Part shown: piece by piece, positions 1 to 64,000 of the stretch
Layout: each line of letters begins with the position of its first letter
Numbering within the stretch: the first letter of the stretch is position 1
Assembly (NCBI GenBank): GCA_016933955.1
Contig: JAFGTT010000036.1
Coordinates: 124,001-188,000 of the forward strand
Direction of reading: 5' to 3'
DNA: 64,000 nucleotides
From: Candidatus Zixiibacteriota bacterium
GTDB lineage: Bacteria > Zixibacteria > MSB-5A5 > GN15 > PGXB01
The notes under the pieces: model-generated
The model's input: the letters and a program-made list of their open reading frames with translations, nothing else
What the model was told of the DNA's origin: nothing
Databases searched by the model: none
Position numbers and translations under genes: made by a program

Positions 1-2303
<2,303 letters not shown>

Positions 2304-2325
2304 ACTCGATGAATAGCTTTTAGAG

Positions 2326-2360
2326 ACAGGAGGTCGATATTTTCGACCTCCTGTTATTTT
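2326..2360 (+). terminator. rho-independent terminator of katG
   Basis: A 12-bp perfect stem (ACAGGAGGTCGA paired with TCGACCTCCTGT) with a 5-nt loop is followed by TATTTT, 22 bases after the katG stop codon. Confidence 0.9.
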
Positions 2361-2606
2361 GTCAATAAGTGGCTACCAAGTTTATGGATGTTTTTGATAA
2401 GGGATGTTACTGTCTGAATGTTCCAATGAGGTTGATTAAACCATCAATCAAATATCCCAATTGCAGACAATTCAACAAGAGGCATTGGTAATGCAGTCAT
2501 TTTTTGGCGTTGACCAAGCACCGGGGACGGGAGTAGTTTTCTCTTCAATTGATAATTGAATAATGAAATATTATTGTAATCACAGGGGAATCGATAATAA
2601 GCCAGT
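2361..2606 (+). other. intergenic region before the TauE pseudogene
   Basis: No gene is evident. The one structured element is a perfect 7-bp inverted repeat (TTCAATT-gat-AATTGAA, 2544-2560) about 47 bases before the transporter start. It could be an operator, but nothing identifies a regulator. The ribosome binding site before 2607 is weak (GGGG about 20 bases upstream). Confidence 0.4.
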
Positions 2607-3444
2607 ATGAATACCATCGAATTTACAGTTCTTATAGGTGCAGGTTCTCTGGTCGCCGGATTTCTGGGCGCCCTGACCGGTCTGGGGGGCGGGATAATCA
2701 TTGTCCTTATGCTGACCCTGATTCTTGGCATCGATATCCGATTGGCTGTCGGGGCCTCTTTGATTTCGGTCATTGCCACTTCCTCCGGAGCCGCGGCGGC
2801 CTTTGTCAAAGAAGGATTTTCCAATATCCGGGTGGGAATGTTCCTTGAGATCGCCACGACTATCGGCGCCATCTGCGGGGCCTACCTTCATCCCAAATTT
2901 TCGGCTGGCCTGCTGGGAATTATTCTCGGCGTTGTTCTCATTAATTTCGGCCGCTATCTCGTTTCGACCAAAACACAATAAAGATGTTGCGGAGCACCGT
3001 GACCGGCTGGCTGAATTCCTTCGCGTCGACAGCTCTTATCCTGGTCCCGAGGGCCGGGTTGAATATCATATTCACCATATTCCTCAGGGATTTGGATTGA
3101 TGTATATCGCCAGCGTCGTATCGGGGCTTCTGGGAATCGGCTCCGGGGCTATGAAAGTACTGGCCATGGATCGTGTAATGCAGGTACCGTTCAAAGTTTC
3201 CACGACCACCAGTAATTTTATGATTGGTGTCACAGCCGTGGCCAGCGCCGGAGTTTATCTTTCCAGGGGCTACATCCATCCCGGATTGGCGATGCCGGTC
3301 ATGCTGGGTGTGTCCCTGGGTGCCCTGCTGGGTGCTCGAGTGCTGGTCCGGGCGCCATCGTCGATAATTCGCCTGGTTTTCAGCCCGGCGATCCTCCTAA
3401 TGGCCATCGAAATGATCTATAATGGCCTGATGGGGAAAATATAA
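2607..3444 (+). pseudogene. TauE/SafE (TSUP) family permease, frameshifted
   Basis: The reading frame is split. The first 124 codons (2607-2981) encode the N-terminal half with the glycine-rich LGALTGLGGGIIIVLML motif of TSUP sulfite/sulfonate exporters. The C-terminal half continues in another frame to 3444, with the family's second motif (SGLLGIGSGAMKVLAM) and further membrane helices. The switch must lie near 2950-2981, where the first frame runs into TAA and the second reads HNKDVAEHRDRL. The ATG at 2773 in the second frame is only a shadow start. With the frame restored, the protein would be about 278 residues, a usual length. A DUF1634 gene, the usual TauE partner, follows after 1 base and is also broken, which favours true decay over a sequencing error. 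Confidence 0.85.
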
Positions 3445-3445
3445 T

Positions 3446-3835
3446 ATGGCTATTTCTCGAATTAAAAACCCGGATGAACAACTGGACCTGACCATCGGCC
3501 GCCTGCTCCGTTATGGTGTCTTTTTTTTCGTTGCGATTGTCCTTATCGGGACGCTTGTGTATTTGATCAAGCATGGCACGGAAATCCCTGATTACACCGA
3601 TTTCAAAATGGCCTCGCCATTGTTAAGACGGCCGGCCGGTATCATCAATTAGGCCCTGCATTTCACCGGCAATGGAATAATTCAACTCGGTCTTCTGTTT
3701 CTAATCGCCACTCCTATTGCCCGTGTTTTCTTTTCGGTTTTCGCATTTTTCCGCAAGCGTGATTATCTGTACACTCTCATCACCCTGATAGTTCTCATAA
3801 TTCTACTATTCAGCCTTTTCCTCGCCAAAACATAG
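3446..3835 (+). pseudogene. DUF1634 membrane protein interrupted by an in-frame TAG
   Basis: The frame starts with ATG at 3446 and reads 68 residues, including one membrane helix (FFFVAIVLIGTLVYLI), to a TAG at 3650-3652. The same frame then continues without interruption to TAG at 3833-3835. It encodes the rest of a DUF1634 domain: the conserved IQLGLLFLIATPIARV helix and a final helix. DUF1634 proteins of about 130 residues commonly follow TauE/SafE permeases and are thought to assist them. A single substitution at the stop (from CAG or AAG, for example) would explain the break. No signal for stop-codon readthrough was seen. Confidence 0.85.
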
Positions 3836-3874
3836 AAAACTGTTAGAAAATCCGGCTTCTGAAGGAAATCCCTC

Positions 3875-3911
3875 CAAAAACAAAACTCCCGAATTTGCAA
3901 AACTTCAGGAG
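3875..3911 (-). terminator. terminator after the tRNA remnant
   Basis: On the minus strand, CTCCTGAA and TTCGGGAG form a stem (with one G-T pair) followed by TTTTGTTTTT. It matches the terminator of the intact tRNA-fMet at 9060-9095. Confidence 0.7.
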
Positions 3912-3919
3912 CTTAAATT

Positions 3920-3963
3920 TGGCAGCGGCGGCAGGATTTGAACCTGCGACAATCGAGTTATGA
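3920..3963 (-). pseudogene. tRNA-Met 3'-half remnant
   Basis: The minus strand gives anticodon CAT, A-A, an orphan 3' anticodon-stem strand, a well-formed T arm (GCAGG-TTCAAAT-CCTGC), an acceptor 3' strand and CCA. Bases on the 5' side of the anticodon do not pair with the stem and no D arm or 5' acceptor strand exists, so no tRNA can be made. The T stem differs from the intact tRNA-fMet by a compensated C-G/G-C swap. The fragment therefore descends from a functional but distinct tRNA gene and is not a recent copy. Confidence 0.75.
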
Positions 3964-4255
3964 CATGTTTTGGTCTGATTTGAGGGATAATGTTAGAAAG
4001 AGCCAATAGAATATAGATATATTTATCTAAATATAAATTACTGCAATCGATCCTAACAACAACAAATAAAGTCTTTAAATATATACCGATAACAGGATGT
4101 AATCAGTATTGAATATTACATTTTCTATTGACATAATATTATTATTGACTTTCTTATAGTTAAACGAATTAAATCGATCGGACACTATATATAGTGATAC
4201 GGATACATCAGAGTTACTTGCCTACAATTAATTAAATCAGATAAAGGGTTTATTT
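3964..4255 (+). other. AT-rich leader of the T9SS exoprotein gene
   Basis: Strongly AT-rich compared with the flanks. It holds a perfect 14-bp palindrome CACTATATATAGTG (4183-4196), about 60 bases before the start codon, which could be an operator. TTGACA at about 4131 and TTGACT at about 4146 are possible -35 boxes but have no convincing -10 partner. The ribosome binding site before ATG 4256 is weak (AAAGGG). The base composition suggests this unit was acquired. Confidence 0.4.
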
Positions 4256-7200
4256 ATGAATAAGGTGCTATTTTATTCAACATTGTTATTGCTTTTTTTA
4301 TTAATGGCGTCTCAATCCTACGCTTTGGTTTATCTGAATCGAAGACTTATAGAATGTGAGCCGTTGACCTATGTCGTCGAACCTATTGAATTAATCGGCG
4401 AGGGAATGACAATCAGCCGGGATACTCACAACGAATACGGCGATTGCGTGGGCGATTCTCCCGGGCCGCCTTTTATTATTGAAATGCCGATCATGATCAG
4501 TAATGAATATAATGATGATGGTTCCGTCCTCAATTATGGCTCCTTTACCATTAACAACAGCTATATAAAAGCCGACGATGGTGATAAGAACCCCGATGAG
4601 GCTTTTGTTCTCGTTTTTCAAAGCGGGGGTTTAAGTGGAACAGTCGCGATTTCCAATGATGGCGGCCTATTGACGTGTAAAGGCAAAGCGGGCGATCCGA
4701 TCATTTTTGGCGGGTGCTACCGCATTGCCTCAAGCTCGGATTACAGCGGTGAATTAGAAGATTATTCCAATACCTTTCTGCACTGCAATTTTACCGGACG
4801 TGATGACATTTGCACGGGCGGGACCACGGCGCTTGATTTCTTAGGCGGTAATACCACGTTTGAAAATTGTAATTTTAAATATTTTGACGGTGGAGAAAAT
4901 TATTGTCTGTTTTATCAGGGAAACAAAGACCTGTCTATTAAAAATTGTCTCTTCAGCTCCAGCCATTTTTATAATAAGGCGCCGATAGAGATACTTGGAG
5001 TTCGAGCGCTTGAATTGGAAAGTATTCATTTTAATAGCATTGGTATCGTTGAACCATCCCTTAATCCCGGTTTAATCTATTGTCCGGCCAGCGCTATCAT
5101 TAATAGAAGTATTAAAAATATATCCGCTTCAAATTGTCGCCTGCCATTTTTGCGATTTGGACACCTGTATGTCTATGATTCGGCCTATATCCAGTCAGAT
5201 ATTCCGATTTTAAATTCGGGGGGGACGAATATCGACAGCGGCGGAGTTCTTGTAATTGATAAGGGGACTGTCTTTCAAATGTATGACAATACAATTAGTG
5301 GAACCATAAAATGCGATTACGGTCGCCTGATTGTTGATAGCGCCGTTCTAACCGGTATTAATGATCGCGATTATGGTTATCAGATGAGTAACTCCGGTTA
5401 TAAGTATCCGACATGGTATGGCATCTATGCGTCTGACAGCGGCTCGGTGAATATCAAAAACAGCCGACTTCGTCTGGCCCAAAAACCGATTAACATTGAA
5501 GGCCCGCTTTTCATTGATAGTTGTATATTTGAAAATAATGTAGGGTATGCGATAAATATTGTGGCACAAAACGGTCGAGAGCAGATAATCCAGAATTCAT
5601 ATATCAGTGGATGTGATTATGGCAACGGTATTACTTATCAAATAAGCCGTGAAGATGAAACCCCGCAAAGATTCACCGTGAGCAATATGGATATTGTCAA
5701 CTGCTCTGGTTTGGGTCTTAATATTGATGACAATATGTACCATCCTAAACCGATAGATATTTTTATTGAAAATTGTAAATTCGGTTCGGCCCCCGTGACT
5801 ATCGAATTAATGCCGCTTCTCGATACCCTGTCTATCAAAGGATGTTATATTGCCGCCAGCAGTGGAGCCGCGTTAGCATTGGGCGATAAAAACGGCGACA
5901 GTAGTACCATACTTTTGGAAAGTAATATTTTTGCCGGGGGAGGAGAATCGGTGAATCAGATCTTCGTGCATGTCCGGACCGGCAAGATGGATTTTATCAA
6001 TAACAGCATTCTCTTTTGTAAGGGGTTCGGCCTATATAATTCTTCTACGGTAGATTATACGGAGAAGGTTTATAATAATCTGTTTGCCCATAACGGCAAT
6101 AGTGGCTACAAGCAAGTATCGGACAATGGCGATCAGCTGGTTGCCTATAATAATTTCTATGATAACGATATTGATGGAGACGAGGATGTCTATCTGCCAA
6201 CCCCGACCGGGACGATTTATACCTTTGAAGAATTAATCGGTCTTGGCGGCATTGCGGCCACCAATAAAAATTATGATCCGGTCTTTATCCCGGCCGATAC
6301 CGGTGTTATTAGTTTTATCAACTATGACAGTATTAAGGCTATTTCCGCCCTGTCAGTACAGAATTTCAATCTTAAAGGTCGTTCCTATAAGGACCGTCTG
6401 ATAAGGCCGAATATCTACGATACGGTTTGGTATTTTATACTGGATAATACCGATGATACCCTTTATGTGGCCGGACAGGTTCGTGATGTTGCCACTTCAT
6501 TCGATACTTTTCTCGTTGTCGACCCGCACCTGTCGTTCACCTCGCCGTTGGTAGATTCCGGTTATAATGATATTGTTACCTCCGCATATGATTTTGAAAG
6601 AGACGAGCGGATTATCGATGCCGATGAGAACGGAACCGCTTCGGTCGATATCGGGGGCGATGAATATAAAGCCGGAACGGTCGGCGGCAACGGAGCGATA
6701 ATCGTTTTTGCTCCGCGCGAGGACAGTCTCTTTCGCCCCGGCGAGACGGTCGATATCACCTGGCTGGCTCAGGAAGTCGATTATGTTCATATCATGTATG
6801 CACTTGATTATAACGGCTATGTCTCCTCCGACTGGCACGAAATCGAGTTGATGTTCGATCCCGATTCGGGACATTGCCAGTGGGAGGTCCCGGATACTAT
6901 TTCATACCGATGTCGAATACTGGTCCAGGATGCCGCCCATAGCGATATCTTTGGAGAGAGTGGGGTCTTCCATATCAAACCAAGGGTATTGACCAGAGTC
7001 CTGCCCGATAGTACCTATGAACGATTTCGGATAACAGAGGATAACTGGCAATTTGCCAATACTATTGCCAATATGTGGCCGTTTAGCTGGTACACTCAGT
7101 TTGATTACACAGTCCTTGATGTTTATACCGGAGAGAATTTCCCGGCCTATTTTATTCATCCTCCCATTGATGCCTATTCCTCCGATTTTCCAAACTGGGG

Positions 7201-8902
7201 TCTGTTTGTCGGTACTTTCGGAACCGACCAATGCTATATGTATATTGACGGCAAATATTTATATCGTCAACGTGCCCTGGAATACTGGATGAATATAAAG
7301 GGTAGCTGGGGCGGGTCCTGCTACGGTCTCTCCAACAGCGCCATGATGGCTTTCGGCGATTCGGCCGTCTTTAAAAATCAATATCCCGCTGTTGGTGCCT
7401 TTACCGATCTTTATCCGGTCACGATGAATGATGACCGACGAGTGACCATAAACCGATTCATGGTTTCTCAATTCGGAAAGGAACGCATTACTCATGCCAC
7501 AACGGCTCAATCGACACCTCTGCCGACTTTGATCCGACAACTTTCGGATATCTTGGGCAATAATAAATCACTCGGCGACCTCAATACTTTGACCATTTGT
7601 GATCTGGATCATCCTGACCAGAATCGTCGCGGTTGCCATAATGTGGTGCCATACAAGCTCGAAAAACATATTTCGGACCCGGACAAATTCTGGATTTATG
7701 TCTATGACTGCAATATCCCGACCGATTCAACCACCAGGATTCTGGCCGATACCGCCTTGAATTTCTGGACCTATGATTCCCTCAATTGGGACAGCTACAT
7801 GAAAATCTGGGTCGAACAACCCCTTAGTTCCTTTTTAAACAGACCGACCATTCCGGGGATAGAGGGAGGCGATAAAAATAAGGCCTCGACAGATTTTTAT
7901 TTATTTTATTCTCAAGCCGATTCGCTTCGTTTGGAATCGCCGGATTTGGGGCACTATTATACTCTCGCCGATTCGGTTGACGATTCCCTGATAAACGGAA
8001 TGCCCTTGATTTTCAATGATAAATTGGGCGCTCCGCCTTATGGCTTTTATTTGCCTAACGGCGAATGGGACTGCCGATTAACCGGGGCCCAGGGAGGGTT
8101 GGCACGAATATCGTTAATGTCGGATAAAGGTTTTATGACTTATTACCGTTTGGGTATTGCCCTTGACGAGTCCGAACGGATTGTCTATCCCGGCGATGAT
8201 TCAACCTTGTGGATAATGAACGGGACCGACATCGAACGGACCTTTGGCGTCAGGATGTGCTATTATGAGGATGGGGGTGAGTATCTGATGCAGTGCCAAG
8301 ATATTGAAACTTCAGCCAATGATTCCTCCTGTTTCAAATTTATTCACCAGTTTGGTTTTTTGATTGAAAATCATGGCAGTGCATCTGATTATATTCTAAA
8401 ACTGAATAAACTGGATACCCTGTATAACCTTGAATTTGTTGACTCCACAGCACATATTGACGGCCATACGGCTCATTATATTTATCCGGAATGGAGCAAA
8501 GATTATATTAATGAAATTAAAATATATATAGATACCGATATCGATGGCTCTATTGACGATTCCCTGATTGTCAGCAATGATATTCTTCTGGATGTCAATG
8601 ATGATTCGGGCGGGCTGCTTCCTGCGACCTTTAATATCAGCCAGAATTATCCAAATCCGTTTAATCCGCAGACGAATATTGAGTATTCTCTTCCCACTCG
8701 TTCTCAGGTCAATATTGATATTTATAATATTCTGGGCCAAAAGGTACGGACGCTGGTGGATAAAAGCCAGCCGGCCGGAGAATACCGGATTATCTGGGAC
8801 AGTAATGATGATAGTGGCATAAAAGTCTCAACCGGAATTTATTTCTATCGTTTCCAGGCCGGAGAATATGTAGAGACAAAAAAGATGCTATTGATAAAAT
8901 AG
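4256..8902 (+). CDS. T9SS-sorted giant protein: beta-helix, Ig-like, papain-like protease-like module
   Basis: A 1548-residue exported protein. An N-terminal signal peptide (hydrophobic core about 4-22) precedes a long region rich in short Asn/Ile/Phe repeats typical of right-handed parallel beta-helices (about 60-650). A stretch at about 805-890 resembles an Ig-like extracellular domain. Residues about 920-1175 contain GSWGGSCYGLS (Cys1022), CHNVVPYKLE (His1128) and YVYDCN (Asp1151, Asn1153), an order and spacing that fit a papain/C39-like cysteine peptidase. About 1461-1548 is a T9SS type A sorting domain (NYPNPFNP, YNILGQKVRTL, final KKMLLIK), which marks the protein for outer-membrane passage and surface anchoring or release. 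The substrate is unknown. AT-rich codon use and flanking tRNA-derived repeats suggest acquisition. The protease call is inference from motifs only. Confidence 0.85.
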   Translation: MNKVLFYSTLLLLFLLMASQSYALVYLNRRLIECEPLTYVVEPIELIGEGMTISRDTHNEYGDCVGDSPGPPFIIEMPIMISNEYNDDGSVLNYGSFTINNSYIKADDGDKNPDEAFVLVFQSGGLSGTVAISNDGGLLTCKGKAGDPIIFGGCYRIASSSDYSGELEDYSNTFLHCNFTGRDDICTGGTTALDFLGGNTTFENCNFKYFDGGENYCLFYQGNKDLSIKNCLFSSSHFYNKAPIEILGVRALELESIHFNSIGIVEPSLNPGLIYCPASAIINRSIKNISASNCRLPFLRFGHLYVYDSAYIQSDIPILNSGGTNIDSGGVLVIDKGTVFQMYDNTISGTIKCDYGRLIVDSAVLTGINDRDYGYQMSNSGYKYPTWYGIYASDSGSVNIKNSRLRLAQKPINIEGPLFIDSCIFENNVGYAINIVAQNGREQIIQNSYISGCDYGNGITYQISREDETPQRFTVSNMDIVNCSGLGLNIDDNMYHPKPIDIFIENCKFGSAPVTIELMPLLDTLSIKGCYIAASSGAALALGDKNGDSSTILLESNIFAGGGESVNQIFVHVRTGKMDFINNSILFCKGFGLYNSSTVDYTEKVYNNLFAHNGNSGYKQVSDNGDQLVAYNNFYDNDIDGDEDVYLPTPTGTIYTFEELIGLGGIAATNKNYDPVFIPADTGVISFINYDSIKAISALSVQNFNLKGRSYKDRLIRPNIYDTVWYFILDNTDDTLYVAGQVRDVATSFDTFLVVDPHLSFTSPLVDSGYNDIVTSAYDFERDERIIDADENGTASVDIGGDEYKAGTVGGNGAIIVFAPREDSLFRPGETVDITWLAQEVDYVHIMYALDYNGYVSSDWHEIELMFDPDSGHCQWEVPDTISYRCRILVQDAAHSDIFGESGVFHIKPRVLTRVLPDSTYERFRITEDNWQFANTIANMWPFSWYTQFDYTVLDVYTGENFPAYFIHPPIDAYSSDFPNWGLFVGTFGTDQCYMYIDGKYLYRQRALEYWMNIKGSWGGSCYGLSNSAMMAFGDSAVFKNQYPAVGAFTDLYPVTMNDDRRVTINRFMVSQFGKERITHATTAQSTPLPTLIRQLSDILGNNKSLGDLNTLTICDLDHPDQNRRGCHNVVPYKLEKHISDPDKFWIYVYDCNIPTDSTTRILADTALNFWTYDSLNWDSYMKIWVEQPLSSFLNRPTIPGIEGGDKNKASTDFYLFYSQADSLRLESPDLGHYYTLADSVDDSLINGMPLIFNDKLGAPPYGFYLPNGEWDCRLTGAQGGLARISLMSDKGFMTYYRLGIALDESERIVYPGDDSTLWIMNGTDIERTFGVRMCYYEDGGEYLMQCQDIETSANDSSCFKFIHQFGFLIENHGSASDYILKLNKLDTLYNLEFVDSTAHIDGHTAHYIYPEWSKDYINEIKIYIDTDIDGSIDDSLIVSNDILLDVNDDSGGLLPATFNISQNYPNPFNPQTNIEYSLPTRSQVNIDIYNILGQKVRTLVDKSQPAGEYRIIWDSNDDSGIKVSTGIYFYRFQAGEYVETKKMLLIK

Positions 8903-9026
8903 GGATACGAGTATAAATACGGATATAGTTGATTGGGGGGTATTATATCAGTTTTAATCATGTATCTGGAATTTGGCAAAAATCTGTCCACTGAGGTCGA
9001 TACTTCCATAACGCTTCCGACCGGGA
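8903..9026 (+). other. spacer between the exoprotein gene and repeat copy B
   Basis: No gene is seen and no clear T-tract terminator for the exoprotein gene was found. The sequence is AT-rich near the stop codon and becomes less so toward the repeat. Confidence 0.4.
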
Positions 9027-9180
<154 letters not shown>

Positions 9181-9192
9181 ATCAGATTTTGC

Positions 9193-9220
9193 AATATATA
9201 TGTTTTAATTCGTTTGTCAA
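9193..9220 (-). promoter_or_regulatory. sigma70-type promoter of tRNA-fMet
   Basis: On the minus strand TTGACA (9215-9220) and TATATT (9193-9198) are separated by 16 bp. The -10 box ends 12 bases before the first tRNA nucleotide. Confidence 0.8.
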
Positions 9221-9276
9221 GAGCGTGGAAAAATAAAAGCCATTTTCGCCGAATTATCGGCCGGCCAGAATCTTGC

Positions 9277-9500
9277 CTATTTCAAAAGAAGCCTTTTTCC
9301 GGTTTCGATATAATCTCCGGCACAAAAACGGCAGAAATAAAAACCAGACAAAGCAGCCTCCTCCCTCTCATCACAACCATCCCAAGTCACTCAGTATTCC
9401 CCGGCCCACGGGATTTCATCGGCAAGCGTCCTTATTTTCTGTCCGAGGATATTAAATATCCCGACTGAAATACGAATCATGAAGGCGGCGTTGTAATTGA
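9277..9500 (-). pseudogene. decayed T9SS C-terminal sorting domain
   Basis: The minus strand can be read as a T9SS type A tail: GIFNILGQKIRTLADE, then WAGEY, an in-frame TGA, then VTWDG, GFYFCRFCAGDYIETG and the terminal KRLLLK before TAG (9277-9279). This parallels the intact tail of the exoprotein at 4256-8902 (YNILGQKVRTL, AGEYRIIWD, YFYRFQAGEYVETKKMLLIK). The in-frame stop and the lost reading frame upstream show a remnant; only the last 60-70 codons can be recognised. It lies directly upstream of the tRNA-fMet promoter, so a second exoprotein once occupied this locus. An apparent plus-strand ORF at 9214-9468 is only its antisense shadow. Confidence 0.75.
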
Positions 9501-9669
9501 TATTGTCAGGCGGGTAAATCGATTGGCAACATGATATCCATAAAATAAATCAAACCCGGATAAAATAGGGACATATCCAGTCCCGTGAAATCCTTGTAAC
9601 CTGTTGCTATTTATACAGAATACTATAATATTTGCTTTTGTGGAGAATTACATGGTATATTTTTTCTCC
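9501..9669 (+). other. intergenic region, no gene seen
   Basis: AT-rich. An upstream TTGCTT/TATATT pair with 18-bp spacing (about 9630-9660) could be a second promoter for the aquaporin operon but is weaker than the one at 9670-9698. Confidence 0.3.
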
Positions 9670-9698
9670 TTGCTTCCGGATGCCAAAAGGTATATAAT
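9670..9698 (+). promoter_or_regulatory. promoter of the aquaporin-OmpA operon
   Basis: TTGCTT (9670-9675) and a perfect TATAAT (9693-9698) are 17 bp apart. The aquaporin ATG follows about 95 bases later, preceded by a GGAGGAG ribosome binding site. Confidence 0.6.
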
Positions 9699-9793
9699 GA
9701 GGTGAGAGAAATCGGCAAATTGGGGGGGTGCATATTTAATCTTTGGATTTTCATCAATCATCTGAAACAATATAAATTTGAGGAGGAGAGGGG

Positions 9794-10492
9794 ATGATAA
9801 AGTATTTGGCGGAGTTAATCGGTACTTTTGCATTGGTGGGTTTTGGATGCGCGAGTGCCGTTATCGCCGGACCACATATTGGATTCCAGGGAATCGCCCT
9901 TGCCTTCGGTCTGGCCGTTATGGTTATGGTTTATAGTATCGGGTCTATTTCCGGCTGTCACATTAACCCGGCTATCACGATCTCCATGCTGGTAGCTCGA
10001 AAGATAAGCGGAAAAGACACTATTGGCTATATAGTCGCCCAATTACTGGGAGCCGTTATCGCCGCGGCCGTACTCTATCTTATTGCCTCCGGTAAACCGG
10101 GTTATGATATCGCCACGGTCGGATTGGGACAAAACGGATATGGTTTGCACTCACCCGACCATTATTCATTACTCTCATGCTTCATTGCCGAAGTTGTTCT
10201 AACTTTTATGTTTCTTTTTGTCATCTTCGGATCCACTCATGTCAGCGCTCCCAAGGGATTCGCCGGACTGTCGATAGGTCTATCATTGACATTGATTCAT
10301 CTGGTCGGCATCCCCATCACCGGAACATCAGTTAACCCCGCCCGCAGTTTCGGACCGGCGGTTTTTGTCGGCGGTGAGGCTCTTTCGCAGTTATGGCTCT
10401 TTATTGTGGCACCTATTTTGGGCGGCATCCTCGCCGCGCTCGTCTGGCAAGGTATTTTTAATAAACATAAACAACCTCAACAGGCTAATTAA
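9794..10492 (+). CDS. aqpZ: aquaporin Z-type water channel
   Basis: Inner-membrane MIP-family channel of 232 residues with six hydrophobic helices. Both half-helix NPA motifs are intact (residues 58-60 and 181-183). The selectivity filter matches the water-specific AqpZ pattern: Phe38, His169, Thr178 and Arg184 have the spacing of the E. coli residues Phe43, His174, Thr183 and Arg189. It is therefore an orthodox water channel and not a glycerol facilitator. The start is well supported by GGAGGAG. The OmpA-like gene follows after 18 bases, so the two are probably cotranscribed and act together in envelope water and turgor balance. Confidence 0.96.
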   Translation: MIKYLAELIGTFALVGFGCASAVIAGPHIGFQGIALAFGLAVMVMVYSIGSISGCHINPAITISMLVARKISGKDTIGYIVAQLLGAVIAAAVLYLIASGKPGYDIATVGLGQNGYGLHSPDHYSLLSCFIAEVVLTFMFLFVIFGSTHVSAPKGFAGLSIGLSLTLIHLVGIPITGTSVNPARSFGPAVFVGGEALSQLWLFIVAPILGGILAALVWQGIFNKHKQPQQAN

Positions 10493-10510
10493 TCTCGGAG
10501 GAAAACGATT

Positions 10511-12007
10511 ATGAAAAAGTCTGCAGTTTTGATTCTTCTGGTAATACTGATGGCCTCGACCATGGCATTTACTGAAGAATTGAAGGGCCGCACCGTGATC
10601 GGGATTCGTGCACCCTTTATGCTTCCGATTCTGGAAGGGAATAATTTCTCCCTGAACGGCTCGGAATATCAACCATTTATGAGAGGATGGGACTTTACTT
10701 TTGAGGCCAAAAAAGGAATCAGCGATCATTTCATGATCGGATTGACGGCCGGTTATACGTCCGCCTATGATGACACCTCTAAATTCGATGACCGGGGCGA
10801 TGTCGCCAGTAAAGAAGACAATGCCTCGGCCAAATTGACCGGTATCCTGTTTGGAGTCAATGCGGAGTACTATTACCTCAAAGATTTTGTCTTTCAGCCG
10901 TATTTGCTGGCCGGGCTGGGGATCGATTTCTGGAAAGTCAAGGACCTGGCAAGCGATGACTCGCACGGAACCACCGATATGGGAATTAAAATCGGAACCG
11001 GCCTTTTGATCCCGATTAAAGACAATATCTCCATTGACCTTCAGGCCAAGCTCACATTTGAGCAAATCAATCTCTCCAGCTCCGTCCCGGATGGATTTTA
11101 TGGTCCGGGCGACTGGTCCGAATTCTCGGATCGACCGTTTCGCGGCTATTTCGAACCATCAATCGGCCTCCAGATCGCCTTCGGCGGAACCAGGGATTCC
11201 GATAAAGATGGGGTAAATGATAATAAAGACAATTGTCCCGGCACCCCTCTCGGCGCCAAAGTCGACAAAAACGGATGTCCGATCGATACCGATGGCGATG
11301 GTGTCTATGATGGTCTTGATCAATGCCCCGATACACCCAAAGGAGCCAAAGTCAATGCTGCTGGATGTCCGCTTGATTCGGATAATGATGGTGTGTACGA
11401 CGGGATCGACCGTTGTCCCGGTACCGCGAAGGGTTTGAGAGTCGATGAATTCGGTTGCCCTTTCGATTCGGACAATGATGGCGTCCACGACGGTCTGGAT
11501 AAATGTCTCGATACGCCCAAGGGGGTTAAAGTCGATGCACAGGGATGCCCCATGGATTCCGATAGGGATGGTGTGTATGATGGAATCGATGTCTGCCCCG
11601 GGACTCCCATTGGGGTCACTGTCGATGCCGCCGGGTGTCCGCTGGTGAAGAAAATGGAAATTGCGGAAAAGATTACTCTCCATATTAATTATGCCAGCAA
11701 TTCGGCCGAGCCGGATGATATCTCGAAAAAGCAACTGGATAGCATTGCCTATCGAATCATGGCTTACCCGGATACTAAAGTGGAGATTCGGGGATTTACC
11801 GACAACCAGGGCGCAGAAGCCTATAACCTGGAACTATCCCGGAAACGGGCCGAGGGTGTTATGGCCTATTTGGAATCCAAAGGCGTCAAGGCCGATCAAA
11901 TGACCGCCAAAGGATTCGGCGAGGATCCGAAGTATTTCGCGGCCGACAATAGCACTTCCGATGGAAGGCGGCAAAATCGACGGGTGGAAATTGAATCGGT
12001 GAAATAG
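10511..12007 (+). CDS. OmpA-family porin with five thrombospondin type 3 repeats
   Basis: Outer-membrane protein of 498 residues. After a signal peptide (about 1-20) comes an OmpA-like beta-barrel (about 25-225). Five tandem calcium-binding TSP3 repeats follow (about 230-378), each built on DxDxDGVxDxxDxCPxTPxGxxVxxxGCP. The C-terminal OmpA domain (about 385-498) carries the peptidoglycan-binding GFTDNQG and LSRKRAE elements. The repeats would form a rigid Ca-dependent stalk between barrel and cell wall. At DNA level they are near-tandem units of about 108 bases (11198-11640). It lies in an operon behind aqpZ with its own terminator. One repeat has Leu in place of Pro in its CPDTP motif (KCLDTP). 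Confidence 0.96.
   Translation: MKKSAVLILLVILMASTMAFTEELKGRTVIGIRAPFMLPILEGNNFSLNGSEYQPFMRGWDFTFEAKKGISDHFMIGLTAGYTSAYDDTSKFDDRGDVASKEDNASAKLTGILFGVNAEYYYLKDFVFQPYLLAGLGIDFWKVKDLASDDSHGTTDMGIKIGTGLLIPIKDNISIDLQAKLTFEQINLSSSVPDGFYGPGDWSEFSDRPFRGYFEPSIGLQIAFGGTRDSDKDGVNDNKDNCPGTPLGAKVDKNGCPIDTDGDGVYDGLDQCPDTPKGAKVNAAGCPLDSDNDGVYDGIDRCPGTAKGLRVDEFGCPFDSDNDGVHDGLDKCLDTPKGVKVDAQGCPMDSDRDGVYDGIDVCPGTPIGVTVDAAGCPLVKKMEIAEKITLHINYASNSAEPDDISKKQLDSIAYRIMAYPDTKVEIRGFTDNQGAEAYNLELSRKRAEGVMAYLESKGVKADQMTAKGFGEDPKYFAADNSTSDGRRQNRRVEIESVK
11198..11640 (+). repeat. tandem coding repeat (TSP3 modules)
   Basis: Four full units and one partial unit of about 105-111 bases inside the OmpA-like gene. Each encodes a Ca-binding Asp-rich loop plus a Cys-Pro motif. 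Copies differ at many third positions, so the array is not a recent amplification. Confidence 0.8.
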
Positions 12008-12068
12008 ACAAGTTTCCGTTTTCTTGACGATTTAATCGCCCGGCAGGTGCATACCTGATGATGACTAT

Positions 12069-12097
12069 GGGAACGGTCCCGCGGCCGTTCCCTTTTC
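12069..12097 (+). terminator. terminator of the aqpZ-ompA operon
   Basis: GGGAACGG and CCGTTCCC form an 8-bp perfect stem around an 8-nt GC-rich loop, followed by TTTTCT. Confidence 0.85.
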
Positions 12098-12143
12098 TAT
12101 TCTGCACCGGCGCAGATCATTCCTGATAGAGGTATTACGGGCG

Positions 12144-12881
12144 TTACATTTTGGGCAGGGTTCCGCCTGTAAGGAAACTGATAATCATGTAAATCATTCC
12201 ACCTATCACGCCTCCTATATTTCCCAGCAGATGCACCCCGACAGCCGGCAGAAGACTTCCGGTGATCGAACGTTGTTGGGCCGCCAGGAGACCAAGCGAG
12301 AAGGTGAACAAAAGGGTGATGACGATAGTGATTGGATCGGCGCCTGTCTTAATCAAAACCAGATGCAGGCAGGCAAAAAACAAGGCACTCAATAGAGCCG
12401 CCAAATCCACCCGGAAGAACATCAGGCGGATCTTGATATCGGCGGCTTTTTCCAGATGACCCTGCAGAAAACCGCGGGTAAAGATTTCCTCGATGAGGCT
12501 GGATAAGATCCAGACAAAAAGCACGATCTGAGGGAAACTCAACCGCTTGGCCAGAGGATTTCCTCCGGCGCCGGAAAGCAGTATTGCGCCGGTGGCCAGG
12601 GCGCCAATAGCCAGTGCCGCCAGACCGATTCCGAGCCAGTGGAGAAAGCTGTCGGCTCCGAAAGTCCCGGTTTTCGGCATACGGAATCCGTACTCCGAAA
12701 ATTTTCCTTTTCCCATGATGATAATCGCCAGAAGGGACAATACCAGTTCCAGGGATTGGGTTGTGACCAGCGAAGGAATCCCGGACGGCATAAAATATTT
12801 CGGCAATAGAATAGCCGCGACGGCGATAACCGTCCCGACCAGGAGGGTGATAATTATTCGAGTCGGGTTGATCGATGTCAT
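12144..12881 (-). CDS. CPBP family intramembrane metalloprotease
   Basis: A 245-residue polytopic membrane protein of the CPBP (CAAX protease and bacteriocin-processing, Abi) family. The three signature motifs are present in order: EEIFTRG (the glutamate pair and arginine), FACLHLV (first His) and HLLGN (second His). These form the putative metal-binding active site within the membrane. Bacterial members act in prenyl-protein or peptide processing and bacteriocin immunity, but most, including this one, have no known substrate. It stands alone between convergent and codirectional neighbours. Confidence 0.9.
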   Translation of the reverse strand: MTSINPTRIIITLLVGTVIAVAAILLPKYFMPSGIPSLVTTQSLELVLSLLAIIIMGKGKFSEYGFRMPKTGTFGADSFLHWLGIGLAALAIGALATGAILLSGAGGNPLAKRLSFPQIVLFVWILSSLIEEIFTRGFLQGHLEKAADIKIRLMFFRVDLAALLSALFFACLHLVLIKTGADPITIVITLLFTFSLGLLAAQQRSITGSLLPAVGVHLLGNIGGVIGGMIYMIISFLTGGTLPKM

Positions 12882-12989
12882 AATGATCTTTCATCACCAA
12901 ATTACCGGATTTATGAAACCGATACAATAAAAATATTCGGGATTCAGGGATGGAATTAAAGGAGGCCGCCCCGGGCAATTGCCTGATAA

Positions 12990-13934
12990 TCAGAAAGAAT
13001 ATCCGGCGGAGATGCGGAAGGTTTCATCAAGTTCGGAGTTGTGCAGATAGGCCAGGTCGATTTTTATACGCCGGATATCAATTCCGATTCCGCCGGTGAA
13101 ATTACCGATATCGAAACCGGCCCGCCCGAACAACATTTCGCGGTACGACAGCTCGGCCCCCCAGTGGGTGTCGAGCGAAATTTCGCCCATCCAGAACTGA
13201 GCCGCCTCATGGATGCCCTCAAACTTGATATCACCGCTGAAAGCCAGCCGCCCGGTAAAATCGCGGTAGCTGTGAGTCAGAAGAAGACCCGGTTTGACAG
13301 TCGGCAGGATCGATTCGGTGTTGCCGCCTGAATAGCGGATGAATCCTGAGGTCAGATCGGTTACCATCAGTCCGATTCGAGCGTACTTTTTGATCTGGTA
13401 TAATCCTCCGATATCGACAGTCAATCCATAACCGGTGACAGTCCCCAGATCGCGGTAAATAATGCGGGCAGTGAGACCGACCTCAAATTTGTCTATGATT
13501 CTTCCGGCCAGAGAACCGGCCAGAAGATAATCGCCGTGGGATTCCTCGCGGACCACGTAGGGCCGCTGAGTGGCCGGGTTGAAATCGGTGATTTTGATTC
13601 CGCCGCCACCCAGGTAATAAAAATAAAAGCCATAGGCCCGAACCCGCCCGGGAGCGCCGGGATTATTGTAGGTGTAGGCGATAAAATCATGATTTAAGAG
13701 AGAACCGAAAGTCTCGGCATGCATGGCGATAATATTCCGTCCGTCAACCAGGTTAAGTCCGGCCGGATTCCAGTAACCGGCCGAGGCATCGAACGGGCCG
13801 GCCACAGCGGCGCCGCCCATCGCCAGCGCCCGCGCGCTGACACCGAGCGAGAATGTTTCACCGGCATACTTGGCACTCCGCACGGAAGTAACGGCAAGGA
13901 GAAGTGATATGAAGGCTATTAATATTGATCGCAT
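12990..13934 (-). CDS. PorV/PorQ family outer-membrane protein
   Basis: A 314-residue secreted protein with signal peptide (about 1-20) and the family's N-terminal signature: FSLGVSARALAMGGA, then AGYWNPAGL. The rest alternates amphipathic strands and ends in an aromatic residue (SAGYSF), as expected for a FadL-like beta-barrel. In Bacteroidetes, PorV shuttles and helps attach T9SS cargo at the outer membrane. Here the same role is plausible because a T9SS-tailed exoprotein (4256-8902) lies nearby. PorV/PorQ homologues are however numerous in FCB genomes and many have no tested function. Confidence 0.85.
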   Translation of the reverse strand: MRSILIAFISLLLAVTSVRSAKYAGETFSLGVSARALAMGGAAVAGPFDASAGYWNPAGLNLVDGRNIIAMHAETFGSLLNHDFIAYTYNNPGAPGRVRAYGFYFYYLGGGGIKITDFNPATQRPYVVREESHGDYLLAGSLAGRIIDKFEVGLTARIIYRDLGTVTGYGLTVDIGGLYQIKKYARIGLMVTDLTSGFIRYSGGNTESILPTVKPGLLLTHSYRDFTGRLAFSGDIKFEGIHEAAQFWMGEISLDTHWGAELSYREMLFGRAGFDIGNFTGGIGIDIRRIKIDLAYLHNSELDETFRISAGYSF

Positions 13935-14031
13935 GTTACAATATATTATCGGCCGGCTCCTCAGGCAACAGCAACTATTCTTTTAACAAAAAAACTAAAG
14001 ATAAAGATTCCTATTGGCCTGTCGAATCAAT

Positions 14032-14056
14032 AAAAAAGGCGGGATTCATCCCGCCC
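14032..14056 (-). terminator. terminator of the CxxC-less HMA-like gene
   Basis: GGCGGG-ATGAAT-CCCGCC on the minus strand, followed by TTTTTTA, about 25 bases after the stop codon at 14078. Confidence 0.85.
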
Positions 14057-14077
14057 TTATAAACCAAAAATAATTTT

Positions 14078-14533
14078 CTACTTGTGGCCGGTACATTCGG
14101 CCTTGACGGCCGGATTACAGATTTTGGTCTCACCGGTTACCCGGGCTTTGAATCCGGCACCTTCGATCACCGAGGCAATCTTGGCGGCATCGGCCTTTTT
14201 CGGATCAAAGCAAACTACCGCTTTACCCTCGGAGGCGGAAATCGACTGGACTTTGATGACTCCCTCCATAGCGGTCACGGCTTTGCTGATCGCGGCCTCG
14301 CTTTCGGCATCTTTCATGCCTTCGATAGTCAGAGTCACATCGGCGCACTGGACATTCTCTTCGACCTTTTTGTCGGTCTCGGCCTTAATCATCGAGGGAC
14401 AGGCGGGCGTTCCAGCCATCTTGCAGTCGGCCGGGGTCTTGCCGGAAGGGCAACCCGGTCCGGCCAAAGATAAGGAGGTCGAAACGATAACCAGTAGAAA
14501 ACCCAGTGAGGCGAGTACGAGAATTTTTTTCAC
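14078..14533 (-). CDS. periplasmic heavy-metal-associated-fold protein lacking the CxxC motif
   Basis: A 151-residue exported protein with a signal peptide (about 1-24) and a ferredoxin-like HMA domain (about 64-134). In the place of the usual GMxCxxC metal site it reads GMKDAES, so both cysteines are replaced (Asp75, Ser78). Seven other cysteines lie before and after the domain, four of them in an N-terminal GCPS/DC/ACPS segment. Metal binding, if any, must be different. The start is GTG with a strong AAAGGAG site. It has its own promoter and terminator. The next upstream gene encodes a normal HMA protein, so the two look like diverged paralogues. Confidence 0.85.
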   Translation of the reverse strand: MKKILVLASLGFLLVIVSTSLSLAGPGCPSGKTPADCKMAGTPACPSMIKAETDKKVEENVQCADVTLTIEGMKDAESEAAISKAVTAMEGVIKVQSISASEGKAVVCFDPKKADAAKIASVIEGAGFKARVTGETKICNPAVKAECTGHK

Positions 14534-14575
14534 AAATCACTCCTTTAACAGTTAGTTGATTAAATCTGATATAAA

Positions 14576-14603
14576 AAAATACCCTTTTTGTCGTGTTTGT
14601 CAA
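14576..14603 (-). promoter_or_regulatory. promoter of the CxxC-less HMA-like gene
   Basis: TTGACA (14598-14603) and TATTTT (14576-14581) on the minus strand are 16 bp apart and about 43 bases before the GTG start. Confidence 0.65.
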
Positions 14604-14660
14604 GTTCTTTATATCGGTTATATACTTAGGGGGGGGCGTCGGGTGCCGGGAAAAATCTCA

Positions 14661-14697
14661 ATATTTAAAAAATAAAGGCGGGCTGAACACCCGCCTT
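14661..14697 (-). terminator. terminator of the HMA domain gene
   Basis: Minus strand AAGGCGGG-tgttcag-CCCGCCTT, an 8-bp perfect stem, followed by TATTTTTTAAA. Confidence 0.9.
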
Positions 14698-14752
14698 AGG
14701 ATGGGACTATAGGGCTGCTGTTAATGCTAACTGCTATGAGAGGTTGCTTTAC

Positions 14753-15295
14753 TTACATTTTTTCGGTTTTTTGATTGGCGTCGGTCTTATCGATCGGTGC
14801 GATCGAAGCCGTCATTAAGGAAGCCTCATAGCCGAGATTTTTAACAGCCTTGACCAGATCCTCGGCTTTGACCTTCTCGGAGTCGTATTTAACAATGGCG
14901 GCCCCGGACTGATAGCTTACTTTAACAACTTCATTGACACCGCCAGTATTCATCAGGGCGGTTTTAACCTGGTTTTCACATCCGCTACAGGTCATTCCCT
15001 CGACCGCAAACGTCACCATGGTGTTGTGCGGATCGGTGCTAGCCATTGCGGCCAAACCGATTTCCGTGTTTTCAACGGCGGCGGTTTTGATCCCTTTGGC
15101 GCCGCAGACGGCCTTATCGCAGTTGCCGAAACAGGATGGGGCTTTGTCGCAGGCCAGGGTGGCGTTGGTGCCTGAACTGCTGCTCATCTTGACGCCGCTG
15201 TCCTTTCCGCCACCGCAGGCAAAAGAGGTAGTCGGTGAACCGATCATAGTCAAACCCAGAAAAATCGCTGTGCTGAAAAACAATGCTTTTCTCAT
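14753..15295 (-). CDS. exported heavy-metal-associated (MerP-like) protein
   Basis: A 180-residue protein with a signal peptide (about 1-26), a Cys-rich linker (about 27-65) and a canonical HMA domain (about 94-160). The metal-binding motif GMTCSGC (Cys103, Cys106) is intact and the domain ends with the usual LVKAVKNLGYEA helix. Such periplasmic domains bind soft metals (Hg, Cu, Cd) and hand them to transporters. No transporter or MerR-type regulator lies beside it, so its partner is elsewhere or absent. It sits one gene upstream of the paralogue that has lost the motif, each with its own terminator. Confidence 0.9.
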   Translation of the reverse strand: MRKALFFSTAIFLGLTMIGSPTTSFACGGGKDSGVKMSSSSGTNATLACDKAPSCFGNCDKAVCGAKGIKTAAVENTEIGLAAMASTDPHNTMVTFAVEGMTCSGCENQVKTALMNTGGVNEVVKVSYQSGAAIVKYDSEKVKAEDLVKAVKNLGYEASLMTASIAPIDKTDANQKTEKM

Positions 15296-15324
15296 GACCT
15301 GTTTCCTCCGTTGTGTAACATTAT

Positions 15325-15354
15325 GTTATAATTAGGCTTACTTGTTTCATTCAA
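15325..15354 (-). promoter_or_regulatory. probable promoter of the HMA domain gene
   Basis: Minus strand TTGAAT (15349-15354) and TATAAC (15325-15330) are 18 bp apart, about 30 bases before the ATG, which has a GGAGG site. Confidence 0.4.
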
Positions 15355-15561
15355 TTTTATCGGACTCTCTGCTGTCTAATCAGGACTTATTATCTCCTCT
15401 TTTTTGAGTTAAACAGCCCGGCTGTCCGGAAAGTTCCCGAAATTATAATTTTTATGATTTTTTGATAAAACCCCGAATACTGAAACATAAAAGATGGGGA
15501 ATTTCTGTATCAAATCCCTGATTTATTACTCTATACAGTACAGAGGGGGGTTCGTTAACCG
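15355..15561 (+). other. intergenic region, no gene seen
   Basis: AT-rich spacer upstream of the HMA gene and beyond the pyrG end. I see no coding frame of note. Confidence 0.3.
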
Positions 15562-15597
15562 GGGGAATATCTCGAAAGCGATTTTGAGCTATTCCCC
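15562..15597. other. orphan hairpin (inverted repeat)
   Basis: GGGGAATA and TATTCCCC form an 8-bp perfect outer stem. A further CTC/GAG pairing inside gives an 11-bp stem with one 1-nt bulge on each side. No T-tract follows on either strand and it lies 90 bases beyond the pyrG stop, outside the apparent terminator. It might be an RNA processing signal or a protein-binding site. Confidence 0.5.
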
Positions 15598-15628
15598 ATA
15601 ATTTATCCCCGGAAATGGTTAATTTTTA

Positions 15629-15663
15629 TAAAAAAGAAAGACGAACCATGAATGTCCGCCTTT
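15629..15663 (-). terminator. terminator of the kdsB-pyrG operon
   Basis: Minus strand AAAGGCGGAC-attcatg-GTTCGTCTTT (10-bp stem with two G-T pairs) followed by CTTTTTTAT, about 25 bases after the pyrG stop. Confidence 0.75.
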
Positions 15664-15686
15664 TTAAAATGTTTGCTCTTAACTGA

Positions 15687-17378
<1,692 letters not shown>

Positions 17379-17391
17379 TTATTTAAATGAA

Positions 17392-18132
17392 TTACGAAAA
17401 ATACCTCTCAACTCCCTTTAAGTCTTCAGGTGTGTCTATCGAATATAATTTGTTTTTTATTTTAAAAATCTTAATCTTTTCGCGATTTTCGAGTATCCTG
17501 AGCTGTTCTAATGATTCCGCCTTTTCCATCGGGGTTTGTTTCCAGGCGGTAAACCGTTTCAAACCGGTCTTTCTAAAAAAATATACTCCAATATGATAGT
17601 AATATTTGAAATGTTTCAGACGGCTGCCTTTGACGCCCTGAAGAAACGGCAGAGGATACCGGGAGAACCAGAGAGCATAATCATCAGGATCCATAATCAT
17701 CTTAACCCGGTTAGGATCATAAAGACACTCATCGCTTTCGACCGCCCGTGCGAGGGTGGCGAAATTCATTCTTTTATCAGCCAGCATGGCTTTTAGGACT
17801 CGATCGTAAACGGCCGCTTTGACGCCAAGAACATCGGCCTGGATGTTCAAAAATATTTCTCCCCCGGTTTTACCGGCCATCTCGGCGGTCCGGTCGGACC
17901 CGGTCCGGTGGGATCGGGAGGTCATGAACGCTTCTCCGCCGAATCCTTGAACCGCTTTGGCTATCAACGTGGTATCGGTGGCCACTACCACCCGGTCGAT
18001 CAACCGGGCCCGCGAGGCCTCCCGGTAAAGGTGCTCAATCAGAGGTTTTCCGGCTATCGGGGCCAGCGGTTTGCCGGGAAAACGTCTTGACCCCAGACGG
18101 GCGGGAATAACGGCTACTATCTGCGATTTCAT
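17392..18132 (-). CDS. kdsB: 3-deoxy-manno-octulosonate cytidylyltransferase (CMP-Kdo synthetase)
   Basis: Activates Kdo with CTP for LPS inner-core assembly in the cytoplasm. At 246 residues it has the normal length, with the N-terminal nucleotide-binding motif IPARLGSRRFPGKPL and later elements such as YDPNRVK and IDTPEDL. The Mg-binding segment, usually QGDEP, reads QADVLG here: the metal-binding Asp is kept, while Gly and Glu-Pro are lost. It stands first in an operon with pyrG, or second if the small ORF just upstream is real. The ATG begins 1 base after the stop of that ORF. Confidence 0.95.
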   Translation of the reverse strand: MKSQIVAVIPARLGSRRFPGKPLAPIAGKPLIEHLYREASRARLIDRVVVATDTTLIAKAVQGFGGEAFMTSRSHRTGSDRTAEMAGKTGGEIFLNIQADVLGVKAAVYDRVLKAMLADKRMNFATLARAVESDECLYDPNRVKMIMDPDDYALWFSRYPLPFLQGVKGSRLKHFKYYYHIGVYFFRKTGLKRFTAWKQTPMEKAESLEQLRILENREKIKIFKIKNKLYSIDTPEDLKGVERYFS

Positions 18133-18133
18133 A

Positions 18134-18310
18134 TCAGTTAAAACCCCCGGTCATGACAAAATATTCCCCATCGGTCCCTGCCCAACCGGAATGACTGATA
18201 TCATTGCAAATCCGTATCGTTTCCGGAGACAACTTTCCCATTTTTACGGGGACTGAATCCAGACCTGCCGGCCCGGACAGACGGCGAATTTCATCCTTTG
18301 AAACAGGCAC
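18134..18310 (-). CDS. possible leaderless small ORF upstream of kdsB
   Basis: A 58-residue GTG-started frame (begins MPVSKDEIRRLSG, ends YFVMTGGFN) stops 1 base before the kdsB ATG. No ribosome binding site precedes the GTG. A consensus promoter has its -10 box ending 5 bases upstream, so the expected transcript start falls at or next to the GTG, as in leaderless genes. The sequence is hydrophilic with balanced composition and looks protein-like, but I recognise no family. It may instead be the untranslated or translationally coupled leader of kdsB. Confidence 0.4.
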   Translation of the reverse strand: MPVSKDEIRRLSGPAGLDSVPVKMGKLSPETIRICNDISHSGWAGTDGEYFVMTGGFN

Positions 18311-18315
18311 AAGTG

Positions 18316-18344
18316 AAAATAGGCGCCGCGACCACGGCTGTCAA
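18316..18344 (-). promoter_or_regulatory. promoter of the kdsB-pyrG operon
   Basis: Minus strand TTGACA (18339-18344) and TATTTT (18316-18321) with the ideal 17-bp spacing. It points to a transcript start near 18309, at the GTG of the small ORF. Confidence 0.75.
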
Positions 18345-18457
18345 GTTTAAAAAAATTCCGGGGAATCGCTATTTATGGTTTCGGCCGGCCGGGTAAAGCT
18401 TCGGAATCCTGAACCGATAAAAATAATAGATGTATCAAATTGAAACAGGACTGAGGA

Positions 18458-19930
18458 ATGGATACCATAATTTCAAGATTCCATGAATTCACTCCGGTCG
18501 TAGCACAACAACCGGATAACCAAATCCCGGATCATGAACGACTTTTCTCACTGGCGGTCGATATTTACATGGGTCGATCTCTATCGCCTGAAGATATAGA
18601 CGCGATTGAAAGAACCACCCCGCCCAACAGTCTTTTTTTTCTTCTGGCGGGCAACAAATATATTCATCCGGAAGGCGTGCAACTGGTCAGTCCGGAATTC
18701 ATCCGGCAGACTATCAGCAATGATCCGTCATGCCTGTTTTATCGCCAGATTGCGGCGGGGCATGGTCCGTCAGGATCAGACGGCCGGGTATGCGCCGCCC
18801 GCCTGGGCCGGGACCGATTCGGCGAAGAAATTTCAGCCGGAGTAATTATCAGGCAAAACTGGCGGCAACGGGATTATGACAGCGAGATTTTTTATCAGAC
18901 GATCGGATTGCTGAGAAGATTCTACGATGAATTTAGTGCCTCCGGGGCGATTCAGAAATTTCTCGACGACAATTCTTCTTACCGCTACGCCATCCGGTCC
19001 GATTCACGGAAAATTATCAAGTCTTTGCCCCCGACCGAGGCCGACCGGCAGTCGGATATGGAACTGACTGTCGACCGATTGAATTCGCTGGTGCTTTCCG
19101 AACTTCCTAATCTTGGTATGATTCCCGATGATAAAATCATTCCCGATAACCGGATAAAAAATCTCGATATAAAAAATTGCACTATCCTCGATACCGCTTT
19201 CACCCTGATATCGGTTGCCATGAAAATTGCCCGAATGGAAACCCACGGCCCTCATGACACGTTGATTCAGGGATTCTCTCAAACCCTGAGCAACCGGCTG
19301 GAAATAATCGAAAGGGCGATCGGTAATTTGAACAATCGGCCGGGAATATCTTTCAATCAGGAAGACCTGGAATTGATGAATCGAATCCATGGGGCCGCCG
19401 AAGAAATCGGGCGGCTGGCCAGATGGATAGAACTTTATAACGGTGGAACGGTGGCGGGAATATCGGCGGTTGATTTTAATCAACTGATGTGCCGAAAGAC
19501 TGCAGAATTTACCAAGATGAGGGCGCCGGGATGCCGGATCAAGATGGAATTGACCGATGACCCGCCCGGTATAAAAACCGATCCGGATCTGGTCAATCTG
19601 GCAATGAATGAAATCCTCGAGACCCTGCTTTCATTCGGGGCCGGGGAAGTCAATATCCAGTCAGAGGTTTCCGGTGAATCCATGGAAATTCATATCAACT
19701 GCCGTATCTGTCCCGAATTATTACCGAATCGAAGCGATCTTACGGGCGAAATCGAACAGACATTTGAAAAATCCGGTTCGGTCGGCGACCGTCCGGGCCT
19801 GTTAATCGCCGGGCGGGTGGTTGAAACGTACGGCGGGCGGCTGGTCATCAATCATGACAATGGTGAATTTCGGGCCTGCCTGACCCTGCCCGCATCATTT
19901 ACAGGGAGTCATATATATACCAATGCATAG
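18458..19930 (+). CDS. histidine-kinase-like protein with a non-canonical H-box
   Basis: A 490-residue soluble protein with an unrecognised N-terminal half (about 1-255) and a C-terminal kinase-like half. The dimerisation helix (GFSQTLSNRLEII, about 272-284) matches the NtrB-type GxxHExxNPLxxI pattern but has Gln275 in place of the phosphorylated His. A His-Asp pair (266-267) nine residues earlier is the only nearby candidate. A GHKL ATPase-like region follows (about 370-480), with a recognisable N-box (MNEILETLLSFGAGEVNI) and a G-region (GLLIAGRVVETYGG). The gene overlaps the next regulator by 8 bases, so they act together. The ribosome binding site (GAGGA) is unusually close to the ATG. It could be a pseudokinase that scaffolds or senses. 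Confidence 0.7.
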   Translation: MDTIISRFHEFTPVVAQQPDNQIPDHERLFSLAVDIYMGRSLSPEDIDAIERTTPPNSLFFLLAGNKYIHPEGVQLVSPEFIRQTISNDPSCLFYRQIAAGHGPSGSDGRVCAARLGRDRFGEEISAGVIIRQNWRQRDYDSEIFYQTIGLLRRFYDEFSASGAIQKFLDDNSSYRYAIRSDSRKIIKSLPPTEADRQSDMELTVDRLNSLVLSELPNLGMIPDDKIIPDNRIKNLDIKNCTILDTAFTLISVAMKIARMETHGPHDTLIQGFSQTLSNRLEIIERAIGNLNNRPGISFNQEDLELMNRIHGAAEEIGRLARWIELYNGGTVAGISAVDFNQLMCRKTAEFTKMRAPGCRIKMELTDDPPGIKTDPDLVNLAMNEILETLLSFGAGEVNIQSEVSGESMEIHINCRICPELLPNRSDLTGEIEQTFEKSGSVGDRPGLLIAGRVVETYGGRLVINHDNGEFRACLTLPASFTGSHIYTNA

Positions 19931-21299
19931 AGCCTCCGACAAATCCGCCCGCATCCTGCTAGTCGATAACGACGCCGATATAAGAATCTCGGTTGAGAAA
20001 CTTTTGAGACAGAGTGATTATGAAGTTATCTCTGCCGGGCGGTGTCATGAGGCAATTAAAATCATAAACTCCGGGGGAATCGACCTGATCATCACCGATC
20101 TGCATCTGCCCGACGGAAGCGGTTTGGATATTATCACTCGCGCACGGGAGTACGGACGGGAAACGGCGGTGATTATCCAGACCAGACACGGCTCAATCGA
20201 TGAGGCGCTGGAGACATTGAAAAAGGGAGCCTGTCATTACCTGACCAAGCCGGCGCATGATGAGGAACTGCTCCATTTAATCGAGAAGGCTCTGGAATAC
20301 CGGGATATTCGTGAAGAGCTGTATTCTTTGCGGGAAGAAGTCGCCTGGAGGCACAGTTTTGACAGCCTGATCGGCGTATCCCGGGCAATGGAGCAAATTA
20401 AAATACTGGCGGCGCGGGTGGCGGCCACCGACCTGACGGTACTGATTACCGGGGAACCGGGAACGGGTCGGGAGTTGCTGGCCCGAACCATTCATTATCA
20501 TTCCGCCCGCCGACGACGGGGCTTTGTCGCCATTGATGGAACCATTCTTTCCCAATATTTACCGGATTTAATCGGAATCAGCCGCACAACAGCCGATAAA
20601 GTAGTCCCCGAACCGGGTGATTTAATAAACAAAGCCCATGGCGGAACGCTTTTCATAGATGAAATCGGGGAGTTATCAATGGAATTCCAGAATAGCCTTA
20701 TGGATATTCTCCGGACATCGAAAGAAGCGGACGGTTCACCCGGGCCAAATATCCGTCTTCTCGGTTCCACCGCCAGGGATCTCGGGGTTATGGTGCGAGA
20801 GGGTCAATTCCGCGAGGATCTTTATTACAGGATAAACACTCTGCCGATCAAGATTCCGCCTCTTCGGGAACGGCCCGAAGATATCCCCGTCCTGGTCGAT
20901 CATTTTCTGAAATCAGCCGATGATGCCGGACGGGTGGCAATGACCCCGGAAGCCATGGGGAAAATTTTGCACTATGACTGGCCGGGGAATATCCGCGAGC
21001 TGGAAAACACCATCGGCCGGGCGATAGCACTCTGCCGAAACCGTCAGATCGAACCGGATGATATCATTTTCATCAATTCCCGGACAACCCCGGAAACCGC
21101 CCGGGCCGGTGAAAACCGGGTCTCCATCGCGGCCGGGACACTGGAGGACAGCCTTAAGGAACGGATCGAGGCGACTCTCAGCGCCAATAACTGGAACCTG
21201 ACCCGGACAGCCGTACACCTTGGGATCGGCCGGACGACGCTCTGGCGAAAAATCAGAAAGTACAACATCAGGAAAAATAAAGAGGTTCCGGCGGGGTAA
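19923..21299 (+). CDS. NtrC-type response regulator without GAFTGA motif
   Basis: A 458-residue protein with a receiver domain (about 9-125), an AAA+ domain (about 148-375) and a C-terminal Fis-type helix-turn-helix (about 410-450). The receiver is intact: Asp15/Asp17, phosphoacceptor Asp59, Thr87 and Lys109. The AAA+ domain keeps Walker B (GGTLFIDEIGE) and the arginine-finger segment (FREDLYYRINTL). Its Walker A is GEPGTGRE, with Arg183 in the Lys position. The loop that should carry GAFTGA reads LIGISRTTADK and is about two residues shorter. Since GAFTGA contacts sigma54, this protein probably does not open sigma54 promoters. It may work as a DNA-binding repressor or sigma70 regulator. It overlaps the kinase-like gene. 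Confidence 0.9.
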   Translation: MHRASDKSARILLVDNDADIRISVEKLLRQSDYEVISAGRCHEAIKIINSGGIDLIITDLHLPDGSGLDIITRAREYGRETAVIIQTRHGSIDEALETLKKGACHYLTKPAHDEELLHLIEKALEYRDIREELYSLREEVAWRHSFDSLIGVSRAMEQIKILAARVAATDLTVLITGEPGTGRELLARTIHYHSARRRRGFVAIDGTILSQYLPDLIGISRTTADKVVPEPGDLINKAHGGTLFIDEIGELSMEFQNSLMDILRTSKEADGSPGPNIRLLGSTARDLGVMVREGQFREDLYYRINTLPIKIPPLRERPEDIPVLVDHFLKSADDAGRVAMTPEAMGKILHYDWPGNIRELENTIGRAIALCRNRQIEPDDIIFINSRTTPETARAGENRVSIAAGTLEDSLKERIEATLSANNWNLTRTAVHLGIGRTTLWRKIRKYNIRKNKEVPAG

Positions 21300-21334
21300 T
21301 CGAACCGCCATTTAATGTTAAAAAGGGGCAGGCA

Positions 21335-21916
21335 GTGAACAAGAGCACAATATTATCCGGATCGAATGAAGCGACCCGTATCGTCGGGAAAAAACTGAGC
21401 GGGTCCGGTCATCGGCTGGCCCGGATATTTTCCCGATGTTTCAGTTCCGTTTTTAAAAACAGGAAAAATATTTACGACCTGTTTTTCTCTCTGACCAAAA
21501 AGCTGAATAAGTTCTTCTCCATATCGCATGCCATCCTGATAATCCATTCCGAACATGATGACCGCCTCAAGGTTATCGCCATGAAAGGGAAAAAACGCAC
21601 TCACCTGGGCCTGGCTTTGACTCTCCCCCGACAGGATTCATTGCTGTACTCCATTTTCAGCCGCGGAATAATTTACACCCGCAATTTTCCCGTCGAGGTG
21701 GAATGTAATTTCGTGGAGAAAAAACTGCTTTTTCAGGAAAGCACCAATTCCATCGCCGTCTGCCCGATCACCTCCGATGGTTCGGTCCGGGGATTAATCT
21801 GTCTGGCATCTCCGATCCTGTATGCTTTTTCGATGTTCGAGGATGGAATTCTGGATGGTATCCTTGAGGAATTCGGTCTATCCCTCAGCCGGGAACTTGA
21901 TCGCTATCTTATCTAA
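21335..21916 (+). CDS. GAF-like sensory domain protein
   Basis: A 193-residue soluble protein. The core from about 40 to 190 has the layout of a GAF domain: an N-terminal helix (FFSLTKKLNKFF), strands, and a final SIAVCPITSDGSVRGLICL / FEDGILDGILEEFGLSLSREL pattern. No output domain is attached. It starts with GTG after AAAGGGGCAGG and lies 35 bases after the NtrC-type regulator, in the same direction. A role as ligand sensor for the upstream pair is an inference from position. The N-terminal 40 residues are basic and of unknown function. Confidence 0.65.
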   Translation: MNKSTILSGSNEATRIVGKKLSGSGHRLARIFSRCFSSVFKNRKNIYDLFFSLTKKLNKFFSISHAILIIHSEHDDRLKVIAMKGKKRTHLGLALTLPRQDSLLYSIFSRGIIYTRNFPVEVECNFVEKKLLFQESTNSIAVCPITSDGSVRGLICLASPILYAFSMFEDGILDGILEEFGLSLSRELDRYLI

Positions 21917-23067
21917 GTACTTTTATTCCCGCTTTTTCTGGCCTTCTTAATCCGATATTTGGCCCGATTGTGTTCATTGAGGGTGGTGGAAAAAACATGC
22001 CCGCCGCTGCCATCGGCCACGAAATAAAGGAAATCGGTTTGTTCGGGATTAAGGGCGGCGCGAATAGCGGCCAGGCCGGGGGAATTGATCGGTCCCGGCG
22101 GAAGACCTTTGTACTTATAAGTGTTATAAGGTGAATCATACTTCAGGTCGGCATAGTACAGCGGCCGATCCAGCCCACCCAGGGCGTAGATTACGGTCGG
22201 GTCGGCCTGCAGAAGCATTCCGATCCGCAGGCGATTGTGATAAACCGAGGAGATCTTCGTTTTTTCCTCATCCAGAACGGCCTCGGCCTCGATAATCGAG
22301 GCCAAAGTCGTTATCTGATTTTTCGAGGCGAGTTTTTCAGGTGGATTGTCGAAGAGCCCGGCGGTCTGACGATTGAACTCGGCCACCATGACCGCAATAA
22401 TATCTTCCGGTTTGATGCCGTACCACAGCCGATAGGTTTCCGGAAACAGATACCCTTCAAGACCATCGGTACCGTATTTATCCCGGGTGTCGGCGGTATC
22501 AAAACAAAGTCCGACAAAGATGGCGGAATCTATCCCCAGGTTGCGACTCAGGATACCGGCGGTTTTATAAACGGTCAACCCTTCCGGAATGGTTACCATC
22601 ACGGTGGCGATATCGCGATGTTTGAGTTTTTTCAGGACGGCGTATTGGGATATTTTCCCGGCGAAATCGTAGCGGCCCGGGGCGAGGACTTTATCCACGC
22701 CGGAGATCACGGCGGCGGTTTTGAAAATAAAGGTTCCTTTGATAATACCGTTATCCTGAAGTTGATTTAATACGTGGACAAAACTGTCGTGTTCTTCGAT
22801 GGTGATCGAGCGCCTTTCGGCGCCGATGTCGTAGGGATAAAAGATCTCGAAGGCGGTAAATCCGGCGGCCAGGACAGCCAGGACCAGGACGAATCCGAGC
22901 AGGTTCTTTATCGATTTCAATGGTGCTCCGGTTGCTCCCACCAGAAAAACTCCTGTTTTAAAAATCAGAACCGGCAAAGCCAGGATAAAGAGGATAATCG
23001 TAACCAGCCAGTACAGAAAATATTCATGCAGTCCGGTTTTAACCTTTTTCCGGTCGGGGCTGTTCAT
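21913..23067 (-). CDS. mltG: endolytic murein transglycosylase MltG
   Basis: A 384-residue inner-membrane protein of the YceG/MltG family, which cuts nascent glycan strands and limits their length. A cytoplasmic N-terminus and one membrane helix (about 45-65) precede a LysM-like part and the catalytic domain. The active-site glutamate lies in ASIIEAEA, followed by the conserved SSVYHNRLRIGMLLQADPT and GLPPGPINSPG. Its start overlaps the end of ruvX by 29 bases, giving a ruvX-mltG operon, a widespread pairing. Its end overlaps the convergent GAF-like gene by 4 bases. Confidence 0.96.
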   Translation of the reverse strand: MNSPDRKKVKTGLHEYFLYWLVTIILFILALPVLIFKTGVFLVGATGAPLKSIKNLLGFVLVLAVLAAGFTAFEIFYPYDIGAERRSITIEEHDSFVHVLNQLQDNGIIKGTFIFKTAAVISGVDKVLAPGRYDFAGKISQYAVLKKLKHRDIATVMVTIPEGLTVYKTAGILSRNLGIDSAIFVGLCFDTADTRDKYGTDGLEGYLFPETYRLWYGIKPEDIIAVMVAEFNRQTAGLFDNPPEKLASKNQITTLASIIEAEAVLDEEKTKISSVYHNRLRIGMLLQADPTVIYALGGLDRPLYYADLKYDSPYNTYKYKGLPPGPINSPGLAAIRAALNPEQTDFLYFVADGSGGHVFSTTLNEHNRAKYRIKKARKSGNKST

Positions 23068-23476
23068 CCAGAAATCTCTGCAAAATTATCGCCGCCGCCA
23101 GCCGGTCAACGCGCGCTTTATCCCGGCCGATTTTTTTATTATGCCGATGGATTATGTCCCCGGCCTCGGCCGATGAAAAACGCTCATCATAGCGATAAAT
23201 CGGCCCGTGGTAATTTTTCTCCAGCCGGGTGACAAATTCATCGACCATCCGGCATCGCTCCCCCGATTGGCCTCCATCCGGGGAAAGGGGATAACCGACC
23301 ACCACCCCGACTATTTCGAATTCGTTAATATCCGCGACAATCTCCTTGATGGCCTTCTTTATCGATTTAAACGTTATGGTTTTATACGCCGTGGCGATCA
23401 ATCCGGTCGCATCGGACCGGGCCAGGCCGATCCGCCGTTCGCCGTAGTCGATCCCGAGATAGGGTCCATTTGTCAT
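23039..23476 (-). CDS. ruvX: RuvX/YqgF family pre-16S rRNA nuclease
   Basis: A 145-residue protein of the YqgF family (putative Holliday-junction resolvase; processes the 5' end of 16S rRNA in E. coli). The RNase H-like fold signatures are present: YLGIDYGERRIGLARSD with the first catalytic Asp, the YDERFSSAEA segment with a Glu, and a C-terminal Asp in KARVDRLAA. Length is typical. It is the promoter-proximal gene of the operon with mltG. Confidence 0.94.
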   Translation of the reverse strand: MTNGPYLGIDYGERRIGLARSDATGLIATAYKTITFKSIKKAIKEIVADINEFEIVGVVVGYPLSPDGGQSGERCRMVDEFVTRLEKNYHGPIYRYDERFSSAEAGDIIHRHNKKIGRDKARVDRLAAAIILQRFLDEQPRPEKG

Positions 23477-23590
23477 ATCCCGAATCTACCCCGGCCGGGG
23501 ACTCATGTCAAACAAATTACTCGGCGATTGAACCTTGCGGGCGGCGGATCGTTTATAAACTGATAATGGAGATTTGCGGCTCGGGTATCC

Positions 23591-23619
23591 TTGACTTGGG
23601 CTTTTAAAGAATATATATT
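23591..23619 (+). promoter_or_regulatory. promoter of tRNA-Leu (and probably tig-clpP-clpX)
   Basis: TTGACT (23591-23596) and TATATT (23614-23619) with 17-bp spacing. The tRNA starts 13 bases after the -10 box. No terminator lies between the tRNA and tig, so read-through into the operon is likely. Confidence 0.8.
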
Positions 23620-23631
23620 GTTTTGCTTAAT

Positions 23632-23713
23632 GCGAGAGTGGCGGAACTGGTAGACGCGCTGGATTTAGGATCCAGTCCTTTACCGGGTGGGGGTTCGAGT
23701 CCCCCCTTTCGCA
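23632..23713 (+). tRNA. tRNA-Leu (TAG)
   Basis: An 82-nt tRNA with class II variable arm. The anticodon stem-loop is CTGGA-TTTAGGA-TCCAG, with anticodon TAG reading CUA/CUN leucine codons. The T arm has GGGGG-TTCGAGT-CCCCC and the acceptor GCGAGAG pairs with CTTTCGC. CCA is not encoded, unlike in the tRNA-fMet of this window, so tRNA nucleotidyltransferase must add it. Confidence 0.96.
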
Positions 23714-23745
23714 TAATACTTATCGACTGAAAGGAGAGTCTGAAA

Positions 23746-25086
23746 TTGAAATCGGTTATTAAAGCAGCCGAAGGACTGGTCAGAGAGATTGAGATTGAGG
23801 TTCCGGCCGACGTGGTTGACGCCGCTTATTCCGAACTGTACGAAAAATACCGCAAAGAAGCCAGAATTAAGGGATTTCGGCCGGGTAAGGTACCGATGAA
23901 TGTCATTAAATCCAAATTCAAGGATGCGGTTCACGATGAAGTCCTTCAGGACCTGGTCAGCAAAACCTATCGCCAAGCCGTCCAGGAGCAGGCTCTTCAG
24001 GTCGCCTCCCCCCCGGATTTCCCGGAAATGAATCTAAAGGAGGGGGAGCCGCTGAAATATACCGCCCGGGTGGAGGTCATGCCCGATATCGATAAAATCG
24101 ATTATGAAGGGCTGGAACTGCCGAAAGAGGAAATCGAGGTTCGCGATGTCGAGGTCGATACGGTGGTCGAGCATTTGCGCAACAAAAAGGCGGAAATCAG
24201 GCCGGTGGACCGGCCAGCCGGGGCCGGGGATATCCTGGTGATCGATCTCAAGGCGCAGGAAGATTCCGATAACGTTCTCGAGGGTAAAGAATTCAAGGAT
24301 ATCGAGCTGGATTTATCGAGCGGGATGACGGTCGGGGAATTCAAGGAAGCGCTGGTCGGGATCAAAGCCGGTGAGGAAAAAGATGTGACGGTGGATTATC
24401 CCGAGGATTTCTCCAACAAGAATCTGGCCGGGAAAAAGCTGGTCTATCATTGTGTCATCAAGCAGGTGAAAGAGAAGATTCTCCCCCAGGCCAACGATGC
24501 CTTCGCCAAGGCCCAGGGCGGTGTTGAAACCATGCTCGAGATGCGGCTGAAAATCCGCGAGGATTTGAATAAACAGAAAGAACTGGATCACCGGAGCTGG
24601 GAAAAACAGGAATTGATGCGTCAGATTAATCTGAAGAACCAGATTCCGATTCCCGAAGCCATGATCGATCATTATCTCGATTCGATTATCGAAGACATGA
24701 AACAGAAAGAACAGGAATTCGACGAGGTTCTAATCCGCCAGCAGTACCGCCCCAATGCAATTGAATATCTTCGCTGGAATTTGATCATGAATCGCCTCGC
24801 GGAGCTTGAAAAGATTGAAGTTTTGCCTTCAGATACCGAAAATTGGATAAAAGGATTCGCCGCCGGATACCAGATGGAAATCGATCAGGCCAAGAAACTT
24901 CTGGCCCGAACGGGACGAATAGAAGAAATCCGGGACACCATAAAGGAAGACAAGGTGTGTGATTTTCTTTTGAGCAAAGCCAGCCATGTTGTGATGGACA
25001 ACAAGGTGACGATCGGCGGCGAGCCGGAGCACGATGAAACCAAAGATACGGACGCCAAGGGAAGTCCAATCACGGAGGAAAAATAG
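23746..25086 (+). CDS. tig: trigger factor
   Basis: Ribosome-associated folding chaperone of 446 residues. The N-terminal domain has the ribosome-docking GFRPGKVP loop (about 43-50). A central FKBP-type prolyl isomerase domain (about 160-245) and a C-terminal SurA-like helical domain follow. The start codon is TTG at 23746, preceded by AAGGAG at good spacing. The gene forms the classical tig-clpP-clpX series and its stop codon is directly followed by the clpP ATG. Confidence 0.97.
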   Translation: MKSVIKAAEGLVREIEIEVPADVVDAAYSELYEKYRKEARIKGFRPGKVPMNVIKSKFKDAVHDEVLQDLVSKTYRQAVQEQALQVASPPDFPEMNLKEGEPLKYTARVEVMPDIDKIDYEGLELPKEEIEVRDVEVDTVVEHLRNKKAEIRPVDRPAGAGDILVIDLKAQEDSDNVLEGKEFKDIELDLSSGMTVGEFKEALVGIKAGEEKDVTVDYPEDFSNKNLAGKKLVYHCVIKQVKEKILPQANDAFAKAQGGVETMLEMRLKIREDLNKQKELDHRSWEKQELMRQINLKNQIPIPEAMIDHYLDSIIEDMKQKEQEFDEVLIRQQYRPNAIEYLRWNLIMNRLAELEKIEVLPSDTENWIKGFAAGYQMEIDQAKKLLARTGRIEEIRDTIKEDKVCDFLLSKASHVVMDNKVTIGGEPEHDETKDTDAKGSPITEEK

Positions 25087-25683
25087 ATGACGTTAATACC
25101 GATGGTGGTCGAGCAGACCGGTCGCGGTGAACGGGCTTATGATATTTATTCCCGCCTGCTCAAAGATCGGATTATTTTTATCGGTTCGCCGATTGACGAC
25201 AATATCGCCAACCTGGTTATCGCTCAGATGCTTTTTCTGGAAGCGGAAGATCCCGAGAAAGATATTTTCGTTTATATCAATTCCCCGGGTGGGTCGGTGA
25301 CAGCCGGGATGGCGATTTACGACACCATGCAGTTTATCAAGCCCGATATCGCCACCACCTGTATGGGGCTGGCGGCCTCGATGGGGGCTTTTCTGCTGGC
25401 GGCCGGGACCAAAAACAAAAGAGCGGCTCTACCCAACTCGAGAATTATGATTCACCAGCCAATGGCCGGGACCCAGGGCCAGATTTCCGATATCGAAATC
25501 ATGACCAGAGAATTTCTGAATACCAAGCAACGCTTGAATGAGCTTTTGGTGCACCATACCGGTCAACCGATCGAAAAAATAAAGAAGGATACCGACCGCA
25601 ATTTCTTCATGTCCTCGGCCGAGGCAGTTGAGTACGGTCTGATCGATAAGATTTACGAGTTCAAACGCAAAGAAAAAAAATAA
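25087..25683 (+). CDS. clpP: ATP-dependent Clp protease proteolytic subunit, Asn in the triad
   Basis: Serine peptidase of 198 residues that assembles into the tetradecameric chamber of ClpXP. Ser98 (GLAASMG) and His123 (MIHQP) are in place. The third residue, normally Asp in DTDRD, reads DTDRN, giving Asn172. The same Ser-His-Asn triad is known from Listeria monocytogenes ClpP1, which is less active alone. No propeptide of note is visible. It starts at the base after the tig stop and lies 13 bases before clpX. Whether a second clpP exists elsewhere in the genome cannot be told here. Confidence 0.97.
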
Positions 25684-25696
25684 ACAGGTTTGATCA

Positions 25697-26986
25697 TTGA
25701 CTGACAAAAACAAAAGAAGATCATCGGATGACAATGGGATGAACGGCTCGCCGCATCGCTGTAATTTCTGCGGCAAGTCGGCCTCGAAAGTCAAGCGTCT
25801 GTTTGCCGGATACGAGGCTTTTATCTGCAATGATTGTGTCACCCTGTGCCATGATATCCTGATATCTTCGCCTATCCAGGAGGATCAGGATACTGTTTTT
25901 GAGCTTCCCCTGCCAACCGAGATCAAGGCCTTTCTGGACCAGTACGTTATCGGTCAGGATGAGGCCAAGAGAAATGTATCTGTGGCGGTGTACAATCATT
26001 ACAAGCGAATCAATTCTCTCCGTAATACTCAGAAGGGCGAGCAGGATGACAGTATTGAACTGGAAAAATCGAACATCCTGTTGATCGGCCCGACCGGAAC
26101 CGGCAAGACGCTGATTGCCAGAACCCTGGCGAAATACCTGAAGGTACCCTTTTCGATCGCCGATGCCACGGTGTTGACCGAGGCCGGGTATGTCGGGGAA
26201 GATGTCGAGAATATTCTGGTTCGGCTGTACCAGGCCAGCAATTACAACCAATCGCTGACGGAACGGGGTATTATCTATATCGACGAGCTTGATAAAATCG
26301 CCCGAACCGAGGGGAATCCTTCGATCACCCGTGATGTTTCCGGCGAGGGGGTGCAACAGGGGTTGCTGAAAATTCTCGAAGGGACGATCTCCAATATTCC
26401 CCCCAAGGGCGGCCGCAAGCATCCCGAACAGTCATTCGTTCCGATCGATACCACCAATATCCTGTTCATCTGCGGGGGGGCATTCGAGGGATTGGAAAAA
26501 ATCGTGGCACGGCGGATCGGGAAAAAGCAGGTCGGATTCGATGCCGAGAATCTCAATATCAGCGAGAAAACACCGGATATTCTCGATTACACCGAGCCGG
26601 AGGATCTGCTCAATTTCGGTTTGATCCCGGAGTTGATCGGGCGTCTGCCGGTGGTGGCTCCGCTTCGTTTGCTGGATAAAAACGCTCTGTTTTCGATTTT
26701 AACGGAGCCGCGAAGCGCCATTGTCAAACAGTACAGCCGTCTGTTCGAAATGGAAGGAATTAAATTGACCTTCGAAAAAGAGGCTCTCTGGGAAGCGGTG
26801 GCTATCGCCGAACGAAAAAAAACCGGGGCCCGCGCCCTGCGCTCCATTTTCGAAAGAGCCATGCTCAATATCATGTTCGACACACCCTCCAAAGACGATA
26901 TCGAGGAAATTATTATAACCCCCGAAGTGATTACGCGTTCAGGAGAACCGAAAGTAATCCGCAAATCCCAGAAACAAACCGCTTAG
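25697..26986 (+). CDS. clpX: ATP-dependent Clp protease ATP-binding subunit ClpX
   Basis: Hexameric AAA+ unfoldase of 429 residues that feeds substrates to ClpP. The N-terminal zinc-binding domain has CNFCGK and CNDCVTLC. Walker A (GPTGTGKT), the GYVG pore loop and the RKH loop (GGRKHP) are all intact. The ClpP-docking loop reads VGF where IGF is usual, a conservative change. The start is TTG at 25697. The operon ends with a strong terminator. Confidence 0.98.
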
Positions 26987-27009
26987 ATAAAGCCGATTAA
27001 ATCATTCAG

Positions 27010-27037
27010 GCCCGACCGATAAAAGTCGGGCTTTTTT
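27010..27037 (+). terminator. terminator of the tig-clpP-clpX operon
   Basis: GCCCGAC-cgataaaa-GTCGGGC, a 7-bp perfect stem, followed by TTTTTT. Confidence 0.9.
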
Positions 27038-27052
27038 ATTGCCGAAAGTAAA

Positions 27053-27080
27053 TTGACAAATTTTTACCTTGGATTATATT
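27053..27080 (+). promoter_or_regulatory. promoter of the lipoprotein gene
   Basis: TTGACA (27053-27058) and TATATT (27075-27080), 16 bp apart, about 35 bases before the ATG at 27116, which has GAAAGG as ribosome binding site. Confidence 0.7.
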
Positions 27081-27115
27081 AATATAAATAATTCAGAAAA
27101 GCGAAAGGTGTCGTC

Positions 27116-27574
27116 ATGAGTTTTCGAATTTTCAGAGTCTTAATTGTTTTCACTTCAATCTCAGTCATGATATTATTGTACGGATGCGGTGATGACGATA
27201 ACGGCGTCAGTTCGAAAAAATATACTGATGGTGATGTCCTCGAGGTCCTTTCAGAATGTGAATACGAAATTATAACGAAAACCGTCCCCTCTTCTCAGCC
27301 CGCCAAAGTTATTCCCGAAGAATTCGGCTGTTATGCCTGTTATGACAAATCCGATCCGGAAATCATCAATGCCGTCCTGGAACTGCCGGCGGCATCAGAT
27401 TACCGGGTTACTCTGATCGATGATGATGGGGTAACGGTCGAGGAATTTTCCGGTTCGGCTGAAGCCGGTATTCACGTTTTGGAGTTTCCGACCGATTCTT
27501 ATGATCCGGGTATTTATGGTCTGGATTTCACGGCCGGCAGTTTCGAAGATTTATTCTGGTTTGAAATAGAATAA
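27116..27574 (+). CDS. lipoprotein with a beta-sandwich-like domain
   Basis: A 152-residue protein whose N-terminal hydrophobic segment ends in a lipobox (LLYGC, Cys24), so it should be lipidated and held at a membrane. An acidic, flexible stretch (GDDDNG) follows. The C-terminal half (DYRVTLIDDDGVTVEEFSGSAEAGIHVLEF...PGIYGLDF) resembles the FlgD/T9SS type of Ig-like strand pattern, but without a sorting-domain end. No specific family is recognised. It is transcribed alone from a consensus promoter. Confidence 0.75.
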   Translation: MSFRIFRVLIVFTSISVMILLYGCGDDDNGVSSKKYTDGDVLEVLSECEYEIITKTVPSSQPAKVIPEEFGCYACYDKSDPEIINAVLELPAASDYRVTLIDDDGVTVEEFSGSAEAGIHVLEFPTDSYDPGIYGLDFTAGSFEDLFWFEIE

Positions 27575-27843
27575 GGCATTGAACCACGGCCTCATAGCGG
27601 GCATTTTCCTGCCGATCCAAATAATAAATATATAGTCGTCGCGGCGGTTGCCGGTTTCATTTCGGGAACCATCTCTTATATCCGGCGTACAACAACCGGA
27701 ACAGTGGAAAATCATGGCGACGGTTATTCGCGTAGTATTTTTCGCTGGGCTTTAACAGTCACCCAATCGGAAGTGCCGGTCGGCTGCTTTTTGCGGCTCC
27801 GGCACTTCGCCGATAAACAGCTTTTCCCATAATGTAACCGCAT
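27575..27843 (+). other. intergenic region with an orphan hairpin
   Basis: No gene is supported. A perfect 10-bp inverted repeat (GAAGTGCCGG, 27770-27779, and CCGGCACTTC, 27799-27808) can fold into a hairpin but has no T-tract. A plus-strand frame (IVVAAVAGFISGTISYI...) is open through part of the region and could be coding debris; it has no start signals. Confidence 0.4.
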
Positions 27844-27880
27844 AAAAAAAGGCGCACCAGAGGGGGGATTGGCACGCCTT
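27844..27880 (-). terminator. terminator of the aminotransferase gene
   Basis: Minus strand AAGGCGTGCC and GGTGCGCCTT form a 10-bp stem with two G-T pairs, followed by a run of seven T. Confidence 0.85.
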
Positions 27881-27905
27881 AAACCGAGATGGGGATAAAT
27901 CTATA

Positions 27906-29186
27906 TCAATCGATCAGCACTTTTTCAAGCCGGTCGACAATGTAATCGACTTCCTCCTCATTGATAATCAGGGGCGGAGAAATACGGATGGTGTGGCCGT
28001 GGCTGTCGTTGGCCAGCATATCCAGGCCGAGCAGTTTTTCGCAGTACTGCATGGCATCGCCGCTTTTCACCTCGATCCCGATAAACAATCCTTTGCCGCG
28101 GACTTCCTTGACATGACTTGACCGCACGGCTATATCCATAATCTTCTTTTTGAGAATCTCACCCATTTTGGCCGAACGTTCGGACAGCTTCTCGGACTGA
28201 TGGACATCGAGAGCGGCCAGACCGGCCACCATGCCCAGCGGGTAACCGCCGAAGGTCGAACCATCGCGTCCCTGGGTAAAGGTTTCATCCATCAACTGCC
28301 GGTTGGTTATCATCAAAGATACCGGCACCAGTCCCCCCGCGATAGCCTTGCCGACGGTGATGGCATCGGGGATGATATTTTCATGCATGAAGCAGAAATC
28401 TTTACCCGTGCGGCCCATGCCGACCTGGATTTCATCGAAGACCAGAAGCATATCGTGCTTATCGCATAACTCCCTCAGGCCTATGAGAAAACCGGCCGGA
28501 GGGATAAACATGCCGCCTTCGCCCTGCATCGGTTCCACCAGAATACCGCAGGTATTTTTGTTGACCAGTTTCTTGACGGCTTTGAGGTCGCCGTAAGGGG
28601 CCTCTTTGAAACCGGGTGTCAGGGGTCCGAAACCCTCTTTGTACTTTTTACTCGAGGAGAACGATATGACCGTAATCATGCGACCGTGGAAATTATTGGA
28701 GAAGACAATTATCTCCTGCAGGCCATCGGTAATCCCCTTATGTTTATATCCGTAATAGCGCATCAGCTTGATAGCTGTTTCGACCGATTCTACTCCGCCG
28801 TTTTTGGGAAGGGCCTTGTTGCCGTTGTTGCCGAATTTGAGACCCAGTTGCGGGACAAATTCACAGGCCCGTTTCAAAAACAGGGAGAGAACGTCGGTAT
28901 AAACAACGTTTGAGATAACCGAGCCATAGCCTTTCTGCAGGGCTGTCACCAGCGCCTCGACTATTTTGGGATGATGGTGCCCGGCATTGGCGGCACTGTA
29001 GGCAGCCAGGCAGTCCAGAATTTTTCGGCCATCCTGTGTATATAACCAGGCTCCTTTAGTTTTTCTTACAATGGTTTTAAGCCGCCGGTAATGCCTGGCC
29101 CCGTATATGCCATCAATTTCGAGAATTTCGTTATCAGGTATGCTGGAGTATCCGATGATATCTTTTTTATTTGTTATAACAGTCAT
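27906..29186 (-). CDS. class III aminotransferase, ornithine aminotransferase-like
   Basis: A 426-residue PLP enzyme of the fold-type I class III family. The PLP lysine is Lys280 (TVGKAIAGG) and the cofactor-ring Asp251 is in VFDEIQ. The N-terminal segment (YGARHYRRLKTIVRKTKGAWLYTQDGRKILDCLAAYSAANAGH) is close to the ornithine-oxoacid transaminase (RocD) pattern, which makes glutamate semialdehyde from ornithine. The usual NTGAEAVE loop reads NGGVESVE. No arginine or proline genes lie nearby, so the exact substrate (ornithine, acetylornithine, putrescine or lysine) is not settled. It is a single gene with its own terminator. Confidence 0.85.
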   Translation of the reverse strand: MTVITNKKDIIGYSSIPDNEILEIDGIYGARHYRRLKTIVRKTKGAWLYTQDGRKILDCLAAYSAANAGHHHPKIVEALVTALQKGYGSVISNVVYTDVLSLFLKRACEFVPQLGLKFGNNGNKALPKNGGVESVETAIKLMRYYGYKHKGITDGLQEIIVFSNNFHGRMITVISFSSSKKYKEGFGPLTPGFKEAPYGDLKAVKKLVNKNTCGILVEPMQGEGGMFIPPAGFLIGLRELCDKHDMLLVFDEIQVGMGRTGKDFCFMHENIIPDAITVGKAIAGGLVPVSLMITNRQLMDETFTQGRDGSTFGGYPLGMVAGLAALDVHQSEKLSERSAKMGEILKKKIMDIAVRSSHVKEVRGKGLFIGIEVKSGDAMQYCEKLLGLDMLANDSHGHTIRISPPLIINEEEVDYIVDRLEKVLID

Positions 29187-29283
29187 ATCACACCTCCTTC
29201 CATCAGATAGAGCCTTTTAATATAACATAATTGGCCGGTTTTTCAACCCCGGAAATAGCAATTTTGTGAAATATTTAACAAAA

Positions 29284-30777
29284 TCAGCGATCAAACATAC
29301 CGGAAAAGGCCGTTTCGGCCTTATTTTGATCTCTTTTTTTTTCATCGCCGAAATGGAAGGAATTGACAAACTGGTCAACCCACCGAAAGACATCATTTTT
29401 AGCTACTGAAGCCCGCATTTTTCTCATCCGTTCCCGCTGCTGATCCTCATTCATATGGTAAGCGGTCTTAATGGCATCGGCTGTTTCTTCAAGATGATAG
29501 GGATTAACCAGAATCGCCCCACAGCCAAGACTACTGGCGGCTCCGGCGAATTCGGAGAGAATCAGGACGCCTATATCATCGACACATGAGGCGCAGTATT
29601 CTTTGGCAACCAGGTTCATCCCATCCTTGAGAGGCGTAATCAGAGCAATTTCGGAGGCCCGGTAGTAGCCAATCAGTTCCACCTGGTCCAGAGTATTATA
29701 GATATAATGAATCGGGACCCATCCGCGCCTGGTAAACCGGCTGTTGATCCGGCCGACCATCTCATCAATCTGGCTTTTCATATACTGGTACTCCGGGACT
29801 CCGGTCCGGCTGGGAACAACAATTTGCACCAAGGTTATTTTTTCAATCAATTCGGGATATCGTTCCAGGCAGTTTTCGAAGGCCAGCAGTCGGTGAGTTA
29901 TTCCTTTGGTGTAATCCAGCCGGTCGATTCCCAGCATGATTTTCTGGCGCGGAAAGCGCTCATGGATATACCAGGCGGCATCGGAAACCTCTTTGGATCT
30001 GGCGGCCTGATTGAAATAACTGAAATCGATACTTATCGAGAAAGAACCGATGCGCGTTAAGCTATTGCCGTGTTTAATATAAGGGTAACGGGTGTGATGG
30101 CTGACGGCGGCTTTCGGTTTAAGATAACGGACACACTGGATGAAATTACGGCGATCCCGCTCGATTTGAAACCCGAGCAAACGGTAGGACAGAAGCGCAT
30201 CGATAATTTCCCGGCGCCAGGGCAGACGGATAAATATATCTTTGGGCGGAAACGGAATATGAAGGAAAAAGGCGCTCCGATCCCGGAAACCCATCTCCTT
30301 TAAAAAATGACCGACCATCATCAGATGATAATCCTGAACCCAGATAAAATCATCATCGCCGGTAATAAAGGCCGCCGCGGCGGCGAATTTATAATTGACT
30401 CTCTGGTAGGTTTCCCAATGCCCGGCATCGAAATTACAATGATCCAGCAAATCATGGAACAGGGGCCAGATGGATTCGTTGGAAAACCCGCGATAATACC
30501 CCTGGACTTCCGTTTCGGAGAGATCCACAATATCCAGATCAAAACCCAAATCCGGAGTACTATCGGTTAGTAGTTGTCGCAATTCCTGGGTAACCGGGGC
30601 TCCGGGCCAGCCCACCCAGACGCCGGCATTATTCTTCAGGACCGGGGCCAGAGCGGTAATTAAACCGCCGGTGCCCGGGAGGACTTTCCGGACGCCATTG
30701 ACTTCATCCACCTTAACCGGAAGGCGGTTGGAGACAATAATCGGTCTCAGGTGGTTAAGTTTGGTATTTCTACTCAT
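29284..30777 (-). CDS. otsA: trehalose-6-phosphate synthase
   Basis: GT20 glycosyltransferase of 497 residues that joins UDP-glucose (or another NDP-glucose) and glucose-6-phosphate. Typical elements are present: SNRLPV near the N-terminus, [40 protein letters not shown] and the late [10 protein letters not shown] motif. It is the last gene of the trehalose operon and overlaps otsB by 8 bases. Trehalose made here serves osmotic, desiccation or cold protection. Confidence 0.97.
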
Positions 30778-31540
30778 CTATTTCAATCCAGCGATCCAGA
30801 AAATTATACAACTCATGCGGTGGCTGAATCCAGGCCGCGGCCGCTGTTTTCCGGTATTTATCCCGGACCAGGAGTCCCAGGCCATTCGACGGCAGGGCTT
30901 TGAAAGCATCCTCATCGGTCAGATCATCACCCAGATAGGCCGAAACCGTCTTTGAAGGAGAATTGCGAAGAATTCGATCAACAACGTTACCTTTGTCGAA
31001 ACCGGGGATTTTTAATTCCATCCCGCCATCGAAAGAATCCCAAATCAGGTTGCCGCCGGCCACCAGACTATCCCAATTATACAAAATTTTAGACCTGATT
31101 TCAAGGATTTTATCCGGATCGACGCCGCGAAAATGGATTGCCAGAGATACGGGCTTCTCTTCAAGATATTGTCCCAGTTGATGTTTCAAAATATATTGGT
31201 GGGCTTTTTGGAGGTCATCGAGTTGTTCGGGTGAACGCTCCATAATCCTGTAATCGTCCGCGGTATCCAGATACTCCCATCCATGACTACCCCAGATTTC
31301 CGGATATTTTTTCAGACGGAGAAGCGGTTTGATATCTTTTATGGCCCGGCCGGTGACAATAGTGACGATTGTTTTCGACAAACCTATCAACCGGTCCAGT
31401 CGTTGTTCGATACCATCATAGGGATAAGCCCGGTCGCGTTCTTGTCGAAACGGCGCTATGGTGCCATCGTAATCCAGAAAAAGTCTTCGTGATGTGGTTT
31501 GGGCCAGACGCTTAAAAAAATTTTCGACTATTTTGTTCAA
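30770..31540 (-). CDS. otsB: trehalose-6-phosphate phosphatase
   Basis: HAD-superfamily phosphatase of 256 residues that releases trehalose from its phosphate. The HAD nucleophile motif is LDYDGTIAPF (motif I), followed by VTGR (motif II) and a late YLGDDLTDEDAF (motif III). It overlaps otsA by 8 bases and starts 28 bases after the end of the TreT gene, which makes two trehalose routes part of one transcript. Confidence 0.95.
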   Translation of the reverse strand: MNKIVENFFKRLAQTTSRRLFLDYDGTIAPFRQERDRAYPYDGIEQRLDRLIGLSKTIVTIVTGRAIKDIKPLLRLKKYPEIWGSHGWEYLDTADDYRIMERSPEQLDDLQKAHQYILKHQLGQYLEEKPVSLAIHFRGVDPDKILEIRSKILYNWDSLVAGGNLIWDSFDGGMELKIPGFDKGNVVDRILRNSPSKTVSAYLGDDLTDEDAFKALPSNGLGLLVRDKYRKTAAAAWIQPPHELYNFLDRWIEIDE

Positions 31541-31568
31541 AATGATATTTTAAAAGCCAAAAATATGA

Positions 31569-32807
31569 TTATTCCGCCGCTGCCAAACGACTGGAAAAGC
31601 CTCGTCTTAATCCGACCATCAGAGTCAGATATTCCCGGAGGTGGCGTGTCAAAAGGAAATTTTCCCGAACGAATTCACGTCCTTTTCCGCCCATCGACCT
31701 GATCTTGGTCTGATGATTGAGCAGATAGCGGACTCTCTGGGCCAGGCCCTCGGGGCTATTGACCAGAAATCCGGTATGATGATTGATAACCTGTAATCCG
31801 ATTCCGCCGACCGAACCGCCGATCACCGGTTTGCCCTTCCATAATCCCTCGGTTACGGTCAGTCCGAATCCTTCTCTGGTTGATTTCTGAATAATGATCG
31901 TCGACAGTCGCTGGATGGCATTAATTGTCCGGTGGGCATCGGGCGGCAGGAGCAATATGTGGATATCGGGATCATCTTTAGCCGCCAGTTTGACATCGCG
32001 CAGGACTTCGGCCCCTTCGGGATCATCATCGGCCCCGCCTCCCGCCAGCACCAGCTGGACGGGGACGGATTTTTTAATCAACCGGTAACCGTAAATAACC
32101 CCCAGCGGATCTTTGAACCGATCGAAGCGGGAAACCTGGGTTAAAATGGGCCGTCGTGGATCCAGATGAAACCGCCGGTAAGTTTCTTTAATTTCCTTTT
32201 CGGGCAGGTCAATATTTTTTTCGCTGAGAGGATCGATACTGGGGGCGATCAGGAACTGGGGATGAGGCAATGTCCGCGAGAATTCCGACATGGAGAAAAT
32301 GCTGGCATCGTACCTTTCCACCCGGGGTCGCAGATATTTCCAGACCGGGCGGTACGGCTGACTGGCGTCGATATGGCAGCGCCAAATCCATTTCCCTCGC
32401 CGATTGGAACAGAGTTCCAGAAGCATGGCCGGCTGGGGATCATGGATGAAGACAATATCGGCCGCTTCAAGAACCGGGCGCAACCGTTCCGCATTGGAGC
32501 GGTTGGTGCTCTCGTAAGCCTCCACATGGGACTGCATCAAATTGACCTGGTTGCCCTGGAGCGCATTATGAAACATCTTGGTGACCCCGAAAAAGGGGTC
32601 ATTACCGGTGATGACCTCCCATGAAGCATCGATTTTGAGTTCGCGCATGAAGGGAATCATCCAGGACAGGATTTCGGCGACGCCTCCCCCGGCCTTGGTG
32701 GAATTAACATGGATCACCTTCAGGCCTTCCAGATTCCCGGCCAGTTGCCAGAGCTGGTTGATAACGGCTTCACCGACAATGGGGATATAATCCTGAAGAG
32801 ACCTCAT
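31569..32807 (-). CDS. treT: TreT-type trehalose synthase (GT4 glycosyltransferase)
   Basis: A 412-residue GT-B enzyme. HVNSTKAGGGVAEIL at the N-terminus and REGFGLTVTEGLWKGKPVIGG near the C-terminus are typical of trehalose glycosyltransferring synthases/phosphorylases (TreT/TreP). These join NDP-glucose or glucose-1-phosphate with free glucose to trehalose without a phosphorylated intermediate. It overlaps the upstream DUF5752 gene by 4 bases and lies 28 bases before otsB. TreP cannot be excluded by sequence alone. Two independent routes to trehalose thus sit in one operon. Confidence 0.85.
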   Translation of the reverse strand: MRSLQDYIPIVGEAVINQLWQLAGNLEGLKVIHVNSTKAGGGVAEILSWMIPFMRELKIDASWEVITGNDPFFGVTKMFHNALQGNQVNLMQSHVEAYESTNRSNAERLRPVLEAADIVFIHDPQPAMLLELCSNRRGKWIWRCHIDASQPYRPVWKYLRPRVERYDASIFSMSEFSRTLPHPQFLIAPSIDPLSEKNIDLPEKEIKETYRRFHLDPRRPILTQVSRFDRFKDPLGVIYGYRLIKKSVPVQLVLAGGGADDDPEGAEVLRDVKLAAKDDPDIHILLLPPDAHRTINAIQRLSTIIIQKSTREGFGLTVTEGLWKGKPVIGGSVGGIGLQVINHHTGFLVNSPEGLAQRVRYLLNHQTKIRSMGGKGREFVRENFLLTRHLREYLTLMVGLRRGFSSRLAAAE

Positions 32808-33529
32808 CGGTCACCGCCGTTTTTAAGGATTCTGCCGGTTATGCGAACCAGTTTGTCTTGAAGCTCCCGAAGGCTCATGAAGTAGAAATCGACTTCGGAA
32901 TAGGCTGCTATCAGCGGTTCCCCCCGATCGTTCCAATCGCGGAGCCAGACAGAAAAATCATCGGTCTGGTCGGGAGTCCGTCTCCGGGCCTCCCAGAAAT
33001 GATAATAAAGAGAACTGGTCGTCATCCGGGAAATAGCCTGGCCCAGATCCTCGGGCCGCTCGATGGTAATATTGGTGTTGAAAATGACCGTGGTAGCGCT
33101 GTGAAAGAAGAAAGCGTTTTCATTCAAAGCCCAGGGGATAAAAGGGACTTCGCTTAAACGGTCGCCGATTATATCCAGCAGTTCTTTCCGGAGTTCCTCA
33201 ATGTTGGAAAAAGCGTAGGGATCGAGAATTTCCAGGCGTTCGGTGAGAATATGATCATGAAGCGCCCGCCTGGCCCAGATGGCAAAATCGTTATGAAACT
33301 CGGGATCATCGAAAGACGGCCTCACGACCGTTTCGCAAAAATGATGATACAGGGAATCAACCGGGCAGGATGATATCCGTTCCCTGAGTTCCCGAAGGTT
33401 AATGGCCGGGATAATATCGCTGATCCGGACAATCAGCGCACAGTCTTTGATTTCAAAGGGTGTCACGGAGACTCCCGTTTTTTTCTCATCTGTAATTTCT
33501 GTCCCTTTATTCATAGAGTAAGCATTCAT
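32804..33529 (-). CDS. DUF5752 family protein, two tandem modules
   Basis: A 241-residue soluble protein made of two related halves. Each half has a stretch of the type LREL..RI...SLYHHF..........DF..W (about 45-85 and 138-180), then a helix and an L..L...L..I.G.......P or similar end. The repetition points to internal duplication. DUF5752 genes are known neighbours of treT in several phyla, and the 4-bp overlap here suggests translational coupling and perhaps a complex with TreT. Function is unknown; a regulatory or stabilising subunit is an inference. An alternative start is the ATG five codons later. Confidence 0.75.
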   Translation of the reverse strand: MNAYSMNKGTEITDEKKTGVSVTPFEIKDCALIVRISDIIPAINLRELRERISSCPVDSLYHHFCETVVRPSFDDPEFHNDFAIWARRALHDHILTERLEILDPYAFSNIEELRKELLDIIGDRLSEVPFIPWALNENAFFFHSATTVIFNTNITIERPEDLGQAISRMTTSSLYYHFWEARRRTPDQTDDFSVWLRDWNDRGEPLIAAYSEVDFYFMSLRELQDKLVRITGRILKNGGDR

Positions 33530-33670
33530 TAAAGATACGTCAAGGTTTCCATTATATTTAATGCCCCTTATGTTTTCTATCGGCGAGGAAGCATCTCAAT
33601 TAAGCCATATGATAACAATCATGGAAGCTAAGAGCTGTGTTGACAATAGTACATGCCCTGCATCGGGAGA

Positions 33671-34612
33671 CTATTTCGATTTTATCCGGTAGGTCAGGAG
33701 AGCCAGAAGGGACATGAAGGCTTCCCCGATGGTGATCCAGATGCGATGGGTCAGGGCAATCGAGGCGGCCAGCGGAACGCCGATATAGGGCGCCAGGAGG
33801 ATTTTCATTACCCATTCGCGAACTCCCAGGCCGCCCGGCGAGATAAACGAAATATAGCCCATGTTATATGCGGCGATATAAGCCCCTGAGGAGAAATCGG
33901 GGCTGATCCCGGATTGCGGTATCAGGGCAACCAGAAAGACATGGAAAGAAAGACCGAAAAGGAGCCAGGTCACCAGGTACCAGAAAAAAATGGCGATCCG
34001 GTTGGTAAAACGGGGACGATAATTAACCGGTTCCTGCCTGAAAATTTTGAGAATCCGGTTAAGTGACCAGTTCAGTCCTCCCGGCAGGAAAAACAGAATC
34101 AGAAAGACAAGCAACACCAGGCCCATCACGAGATATGTCAAATCGCGGTAAATCATAAGCGATTTCAGGGCTTCCCCCCGTCCGAGTAGAATCGGCACCA
34201 GCAGAAATGAGGCCGGGAGCATATACCCCTGGACAAGAGCAAAAGAGGCCAGCGAGGTCGGGGCCGGGATTCCCAGTTCTTTGGCCAGGCCGACCATGCC
34301 GAAGACCTGCCAGACTTTACCGGGAATATAGCGTCCCAGATTGGCCAGGTAGACGACCCGGAAAGCCTCATGGAGCCTGAGCTGAAACCCGAACCCGGTT
34401 ATAATCGTCCGCCAGGCCTGACTGGCGGTGAGATAAGCCCCCATCAGAAGAATCATCGACAGCAGTAAATAATACCAGTTGAATTTCCAATCCCAGGCAA
34501 GAAGTTCCTCGCGGTTGATATAAATGGTCCGCGCCAGGATAACAATAATTATTACGGCTATCAGCCAGCCGATTATATGCCGCAGGGTCTTTCTGTAAAT
34601 CATGGTCAGCAT
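33671..34612 (-). CDS. lysylphosphatidylglycerol synthase-like (UPF0104/flippase-like) membrane protein
   Basis: A 313-residue protein with about eight membrane helices, of the family formed by the transmembrane half of MprF (UPF0104). The signature near the C-terminus, ISPGGLGVREWVMKILL, matches the family's PGGxGxRE motif, and ASQAWRTIITGFG and YLANLGRYIPGKVW are also typical. No catalytic aminoacyl-transfer domain is attached, so a lipid or polyprenyl-sugar flippase-like role is more likely. It precedes the trehalose operon by 141 bases in the same direction; a functional link is not shown. Confidence 0.85.
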   Translation of the reverse strand: MLTMIYRKTLRHIIGWLIAVIIIVILARTIYINREELLAWDWKFNWYYLLLSMILLMGAYLTASQAWRTIITGFGFQLRLHEAFRVVYLANLGRYIPGKVWQVFGMVGLAKELGIPAPTSLASFALVQGYMLPASFLLVPILLGRGEALKSLMIYRDLTYLVMGLVLLVFLILFFLPGGLNWSLNRILKIFRQEPVNYRPRFTNRIAIFFWYLVTWLLFGLSFHVFLVALIPQSGISPDFSSGAYIAAYNMGYISFISPGGLGVREWVMKILLAPYIGVPLAASIALTHRIWITIGEAFMSLLALLTYRIKSK

Positions 34613-34946
34613 ACTATCGGATATTGTCGGCCGATTGGCAATAGGGAATTTCCGCCCGACCGGATCGAATTAAAAATGAAAACCTCTTCCGAAGCGGTCT
34701 ACTTTTGGTGAAAAAAAAGGGCATATTTGCCGATACCGTCATTATATCAGAGGGATAACGGGGGCCGATGAAATCCTGATGCCTGTTTTAACAATAATGG
34801 ATCGTAATGTGAGGTAAAATTATTAATAGTTTTATATGAGGAGTGTAAATCCTCCTGATAAGGATAGATAGGGAGAAAAATATCGAAGATGGCGAACCGA
34901 CAAAGGTCGCGGATATCTCCAGATATCACAGAGGTACGGAACTACC
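34613..34946 (+). other. leader of the multi-PAS kinase gene
   Basis: No listed gene. It holds a small hairpin (GAGGA-TCCTC, 34838-34854) and a possible 26-codon upstream ORF starting with ATG at 34889. That ORF overlaps the kinase start in another frame and could couple or dampen translation. The kinase ATG has only a weak, distant AGAGG site. I found no clear -35/-10 pair and no riboswitch I can name. Confidence 0.35.
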
Positions 34947-37900
34947 ATGGAAAAGAAAATCAAAATTAAGACCAGTAATAATAATATTAGCGATTTAAGG
35001 GAGATTCTGCGGAAATCGGGGTTCACAATCGTCGAGGAGCCGGGTCCCGATCGGGTAGAGAAAGACGATCATTATCTTGCGGTTTCCCGGACTGAGGATT
35101 TCATTCCCGATGAACCATTGTCCGGTGACCATTTCCGGCTGACGACCCTTATCGATACGGTCGAAGAGGGCATTGTCCTGACCGACATTCAGGGATTAAT
35201 CGACATCATAAATCCGGCGGCCCTTCAAATGGCCGGTCTTTCCGAAGAGGAGAGCCTGGGAAAAGGCCTGATCGATGTTTTAAATATAATTGACCGTGGT
35301 CAGAATCTGACTATTGAAAGTATCGTTGAAAGAATCCTTGGCAGTGGTGAAACTGTCACCTTCTCAGGGGAATGCTTCCTGATCGCCGCCGATAAAAGCC
35401 AGATAGAGATTCAGGGAACATTTTCTCCGATTCGCGATGGAAATAATCAAATTACGGGGATCCTGGGGGTCTTCCGAAATGTCACCGAAATCAACCTGTG
35501 CGAAAAAGAAATCGCCGATTCCGAGACCAAATTTCGGCTGATCTTTGAACATGCTCCCGATGCCCTGTATGTTACGGACATTTATGGAACCTTCATAGAT
35601 GGAAACAAGAGGGCCGAGGATTTGATCGGATATAAAAAAGAGGATTTGATCGGAAAGAAACATATACAATCCAATCTTCTGGCTCCATTCGAAGTTACCC
35701 GGGCCGCAATTCTGATGGCCAAAAATATTTCCGGCCGGGCCACCGGTCCCGACGAATTTATCCTCAGAAGGAAGGATGGATCCCGACTGGACCTGGAAAT
35801 CAGCACAGTACCCATTCGGATAGAGGGAAAAATTCATATTCTCGCCATTGCCCGTGATATAACGGACCGGAAACGGGCCGATGACGCTCTCCGTCTTTCG
35901 GAAAAAAAATATCGGCAATTGTATGAAACCATGCTCGACGGATTCGTCATGACCGACACCAACGGGAATATTTTCGAATGCAACCAGGCCTATTGCAAAA
36001 TGCTCGGTTATTCGCGCGAGGAGCTCCTTCGCATGTCTTATCTCAATTTGATCCCGCCGCAATGGCATACCCGGCAAAAGGAGCGAATATCATACGGACG
36101 CCGGGGAAATCGGCTATCTGAGATCTACGAAATAGAATATATTCATAAGAACGGAACCGTCTTCCCGGTCGAAATCCGCACCCAATTCCTGCGGGACGAT
36201 TATGGAAATCCTTCGGGTACATGGGCCGTTGTCCGCGATATATCCGAAAGAAAAAAAACAGAAAAGATATTGAGGGAAAATGAGATTATTTTCCGAACTC
36301 TGACGGATATCACCTCGTCGGCCATTTTTGTCATTCAGGACGATTACTTCCGTTATGTCAACCCGGCCGGATTGCATCTATTCGGATACAGCTGGGAGGA
36401 ACTGGAAAAGATTCCATTCTGGGAGGTGGTTCATCCCGATTTCAGGCAAATGGTAAAGGAGCGGGGTCAGGCTCGCCAACAGGGCCGGAAAATGCCCCCT
36501 CACTATGAACTCAAAATTGTCAATCCCAAACGAGGCGAATTATGGCTCGATTTAAGGGCCGACAATATGCAATATCATGACCGCCCCGCCACTCTGGGAA
36601 CGGCTTATGATATTACGCCGTGGAAAAAGGCCGAGACGGCGCTCAGGCGATCCGAGGAGGAATACCGCCTGCTGGTTGAGAATGCCAGCGACGCCATTAT
36701 CGTGGCTCAGGACAATATCCTGAAATATTTTAACCGGCGGCTAATGGAAATTACCGGATACAGCAAACTGGAATTGACCGATCGCCCGCTTGCCGATCTT
36801 ATTCACCCCGATGATCGTGCGATGGTTATTGACCGCCATCAACGGCGGCTGGCGGGAGACAAGATAGAAGAGTCCTATTTTTTCCGTTCCGTGCATAAAA
36901 ATGGCCAGATTCACTGGATCGAAAACAAGGCCGTCATAATCGAATGGGCGGGGCGTCCGGCCAGCCTCAATTTTTTAAGCGACATTACCGACCGAAAACA
37001 AGCCGAGGACAAATCGCAAGCCAGCGAAAAAAGACTTGAATTGGCCCTGGCCAGCGCTAATCTGGGCTTATGGGATTGGGATTTATCGACCGGGAGAATG
37101 GAAATAGACCATCGGACAGCCGGGATACTGGGTTATGGACCGGAGGAGTTCATCAATACGCCCGGCTTCTGGAACAGCCTGATTCATCCGGATGATACCC
37201 GGATGTCCGGAGCGGTTCTCAAACTCCATCTTGAGGGGCGAACATCCCATTATGAGGACGAGTACCGGATGAAAAGGAAAGACGGTGAATATAAATGGAT
37301 CAGGATTAATGGTAAAATCGTTGGCCGCGATAATAACAATCAGCCTCTGCGTATGGTCGGTATCTTCCAGGATATCACCATTCATAAGAAGGCCGAGGAG
37401 GCTTTAAAGCAATCCCAGGAAAAATACCGGACGATCGTTTCCAATACCCTCGATTTAATATTCTCCTGCGATTCCAAAGGCATCATTACTTTTGTCAGTC
37501 CCCAGGTAGCCGGCTACGGTTATACTCCCGAGGAAGTTATCGGACACAAAATGAGTGATTTCATTCATCCCAATGATATCGAGCGGGTGATGCACGATTT
37601 TTCGGAAATGATCAAAACCGGTCAGGAGTTTCCCTCCGAGTTTCGCCTGGTAAATAAGTACGGCAATTTGCATTATGTTGAAGAGCGGGCCAGAATTGTG
37701 AGGGAGGGTGACCGGATAATCCAGATAACCGGGGTGGTCCGGGATATCGGCGAACGTAAAATCGCCGAGAAAGCGCTGGTGGAAAGCGAAAACCGTTTCA
37801 GGATGCTGGCCGAGAATTTACCCGGGGCGGCTTATTTGTGTCACAACGATTCCAAGTACACCATGATGTATCTGAATGACCGCATAAAAGACCTGACCGG

Positions 37901-40109
37901 TTATTCCAAGGAGGATTTCCTTGAATACCGGGTCAGTATCACCGACCTGTTCCATCCCGATGACAGCGATTCCGTTTATGAGACAATCAACCGGGCTCTT
38001 GAAAAATGCCGGCCGTATCATCTGGTTTATCGTATTCGCCATAAATCCGGGCAATGGCGATGGATTGAGGAATTCGGACAGGGAATCTTTAACGAAAACC
38101 GGTTGATGCATCTGGAAGGCTTTATGCACGATGTCACGGGTCGCAAAGAGGCCGAGGATGCAATTCGGCAATCCGAGCAACGGTATCAGCAACTTTTCGT
38201 GGGGGTTCTGGAGGGTATCGGCGCGGCCGATGAGAACGAGGTCATTCAGTACTGCAATCCGGCCTTTGCCAGGATTTTCGATGAGGAATCGCCGGAGAAA
38301 ATGATCGGGAAATGCCTGCTGGATTATTTTTCCGAGGAAAGCCGTCATTTTATAATGGCTCAGAACGAAATCCGCCGGAAGAATCAGAAATCCCAGTATA
38401 TTATCGATATCACCACCGGGCTGAAAAACGAAAAAAGTATCATGGTATCAGCCTCACCGCGATTCGATGAAGACAGCAAATTTATCGGGTCTTTCGCCGC
38501 CGTACTCGATATCAGCGAACGACGCCGGACCGACCAGGCCCTGCAGGAAAGCGAGGAACGGCTGGCCATGGCGCTCGAGGCGACTTCGGACGGTCTCTGG
38601 GACTGGAATATTAAAACCGGCAAAATATATTATGCCCCGCGATTCTATACCATGCTCGGTTATGAACCTTATGAATTCATTCCAAGTTATGATTCCTGGA
38701 GTAATATGCTTCACCCCGATGATTTGAATATGGTCAATGAAACGATCCGTGATTGCGTGGATAGGAATAATGACGGTTTTCATATGGAATTTCGGATGAA
38801 AACCAAATCCGATGAATATCGCTGGATTCTCAGCCGTGGTAAGGTGGTTGAGCGCGATCCCGAAGGTTCATTGGTTCGAATGGTCGGCACCCATGTCGAT
38901 ATTACCGACCGTAAATTCGAGGAGGAACAGAAGCAGAAATTGATGGAGAAACTCAGCCGGGCCGAAAAAATGGAATCTCTCGGTCTTCTGGCCGGGGGCG
39001 TGGCTCATGATCTGAATAATATCCTGACACCGATCGTAGCCTATCCCGATCTGATTCTACCCAAGTTGCCGCCCGACAGCCCGGCCGTTAAACAGGTTCA
39101 GCGGATGGGAAAATCGGCGCAGGAAGCGGTGGCTGTAATTCAGGACCTTTTGACTCTGGCCCGCCGCGGGCGCTACATCATGCAACCGACCGATCTCAAT
39201 GAAGTAGTTAAAAATTACCTCGATTCACCTAATTTCATCAGACTTCGTGAAGACTGCCCTAAAATAGAATTCCGGCATTTGCTGGAGGAGAACCTGCCGG
39301 CCATAGTCGGCTCCGCGACGCATCTGTCCAAGATTATTATGAACCTGGTGGTCAACGCTTTCGATGCCATGCCCGATGGCGGGGAATTACATATCTCGAC
39401 CGGACTCGAAACCGTCGATGATCACGGGACGGTGCATGAACGTGTTCCCGACGGCGATTATGTCGTTGTCCGGATCAAGGATACCGGAATGGGAATCGAG
39501 GAAAACCTGGTCGATAAAATATTCGAACCGTACTATTCCAGTAAAAAAATCGGCCGATCCGGAAGCGGTCTGGGCCTCTCGGTGGTTTACGGGATATTAA
39601 AAGACCATAATGCCCATTATGATATTATCTCCGAAGTTGGTCATGGCACCGAATTCGCTCTGTATTTTCCCGCTACCCGTGAATACGTGAATAAAACCGA
39701 CGCAAAGAAAAAAGATCTTGGCGGAGATGAGACTATCCTGCTGGTCGAGGATTGCGATGAGCACCGGGAAATAACGGTGCAGTTGATTGCAAGTATGGGT
39801 TACCGGGTCAGCGCAGTATCATCCGGCAAAGAGGCCCTGGAATATCTTAAAAATCACCGGGTCGATTTGATGGTTATGGATATGATTATGGAACCGGGAA
39901 TGGACGGACTGGACACCTTCAAATCGATAAAGGCCATTAATCCCGATCAGAAGGCTATCATGGTCACCGGTTATGCTCCATCCGAGCGGGTTAAACAAAT
40001 GCAGGAGCTTGGAGCCGGAGAATTGGTCAAGAAACCATACTCGCGTGATACCCTGGCCGGGGCGATCCGCAACGAATTGGATCGAAAAGTGCCGGAACCG
40101 GTTTCCTGA
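34947..40109 (+). CDS. hybrid histidine kinase with ten PAS domains and receiver
   Basis: A 1720-residue cytoplasmic sensor without membrane helices. I count ten successive PAS domains between about 55 and 1320, most followed by a PAC-like ending (DIT..K.AE.AL or similar). Two (about 690-800 and 1205-1320) are of the PAS_3 type with a WDWD/WDWN start. The HisKA helix has the phosphoacceptor His1354 in GGVAHDLNNI. The HATPase has N (MNLVVNAFDA), G1 (DTGMGI) and G2 (GSGLGLSVV) boxes. The C-terminal receiver has Asp1645 (MVMDMI). Domains mostly share 25-35% similarity by eye, so they are old duplications. No partner regulator lies next to it. Confidence 0.93.
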   Translation: MEKKIKIKTSNNNISDLREILRKSGFTIVEEPGPDRVEKDDHYLAVSRTEDFIPDEPLSGDHFRLTTLIDTVEEGIVLTDIQGLIDIINPAALQMAGLSEEESLGKGLIDVLNIIDRGQNLTIESIVERILGSGETVTFSGECFLIAADKSQIEIQGTFSPIRDGNNQITGILGVFRNVTEINLCEKEIADSETKFRLIFEHAPDALYVTDIYGTFIDGNKRAEDLIGYKKEDLIGKKHIQSNLLAPFEVTRAAILMAKNISGRATGPDEFILRRKDGSRLDLEISTVPIRIEGKIHILAIARDITDRKRADDALRLSEKKYRQLYETMLDGFVMTDTNGNIFECNQAYCKMLGYSREELLRMSYLNLIPPQWHTRQKERISYGRRGNRLSEIYEIEYIHKNGTVFPVEIRTQFLRDDYGNPSGTWAVVRDISERKKTEKILRENEIIFRTLTDITSSAIFVIQDDYFRYVNPAGLHLFGYSWEELEKIPFWEVVHPDFRQMVKERGQARQQGRKMPPHYELKIVNPKRGELWLDLRADNMQYHDRPATLGTAYDITPWKKAETALRRSEEEYRLLVENASDAIIVAQDNILKYFNRRLMEITGYSKLELTDRPLADLIHPDDRAMVIDRHQRRLAGDKIEESYFFRSVHKNGQIHWIENKAVIIEWAGRPASLNFLSDITDRKQAEDKSQASEKRLELALASANLGLWDWDLSTGRMEIDHRTAGILGYGPEEFINTPGFWNSLIHPDDTRMSGAVLKLHLEGRTSHYEDEYRMKRKDGEYKWIRINGKIVGRDNNNQPLRMVGIFQDITIHKKAEEALKQSQEKYRTIVSNTLDLIFSCDSKGIITFVSPQVAGYGYTPEEVIGHKMSDFIHPNDIERVMHDFSEMIKTGQEFPSEFRLVNKYGNLHYVEERARIVREGDRIIQITGVVRDIGERKIAEKALVESENRFRMLAENLPGAAYLCHNDSKYTMMYLNDRIKDLTGYSKEDFLEYRVSITDLFHPDDSDSVYETINRALEKCRPYHLVYRIRHKSGQWRWIEEFGQGIFNENRLMHLEGFMHDVTGRKEAEDAIRQSEQRYQQLFVGVLEGIGAADENEVIQYCNPAFARIFDEESPEKMIGKCLLDYFSEESRHFIMAQNEIRRKNQKSQYIIDITTGLKNEKSIMVSASPRFDEDSKFIGSFAAVLDISERRRTDQALQESEERLAMALEATSDGLWDWNIKTGKIYYAPRFYTMLGYEPYEFIPSYDSWSNMLHPDDLNMVNETIRDCVDRNNDGFHMEFRMKTKSDEYRWILSRGKVVERDPEGSLVRMVGTHVDITDRKFEEEQKQKLMEKLSRAEKMESLGLLAGGVAHDLNNILTPIVAYPDLILPKLPPDSPAVKQVQRMGKSAQEAVAVIQDLLTLARRGRYIMQPTDLNEVVKNYLDSPNFIRLREDCPKIEFRHLLEENLPAIVGSATHLSKIIMNLVVNAFDAMPDGGELHISTGLETVDDHGTVHERVPDGDYVVVRIKDTGMGIEENLVDKIFEPYYSSKKIGRSGSGLGLSVVYGILKDHNAHYDIISEVGHGTEFALYFPATREYVNKTDAKKKDLGGDETILLVEDCDEHREITVQLIASMGYRVSAVSSGKEALEYLKNHRVDLMVMDMIMEPGMDGLDTFKSIKAINPDQKAIMVTGYAPSERVKQMQELGAGELVKKPYSRDTLAGAIRNELDRKVPEPVS

Positions 40110-40122
40110 TCAATCGCCAAGA

Positions 40123-40539
40123 TCATTCAGTCGAAATTTTAACCCGCTCCCGGTCGCTATCGACATCGATACTGGTATCGGAGAGGGCGGCCAGTATCTT
40201 CTCGATTTTATCCAATTTCAATTCATTCAGATCGATCTCGATTCCGTTTTCACTTAGAGCCCGGCTGACACTGGATTTGGCATCACCTGGAATAATTTTG
40301 CCCAGTTTGACACCGGCCCGAATAATTTGAAGGGGTATCTTTATGTTGACATGTTCTCCATCGTGCCCTTCTTTGGGCTCCACCAGCACCCGGAGGTATT
40401 TGGCCCGGCAGCCCGAGTAGCTTTTGTTGTCCGATTTTGTCTCCCCTTCGCCCAGCGCCTCAATCAATCTTTCGGCTTCATCGGCATTGATTTTTCCCTG
40501 TGCCAGCAGGTTCAATATTTGACGGCGTTCTTCTGACAT
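40123..40539 (-). CDS. SHOCT-like domain protein
   Basis: A 138-residue soluble protein. The N-terminal 35 residues (RRQILNLLAQGKINADEAERLIEAL) form a SHOCT-like two-helix motif found at the start of YvlB/LiaX-type envelope stress proteins. The rest (YLRVLVEPKEG...VNIKIPLQIIRAGVKLGKIIP) is a short domain with strand-rich beginning and helical end, common in such proteins next to DUF2089 genes. It is the last gene of a set with 40552-40782 and 40801-41172, both of which carry the same helix motif. Confidence 0.75.
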   Translation of the reverse strand: MSEERRQILNLLAQGKINADEAERLIEALGEGETKSDNKSYSGCRAKYLRVLVEPKEGHDGEHVNIKIPLQIIRAGVKLGKIIPGDAKSSVSRALSENGIEIDLNELKLDKIEKILAALSDTSIDVDSDRERVKISTE

Positions 40540-40551
40540 TTCTGTCTCCTT

Positions 40552-40782
40552 TCATAAAAATGGGTTTAATATGTCAAAACTATTTTCACGGAGGGGTGGG
40601 AACGATCTATCGGATTCCCAAATTGGCCGGACCGAATAAAGCAGGTGACTGATTTCCCGGTTCGGCGGAAGCACACATTCCACCGGCATAGTCAGGTTTC
40701 CCCGCAAATACATCTCCGCTGTAGCCACATCGATTCGGCCGCAAGCCAGAAGTTCCAGAGCAAGCATTTTACTGTTTGACAT
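40552..40782 (-). CDS. small protein with SHOCT-like N-terminus
   Basis: A 76-residue protein, start supported by GGGGAG 7 bases upstream of the ATG. Residues 5-26 (KMLALELLACGRIDVATAEMYL) repeat the Leu/Gly/Ile/Ala/Glu pattern of the SHOCT-like helices in both neighbours. The remainder is unrecognised and ends in SFDILNPFL. It lies 12 bases before the next gene and 18 bases after the DUF2089 gene, so the three are one operon. Confidence 0.65.
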   Translation of the reverse strand: MSNSKMLALELLACGRIDVATAEMYLRGNLTMPVECVLPPNREISHLLYSVRPIWESDRSFPPLRENSFDILNPFL

Positions 40783-40800
40783 TGCATCAACTCCCCATTG

Positions 40801-41172
40801 TTATCGTTTTTGTTCCCGAAGCATCTTTATAGCCTGCTCGGCGGTGATTTCGCCGCGCTCGAGACGGTCGAGAGTTTCACTTCGGGCCGGCGCCGATTCG
40901 ATTTTGACAAAATCAAGCTTCTCGGCAATCCGGTTAAGACGGTTTTTAACAGTCGGATAACTTATCCCGAAAAATTCTTCCATCTGCTTGATAGAACCAT
41001 GGCAGCGCACGAAGGCCGCCGCAAAAACCTGATCCTCGTCGGTCAAACAAGCCAGGGGAGGTAATTCGAATTCCCCTTCGATAGCAATACCGCTTTCTTT
41101 AAGTCGTATCCGTTCGATAATCACCGCCTCGCCCCGGGTCATTCTTTGTAGTTCCTGCCAGTCTTTTATCAT
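40801..41172 (-). CDS. DUF2089 family regulator
   Basis: A DNA-binding-like protein of about 123 residues. The DUF2089 helix-turn-helix is clear: TDEDQVFAAAFVRCHGSIKQMEEFFGISYPTVKNRLNRI. A C-terminal SHOCT-like end follows (DRLERGEITAEQAIKMLRE). I chose the ATG at 41172 because GAGGG lies at the right distance; the upstream in-frame ATG at 41196 lacks such a site and would add 8 residues. DUF2089 genes often accompany SHOCT/YvlB-like genes, and it probably regulates its own operon. Confidence 0.8.
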   Translation of the reverse strand: MIKDWQELQRMTRGEAVIIERIRLKESGIAIEGEFELPPLACLTDEDQVFAAAFVRCHGSIKQMEEFFGISYPTVKNRLNRIAEKLDFVKIESAPARSETLDRLERGEITAEQAIKMLREQKR

Positions 41173-41241
41173 TTCTTTTCCCTCATTTATTTTCATTTAT
41201 TCTCACCATTCTATACTAAATATAATTAATATTGTTTCATC

Positions 41242-41272
41242 ATTATATTAATTAATTTAATATTATTGTCAA
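41242..41272 (-). promoter_or_regulatory. probable promoter of the DUF2089-SHOCT operon
   Basis: Minus strand TTGACA (41267-41272) and TATAAT (41242-41247) are both perfect hexamers but 19 bp apart, longer than optimal. An activator could compensate. The surrounding 100 bases are extremely AT-rich and contain interleaved inverted repeats of TATTATTG type. Confidence 0.5.
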
Positions 41273-41390
41273 TAATAATTGATAATATTTATTCGTTTTT
41301 ATTGTGAAAAATGGCTTGATATCGGTTATTCTATTGTCTGGCAGTAATATAGATTAATTTTCCCGGAATTGCCTGATATGCGGCAGTTTT

Positions 41391-42194
41391 TTATTTATTT
41401 TTCTTCCGACGAGTAAAAAGCAATCCTGACCAGGTTTTATCGATGGAGCAAATTTTATAATCGACCAGGCCGGAGTCAAGGCCTATTTTACGAACTTCGT
41501 TCTGGGTCAGATCACCGGCTACCCCGGTTCCCTTTTTGGACCAGGCAATCCAGAGGCCGCCCTTTTCCGACATGGAGCGAGCTTTTTTAACAAGGTCATT
41601 CGATAATACTGCTTTATCGGCGACAAACCAGATGATCAGATCAGATTTTCCGGGGCCGAGCCGTTTTTTCACTTTGACATTATCCGGAAGTTTACCAAGG
41701 GAGGATATAAAATCATCAGGGGGATCGATCAAACCCAGGGTTGAGTTCGATTTGATACCCAGCTTTTTGACCAGCGGTGTTCCAATATAGGCATCCATGA
41801 TGGATTTCGGTCTAACCGGATCCTCGGGCGGCGAGGCTATCGCCCCGGCAATGGCCACATTGATTTTATCCCAGGAAGAATAGAGCGCATCGGGCAGGAG
41901 AGTTTTGATTTTCTCGACTTTGGATGGTTCGCCTTCGATAAAAATCAGGGGGATATTCCGTGTGGTTTTTTTCTGCCTTAAGGCCATTCCGAGATCGCGT
42001 CCCTGCGATGGCATCCGGGTCAGGTCGATCAAGACGGCATCATACTGCTCATTCAGCAGTTTTCGATATTCGGCCTGATCGATCAGTCTAAAAACGATCT
42101 CATAACCGGCCTTTTTTAATATTTGAATCTTCTTTTGGGCTTCCTCTTTGTTCCAGTGTATCAGACGGACTTTGTATGGCGGTTTTTTTTTCAT
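41391..42194 (-). CDS. receiver-like domain fused to DUF3052
   Basis: A 267-residue soluble protein. Residues about 6-115 have a CheY-like layout (VRLIHWN, VLIDLTRMPSQGRDLGMALRQ, IPLIFIEGEPSKVEKI) with a central Asp in VLIDLT. The acidic pair at strand 1 and the final Lys are not evident, so it may not be phosphorylated. Residues about 135-265 are a DUF3052 domain (PLVKKLGIKSNSTLGLIDPP... DLIIWFV... GLWIAWSKKGTGVAGDLTQNEVR..GL), usually a stand-alone protein of unknown function. The fusion is uncommon as far as I know. It lies upstream of the DUF2089 set, separated by an AT-rich spacer. Confidence 0.8.
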   Translation of the reverse strand: MKKKPPYKVRLIHWNKEEAQKKIQILKKAGYEIVFRLIDQAEYRKLLNEQYDAVLIDLTRMPSQGRDLGMALRQKKTTRNIPLIFIEGEPSKVEKIKTLLPDALYSSWDKINVAIAGAIASPPEDPVRPKSIMDAYIGTPLVKKLGIKSNSTLGLIDPPDDFISSLGKLPDNVKVKKRLGPGKSDLIIWFVADKAVLSNDLVKKARSMSEKGGLWIAWSKKGTGVAGDLTQNEVRKIGLDSGLVDYKICSIDKTWSGLLFTRRKKNK

Positions 42195-42255
42195 GGTACA
42201 AGAACTTGGCCGGAAGATTTCTATGTTATTCGATCCCGATGATTCTTTTATAATT

Positions 42256-43239
42256 TCAAGTATTTTTGCGAATTGAAATTATGGTTTCCTCAATTGCATT
42301 TCTTATTGGCGTATAGGTGATCCCCAGTTCTTTTTCGGCTTTTGATCCATCGGCTACAAATTCCGCCTTCATCACTCGCATCTGGTCCGTGGCCATTCCC
42401 CATAACGGCGGCTTTTTGATAATATTCGCCAGAATAGTCAGCAACCGGGCGTTGATCATTGTCAGAAAATCAGGCATTCGTATTCCGGGTAAGGCCACAC
42501 CGGCAATTTCACTTACCATTCGGTTTATTTCGCCGAAAGTCAAACATTGATTTCCTATTATATATTTCTCGCCAAAATTATTTTCTTTTTCCGCCGCCTT
42601 AATAATGGCTTCGGCCACGTCCTCAACATGCACAAAAGTGAATCTTTTATTTTCGAAAACCGTGGCCGGGAGCCTTTTATTTATCAGGCGTGCAATATAT
42701 TGCCCGGTTGCTTTGGTGTCACCCGGGCCGAGGACCGCCACCGGATAGATCATGACCAGCGGTAGATGTCGCTCCTTATACAGCTTCCAGGCGATCAAAT
42801 CCCCTTCGTACTTAGTCCGGAAGTACTCGGAAAAGCGTTTCGGACCAACCGGGCTTTCCTCGGAAAAAGGAATTTCGGACGGTCGGCCGAAAATGCCCGC
42901 CGTACTGACATGAACCACCTTGTCAATCCCCATTTCCAGCGCCGCTTCCATAACCTTTCTCGTACCTTCGACATTCACTTCATAGTATATTCGAGGGTCG
43001 CGTTCCCAAAAGGAGTACACATTGGCGAGATTGAGCACCCGGTTGCACCCGGTCATGGCTTTTATCAGAGTATCCTTATCGGTAACATCACCTATAAACA
43101 ATTCAATTTCGCGCTCGGCCAAAGCCCTGGTCCGACTGGTTTTTCGAACCAGACAGCGCAGACGGTATCCTTTCGGGATTAATCTGCGTATAAGGCAAGT
43201 GCCAATAAATCCCGTTGCACCTGTGACGAGTATTTTCAA
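42256..43239 (-). CDS. NAD(P)-dependent epimerase/dehydratase (extended SDR)
   Basis: A 327-residue Rossmann-fold protein. The cofactor motif is GATGFIGTCLIRRL at residues 7-20, and the catalytic YxxxK is YFRTKYEGD with an upstream Ser in HVSTAGIFG. The pattern (NVEGTRKVMEAALEMGIDKVVHVSTAG) is that of the dihydroflavonol-reductase/HpnA-like group. HpnA acts in hopanoid-linked sugar or lipid metabolism, but no hopanoid genes adjoin, so the substrate is unknown. Confidence 0.87.
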   Translation of the reverse strand: MKILVTGATGFIGTCLIRRLIPKGYRLRCLVRKTSRTRALAEREIELFIGDVTDKDTLIKAMTGCNRVLNLANVYSFWERDPRIYYEVNVEGTRKVMEAALEMGIDKVVHVSTAGIFGRPSEIPFSEESPVGPKRFSEYFRTKYEGDLIAWKLYKERHLPLVMIYPVAVLGPGDTKATGQYIARLINKRLPATVFENKRFTFVHVEDVAEAIIKAAEKENNFGEKYIIGNQCLTFGEINRMVSEIAGVALPGIRMPDFLTMINARLLTILANIIKKPPLWGMATDQMRVMKAEFVADGSKAEKELGITYTPIRNAIEETIISIRKNT

Positions 43240-43587
43240 AATCTCTCCGATCCGGGTGAGTGGTTTTCATGTTGCGGAGAACTGCCGTCAGACAGCCGCT
43301 GATATTATACCCATTATGATAATTATTAAATTCCTATTAGCAATCGAAATCCGAATACAAAACACATGATGGATTATATCAGGCGAAATGGCAATTACAA
43401 AATCATGCTAAAAAAGCCCACATATTTGCGGTGGGTGGATTAGAATATAAACGCTTCAGGGAATTGGGGGATATATTTTAAGATGGAATGGTATCACTCT
43501 GCAACAAACCTGTTGACAGGGCGTATCAACAGGTATATAAAAGGTAATGAACGGTCGTTTAAATCGAACTTAAGCGGAAGTTCCCCC

Positions 43588-44616
43588 ATGAGCACACCGA
43601 GGATGTTATTTGCCGCCTTGTTAATGATGGCCATTACGGCCTCAGTCGGTCAACCACAAACCGGAGAGGGACTCATGGATCAACCGGTCAAAAAGCAACA
43701 ACCGCCGAAAGCGACCATTATTTTTGCCGTCTTTGCCGCCAATGATGAAGAATTGAATAATATTTGTTACCTCGCCGAAAGTATCCGTCAATTCGGAGGG
43801 AGATTCCGCGAGGCGCCGATCCGGGTATATACGCCCGATAACACCACAATGACCGATTCCACCCTGAAGAATAAACTGTCCTCACTCGGGATTGAATTTA
43901 AAACCGTCTCAGTCCCGAAGGAATCGCATTGGTTTTATTATGCCGGTAAAGTATACGCCGCCGCCCGGGCGGAAACGGAGGCGGTCGGGAAAACCGAAGT
44001 CCTGATCTGGATGGATGAGGATACCATTGTTCTGGAGGAACCGGAGAAATTCAAGCTTGATCCGCAAATTGGTTTTGCTTACCGGCCGGTCATGCATAAT
44101 CGTTCCGGCTCGCCTTATTCCCAACCGCCCGATAAATTCTGGGAAAGGATATACCGGCTTCTGGAAATCGATGACAGCCTGTTATTTTCCATGGTTACTC
44201 CGGCCGACAAACAGACCATTCGGGCTTATTTCAACGCGGGATTGCTGGTAGTCAGACCCGAACATGGTATTCTCCGCAACTGGGCGACCGGATTTAAAAT
44301 TCTCTACAGCGATCCGATTCTGGCCGAGATGTGCCGCAACAATGTCACTCATCGCATTTTCCTGCATCAAACCGCCCTGGTTGGAGCTCTCAAATTACTG
44401 GACCGAAAACAGATGATGGAACTGCCGGAAGACTATAACTATCCGTTGTTTTTCCATCGTATGTTCGAGGCGGCCGGAGAATTCGAGTCGATTGAAGGGA
44501 TTGTCACCCTTCGCTATGATGTTTATTTTCGCGATCCGGATCCGGATTGGGCCTCGAAATTGAAAGGCTCACCGGGGAAAATCGCCTGGCTGGCCGAGCG
44601 TCTCGGTCGAAAATAA
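43588..44616 (+). CDS. exported glycosyltransferase-like (GT-A fold) protein
   Basis: About 342 residues. The ATG at 43588 is chosen because a signal peptide begins there (MLFAALLMMAITASVG). An in-frame ATG at 43483 would add 35 hydrophilic residues. After a short linker, residues resemble GT8-type enzymes: a first strand (TIIFAVFAANDEELNNICYLAESI), a central DxD-like WMDEDTIV and later FNAGLLVVRPE. GT8 enzymes use nucleotide sugars in the cytoplasm, so a signal peptide is unexpected. Either the domain has a different periplasmic role, or the N-terminal segment is a membrane anchor with the domain inside. Confidence 0.65.
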   Translation: MSTPRMLFAALLMMAITASVGQPQTGEGLMDQPVKKQQPPKATIIFAVFAANDEELNNICYLAESIRQFGGRFREAPIRVYTPDNTTMTDSTLKNKLSSLGIEFKTVSVPKESHWFYYAGKVYAAARAETEAVGKTEVLIWMDEDTIVLEEPEKFKLDPQIGFAYRPVMHNRSGSPYSQPPDKFWERIYRLLEIDDSLLFSMVTPADKQTIRAYFNAGLLVVRPEHGILRNWATGFKILYSDPILAEMCRNNVTHRIFLHQTALVGALKLLDRKQMMELPEDYNYPLFFHRMFEAAGEFESIEGIVTLRYDVYFRDPDPDWASKLKGSPGKIAWLAERLGRK

Positions 44617-44658
44617 ATTCCTGATAATCATTAAAAGACTCGGCGGATGGATTCCTGG

Positions 44659-45486
44659 TTACCATGTCAACAAACGGTGGCTTTCAGGCGAGATTTTTAC
44701 CCAGTTTTTTTGGCACCGTTCGCTGACTTCGTTTAAATTATAAACTTCCCAGTTTAGACCTATCCGATTGCATAAATTCAGCAACTCATCCCGGCATCTT
44801 AAAGCATCTTCCAGATTCCTCACACGGCCGGAAAACACTCTGGTAAGAGTCTTCAGATAAATATGCTCCGGAATGGTTTTTTCTTCCAGATGGTAGAAAA
44901 GCCATTTAGAAATGAATGGCTCAAAAACCTTGTTTTTGGCGTAAATCCAGAGGATTATAGACTGGACGGCGCGGCCCAGGGCGTCGACCACATTATAAAG
45001 GCTTCCCCGGGTGGCCCACATATCCGGAAAGAAAACCAGGTATTCGTGGATCTCACGGTGATAACGCGCCATCAGCTTTTTCTGTTCCCGATCCGGATAA
45101 ACGAGTTTGCTTTTAAGAAGATCTCTGATTCGATTGTCGGAATCATATAAGATTTGCGAATTCTGGCGATCCCATCGCATCACCTGGGTCCAGTAGGCCG
45201 ACGGCGATTTGGCCTTCAGGGCTTTTTCATATGTTCTCACCACAATATCATAGCTAATGCCTTTGTACTCAATCCAGCCGATACTCACCAGCCGGTCGAT
45301 ATTTTTAACATGCTCCCTGTTTGCATAGACGATGAGATCCAGATCGGAATGCCTGTCTCCAAAACGGCGACCGATGGAACCGGTTCCGAGGATACCGACC
45401 ACTCCATTGAGGCGTGAAATCTTATCGGTTATTGTCCGCCCGGCTTTCAAAAAAGTCTGATAGCGGTTGGTTCCTTTATATGGCAT
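44659..45486 (-). CDS. nucleotidyltransferase domain protein
   Basis: A 275-residue protein with the minimal pol-beta nucleotidyltransferase motif GTGSIGRRFGDRHSDLDLIVY: the GS pair and a DxD. This is as in aminoglycoside adenylyltransferases and related enzymes. The C-terminal part is helical (YHREIHEYLVFFPDMWATRGSLYNVVDALGRAVQSIILWIYAKN) and resembles the substrate-binding helices of that group. The target (drug, protein or RNA) cannot be inferred. It is a single gene. Confidence 0.75.
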   Translation of the reverse strand: MPYKGTNRYQTFLKAGRTITDKISRLNGVVGILGTGSIGRRFGDRHSDLDLIVYANREHVKNIDRLVSIGWIEYKGISYDIVVRTYEKALKAKSPSAYWTQVMRWDRQNSQILYDSDNRIRDLLKSKLVYPDREQKKLMARYHREIHEYLVFFPDMWATRGSLYNVVDALGRAVQSIILWIYAKNKVFEPFISKWLFYHLEEKTIPEHIYLKTLTRVFSGRVRNLEDALRCRDELLNLCNRIGLNWEVYNLNEVSERCQKNWVKISPESHRLLTW

Positions 45487-45595
45487 TGATGATCGCCTCC
45501 TTTATGATAATAAGCAGGAATATTATTAATCCATTCCAACGATGACAGACAATATCTTAAAGGTCGGACCAAACTCAATCCCGAATTACCGCCGG

Positions 45596-46135
45596 TCAGC
45601 TTTCAATACCCTTGCGCGCCTCGACTCCGCCAGTGTAATAGTGTTTGATTTCCAGCATTTCGGTAACCAGATCGGCCCGCTCGATAAGCCGCGGATCAGC
45701 ATAACGCCCGGTTATGACCAGCTCGATGTCGGGCGGTTTGGAGTCGATTAGTTTTAATAAATCATCGACCGGGAATAACCTGAAATAGACTGCGATATTG
45801 GCTTCATCGAGGATAACCAGCTTATATTCCCCGGAGGCGATGATTTTGCCGACTTCCTCGAGACCGGAGCGCGCCAGCCGGATATCCTCCTCTTCAGGTT
45901 CCTGCCGGATAAAACATCGCCGTCCGTATTGCCTGACCGTGATCAAATCGGAGAATTTCGAAAGGGCATCGATTTCGCTGTATTTCATCCCTTTAACGAA
46001 TTGACCGATAAAGACTTTCAAACCGGCACCGGCGGCTCTAAGAGCCAGACCGAGGGCCGCAGTTGTTTTTCCCTTGCCGTTCCCGGTATAAACCTGTATA
46101 TAACCGCGTTTCCAGGAACCCTTATCGGTCATCAT
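45596..46135 (-). CDS. cobO: cob(I)yrinic acid a,c-diamide adenosyltransferase
   Basis: A 179-residue CobO/BtuR-type enzyme that adenosylates corrinoids with ATP. The P-loop is at the N-terminus (VYTGNGKGKTTAALGLALRAAG) and the later VILDEANIAVYF and ELVITGRYADPRLIERADLVTEM are typical. It can act in B12 synthesis or salvage. No other cobalamin genes or cobalamin riboswitch lie nearby, so a salvage role is possible. Confidence 0.96.
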   Translation of the reverse strand: MMTDKGSWKRGYIQVYTGNGKGKTTAALGLALRAAGAGLKVFIGQFVKGMKYSEIDALSKFSDLITVRQYGRRCFIRQEPEEEDIRLARSGLEEVGKIIASGEYKLVILDEANIAVYFRLFPVDDLLKLIDSKPPDIELVITGRYADPRLIERADLVTEMLEIKHYYTGGVEARKGIES

Positions 46136-46345
46136 CGGTCACTCTCCCGGATTGGATTTAAAATTATTGATTCCGGAGTTCAATATATCAGATTGACGGA
46201 TGTTCGGCAAGATGGATCACATATTATATCCAATCACATGGACACCCAAGTGACCATTTAAGAACTATTTGGCAAATCCGGGGTAAAATTCAAAAGAAAA
46301 AAATTTTTGTTACTCAGGAACCCTTAAAAGCATCTGTTTAGGTAG

Positions 46346-46879
46346 ATGGGAAAACTTGAAGATCTATTCTGGCGGCTTGTGGAGAAGGAACATGTGGAGG
46401 CCAGAGCATATTGTTTTCGATTGACCGGAAATATTGATGATGGAGATGATCTTTATCAGGAATCGATAGTCAGAGCATACGGCGGGTTTGCAGGACTCAA
46501 AAAAACCGAGTCTTTCCGCCCCTGGCTTTTCCGGATAATCGGTAATAATTTCAAAAGTCGATTCCGCAAACCCTGGTGGAAAAGAGTTATCGCTATGTCG
46601 GTTAATATCGACGATTGTGATTGGTCGGAGAATCCCTCGGGGCAGTATGATGCCCGGCGAAGGCTGGAGTTTGCTCTTGAGGTTCTTTCGGCCGAGGATC
46701 GGATGATTGTCGTACTGGCTGATCTGGAGGGATGGAAAATTTCCGAACTGGCGGCGATGATGAAAAAAAACGAGGGGATGATTAAGATGCGGCTGATAAG
46801 GGCCAGGGCGAAGATGCGCCGGCGGTTGGGGAGTCTTTATCGGAAAAAGCGGCCGGTGATATTAAAAGGGAGTCTGTAA
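46346..46879 (+). CDS. ECF-type RNA polymerase sigma factor
   Basis: A 177-residue sigma-70 family protein with region 2 (RAYCFRLTGNIDDGDDLYQESIVRAY...RPWLFRIIGNNFKSRFR) and region 4 (LEVLSAEDRMIVVLADLEGWKISELAAMMKKNEGMIKMRLIRARAKMRRRL). Regions 1 and 3 are absent, as in extracytoplasmic function sigma factors. It is followed after 3 bases by a zinc-finger membrane protein that should be its anti-sigma factor, and then by a DUF1573 gene. The three form an autoregulated-type envelope-stress unit. Confidence 0.93.
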   Translation: MGKLEDLFWRLVEKEHVEARAYCFRLTGNIDDGDDLYQESIVRAYGGFAGLKKTESFRPWLFRIIGNNFKSRFRKPWWKRVIAMSVNIDDCDWSENPSGQYDARRRLEFALEVLSAEDRMIVVLADLEGWKISELAAMMKKNEGMIKMRLIRARAKMRRRLGSLYRKKRPVILKGSL

Positions 46880-46882
46880 ATT

Positions 46883-47578
46883 ATGCGATGTCGTCAAGCT
46901 CAAAAGAAACTGACCGAGGCTGACTGGCAACCCGACCGGTACGAGAACGATAATGAATTACTGGAACATTTGAAGGTTTGTTGCCGATGTTCCGATCTGG
47001 TTCGGGCCGAACAGGAGATTCGCCGGGATATCGAGGCGGTCGGCCGGATGAGGCCGGAACTCGAGATGCCGATTGGCAGTCTCCGTGAAATGGTTGTAAA
47101 AACCGGAGATGGTTCAAGGGTGTTTCGGCAAAGAAGCGGGGCCGGAGGATTTTTGGGCAAGATCGGCTTCGGGAAGCTGGGTTTGGGTGTTGCCGTAGTA
47201 TTACTGGCTTTTTTGGCGCTGGTACCATTCAGTTTCCGGGAGAAGGTGGGATATGAAATATCCATCTCGGGGGTTGACCGGAGTATTGCTATGGACAGTA
47301 AGGGGATTGTGCCTTTGCTTGATGCCCTGGGGATGGAAAAAGACAAAGCCGCCACTTTACTTAATTCCATCGAAAAGAAGGAAATTCAGTTGAAAGTCGG
47401 GGAGTGCAATGAAACCTGCCACCTGAGTATTTCCGATCTGAAAACCGAAAAAGATGTTCAGTTGATAATAAAGGCCATTATTGAACTGGGCTGCTGTGAA
47501 ATAGACAATGTTTTACCCATCTATCGCAAAGAGTCAACCAGCCTGTTAGGGCACGCAACCAGGAAATTATTTTCGTAG
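46883..47578 (+). CDS. putative zinc-finger anti-sigma factor
   Basis: A 231-residue single-pass membrane protein. The N-terminal cytoplasmic part has the zf-HC2-like arrangement MRCRQAQKKL...HLKVCCRCS (His-x3-Cys-x2-Cys type) found in ZAS-domain anti-sigma factors. One membrane helix (GLGVAVVLLAFLALVPFSF, about 92-112) follows. The extracytoplasmic part of about 115 residues (YEISISGVDRSIAMDSKGIVPLLDALG...) would be the sensor domain and has no known match. Position directly behind the ECF sigma gene supports the call. Confidence 0.8.
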   Translation: MRCRQAQKKLTEADWQPDRYENDNELLEHLKVCCRCSDLVRAEQEIRRDIEAVGRMRPELEMPIGSLREMVVKTGDGSRVFRQRSGAGGFLGKIGFGKLGLGVAVVLLAFLALVPFSFREKVGYEISISGVDRSIAMDSKGIVPLLDALGMEKDKAATLLNSIEKKEIQLKVGECNETCHLSISDLKTEKDVQLIIKAIIELGCCEIDNVLPIYRKESTSLLGHATRKLFS

Positions 47579-47587
47579 GAGTCTGTC

Positions 47588-48310
47588 ATGATCAGAATGA
47601 TTGGAATATTTGTCACGATTTTGGGGGTAGTTTTAATGTCCGGGGCGGTCATGGCCCAGCCAAAACTCACCATACCGGAAAACCATTTCGATTTTGGCTA
47701 TGTTCCCCAGCATGCCGCAATAAGCCACCAATATCAACTTCTATCGACCGGGACCGATACCCTTAAGATCCTGAGTCTCAAACCTGGGTGCGGATGCACC
47801 AAAGCCCCGCTGCAGAAAAGTAAGCTGGCTCCGGGCGACAGTACCAATCTTGAGGTTATCTTTTCGACACGAAGTTACAGTGGTCCCCAGAAAAAAAGGC
47901 CGTCATTGACCACCAATATGGGACCCGATGCTGTTAATGTCGTTTTCACCGCCGAGGTAATCATCAATCCCGAGGAAACCACCCCGATAAAAATAGCGCC
48001 ATACAAGTTCGATATCTCCCAGTTCGATGACAAAGAGAGGAAGAGCCTCGATTTCACCATCACCAATGTTTCCGACGAACCCCTCGAAGTCAAGCTGGTC
48101 GATATCGCTCCGGGGATGTTCAAGGTCGATCTGCCGAAGAAAATCGGACCGGGGGAATCAAAGAAGGGTGAAATCGAGATACTCAAAGCGTACATCGATC
48201 AGGAGTTCGAGAAATCGATGACGATCGAACTGAACGATAGGGTCAAATCGAGATTCACGATTCCGATCAAGCGGTCGATCCGGCAGTTGAGTTCACAGAC
48301 AGAGAATTAA
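47588..48310 (+). CDS. DUF1573 domain protein, periplasmic
   Basis: A 240-residue exported protein with a signal peptide (about 1-23) and two Ig-like beta-sandwiches. The first is a DUF1573 domain: FDFGYVPQHAAISHQYQLLSTGTDTLKILSLKPGCGCTKAP, with the conserved CGC pair (two cysteines). The second (KIAPYKFDISQFDDKERKSLDFTITNVSDEPLEVKLV) is similar but lacks cysteines. DUF1573 proteins are frequent in FCB bacteria and have no firm function. Location in the ECF operon suggests an envelope-stress or redox role. Confidence 0.85.
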   Translation: MIRMIGIFVTILGVVLMSGAVMAQPKLTIPENHFDFGYVPQHAAISHQYQLLSTGTDTLKILSLKPGCGCTKAPLQKSKLAPGDSTNLEVIFSTRSYSGPQKKRPSLTTNMGPDAVNVVFTAEVIINPEETTPIKIAPYKFDISQFDDKERKSLDFTITNVSDEPLEVKLVDIAPGMFKVDLPKKIGPGESKKGEIEILKAYIDQEFEKSMTIELNDRVKSRFTIPIKRSIRQLSSQTEN

Positions 48311-48338
48311 TAAACAATTAACATGTAATCAGTATAAG

Positions 48339-48371
48339 CCTTCCGATGGAGATACCATCGGCAGGTTTTTT
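48339..48371 (+). terminator. terminator of the ECF sigma operon
   Basis: TCCGATGG-agata-CCATCGG(C) with flanking CCT/AGG pairing, followed by TTTTTT. Confidence 0.9.
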
Positions 48372-48482
48372 ATTTCAGGTATGATTCGCTCGGTGTAAGA
48401 CGGATTATTTCGGCGTTTTTTATATTTCCCTAATGATATATCAAAAAGTTCCGCGATAATTTTATTCCACAGCAAAACACAG

Positions 48483-49820
48483 TCAGGGCCGCTCATTTAT
48501 GGAATTGGCGGCCTGAAGACCTGTTGCCAATTCGGGTAGAATTCCCTTCTTACAATAAATCGGGCGCACCAGCGTTCTTAAGGCAGGCAGTCGATACAGA
48601 AAAACCAGGGCGCCGATAATACAGCATATTCCACCGATCATAACCGTGACCGGTGTTCCGATCCTGCTGCCCAGACTTCCTGCCAGGAGACTGCCCAGGG
48701 GCGCCATACCGAAGAATGACATGGCATAGAAACTCATCACCCGGCCGCGCTTATCATCATCGACGATAGTCTGCAAAATTGTATTGCTGGCGGCCATCTG
48801 CATCATCATTCCCATACCGACGAAAAACAGAAGACCAATCGACAGCCACAGGTAATGTGAAAATGAAAAAAGTGTCAGCCCGATCCCGAAAGTCCCTGCG
48901 GCGAAGGTAATGACTTTTTCCAGACCGATAACGGTTTTCCGCGAAGCCAGATATAATGCCCCTATCAAGGCGCCGGTTCCGACCGAAGCCATCAGGAAAC
49001 CGAGCGTATGTGGTCCGCCATGAAGAATATCTTTGGCAAAAACAGGCATGAGGACAGTATAAGGCATTCCCATTATACTTACCAATGCCAGCAATATCAG
49101 GATAGACCTTATCGGGGGAAAGCCAAAGGCATATTTAAAACCTTCCTTGAAATCCACGAGTATATTACTTTTACGTATTTTTATATTTTCCGTTTTTAAC
49201 CTCATGGCCAGAAGCGCCATTATCACTGCGAAGAAACTGCCGGCATTCACTAAAAAGCAAATACCCTCACCGACCGCTCCAATCAACAATCCGGCTATGG
49301 TTGGCCCGATCAGGCGGGCGCCATTGACCATGGTCGAGTTGAGGGCAATCGCATTGCTTAAATCCTCTCGGCGTTCAATCATCTCGACCAGCAGAGATTG
49401 TCTCGATGGCATATCAAAGGCGTTTATTAATCCAAGAATCACTCCCAGTGCAATAATATGCCAGACCTGAACATAATTCGTTAATACCAGAATGGCCAGT
49501 ATCATAGCCTGGATGGTCGCCAGAATCTGAGTGACAATTAGAATATGATAGCGATTTCTCTGATCGACGATTACGCCGGCAAACGGCGCCGCCAAAAAGG
49601 TCGGAATTTGGGTACTGAATCCGACCACACCCAGAAGGAATACCGAATCGGTGAGACGGTAAACCAGCCAGCTTTGGGCAATCCGCTGAACCCAGGTGCC
49701 GATCAGCGAGATCCCCTGACCACCGAAGTAAAGACGATAGTTGCGCGAGTCAAGAGCGCGAAGGATAAACCTGATACCCGATTTATTATTGGGACCGAGA
49801 TTTCTGTCCTGTTTACTCAT
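48483..49820 (-). CDS. MFS transporter, EntS/MFS_3-like exporter
   Basis: A 445-residue membrane protein with twelve predicted helices. The N-terminal FGGQGISLIGTWVQRIAQSWLVYRLTDS and GVIVDQRNR (motif A-like) are characteristic of the MFS_3 group that includes the enterobactin exporter EntS. The substrate is not predictable; siderophore, macrolide or other small-molecule efflux are typical for the group. No siderophore genes are close by. Single gene. Confidence 0.9.
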   Translation of the reverse strand: MSKQDRNLGPNNKSGIRFILRALDSRNYRLYFGGQGISLIGTWVQRIAQSWLVYRLTDSVFLLGVVGFSTQIPTFLAAPFAGVIVDQRNRYHILIVTQILATIQAMILAILVLTNYVQVWHIIALGVILGLINAFDMPSRQSLLVEMIERREDLSNAIALNSTMVNGARLIGPTIAGLLIGAVGEGICFLVNAGSFFAVIMALLAMRLKTENIKIRKSNILVDFKEGFKYAFGFPPIRSILILLALVSIMGMPYTVLMPVFAKDILHGGPHTLGFLMASVGTGALIGALYLASRKTVIGLEKVITFAAGTFGIGLTLFSFSHYLWLSIGLLFFVGMGMMMQMAASNTILQTIVDDDKRGRVMSFYAMSFFGMAPLGSLLAGSLGSRIGTPVTVMIGGICCIIGALVFLYRLPALRTLVRPIYCKKGILPELATGLQAANSINERP

Positions 49821-49976
49821 GGTTTTTCGTCTTTTTCAAGTTGCCTATTATACTAATAAAGCCGCCCGAAAAACAGCTGTTAATGATCAGAAGGAAATCA
49901 AATAATGAAACCATAAGGTGCCGATGACCTTTCACTGACCATTCGGGCCGATTATCAGCAGGTGATGAAAACATAT

Positions 49977-50615
49977 TCAGTGCCGGGATATTACGGTTTT
50001 GAAGTATTTCTTCTGATCCTTGGACGCCAGGAATTCCGTTTCTGTTATCATACTAAAACGGAGTTCCGTGAGTAGACGTGCGATATAGTCGGGGGAATGG
50101 CGGTAGCAATAATGATCATACTCCGCATTATAGTATTCATAGATGCCTTTTTTCAATTCGAGGAAATTATCTGGATTGGAGGAATAATAGGGGTAATAGT
50201 CGAATCCAAAGAAACCGCCAGGTTTCATAATCCGGCTAATTTCCAGGAGAACGGCATGAAGATCGGAAATTAAATGAATAACCCCGACAGAAATAACATG
50301 ATTGAAACTGCTATTATCATATGGCCAGGGCATAGCCTGCAAATCATGCTTCATCAGATTAAACGACGAATGATTCTTTCGGCATACTACCAGCATTGAA
50401 TCGGAGCTGTCCAGGCCATATATTTTCAGGCCGGCCTTATGGAACAGGCGCGCGCCCAGACCGGTACCAATACCGAGATCGAGCAAAGATTCGCCGGGAT
50501 TAACATGAGGATACATCATCCCGAATATAACCGAGGGGCCATGCCACTGGCATTTGATACTTTCGGCGTCATAATTTTCGGCCCGGCCTTTAAATGGATC
50601 CTGATCATGTGACAT
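49977..50615 (-). CDS. SAM-dependent methyltransferase
   Basis: A 212-residue class I methyltransferase. Motif I is LLDLGIGTGLGARLF (SAM binding), then IYGLDSSDSMLVVCRK (motif II with acidic residue) and a post-motif PGGFFGFDYYPYY. The substrate is unknown. The gene stands between a GNAT gene and an MFS exporter in the same direction, with gaps of about 55 and 157 bases. Confidence 0.88.
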   Translation of the reverse strand: MSHDQDPFKGRAENYDAESIKCQWHGPSVIFGMMYPHVNPGESLLDLGIGTGLGARLFHKAGLKIYGLDSSDSMLVVCRKNHSSFNLMKHDLQAMPWPYDNSSFNHVISVGVIHLISDLHAVLLEISRIMKPGGFFGFDYYPYYSSNPDNFLELKKGIYEYYNAEYDHYCYRHSPDYIARLLTELRFSMITETEFLASKDQKKYFKTVISRH

Positions 50616-50669
50616 AACTTATTCCTAAAAAATGGTCAGTTCGGACTACCCGCCGCCTGTTATTGGAAT

Positions 50670-51143
50670 TTATGTTTCCCCTAAGTATGATATATGAAGC
50701 GGTTCCAGGCCTATTTTCTCATAAAGCCCGATAGCATCATGATTGGCAACCGATGTATAAAAAGTGTAATATTTAATACCGTGCCGCCTGAAAAAGCTCC
50801 CGGATTCTTCCAAAATCCGGGTAGCGATTCCCCGGCGCCGATATTCTTTCGCCACCATAAGAGCCGAAATATGGCCGACTCGTTTGACTTTGTAAAACCG
50901 GGGTTGATTGCCGATGGCAAGCGAGGCATAACCAATGATTTTATTTTCGTCCAGGGCGATAAGAGTGGCACTGTCATCGGACTCCAGAGATTTCAGAAAT
51001 CTCCCGGAGATATCGTCATCGCAGAGATTATCGGTATCGAAAAATTCCTTATGATGGTTCTCATATTCCAAAAAGAACTCCCGGCATAATCTCAGAACTT
51101 CCGCCAGATCATCGCCGGGCTGTAATTCGCGAATTGATATCAT
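50670..51143 (-). CDS. GNAT family N-acetyltransferase
   Basis: A 157-residue acetyl-CoA-dependent acyltransferase. The acetyl-CoA binding motif A is VGHISALMVAKEYRRRGIATRILEE, with the R/Q-x-x-G-x-G/A loop as RRRGIA. A late GLYEKIGLEP motif is also typical. The substrate is unknown. It precedes a methyltransferase gene in the same direction. Confidence 0.9.
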   Translation of the reverse strand: MISIRELQPGDDLAEVLRLCREFFLEYENHHKEFFDTDNLCDDDISGRFLKSLESDDSATLIALDENKIIGYASLAIGNQPRFYKVKRVGHISALMVAKEYRRRGIATRILEESGSFFRRHGIKYYTFYTSVANHDAIGLYEKIGLEPLHISYLGET

Positions 51144-51462
51144 TCTATCTCCATAAAATATAGAGCTCTAAATAGGTAATTTCCAATTCAGTCTCAGTGA
51201 TAGGTTATGCGAACAAGATAAAAGGGGGGCTTAAAAGTGTCAATTAATATGTGGCGGGGATAATCATCTGCCCGAAGTGAAGTGGCAGGTTTAAATATTA
51301 TAATATTCTTTATTGAAATTACAGGTTGTCTTAATTAATAAATACACCTTAATTTATATTCAGGTTTTGCGGTATTGTAACATTGTTAATCGCCTGATCG
51401 TAAAATAGACTGATACCATAGTAGTATAAAAATCAATTCATAAACTAATTCGGGAGGTTTTT
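51144..51462 (+). other. intergenic region, no gene seen
   Basis: A 319-base AT-rich spacer between divergent genes. It must hold promoters for both sides, but no pair of hexamers with good spacing stands out. The oxidoreductase gene has a strong GGGAGG ribosome binding site at its end. Confidence 0.3.
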
Positions 51463-53103
51463 ATGATAAACGAACATCAGTCACGACGGAATTTTATTAA
51501 AATGATTCTCGCGAGCGCTCCGGTCATTGCTTTTGACTGGTCGGTTTTTCCGCTTGGATCATTCGCCTCGGATGGCGATCCCGAAAGTTGGGATGTAATC
51601 GTAATCGGTTCCGGACTGGGCGGATTGTCGGCGGCGGCGGCTTTCGCCCGGCAGGGATTTCGGGCCCTGGTGCTGGAAAAACATACCCGCGCCGGAGGAT
51701 ACGCCACCACCTTCAAACGCCCCGGCGGATTTCAGTTCGATGTATCGCTGCATTCGACGTCAGTACCGCAGAAAGACGGGCGGCGGTATATTCAGGGATT
51801 CCCTGAAATCACCGGAGTGGAATTTGTTCCTCATCCCAGCACCTTTCGCGCCGTTTTCCCCGATTATGATATCACCTGCCCTCAATGTGATCCTGACGGA
51901 TATATCAATCAACTCAAGAAACTTTTTCCCGATGAAGCCCCGGGTATCGATTCGTTGTTCGAAACCATGCGGGGCATCAACAGCGATATAGGCAAACTCC
52001 AGAGTCAGAAAGGAGAGATCGACTATGGGAAATTCCCCTTCGATTATCCCTGCCTGTTCAAAGCCTACAGCCAGCCCTGGGGACAAATAGTCGATTCTTA
52101 TATCAAGGATATCAAACTCCGCGGTATCATAAACGTTCAATGGGGATACTATGGTCTCCCGCCTTCGAAACTATCCCCCATTTACTATGCCCTTCCGTTT
52201 ATGGGATATCTTGAAAACGGAGGCTACTATTCCAGAGGCGGCTCGCAGGTGATTTCGGACGGTTTTGTTAAATTTATCGAGGGGCATGGCGGTAAAGTGA
52301 TCCTTAACACCGCCGTCGATGAAATACTTATTAAAGACGGCACCGCATATGGTGTCCGCACGGCCGACAATAAAACTTATCATGCCCGGGCCGTCATTTC
52401 CAATGTCAATGTCCCCGACACTTTCAAAAAACTCATGACACCCGGAGACAATTTGACCGATTATCTTAAAAAGATATCCGGATATACGGTATCGCTTTCA
52501 TCATTTCAGGTATGGCTCGGTCTCAAAAAGGACCTGGTCGGCGAGCTGGGATTAAAAGATACCGAGATTTTTTATATGACCGGCTATGATTATGAAGCCG
52601 CATTCAACGCCATGGTCGAGGGGCGAATCGAAGATGAGGGCGGGTACGGCCTGACTCTTTACGATAACCTCTATAAGGGTTATTCGCCGGAAGGCAAGAA
52701 TACCGTCAATATCATCTCCCTGATGGGGTACGATTACTGGAAAAAATACGAAACCGATTATTTCAACAATCGCAAGGAGGCCTATAAGGCCGATAAGGAA
52801 CGAATTGCCGATTACCTGATCGATCGGGTTGAACAGACCCTGATGCCGGGTTTACGCGAGGCAATTGAGGTCAAGGAAATCGGAACCCCACTGACCAATG
52901 TCCGTTACACCACCAATTACCGCGGCGGGATATATGGCTGGGATCAGACTCTTAATAACGCCATGCCCAATCGTTTGCCTCAGATAACCCCGATCAAAAA
53001 TTTGTACCTGTCGGGCGCCTGGACACAACCGGGAGGCGGTTATGGCGGAGTGATCTGGAGCGGCTTGAGTTGTTTCGGGGAAATCATGAAGAACTGGGGA
53101 TAG
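51463..53103 (+). CDS. Tat-exported FAD-dependent oxidoreductase, phytoene desaturase-like
   Basis: A 546-residue flavoprotein. The N-terminus carries a twin-arginine motif (SRRNFIK) and a hydrophobic stretch, so a folded holoenzyme should be exported. The FAD-binding GxGxxG is at residues 49-54 (GSGLGGLSAAAA), followed by LVLEKHTRAGGYATTFKR. The C-terminal GAWTQPGGGYGGVIWSG closes the FAD site as in the carotenoid desaturase/retinol saturase (CrtI) group. The substrate is not known; no carotenoid genes are near. Export by Tat is unusual for CrtI-like enzymes. Confidence 0.85.
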   Translation: MINEHQSRRNFIKMILASAPVIAFDWSVFPLGSFASDGDPESWDVIVIGSGLGGLSAAAAFARQGFRALVLEKHTRAGGYATTFKRPGGFQFDVSLHSTSVPQKDGRRYIQGFPEITGVEFVPHPSTFRAVFPDYDITCPQCDPDGYINQLKKLFPDEAPGIDSLFETMRGINSDIGKLQSQKGEIDYGKFPFDYPCLFKAYSQPWGQIVDSYIKDIKLRGIINVQWGYYGLPPSKLSPIYYALPFMGYLENGGYYSRGGSQVISDGFVKFIEGHGGKVILNTAVDEILIKDGTAYGVRTADNKTYHARAVISNVNVPDTFKKLMTPGDNLTDYLKKISGYTVSLSSFQVWLGLKKDLVGELGLKDTEIFYMTGYDYEAAFNAMVEGRIEDEGGYGLTLYDNLYKGYSPEGKNTVNIISLMGYDYWKKYETDYFNNRKEAYKADKERIADYLIDRVEQTLMPGLREAIEVKEIGTPLTNVRYTTNYRGGIYGWDQTLNNAMPNRLPQITPIKNLYLSGAWTQPGGGYGGVIWSGLSCFGEIMKNWG

Positions 53104-53208
53104 ATCGATTTCGGGATGCTATTCGCTTATTCTATTATGGACAAGATTTGATAAAGCGCTTTTCAATCAAATTGCCATATCGATTGGATGTGTGCCGATA
53201 AATATCAG

Positions 53209-53232
53209 GGCCGGGATTTATCCATCCCGGCC
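53209..53232. terminator. hairpin between convergent genes
   Basis: GGCCGGGAT-ttatcc-ATCCCGGCC, a 9-bp perfect stem directly next to the stop codon of the minus-strand ABM gene. T-rich sequence on the plus side is short (TTAATAAT), so it may act as a bidirectional terminator without strong tract. Confidence 0.6.
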
Positions 53233-53550
53233 TTAATAATGAAGTTCCTCGATCAATTCGTAATGCTGAGAACGCTCATCAAAGCGTTTCAGCACTTCTC
53301 GCGCTCTGGCCGGAACATGGGCGACTTCATAATCATTGCCGGTAAAAGATTTGACATCTTCCAGCGAGTCAAACCACATTACGGTTATAAATTCGACTTC
53401 ATTATCCAGTCGCCGCCGCAATACCTGAATTGACCGGTAACCCGGGATTTTCATTTTGGCAATTCCCGGGAGGACTTCGGTTTTCAACACATTGAAATAG
53501 ACATCGGCATTCTCAGGAGTGGTGTACCCATGCCAGATGCGTCCGATCAT
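53233..53550 (-). CDS. antibiotic biosynthesis monooxygenase (ABM) domain protein
   Basis: A 105-residue dimeric alpha/beta-barrel type protein. The frame begins MIGRIWHGYTTPENADVYFNVLKTEVLPGI and contains VEFITVMWFDSLEDVKSFTG, both characteristic of the ABM superfamily. Members are small monooxygenases or isomerases of uncertain substrate. It lies 3 bases after an HXXEE gene in the same direction. Confidence 0.8.
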   Translation of the reverse strand: MIGRIWHGYTTPENADVYFNVLKTEVLPGIAKMKIPGYRSIQVLRRRLDNEVEFITVMWFDSLEDVKSFTGNDYEVAHVPARAREVLKRFDERSQHYELIEELHY

Positions 53551-53553
53551 AAT

Positions 53554-53955
53554 TTACTCCTTTCTCGCTTTATCGGCCCGGCAATGCAGTTCACGGCGCA
53601 GGCTGGCCACCAGCAAAGGAGCTACCAATATAAAACCGATCCCGCTGATAGCTCCGGCAAAACCGCCGAAATACCTGCCGGTAACAAGATAACCTGTGAT
53701 GTGCCCCAGGCCATTAAGGGTCATCAGAATGGCATAGACCAACCCGGCATACAGCGCCCGGCGGTATCCTCTCCAGATAAATATGAAAACCACTATCGGC
53801 ACGATGAACAGGACGACATTAACCGCTACAAATATTGCCATACTTCCCAGGATATCTATGGCCCGGAATCTACCACAGACCTCCTCGATTATGTGAGCCA
53901 GATGCAGGAGGAGAAGAATCAGGTACCAATAAAGATGGGCCTTCGATTGATTCAT
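53554..53955 (-). CDS. HXXEE-type membrane protein
   Basis: A 133-residue integral membrane protein with four predicted helices. The HxxEE signature is present (LAHIIEEV, about 20-24), with a second His in GHITGYLV. HXXEE proteins are suspected membrane enzymes with metal-like residues but have no proven function. It is followed by the ABM gene after 3 bases, suggesting a joint transcript. Confidence 0.75.
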   Translation of the reverse strand: MNQSKAHLYWYLILLLLHLAHIIEEVCGRFRAIDILGSMAIFVAVNVVLFIVPIVVFIFIWRGYRRALYAGLVYAILMTLNGLGHITGYLVTGRYFGGFAGAISGIGFILVAPLLVASLRRELHCRADKARKE

Positions 53956-54002
53956 ATCGGATCAAATATAGTGTTTTTAGAACCAGTCAGAAATATTAAG
54001 AA

Positions 54003-54992
54003 TTAGGTAATAAACCGCTTTATAATGCGGTACATCAGAAATGTTATCCACCTGCTTGGTATACGTTTCTGACCGAAATCGAAATCAGACCAGGCTTTAT
54101 GGATAGACTCCGCAAAATAACGGCCGGAGGTATCACCCTTGCCAAGAAGCAAATCAATCATTTCATGTACATTGGGGTCATTTCTTATCAATTCAAATTG
54201 TGAAAGGACCTCAAGATATTTCAGAATTCTATAATCAGTATAAGGATATTTCAGTTTTTCCCAGCCCCGGCCGATTTCCGAATCATGACCGGCATATTTG
54301 ATTTTCCCCCTGTTTTCCCAGCATTTTAAAAGGAATTTTAAACCTCTTCTGACTGACTCGCCATCGGCGAGATCCGGATTTCGGGCGAAGGCTCCCATCA
54401 CACACAGAGTGGCAAAGGCGCAACTTGGCTCTCTCTCCCGGGAACCTCCCGGAAGCCCGGTATTCTTGCACCAGAAGCCGCCGTCAAGTCGTTGTCGGTT
54501 CAGAAGCCATGCATAGGCTTTCTGCGACCTTGGATCAGAGACATAGCCCAGTTTTGCCAGGGACTCGGTCAATATACCGGTAAAACAATCGGCTGGAGTT
54601 GGCGGCGGCGCCCATCCAAATCCCCCACCGGGGAGTTGAGTTCTGAAAACATATTCGCAAGCGGCGGCTATTTGGGGATGATCCCGATCCAAACCAAAAT
54701 CCCCCAGGACTCCCAGAATCCAGAAGGTAGTATCCTTTTTGGGCCACCAGCTATAAATATCGTTTGGCTTACCCCAATATTCATCGGTGTTCTGTCTCTC
54801 CAATATTCGCCTGATTGGCTTACATCTAATGATTGAATTTTTGGTTTCGAGGACTTCACGATCATTTTCATTTCTGCCCAGAAGGTCAGTCATGGTTCGA
54901 TATTTGACAAAAGCCTCTCTGCCAAGCAGCCATTCAATCGGTATAAGTTCCCAGATTTCACGTAGCTCTTTTGCCATTTCTGAGTTCCCCAA
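54003..54992 (-). CDS. prenyltransferase/squalene-oxidase repeat protein
   Basis: A 329-residue soluble protein with alpha/alpha-barrel type repeats: GGGFGWAPP..ADCFTGILTESLAKLGY and QRLDGGFWCKN, with the QxxDGGFW-like repeats of squalene-hopene cyclases and prenyltransferases. It lacks the DxDD motif of terpene cyclases and the metal-binding set of prenyltransferases. It is more likely a solitary structural or regulatory relative, many of which are annotated only as hypothetical. Single gene with a 47-base gap to the next one downstream. Confidence 0.7.
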   Translation of the reverse strand: MGNSEMAKELREIWELIPIEWLLGREAFVKYRTMTDLLGRNENDREVLETKNSIIRCKPIRRILERQNTDEYWGKPNDIYSWWPKKDTTFWILGVLGDFGLDRDHPQIAAACEYVFRTQLPGGGFGWAPPPTPADCFTGILTESLAKLGYVSDPRSQKAYAWLLNRQRLDGGFWCKNTGLPGGSREREPSCAFATLCVMGAFARNPDLADGESVRRGLKFLLKCWENRGKIKYAGHDSEIGRGWEKLKYPYTDYRILKYLEVLSQFELIRNDPNVHEMIDLLLGKGDTSGRYFAESIHKAWSDFDFGQKRIPSRWITFLMYRIIKRFIT

Positions 54993-55346
54993 ATAACATT
55001 TCCAGGAAATCTGTCAGCCTGAAATAACTATGACCTTTTTTAGAGACAGGACAGTCGCTCGATTCGATTCTGAATCATATCCATCCTCCGGTAATGGCAA
55101 AGTTAATTCGTTGTTAAAGACTTCCAAAGAAAAAACCTTTGTTAATACTGAGGCTATCTTAAAGCCCATGACAATACCAATATTAATTTCCCCGGGCTTC
55201 TTTCCCCCGATTCGGTTAAACTATAGCCTTTTCGATGGAAGCAAACGGATGATAATCGAACATGACTGATGACTAATTTCGATTGACATCTTGAATAAAA
55301 TAGCCTATGATTTTTAAATTTAAAATCATATGAAAATTGCGGGTAG
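54993..55346 (+). other. intergenic region, no gene supported
   Basis: An open frame at 55030-55269 has no ribosome binding site and no protein-like pattern, so I do not call it. Composition is AT-rich and could be debris of the outer-membrane gene that ends at 55556. Confidence 0.35.
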
Positions 55347-55556
55347 AGTTGTGAAGGAAGGGTCGGGATTCCGGGCGAAGCAGATCAAAAAATGATCGGT
55401 ATGGCCGGGATAAGATTATTAGGGGAACAAATGACCGTCGATATCGGGATCGGACTTTCTTACGACGACGGAAGCGATGAAGAAGATATATATGGCAACA
55501 CATTGGATGATGCAGTCGATTGGATCCCGTATATCGACTTTGTCTGGAATTTCTGA
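55347..55556 (+). pseudogene. remnant of an outer-membrane beta-barrel gene (C-terminal end)
   Basis: A frame open from 55347 encodes GIRLLGEQMTVDIGIGLSYDDG and, after an acidic loop, IPYIDFVWNF before TGA. This reads like the last two strands of a barrel protein, with terminal aromatic residue Phe. The upstream part is lost and no proper start is present, apart from an ATG at 55392 without ribosome binding site. It could encode a 54-residue peptide, but decay is the simpler reading. Confidence 0.5.
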
Positions 55557-55673
55557 TCGGGAGAGGTTTTTTTCTATGACCAAGTATAAGGCTCGGCATT
55601 ATCAATATGGAAGTGCGGAATAACACATTCCGTATCGATAAGTTTCGACCGGGCCAATTGCCGTAAACCAGAA

Positions 55674-56516
55674 TTGAGCATGAGAAGAGGTCTTGTAACA
55701 ATGCCTATAACCAGGTGCACGTCTATTCTTTCCTGTTCTTTTTTGCTGGTCATTTTTTTTGTGAAACCTTTTCACGCCGAGCAACTGCCGGAGAGTTTCC
55801 AGTTGATTCGAACCGGACCGGGCCTGTCATTACATAAAGATATGTTTATGTTGCCGGCTACCTTCTCCGACGAGTACAACGGGGCAAGAACAGAAGCGGT
55901 ATTTCAAATGAGTGCAAAACACCGCATATTCGACTTACCGGTATATTTCGCTTATACCCAGATTTCTTTCTGGCAGGCCTATGATCATAATAATTCCGCC
56001 CCATTCCGCGAAACTAATTATAACCCGGAACTATTCTATCGCACCAAACGGTTTCCATTCCATTCCGGACAGGTAGGTGCGGATATAGGTTTCGAACACG
56101 AATCGAACGGTCAGAAGCCTCCCATTTCACGGAGCTGGAATTTGTTATACATATCGCCTTATTATTATTGTTCCAATTTGCTTTTATATCTCAAATTTCG
56201 TTACCGCATTCCTGAAGACAAGAAGGAATATCCGGAGGCGGCTGTTGGCGATGACAATCCGGATATCACTGATTTTCTCGGCTACAGCGACATTCAGCTA
56301 TTCTACAGATTCTCATGGCATCACTTATTGCACCTGATGCTCCGGGGCAATGTTAATACAGGTAAGGGGGGCCTTATCCTTAGTTATGGAGTGCCGGTGC
56401 CCAGGAGTGAAATGAGTTATTTTATCGTGAGGATATCTCATGGTTACGGTGAGAGTCTGGTGGATTACAACAGGTCTTTGACCAGAATCGGCTTTGGCAT
56501 CATGTTTTCCAGATGA
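55674..56516 (+). CDS. pldA: outer-membrane phospholipase A (OmpLA)
   Basis: A 280-residue protein that hydrolyses phospholipids in the outer leaflet and helps keep lipid asymmetry. After a signal peptide (about 10-35) the match to E. coli PldA is close: YFAYTQISFWQ, SAPFRETNYNPELF, EHESNGQ, SRSWN, DNPDIT and SHGYGESLVDYN. The catalytic residues are all present: His142 and Ser144 in HES, and Asn156 in SRSWN. A start at the ATG 27 bases downstream (55701) is also possible; both lack a strong ribosome binding site. PldA is best known from Proteobacteria, so its distribution here is notable. Confidence 0.93.
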   Translation: MSMRRGLVTMPITRCTSILSCSFLLVIFFVKPFHAEQLPESFQLIRTGPGLSLHKDMFMLPATFSDEYNGARTEAVFQMSAKHRIFDLPVYFAYTQISFWQAYDHNNSAPFRETNYNPELFYRTKRFPFHSGQVGADIGFEHESNGQKPPISRSWNLLYISPYYYCSNLLLYLKFRYRIPEDKKEYPEAAVGDDNPDITDFLGYSDIQLFYRFSWHHLLHLMLRGNVNTGKGGLILSYGVPVPRSEMSYFIVRISHGYGESLVDYNRSLTRIGFGIMFSR

Positions 56517-56551
56517 ACCTCGGATCGATTAACAGCATAATACATTGTCTT

Positions 56552-57262
56552 TTATATCCGGATTTCCCCGCCTTTGAATAAAAGCCACAGGCAAAGCGAT
56601 AATTCCGCAACGATTGCAGGCACGGCGACAATAATCAGAAATATCGTTTTGTAATCGGCGTAGCCGGATAAAAGAATATTGGCAAAGCTGTCTATCAGGT
56701 AGCCGAAAGAAGCCGCTATCATCAAAATACCCAGAACTCCGGGAATATAATCTGATTTTATAATCAAATAACCGAGGATAAGACAATGGAAACCGAAAAA
56801 TACCAGAGCAATAAGATATCCATAACTATGAGCATTGAGAAACAGTAACATCTGGGAATACAGCTGATCCGGGCGAAATGATGTCAAATAACCGGGGCCA
56901 TTCACAAGTAATAAAGCAAATACAGAATTGAGCAGGTTGATTCCATTAATCGCAGTATGTGTCAATCTGAAAAAGGCCGCAAGCAGCGCCAGACTCTTAT
57001 TCACCGGCCTGAGTAATACATAAAGCGCCAGAGCCACCACCACATCAAATACAAGCATTATCAGATCCCCTGCGATACCGATGCGGAATAAAAATTCCGA
57101 AGCCATAATATTGCTCGCGGTGGCGGCCGCATCCCCCGGCACAATCAGTCTGGAACGGACAAAGAATTCCGCAAAAACACCACATAATATGATTACCAGA
57201 TACCCTGCCCCGGCGATTTTTGCGGCCATTCGGGGTGAAATATCATTAAGATAATCAGTCAT
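56552..57262 (-). CDS. DUF4386 family membrane protein
   Basis: A 236-residue protein with about six or seven membrane helices. The beginning (SPRMAAKIAGAGYLVIILCGVFAEFFVRSRLIVPGDAAATASNI) is the typical DUF4386 start, and the middle LLRPVNKSLALLAAFFRLTHTAING also fits. Function is unknown. It is a single gene convergent with pldA, 36 bases apart. Confidence 0.85.
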   Translation of the reverse strand: MTDYLNDISPRMAAKIAGAGYLVIILCGVFAEFFVRSRLIVPGDAAATASNIMASEFLFRIGIAGDLIMLVFDVVVALALYVLLRPVNKSLALLAAFFRLTHTAINGINLLNSVFALLLVNGPGYLTSFRPDQLYSQMLLFLNAHSYGYLIALVFFGFHCLILGYLIIKSDYIPGVLGILMIAASFGYLIDSFANILLSGYADYKTIFLIIVAVPAIVAELSLCLWLLFKGGEIRI

Positions 57263-57442
57263 TTTTATCGCTTCCCATTCTTACCCTTTTTTAAAAAGCC
57301 CTACGTCAATAAATGAAAAGGGATAGGGATATTTTTAAACGGGAGTTGTGCAAGAGGTTTTTTTATGCTCGCAAAAACCTTCTGTTACATGGTCACCCAA
57401 ACCCGTTTGAGATTCAGGTATTTCAAGCAAGATCCGTAACAA

Positions 57443-58408
57443 TCAGGGTAACGGGATACTCCTGGCGGAGGTGGTTGTCCGGGCGCAGGAGTAACCCACT
57501 TCATTTTTGGGGCAGGTGTCGCTGAATTCGTACAATGTCGCCGTCAAATTTATAATCTGCTTAACGGTATCGATTCTATCCAGTTGATAGTTGGTATTTT
57601 CCTCCTCGAGGATTATGGAACTTGTATCGGCAATAAGATCACGGAAAAACAGGGCGCCACTGTTATGTAACGGGCCGGGTTGTGCATACTGCGGCATATT
57701 GCCGCTATTGTCGAGATAAACAACCCTGCTGTAATTATCATAGAATTGAGCGCCCGGGGTGGCAATTACGCTAATCTCCGGACAGGTCGTATCATCAGCC
57801 ACTTCTTTGATCGGCATCATGGCATAACCGTAATCCCATCGGCCTCCGCCGGCGGCCGGAGAACCCATCCAGGCCTGCAGGACGATATGGCGATTATCGC
57901 CGGTGAGAGCCAAAGGCATGAAAATGCCGCCATGATTCGAGCCATGCTTCATTCGAATAAGACCCAGATATGTCGATACTCTGTCGGAAGGGTCATAAAC
58001 GGCAAGACGGATCTCATCATTTTGACATCTATCCAGAAATTGAACGCCAAAACTGTACTGATTGACATTTACAGGTTTTGAAAAACACGGATTCTTGCAG
58101 TACACCCGCAGTATTTTGAAACTGCCCTGGAACGGGATCGAGAGCAGGTGAAAATATGTTTCCGGAATATATGGATTGCCATCATCGATACCGGAGTCGT
58201 ACATATTGGGAAAGAAATAAGTCGGCTTGTATATATCCTCAGGTTCGGATGCCGACATTTTCTGTTCTTCATTGCCGGCGGCAACTTCAGTCAGCCCTTC
58301 AGATATTTTATCCCGCATTTCTTCGGTTTTTCCGATCACACCGGATAAAATCAATAAACAAATCAGGCAACCTAATGGAGCCGCCGCCTTTGGCTTTCTT
58401 TCAAACAT
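57443..58408 (-). CDS. exported protein of unknown function
   Basis: About 321 residues. The ATG at 58408 is chosen because AAGGAG lies 8 bases before it; the longer frame from 58462 lacks one. A hydrophobic segment (PLGCLICLLILSGVIG, about 8-23) acts as signal peptide. The rest is rich in Gly, Asn and aromatic residues and strand-like (YSFGVQFLDRCQNDEIRLAVYDPSD...), with a C-terminal six-cysteine set. No domain is recognised. The last codons contain an almost perfect 12-bp inverted repeat (57453-57464 and 57486-57497). Confidence 0.6.
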   Translation of the reverse strand: MFERKPKAAAPLGCLICLLILSGVIGKTEEMRDKISEGLTEVAAGNEEQKMSASEPEDIYKPTYFFPNMYDSGIDDGNPYIPETYFHLLSIPFQGSFKILRVYCKNPCFSKPVNVNQYSFGVQFLDRCQNDEIRLAVYDPSDRVSTYLGLIRMKHGSNHGGIFMPLALTGDNRHIVLQAWMGSPAAGGGRWDYGYAMMPIKEVADDTTCPEISVIATPGAQFYDNYSRVVYLDNSGNMPQYAQPGPLHNSGALFFRDLIADTSSIILEEENTNYQLDRIDTVKQIINLTATLYEFSDTCPKNEVGYSCARTTTSARSIPLP

Positions 58409-58497
58409 AATAATTTCTCCTTCCCCGGCCTGATGATATGAATTACTCGTAACCCGATTCAAGGTATTTGAATTTCATTTTGATACCAAAGGCCTTA

Positions 58498-59196
58498 TCA
58501 ATATTGTACAACTTTCGGCAATTGCCGGGCTTTTTCAATGGCATTCTTTAGTTCCTTGGGCAGGGGAGCGATACCATTGAATCCGGTTTTCTTTACGAAA
58601 TCAATCAGCATCTGCCGCAATGCATCCGGCTCCCATTTGGCGAATTTATGAGGCGTATCCAATCCGGCTTCATAGTATAGCCGAGCGCGCACGCTTTTAA
58701 TTGCCCCCAGACGCGACAGATCAGAAAGCTTGACCAATTCCAAGATTGCCTTCGAGGGAATACCGGTCCGTTCGGCCAAACGACGACGGTCTTCGGGCGT
58801 TTTACCGGCCGCCAGCATATGGTCAACGGTTACAATCCCGATGGCTTCCAGTTTTGCGATGTTTTCTTCATCCACATCTCGAAAATCCCCAATCTTAAAG
58901 GCCTTTCTGGTCCCGGCAATCTCCTTTTCACGCATTTGACTCGCCAGATTAGCCAAAGGAGTATTGTCAATAAACCTGTAGTATAAGGCCAGACCCCGCA
59001 TCCGTTTCTTGGCCTCGGCTTTATCAAGGCTTTCCGCATATGCCAGAATATCCTGCTTTGTTGCCTTATCCGCTCCACCCTTTCGTCTCCCTGACAGGTA
59101 AGCCTCAAATGCCTGAACCTGACCGGCCAACCCCCCGGCGACCTTTTCCTTTTTCCCCCTCCTTTTTAGATATTGCAGGAAACCTTTTTCATCCAT
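58498..59196 (-). CDS. DUF4332 domain protein
   Basis: A 232-residue soluble helical protein. The C-terminal half (LEAIGIVTVDHMLAAGKTPEDRRRLAERTGIPSKAILELVKLSDLSRLGAIKSVRARLYYEAGLDTPHKFA) is a DUF4332 helix-hairpin-helix domain related to DNA-binding or protein-binding HhH folds. The N-terminal half (about 1-100) is helical and looks like a phage-integrase SAM-like domain (AYLSGRRKGGADKATKQDILAYAESL...RGLALYYRF). There is no catalytic domain. Its start has a weak GAGG site. Function is unknown. Confidence 0.75.
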   Translation of the reverse strand: MDEKGFLQYLKRRGKKEKVAGGLAGQVQAFEAYLSGRRKGGADKATKQDILAYAESLDKAEAKKRMRGLALYYRFIDNTPLANLASQMREKEIAGTRKAFKIGDFRDVDEENIAKLEAIGIVTVDHMLAAGKTPEDRRRLAERTGIPSKAILELVKLSDLSRLGAIKSVRARLYYEAGLDTPHKFAKWEPDALRQMLIDFVKKTGFNGIAPLPKELKNAIEKARQLPKVVQY

Positions 59197-59395
59197 GGTT
59201 CTATCTCCTCGATAGTTAAATTAATTCTTAGCTACCTATGACCCGCGTCAATTCCAGATGTCGGGGAAACTGATCATTCTTGCCAATATCGCCCGGTGAC
59301 ATTCGGAAGATTTTAGCAAACCTCTATCCAGCCTGTTAAATATAGATTATTTTAGCATAATTTCAAATCTAAAATCCCTGTCCGGATAATAAGGA

Positions 59396-60151
59396 TTATT
59401 TGCCGGCGACTATAAAGATTCGCCCCTCCTCCTCAGGTTCAGCCAGCGAGGTCGATAGGTCCTGAATTCGGGCAAAATAGATATTCTTCCAACCGACCTC
59501 AAGCAGCGCCTTTCGTACCCTTTCCATATCAAAGACGGTGTTGGATACGGTTTCGTCGAATCGTTTATATAATCCCTCCGGCATAACAAAGAAACCAGTG
59601 ATTCTGGTCCAGGCTTTATCACTCTGTCCGTCATAAATACCGCGCGTGATTATCAAAGTATCATCGCTGCTTTCATCGACCTGGATATTATTCCAGCGTC
59701 TCAAACCCTTTCGGGTGTTGAGGTCGAAAATGAAGTAACCGTCACTGACCGCGTGAACGCAACGAAAACAACTGGTCAAAGCCTGTTCATTATCGAGATG
59801 ATTGAGCGAATCATAGGTGGAAACAACCAGCCCGAAACGTTCATTCAATGTGAAATCGCTTGCATCGGCATTCACGAACCGGCCCTGACCGGATTCAAGA
59901 AATCGGCCGGCATTCTCTCTGGCATAGTGGAGCATGTGTTCCGACAGATCAATACCAACGACCTTATATCCTTTTTCCAGAAAATGCACAGCAAGATGGC
60001 CGGCACCGCAGCATAGATCCAAGACTGATTTATTGGCCTGACCTATTGGTGTGGAAGCATAGAAATCGAGAATACGCGGCGCCACCTGGTTGATAAAGCC
60101 CGACCACTTTAAATTGTATATATAAGCGAAATCCCGACCATATGCCTGCAT
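59396..60151 (-). CDS. class I SAM-dependent methyltransferase
   Basis: About 251 residues. The ATG at 60151 is chosen for its AGGAG site six bases upstream; the frame extends to 60178. Motif I is VLDLCCGAGHLAVHFLEKGYKVVGIDLSE, followed by GRFVNADASDF and LVVSTYDSLNHL. A later GLRRWNNIQVDE and FVMPEGLYKRFDE pattern is frequent among small-molecule methyltransferases. The substrate is unknown. Single gene. Confidence 0.85.
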   Translation of the reverse strand: MQAYGRDFAYIYNLKWSGFINQVAPRILDFYASTPIGQANKSVLDLCCGAGHLAVHFLEKGYKVVGIDLSEHMLHYARENAGRFLESGQGRFVNADASDFTLNERFGLVVSTYDSLNHLDNEQALTSCFRCVHAVSDGYFIFDLNTRKGLRRWNNIQVDESSDDTLIITRGIYDGQSDKAWTRITGFFVMPEGLYKRFDETVSNTVFDMERVRKALLEVGWKNIYFARIQDLSTSLAEPEEEGRIFIVAGK

Positions 60152-60302
60152 CTGAGACTCCTGAATATGAACTCCCAAAAGGATGAATACGATTACGGGT
60201 AACCAACCCTCCGAGTAATATTTTCAATAAAGCTCGCGTCGGGCAGAAACCCGGCTCGCCAGCCTGTTTGGCAAAATTAATCGCATTATTGATAATCTTC
60301 AA

Positions 60303-60343
60303 TAAAAAAATCCGGACCGATGGAGAAATTAAGCTGTCCGGAT
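60303..60343 (-). terminator. terminator of the two-GNAT operon
   Basis: Minus strand ATCCGGAC and GTCCGGAT, an 8-bp perfect stem with a long 18-nt loop, followed by TTTTTTATT. It lies about 115 bases after the second GNAT gene. Confidence 0.65.
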
Positions 60344-60457
60344 ATCATTCTCCCCAAATTTTTGTGAACTTCCAGCTTTAGCTGCGGCTCGGCCATGTTA
60401 TGATTAGAGCAAGCCTATGGAAGATAATCGCATGAACGTGGTTGGTAATAGTTTCGA

Positions 60458-61060
60458 TCACATGGTCATCTGGCGGTGCAGATCATCAAACTCCTGTTTG
60501 AGCAATCCGTAATGAAGAGTCCCACTGATACTCCCATCGGCATTCCGCCTATTCTCGCGTAAACTGCCCTCTCTTACCATTCCACATCGCTCAAGCACGC
60601 GAATACTTCGAGTATTGGTCTCATCACACTCCGCGCTCACGCGATGTGCTTCCAGGTAGTGAAAGATAAACTCGAGTGTCGCCCTGACCGCTTCTGTTAC
60701 ATAGCTCTGTCCCTCGTAGCCTCTATCGACGAAGAATCCGATCTGATATTCCGGCAGGTCGCCATTGATGAGACCGACATATACTTGCACCACAAACTGC
60801 TGATTCGACTTGTCAAAGCCGCCAATAAAGAAGCTCTTGCGTTTCTCCCACAGCTCTGCCAGTTCGCGAACGGTATCCTCGGCATCCTGCTCGCTCCTGA
60901 GCTGCATGACAATATTGTCTGATTCGTAACGTAACAGGTGCTCTCGATTTCTAAGACCAACTGCGTAATAACAGGGTCCATCCCCGGGACAATATGATCT
61001 GAGGTGCAGGCGTCGAGATTCAAAGGATGTTGGAATGTCCGGATGATTTCTCGGCATCAT
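60458..61060 (-). CDS. RimJ/RimL-like GNAT acetyltransferase
   Basis: A 200-residue GNAT protein of the RimJ/RimL type, which acetylate protein N-termini or small molecules. The typical start (TSFESRRLHLRSYCPGDGPCYYAVG) and acetyl-CoA segment (RGYEGQSYVTEAVRATLEFIFHYLEAHRVSAECDETNTRSIRVLERCGMVREGSLRE) are present. It overlaps the upstream GNAT gene by 4 bases (ATGA), so the two form one operon. Confidence 0.9.
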   Translation of the reverse strand: MMPRNHPDIPTSFESRRLHLRSYCPGDGPCYYAVGLRNREHLLRYESDNIVMQLRSEQDAEDTVRELAELWEKRKSFFIGGFDKSNQQFVVQVYVGLINGDLPEYQIGFFVDRGYEGQSYVTEAVRATLEFIFHYLEAHRVSAECDETNTRSIRVLERCGMVREGSLRENRRNADGSISGTLHYGLLKQEFDDLHRQMTM

Positions 61061-61626
61061 AATAACTGACTTCCGTTACTCTTCAATTTCGCTGTATCCC
61101 ATTCCTTCCTCTTAATGCCATACAGCGCGTACGTCTTACCTCCGCGCACGACGAATTTCTCCATCTTCATGCCAATTCTTTCAGCCACACGCCGTGAGGG
61201 TCCGTTTTTGGGGTCGATCCAACCGAAGATACTGTCAAACTCAAGGTTGGTAAATCCGTACTCCATTACCGCCCTTGCAGCCTCAGTCGCATATCCCTTG
61301 CCCCAATAGGAACGTTTGAAATCGAATCCGATGCCGACTATAAGTCTGCTGTCGATCTCATCAGTTTCCAGACCGCAATCGCCAATGATTTCACCATTGT
61401 CTTTCAAGACGACTGAAAGTAGCGAAAAGCCGCGCTGTTGCTCGTGCTCGAGGTTGTCTCGTACCCATTTGTCCATCCTTGGCCGATCGAATGTCACACC
61501 AAAGTAACGCATAGCAATCGGATCTGAGAAAATCTCAAAAAAAGCTCCCGCATCATCTTCTCTCATTCTTCGCAGTATCAATCGCTCAGTTTCAATCATA
61601 TCTTTGGATACGTCTTTTTTTGCCAT
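61057..61626 (-). CDS. RimJ/RimL-like GNAT acetyltransferase
   Basis: A 189-residue GNAT protein with ETERLILRRMREDDAGAFFEIFSDP at the start and the acetyl-CoA site in SYWGKGYATEAARAVMEYGF, followed by DPKNGPSRRVAERIGMKME. It is similar in plan to its downstream neighbour, so the pair may be an old duplication or act on related targets. No other genes hint at the substrate. Confidence 0.9.
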   Translation of the reverse strand: MAKKDVSKDMIETERLILRRMREDDAGAFFEIFSDPIAMRYFGVTFDRPRMDKWVRDNLEHEQQRGFSLLSVVLKDNGEIIGDCGLETDEIDSRLIVGIGFDFKRSYWGKGYATEAARAVMEYGFTNLEFDSIFGWIDPKNGPSRRVAERIGMKMEKFVVRGGKTYALYGIKRKEWDTAKLKSNGSQLL

Positions 61627-61793
61627 TCTGTTGCCGAAAAGTCAATGCTTGAAAGCGGGGACAGCAGATATAAATGATTGATTAAGCGGGTGATATCATA
61701 AATATTTGAATCCCCCCTGAAACAGCACTCGGACAAACCGAAACCAAATTCGCTAATTTACGTTATTCTATCATGTTTTGAAGATGATAAGAA

Positions 61794-63122
61794 TTACGGA
61801 GCGATTCCCAGCATTTTCATTTTACGCCAGAGGGTCGTGCGATGCATCCCCAACTCAAGTGCAACCTGTGACCGATTACCGTTGTATCGACGCAGGGCTT
61901 CGAGGATAATTTCCTTTTCGTTTTGCTCCCTTCCGTTCCCTGTCCCTCGGGGGGCCACCTGCGAGGAAATGTGAAGCGGTAGGTGTTCCGGTAATATTTC
62001 CGGCCCGTGACACATTACGAATGAATGCTCGATTGCATTTTCGAGTTCGCGGACATTGCCCGGCAGGGGATGCCGGCGCAGGGCCGCAACGGCGTTGGGC
62101 GCTATCCGCTCGATGGGTTTGCCGCTCTTCTTGCGGTAAAGCCTCAGAAAATGGTTCGCCAGAAGGGGGATATCCTCAGGGCGGTCTTTCAACGGAGGAA
62201 TAATGATATTGACAACATTGATTCTGTAAAAAAGGTCCTGGCGAAACCGTCCCTCGGCGATACTTTGCTCCAAATCCGCGTTGGTGGCGGCTATAATGCG
62301 GGCGTCGGTATGCAGCATCTTGGTCGAACCCAGCGGCCGGTACTCACCGTTGTTGAGTACCCGCAGTAATTTCACCTGCAGAGCAACATCCATCTCGCTG
62401 ATTTCGTCAAGCAACAGGGTCCCGCCGTTGGCCAGACTGAACTGCCCCGGCTTGTTTTTCTTGGCGTCGGTGAAAGCCCCTTTTTCGTACCCGAACAACT
62501 CCGATTCCAGCAGGTTGGCCGGCAGTGCCGCGCAGTTGAGTTTGATATACGGTCCGTACCGACGCGGACTGAGATTGTGAATAACCTGTGCGAACAGTTC
62601 CTTCCCCGAGCCGCTCGGTCCCTGGATAAGAACATTGCACTCGGACTTGGCCACATCGGGTAAGAGATTGATCAGCTTGTGCATCTGGTGATTGACACTG
62701 ACGATATCTTCAAGCGCCTGTTTCTGTTCGAGACTCTGGCGAAGTCGCTCTATCTCGGAGATATCGCGGAAAAACTCCACCGCTCCAATCAGGCCGCCGT
62801 CATCGCCCTTGAGCATGGTGGTCGTTACCTGAATAGGCAGTTCGTTGCCTTCGCGGGTGATAATCGTGACACGGGCATTTTCCACCGGGTCGCGGGTTTT
62901 CAGGGTATCCTTGAGAGCGCACTGGCGATGACAAACCTCGGTCCGAAAAATATCGAAACAGTGCTTGCCGATAGCATCCACGGCGCGAAAGCCGGTAATT
63001 CTCTCGGCCGAACGATTAAACGAGGTTATCACGCAATTTTGATCAACGGTGAAAACTCCGTCGTTGATACTGTCAAATATGAGACGGCTCAGTGATTCTT
63101 CCACGTTAATCCCGTTCGGCAC
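61794..63122 (-). CDS. PAS-containing sigma54-dependent transcriptional activator
   Basis: A 442-residue regulator. The N-terminal PAS domain (about 11-125) contains CHRQC (Cys64, Cys68), a pair that often marks a redox or metal-sensing PAS. The AAA+ domain (about 135-365) is complete: Walker A GPSGSGKE (168-175), GAFTDA (215-220, a normal GAFTGA variant) and a Walker B in GGTLLLDEI. A Fis-type helix-turn-helix ends the protein (NRSQVALELGMHRTTLWRKMKML). There is no receiver domain, so the PAS sensor acts directly. The likely targets are the genes upstream in the same direction (Usp, DUF1847-like). Confidence 0.93.
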   Translation of the reverse strand: MPNGINVEESLSRLIFDSINDGVFTVDQNCVITSFNRSAERITGFRAVDAIGKHCFDIFRTEVCHRQCALKDTLKTRDPVENARVTIITREGNELPIQVTTTMLKGDDGGLIGAVEFFRDISEIERLRQSLEQKQALEDIVSVNHQMHKLINLLPDVAKSECNVLIQGPSGSGKELFAQVIHNLSPRRYGPYIKLNCAALPANLLESELFGYEKGAFTDAKKNKPGQFSLANGGTLLLDEISEMDVALQVKLLRVLNNGEYRPLGSTKMLHTDARIIAATNADLEQSIAEGRFRQDLFYRINVVNIIIPPLKDRPEDIPLLANHFLRLYRKKSGKPIERIAPNAVAALRRHPLPGNVRELENAIEHSFVMCHGPEILPEHLPLHISSQVAPRGTGNGREQNEKEIILEALRRYNGNRSQVALELGMHRTTLWRKMKMLGIAP

Positions 63123-63231
63123 GATTTTAATCCATTCGCTTCATACAATATATATCATTTACAGGTCGACACAAGAGTATTTGGAAAATAATCCCGGTAT
63201 CGCAACTCCGCCTTTCCCGGCCACTTGGATA

Positions 63232-63768
63232 TCAGGCCGAGATTGACTTAATCGGCGACCAGCTCTCTTCCTTCAGTCCGAGAGAATCGGCAATCAACGC
63301 CGCCCGGCTGTTGAGATGGTAGCGATCCGAGCGGTCCGGACCGACAAGAACCACGGGACAGATAAACGACTCGGCGAATTCTTCGATTGATTTCTTGCCG
63401 AAATGCGCTTTGTCACCCACGTATCCAAGCACCAGGACCTGGAACTCACGCACCAGCAAACAGCGATGCAGCTCGACCCATTCGGCATGCTCGCACAACC
63501 TGAAACCGACATCGAGATAATCCCCGGCGCGCTGGTCGTAATACAGCCGCAGTTCCTTCTCGCGCTCAATAGCCAGTTTTATCCGCTCGGCATCGGGCAG
63601 GGAATCAACACTGTTGTCAGCCGGGTTGTACGGGTCACTCAGGAAATGGAAGACGTTCAGTTGTATCTGGTGGATGCGCGAAAGACGGAGGGCGTAATCG
63701 AAAGCCCAGTCGCCGGGTTCCGAGTAATGAGCACAAAAACCGACCGCGTTCAATGTTGGAATAGCCAT
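63232..63768 (-). CDS. universal stress protein family
   Basis: A 178-residue protein with the UspA layout: strand 1 (NAVGFCAHYSEPGDWAFDYALRLSRIHQIQLNVFHFLSDP), a middle helix (ERIKLAIEREKEL) and the final FQVLVLGYVGDKAHFGKKSIEEFAESFICPVVLVGPD. The G-x2-G-x9-G-S/T ATP motif is incomplete: the segment after GYVG is shortened, so ATP binding is doubtful. A GGGAGG ribosome binding site lies directly after a small hairpin (63779-63794). It lies 109 bases upstream of the PAS-sigma54 gene. Confidence 0.8.
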   Translation of the reverse strand: MAIPTLNAVGFCAHYSEPGDWAFDYALRLSRIHQIQLNVFHFLSDPYNPADNSVDSLPDAERIKLAIEREKELRLYYDQRAGDYLDVGFRLCEHAEWVELHRCLLVREFQVLVLGYVGDKAHFGKKSIEEFAESFICPVVLVGPDRSDRYHLNSRAALIADSLGLKEESWSPIKSISA

Positions 63769-63778
63769 ATAAACCTCC

Positions 63779-63794
63779 CACCGATAATTCGGTG
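63779..63794 (-). other. small hairpin before the Usp ribosome binding site
   Basis: CACCGA-atta-TCGGTG, a 6-bp perfect stem, abuts the GGGAGG site of the Usp gene on the minus strand. It could affect translation or bind a protein; a tract of T follows on neither side. Confidence 0.45.
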
Positions 63795-63829
63795 ATTAAA
63801 AAATAAATATTTTTTCTTAATCATACTTA

Positions 63830-64000
63830 TCATTTAGTCCGAGCCGAGGCCTGGACCGCTTCCTTCAAATAATAGTCGGAATAGACCGCCCCGATAGGAT
63901 TGTTCGCCAGCGAGCGGTCTTTGACAAAAAGAGTCGAGACAGGTGATTCGCTGGCCTGGGTAAAAACACAGTCGGCGCCCATGCAGATACCGACAATGAC
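63830..64000 (-). CDS. DUF1847-like protein, 3' end only
   Basis: The last 56 codons of a gene that enters from the window edge, ending in TGA (63830-63832). The frame reads [34 protein letters not shown] and ends with SARTK. It matches the end of DUF1847 metal-binding proteins (VGLCVGHD..., APVTTLVVKDRVLGHNP.AALY). The start and metal-binding N-terminus lie outside. It precedes the Usp gene in the same direction, 61 bases away. Confidence 0.65.

Follow-up and report, generated by a model that had tools for sequence, protein, structure and literature searches.

What does a kinase-regulator pair do once the canonical residues of both partners have been replaced? This question is raised by a three-gene operon within a 64,000-nucleotide stretch of DNA from a Candidatus Zixiibacteriota bacterium (contig JAFGTT010000036.1, positions 124,001 to 188,000; hereafter the window). 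An initial annotation, made from the sequence alone, had described three codirectional genes, the first two of them overlapping. We analyzed these genes, their control region and their orthologues in related genomes.

Operon layout and chromosomal context

Open reading frames were found exactly where the three genes had been placed, with an 8-bp overlap of gene 1 with gene 2. The features of the locus are the following:

15687..18132, minus strand: pyrG and kdsB, conserved left neighbors
18394..18420, plus strand: sigma28 (FliA)-type promoter TAAA-N15-ACCGATAA, its spacing kept in orthologous promoters
18431..18447, plus strand: 17-bp dyad TGTATCA-AAT-TGAAACA, putative operator, downstream of the -10 element and ahead of the start codon at 18458
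18458..19930, plus strand: gene 1, pseudo-histidine kinase (490 aa), with mixed alpha/beta N-terminal regions and DHp-like and CA-like domains
19280..19282, plus strand: Gln275 codon, at the phosphoacceptor His position
19923..21299, plus strand: gene 2, NtrC-type response regulator without the sigma54-contact loop (458 aa)
20469..20471, plus strand: Arg183 codon, replacing the Walker A Lys
20544..20618, plus strand: remodelled loop-1 region without GAFTGA
21222..21251, plus strand: HTH segment GIGRTTLWRK, identical in every syntenic orthologue
21335..21916, plus strand: gene 3, GAF-fold protein of the operon (193 aa)
21913..23476, minus strand: mltG and yqgF (ruvX), conserved right neighbors

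The comparison of gene order in related genomes, proposed in the initial annotation, showed the operon to be syntenic across the Candidatus Zixiibacteriota order, between kdsB/pyrG and mltG/yqgF. Nearly all complete loci follow the arrangement pyrG-kdsB (reverse), kinase-regulator-GAF (forward), mltG-yqgF (reverse); two loci, L054 and L142, were excluded as not orthologous. A short gatC-like frame lies on the minus strand between kdsB and the operon (window ~18133-18320); a gatC-like start is found at the same place in relatives, and the window copy appears short. In G010 the regulator is found in two split frames (L043, 7012-7304), possibly as a result of an assembly error.

The kinase-like protein and the GAF protein

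The H-box of gene 1 reads GFSQTLSNRL in the window, compared to NFSHDMRNKL in relatives, which confirms the reported Gln (Gln275) in place of the phosphoacceptor His that orthologues of the same family carry. The CA domain is degraded too, the N-box Asn, the G1 box and the G2 box (GxGL) all being missing. Searching with the window kinase alone, we found no significant Pfam or NCBIfam match. A profile of the kinase orthologues matches histidine kinases (ZraS, E 4e-20), and an AlphaFold2 model of gene 1 with modest confidence (pLDDT 68) matches kinase core structures, with the NifL-NifA complex structure 9qq6 among the matches. The model suggests, with modest confidence, that the DHp/CA core fold of a histidine kinase has been kept despite the lost catalytic residues. 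The kinase is the fastest-changing gene of the operon, with 25-31% identity between genera, and it is truncated in some relatives (L050-L052). His266, previously put forward as a source of phosphate, lies outside the H-box and is not conserved among relatives, and was dropped as an alternative site.

Gene 3, which had been called GAF-like, adopts a GAF fold in its AlphaFold2 model (pLDDT 82), with the best Foldseek target at a TM of 0.80 and an E of 7.6e-9. Of 81 genomes searched with a profile of the GAF protein, 72 gave a match; some of these matches are weak and presumably represent other GAF proteins. The GAF gene is absent from two orthologous operons, L055 (G042) and L058 (G017).

An NtrC-type regulator without the sigma54-contact loop

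Gene 2 combines a Sigma54_activat AAA+ domain with HTH_8. As the initial annotation had stated, its Walker A motif (GEPGTGRE) has Arg183 in the place of the Lys, and its loop-1 region, which reads TILSQYLPDLIGISRTTADKVVPEPG, has no GAFTGA; Walker B is intact (D246-E247). From these motifs, sigma54 activation by the window regulator is very unlikely. The receiver had been described as intact, and it does retain Asp59, Thr87 and Lys109. However, since its acidic pair is D-N (VDND), with N16 standing where relatives have a metal-binding Asp, it is not fully so.

The HTH segment is invariant, while the receiver, the AAA+ domain and the kinase vary among orthologues. The paralogues that we examined in the same genome have other HTH sequences; GIGRTTLWRK was not found among them, and the loop is intact in nearly all.

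Repeated loss of canonical motifs across the order

The orthologues found at the same place range from strongly degenerate to fully canonical, examples of the latter (L056, L140 and L141) having the His, the CA domain, the Asp, the Lys and a G[AS]FT[SN]A loop. The window's sister lineage, L043/L045 (support 1.0), has a canonical loop and Lys, and L045 also has the His and the Asp. At the same syntenic position, a GSFTSA loop accompanies the His and the Lys in most of the window's family, and a Walker Arg occurs elsewhere in only a few distant lineages. Gln275 and Arg183 are therefore lineage-specific. The initial annotation had asked whether these two residues and the altered loop are conserved, and had named canonical homologues in the same context as evidence against its reading. 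The three features are not conserved, many syntenic orthologues have His, Lys and GSFTSA, and such canonical homologues are found even in the sister lineage. Of the proposal that a coordinated loss had rewired the system, the joint loss of canonical chemistry in both partners stands, but the combination of residues is not conserved. The window's altered residues are best read as its own instance of a repeated loss, not as a shared alternative chemistry.

Losses were counted on a tree built from the concatenated proteins PyrG, KdsB, MltG, YqgF and Tig, assuming that lost motifs were never regained. Both the sigma54 loop and the kinase His were lost 13 times (8 with nodes below 0.95 support collapsed), and the receiver Asp was lost 10 times (7 after the same collapse), in orthologues with the same HTH and operator. 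The states of the kinase His and the loop are concordant in 51 of 58 loci (Fisher p 1.8e-8, a value that ignores relatedness). Absence of sigma54 was ruled out as the cause of loop loss, since rpoN is present in 45/45 good genomes. Phosphorylation seems to be dispensable for the system, judging from N16 and from the recurrent loss of the receiver Asp among orthologues of the order.

A sigma28-type promoter with a conserved dyad

The operon carries a TAAA-N15-GCCGATAA promoter in a genome that encodes FliA, and would thus fit membership of the FliA regulon; FliA is present in 80 of 81 genomes. The flagellin promoter of the same genome, TAAAGTTTCGCGGTTTTATGCCGAT, belongs to the same sigma28 class, as do those of flagellin genes in several relatives. 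Among the 65 orthologous promoters with a -10 match, the distance from the start of the -35 element to the start of the -10 element is 20-21 nt in 62, and the dyad starts 17 nt downstream of the -10 start in 49. The earlier proposal of control at sigma70 promoters would fit insofar as the promoter is of a non-sigma54 type, but the element is sigma28-like. Another sigma28-like element lies at window 4067-4092, upstream of a 1548-aa secreted ORF (4256-8902).

Within window 18380-18460, TGTATCAAATTGAAACA is the predicted target of the gene-2 HTH (approximately residues 395-458); its size and inverted-repeat form are usual for sites of the NtrC family. When up to 2 mismatches are allowed, 68 of 70 orthologous regions contain the dyad TGTNTCA-N3-TGAAACA (54 of them exact), compared to 19 of 1400 shuffled regions. 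The 3.38-Mb genome of the window holds a single exact copy, at the operon promoter, and two one-mismatch copies, inside katG and inside a membrane-protein gene; a wide regulon in this genome was therefore rejected. Across the order, the exact composite of promoter and dyad is almost confined to this operon, at essentially one copy per genome. Repression is the usual meaning of a site that lies past the transcription start; activation at the dyad is a less likely alternative.

Putative second sites at fliR and other genes

Matches to TGTGCCA-N3-TGAAACA were considered as extra operators and rejected, because most of them are sigma54 -24/-12 promoters on the opposite strand, mainly that of fliR; these promoters carry TGTTTCA three bases upstream. 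In many relatives, the resulting sequence YGTTTCA-N3-YGGCACA-N4-TTTG is the sigma54 promoter of fliR, with a dyad over the -24 box, and the operon fliR-flhB-flhA-flhF-flhG-fliA lies downstream of it. A reversed-pattern control gave about one tenth as many matches as the fliR-type pattern. Because sigma54 itself dictates part of the right arm, the evidence for the fliR site consists of the left arm and its exact spacing. The fliR promoter is present, and the TGTTTCA-type arm was not found, in the genome of the window and in several others of the same family.

The fliR sigma54 promoter itself is conserved across the order (L177-L185, L194, L196-L223), and TGTTTCA or CGTTTCA lies exactly three bases upstream of its -24 box in most families, these promoters being related by descent. 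In genus g29 (L187-L191), two more sigma54 promoters with the TGTTTCA-N3 arm precede genes of unknown function. In two genera (L276, G017:C34; L277, G048:C247), a sigma28-like element and a near-match dyad, TGTATCG-N3-TGAAAC, precede a DivIVA-like gene, which is likely to be controlled by the regulator as well. In G032/G023 a dyad precedes flagellin; this one may fall in coding sequence.

Selection and decay

In close pairs from degenerate lineages other than the window's, the regulator showed a dN/dS of 0.14-0.33 and the kinase one of 0.22-0.33, and canonical pairs gave 0.04-0.06 for the regulator. The degenerate lineages are under relaxed but still purifying selection.

That the gene set is decaying, an outcome raised in the initial annotation, found no support and was rejected as an explanation. 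Pseudogenization in the window lineage could account for the rapid change of the kinase, its truncation in L050-L052 and the higher dN/dS of degenerate than of canonical pairs, but all three frames are open, the promoter and operator are intact, the HTH is invariant, dN/dS in degenerate pairs lies far below 1 and nearly all genomes retain the operon. We consider it very improbable.

Proposed mechanism and alternatives

We propose, with a probability of roughly 0.55, that the operon encodes a de-enzymed NtrB/NtrC-like pair in which gene 2 acts as a dimeric, dyad-binding autoregulator, most likely a repressor, that is driven by FliA and controlled through contact with the products of genes 1 and 3. 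The ancestor would have been a soluble NtrB/NtrC-like two-component pair, since de-enzymed. The operon would be transcribed from the sigma28 (FliA) promoter, and the gene-2 protein, which would no longer remodel sigma54 polymerase, may sit as a dimer on TGTNTCA-N3-TGAAACA, immediately past the -10 element of the operon's sigma28 promoter, and would most likely repress the operon that encodes it. NifL is a kinase-like protein without kinase function that controls the NtrC-family protein NifA by direct binding; the pseudokinase and the GAF protein would tune gene 2 by direct contact in the same way, not by phosphotransfer. In many relatives, the matching site over the fliR -24 box would link FliA back to the flagellar export operon in a closed loop.

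The steps based on sequence are motif loss, synteny, promoter class, conservation and uniqueness of the dyad, and purifying selection in degenerate relatives; from these we infer that gene 2 binds the dyad and represses, and that genes 1 and 3 control gene 2. Among the options raised initially, control by binding only is the best fit, at a non-sigma54 promoter and with canonical chemistry lost in both partners. The pair is now probably a plain DNA-binding switch tied to flagellar gene control. One caveat is that its own promoter is the only good site in the window genome, and self-regulation alone would make little sense without weaker or lineage-specific targets.

The system might instead be rewired yet still phosphorylated, with another kinase or small phosphodonors acting on Asp59 and nucleotide binding despite Arg183 driving oligomerization at a non-sigma54 promoter. 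The retained Asp59, Thr87, Lys109 and Walker B residues agree with this, as does the continued need for the Asp in the GAFTGA-less NtrC of Caulobacter and Rhodobacter (PMC10274813). The metal-ligand Asp is nonetheless replaced by N16, the receiver Asp was lost ~7-10 times in orthologues with the same HTH and operator, and the cognate kinase has no catalytic residues, so that phosphate from another source, as suggested initially, is conceivable but unlikely. The link between gene 2 and the dyad could also be questioned: it comes from inference, similar sites exist at fliR and at the DivIVA-like gene in two genera, and the dyad might belong to another regulator, such as a flagellar repressor, with gene 2 acting elsewhere. 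The near-universal position of the dyad at the operon, its near single-copy occurrence and the invariant HTH make this quite improbable.

We give only a very slight chance to a still canonical flagellar system, akin to FlrB/FlrC or FleS/FleR, with sigma54 flagellar promoters as the targets that it activates. A soluble kinase, a flagellar operon of the FlhF/FlhG type, the dyad at the fliR sigma54 promoter of relatives and the canonical motifs in part of the orthologues would all suit such a system, but neither the Walker Lys nor GAFTGA is present in the window regulator, the fliR promoter of the window genome lacks the site, and the site of relatives sits on the -24 box, which is not where an enhancer is expected. 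As several relatives keep an apparently working pair together with the same site, the ancestral role may include sigma54 activation. More tentatively than the de-enzymed autoregulator proposed for the window, and with the balance still against it, the operon may be undergoing the same conversion repeatedly in parallel lineages of the order: a phospho-relay sigma54 activator would give way to a non-catalytic repressor complex made up of pseudokinase, GAF protein and NtrC shell. Such a complex would relay feedback from FliA to the sigma28 promoter of the operon itself and, by covering the -24 box, to the sigma54-dependent fliR-fliA operon.

Relation to known systems

Each feature of this arrangement has a counterpart elsewhere. 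NifA is a working sigma54 activator, whereas the window regulator would have lost its sigma54 function and is accompanied by an extra GAF protein. FleQ is not known to have a cognate kinase and, unlike what is predicted for the window regulator, still works with sigma54. It is a flagellar regulator of the NtrC family and acts as a repressor at non-sigma54 promoters as well (PMC5026340). The Caulobacter crescentus NtrC has no GAFTGA, binds and represses the promoter of its own operon and acts at sigma70 promoters (PMC10274813), and the Rhodobacter capsulatus NtrC and Vibrio VpsR are likewise GAFTGA-less NtrC-type proteins at sigma70 promoters. In Caulobacter NtrC, however, the Asp, Walker A and Walker B are kept and needed, and the NtrB kinase works, while here we find a pseudokinase, a Walker Lys changed to Arg and a sigma28-type promoter. 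FlgS/FlgR, FlrB/FlrC and FleS/FleR pair a soluble kinase with an NtrC-type regulator and occur in FlhF/FlhG bacteria that have sigma54 and FliA tiers (PMC7064773). In contrast to these, the operon is not adjacent to flagellar genes and would be sigma28-driven, and the activation residues are missing in the window and most relatives. Helicobacter HP1043 is a response regulator with a degenerate receiver that works without phosphorylation (PMC8345958), but it belongs to the OmpR family and is an orphan with no pseudokinase partner.

GAFTGA-less NtrC proteins and pseudokinases were already known, each singly. To our knowledge, the literature searched does not describe an orthologous pair whose two partners have lost function jointly and repeatedly while the operator stayed fixed. 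The window and L045, as well as L052 and L042, offer natural before-and-after pairs for the change from an activator that uses ATP and phosphate to what would be a plain DNA-binding regulator, and the operon would provide, for flagellar control in this uncultured phylum, a first regulatory circuit whose operators are predicted.
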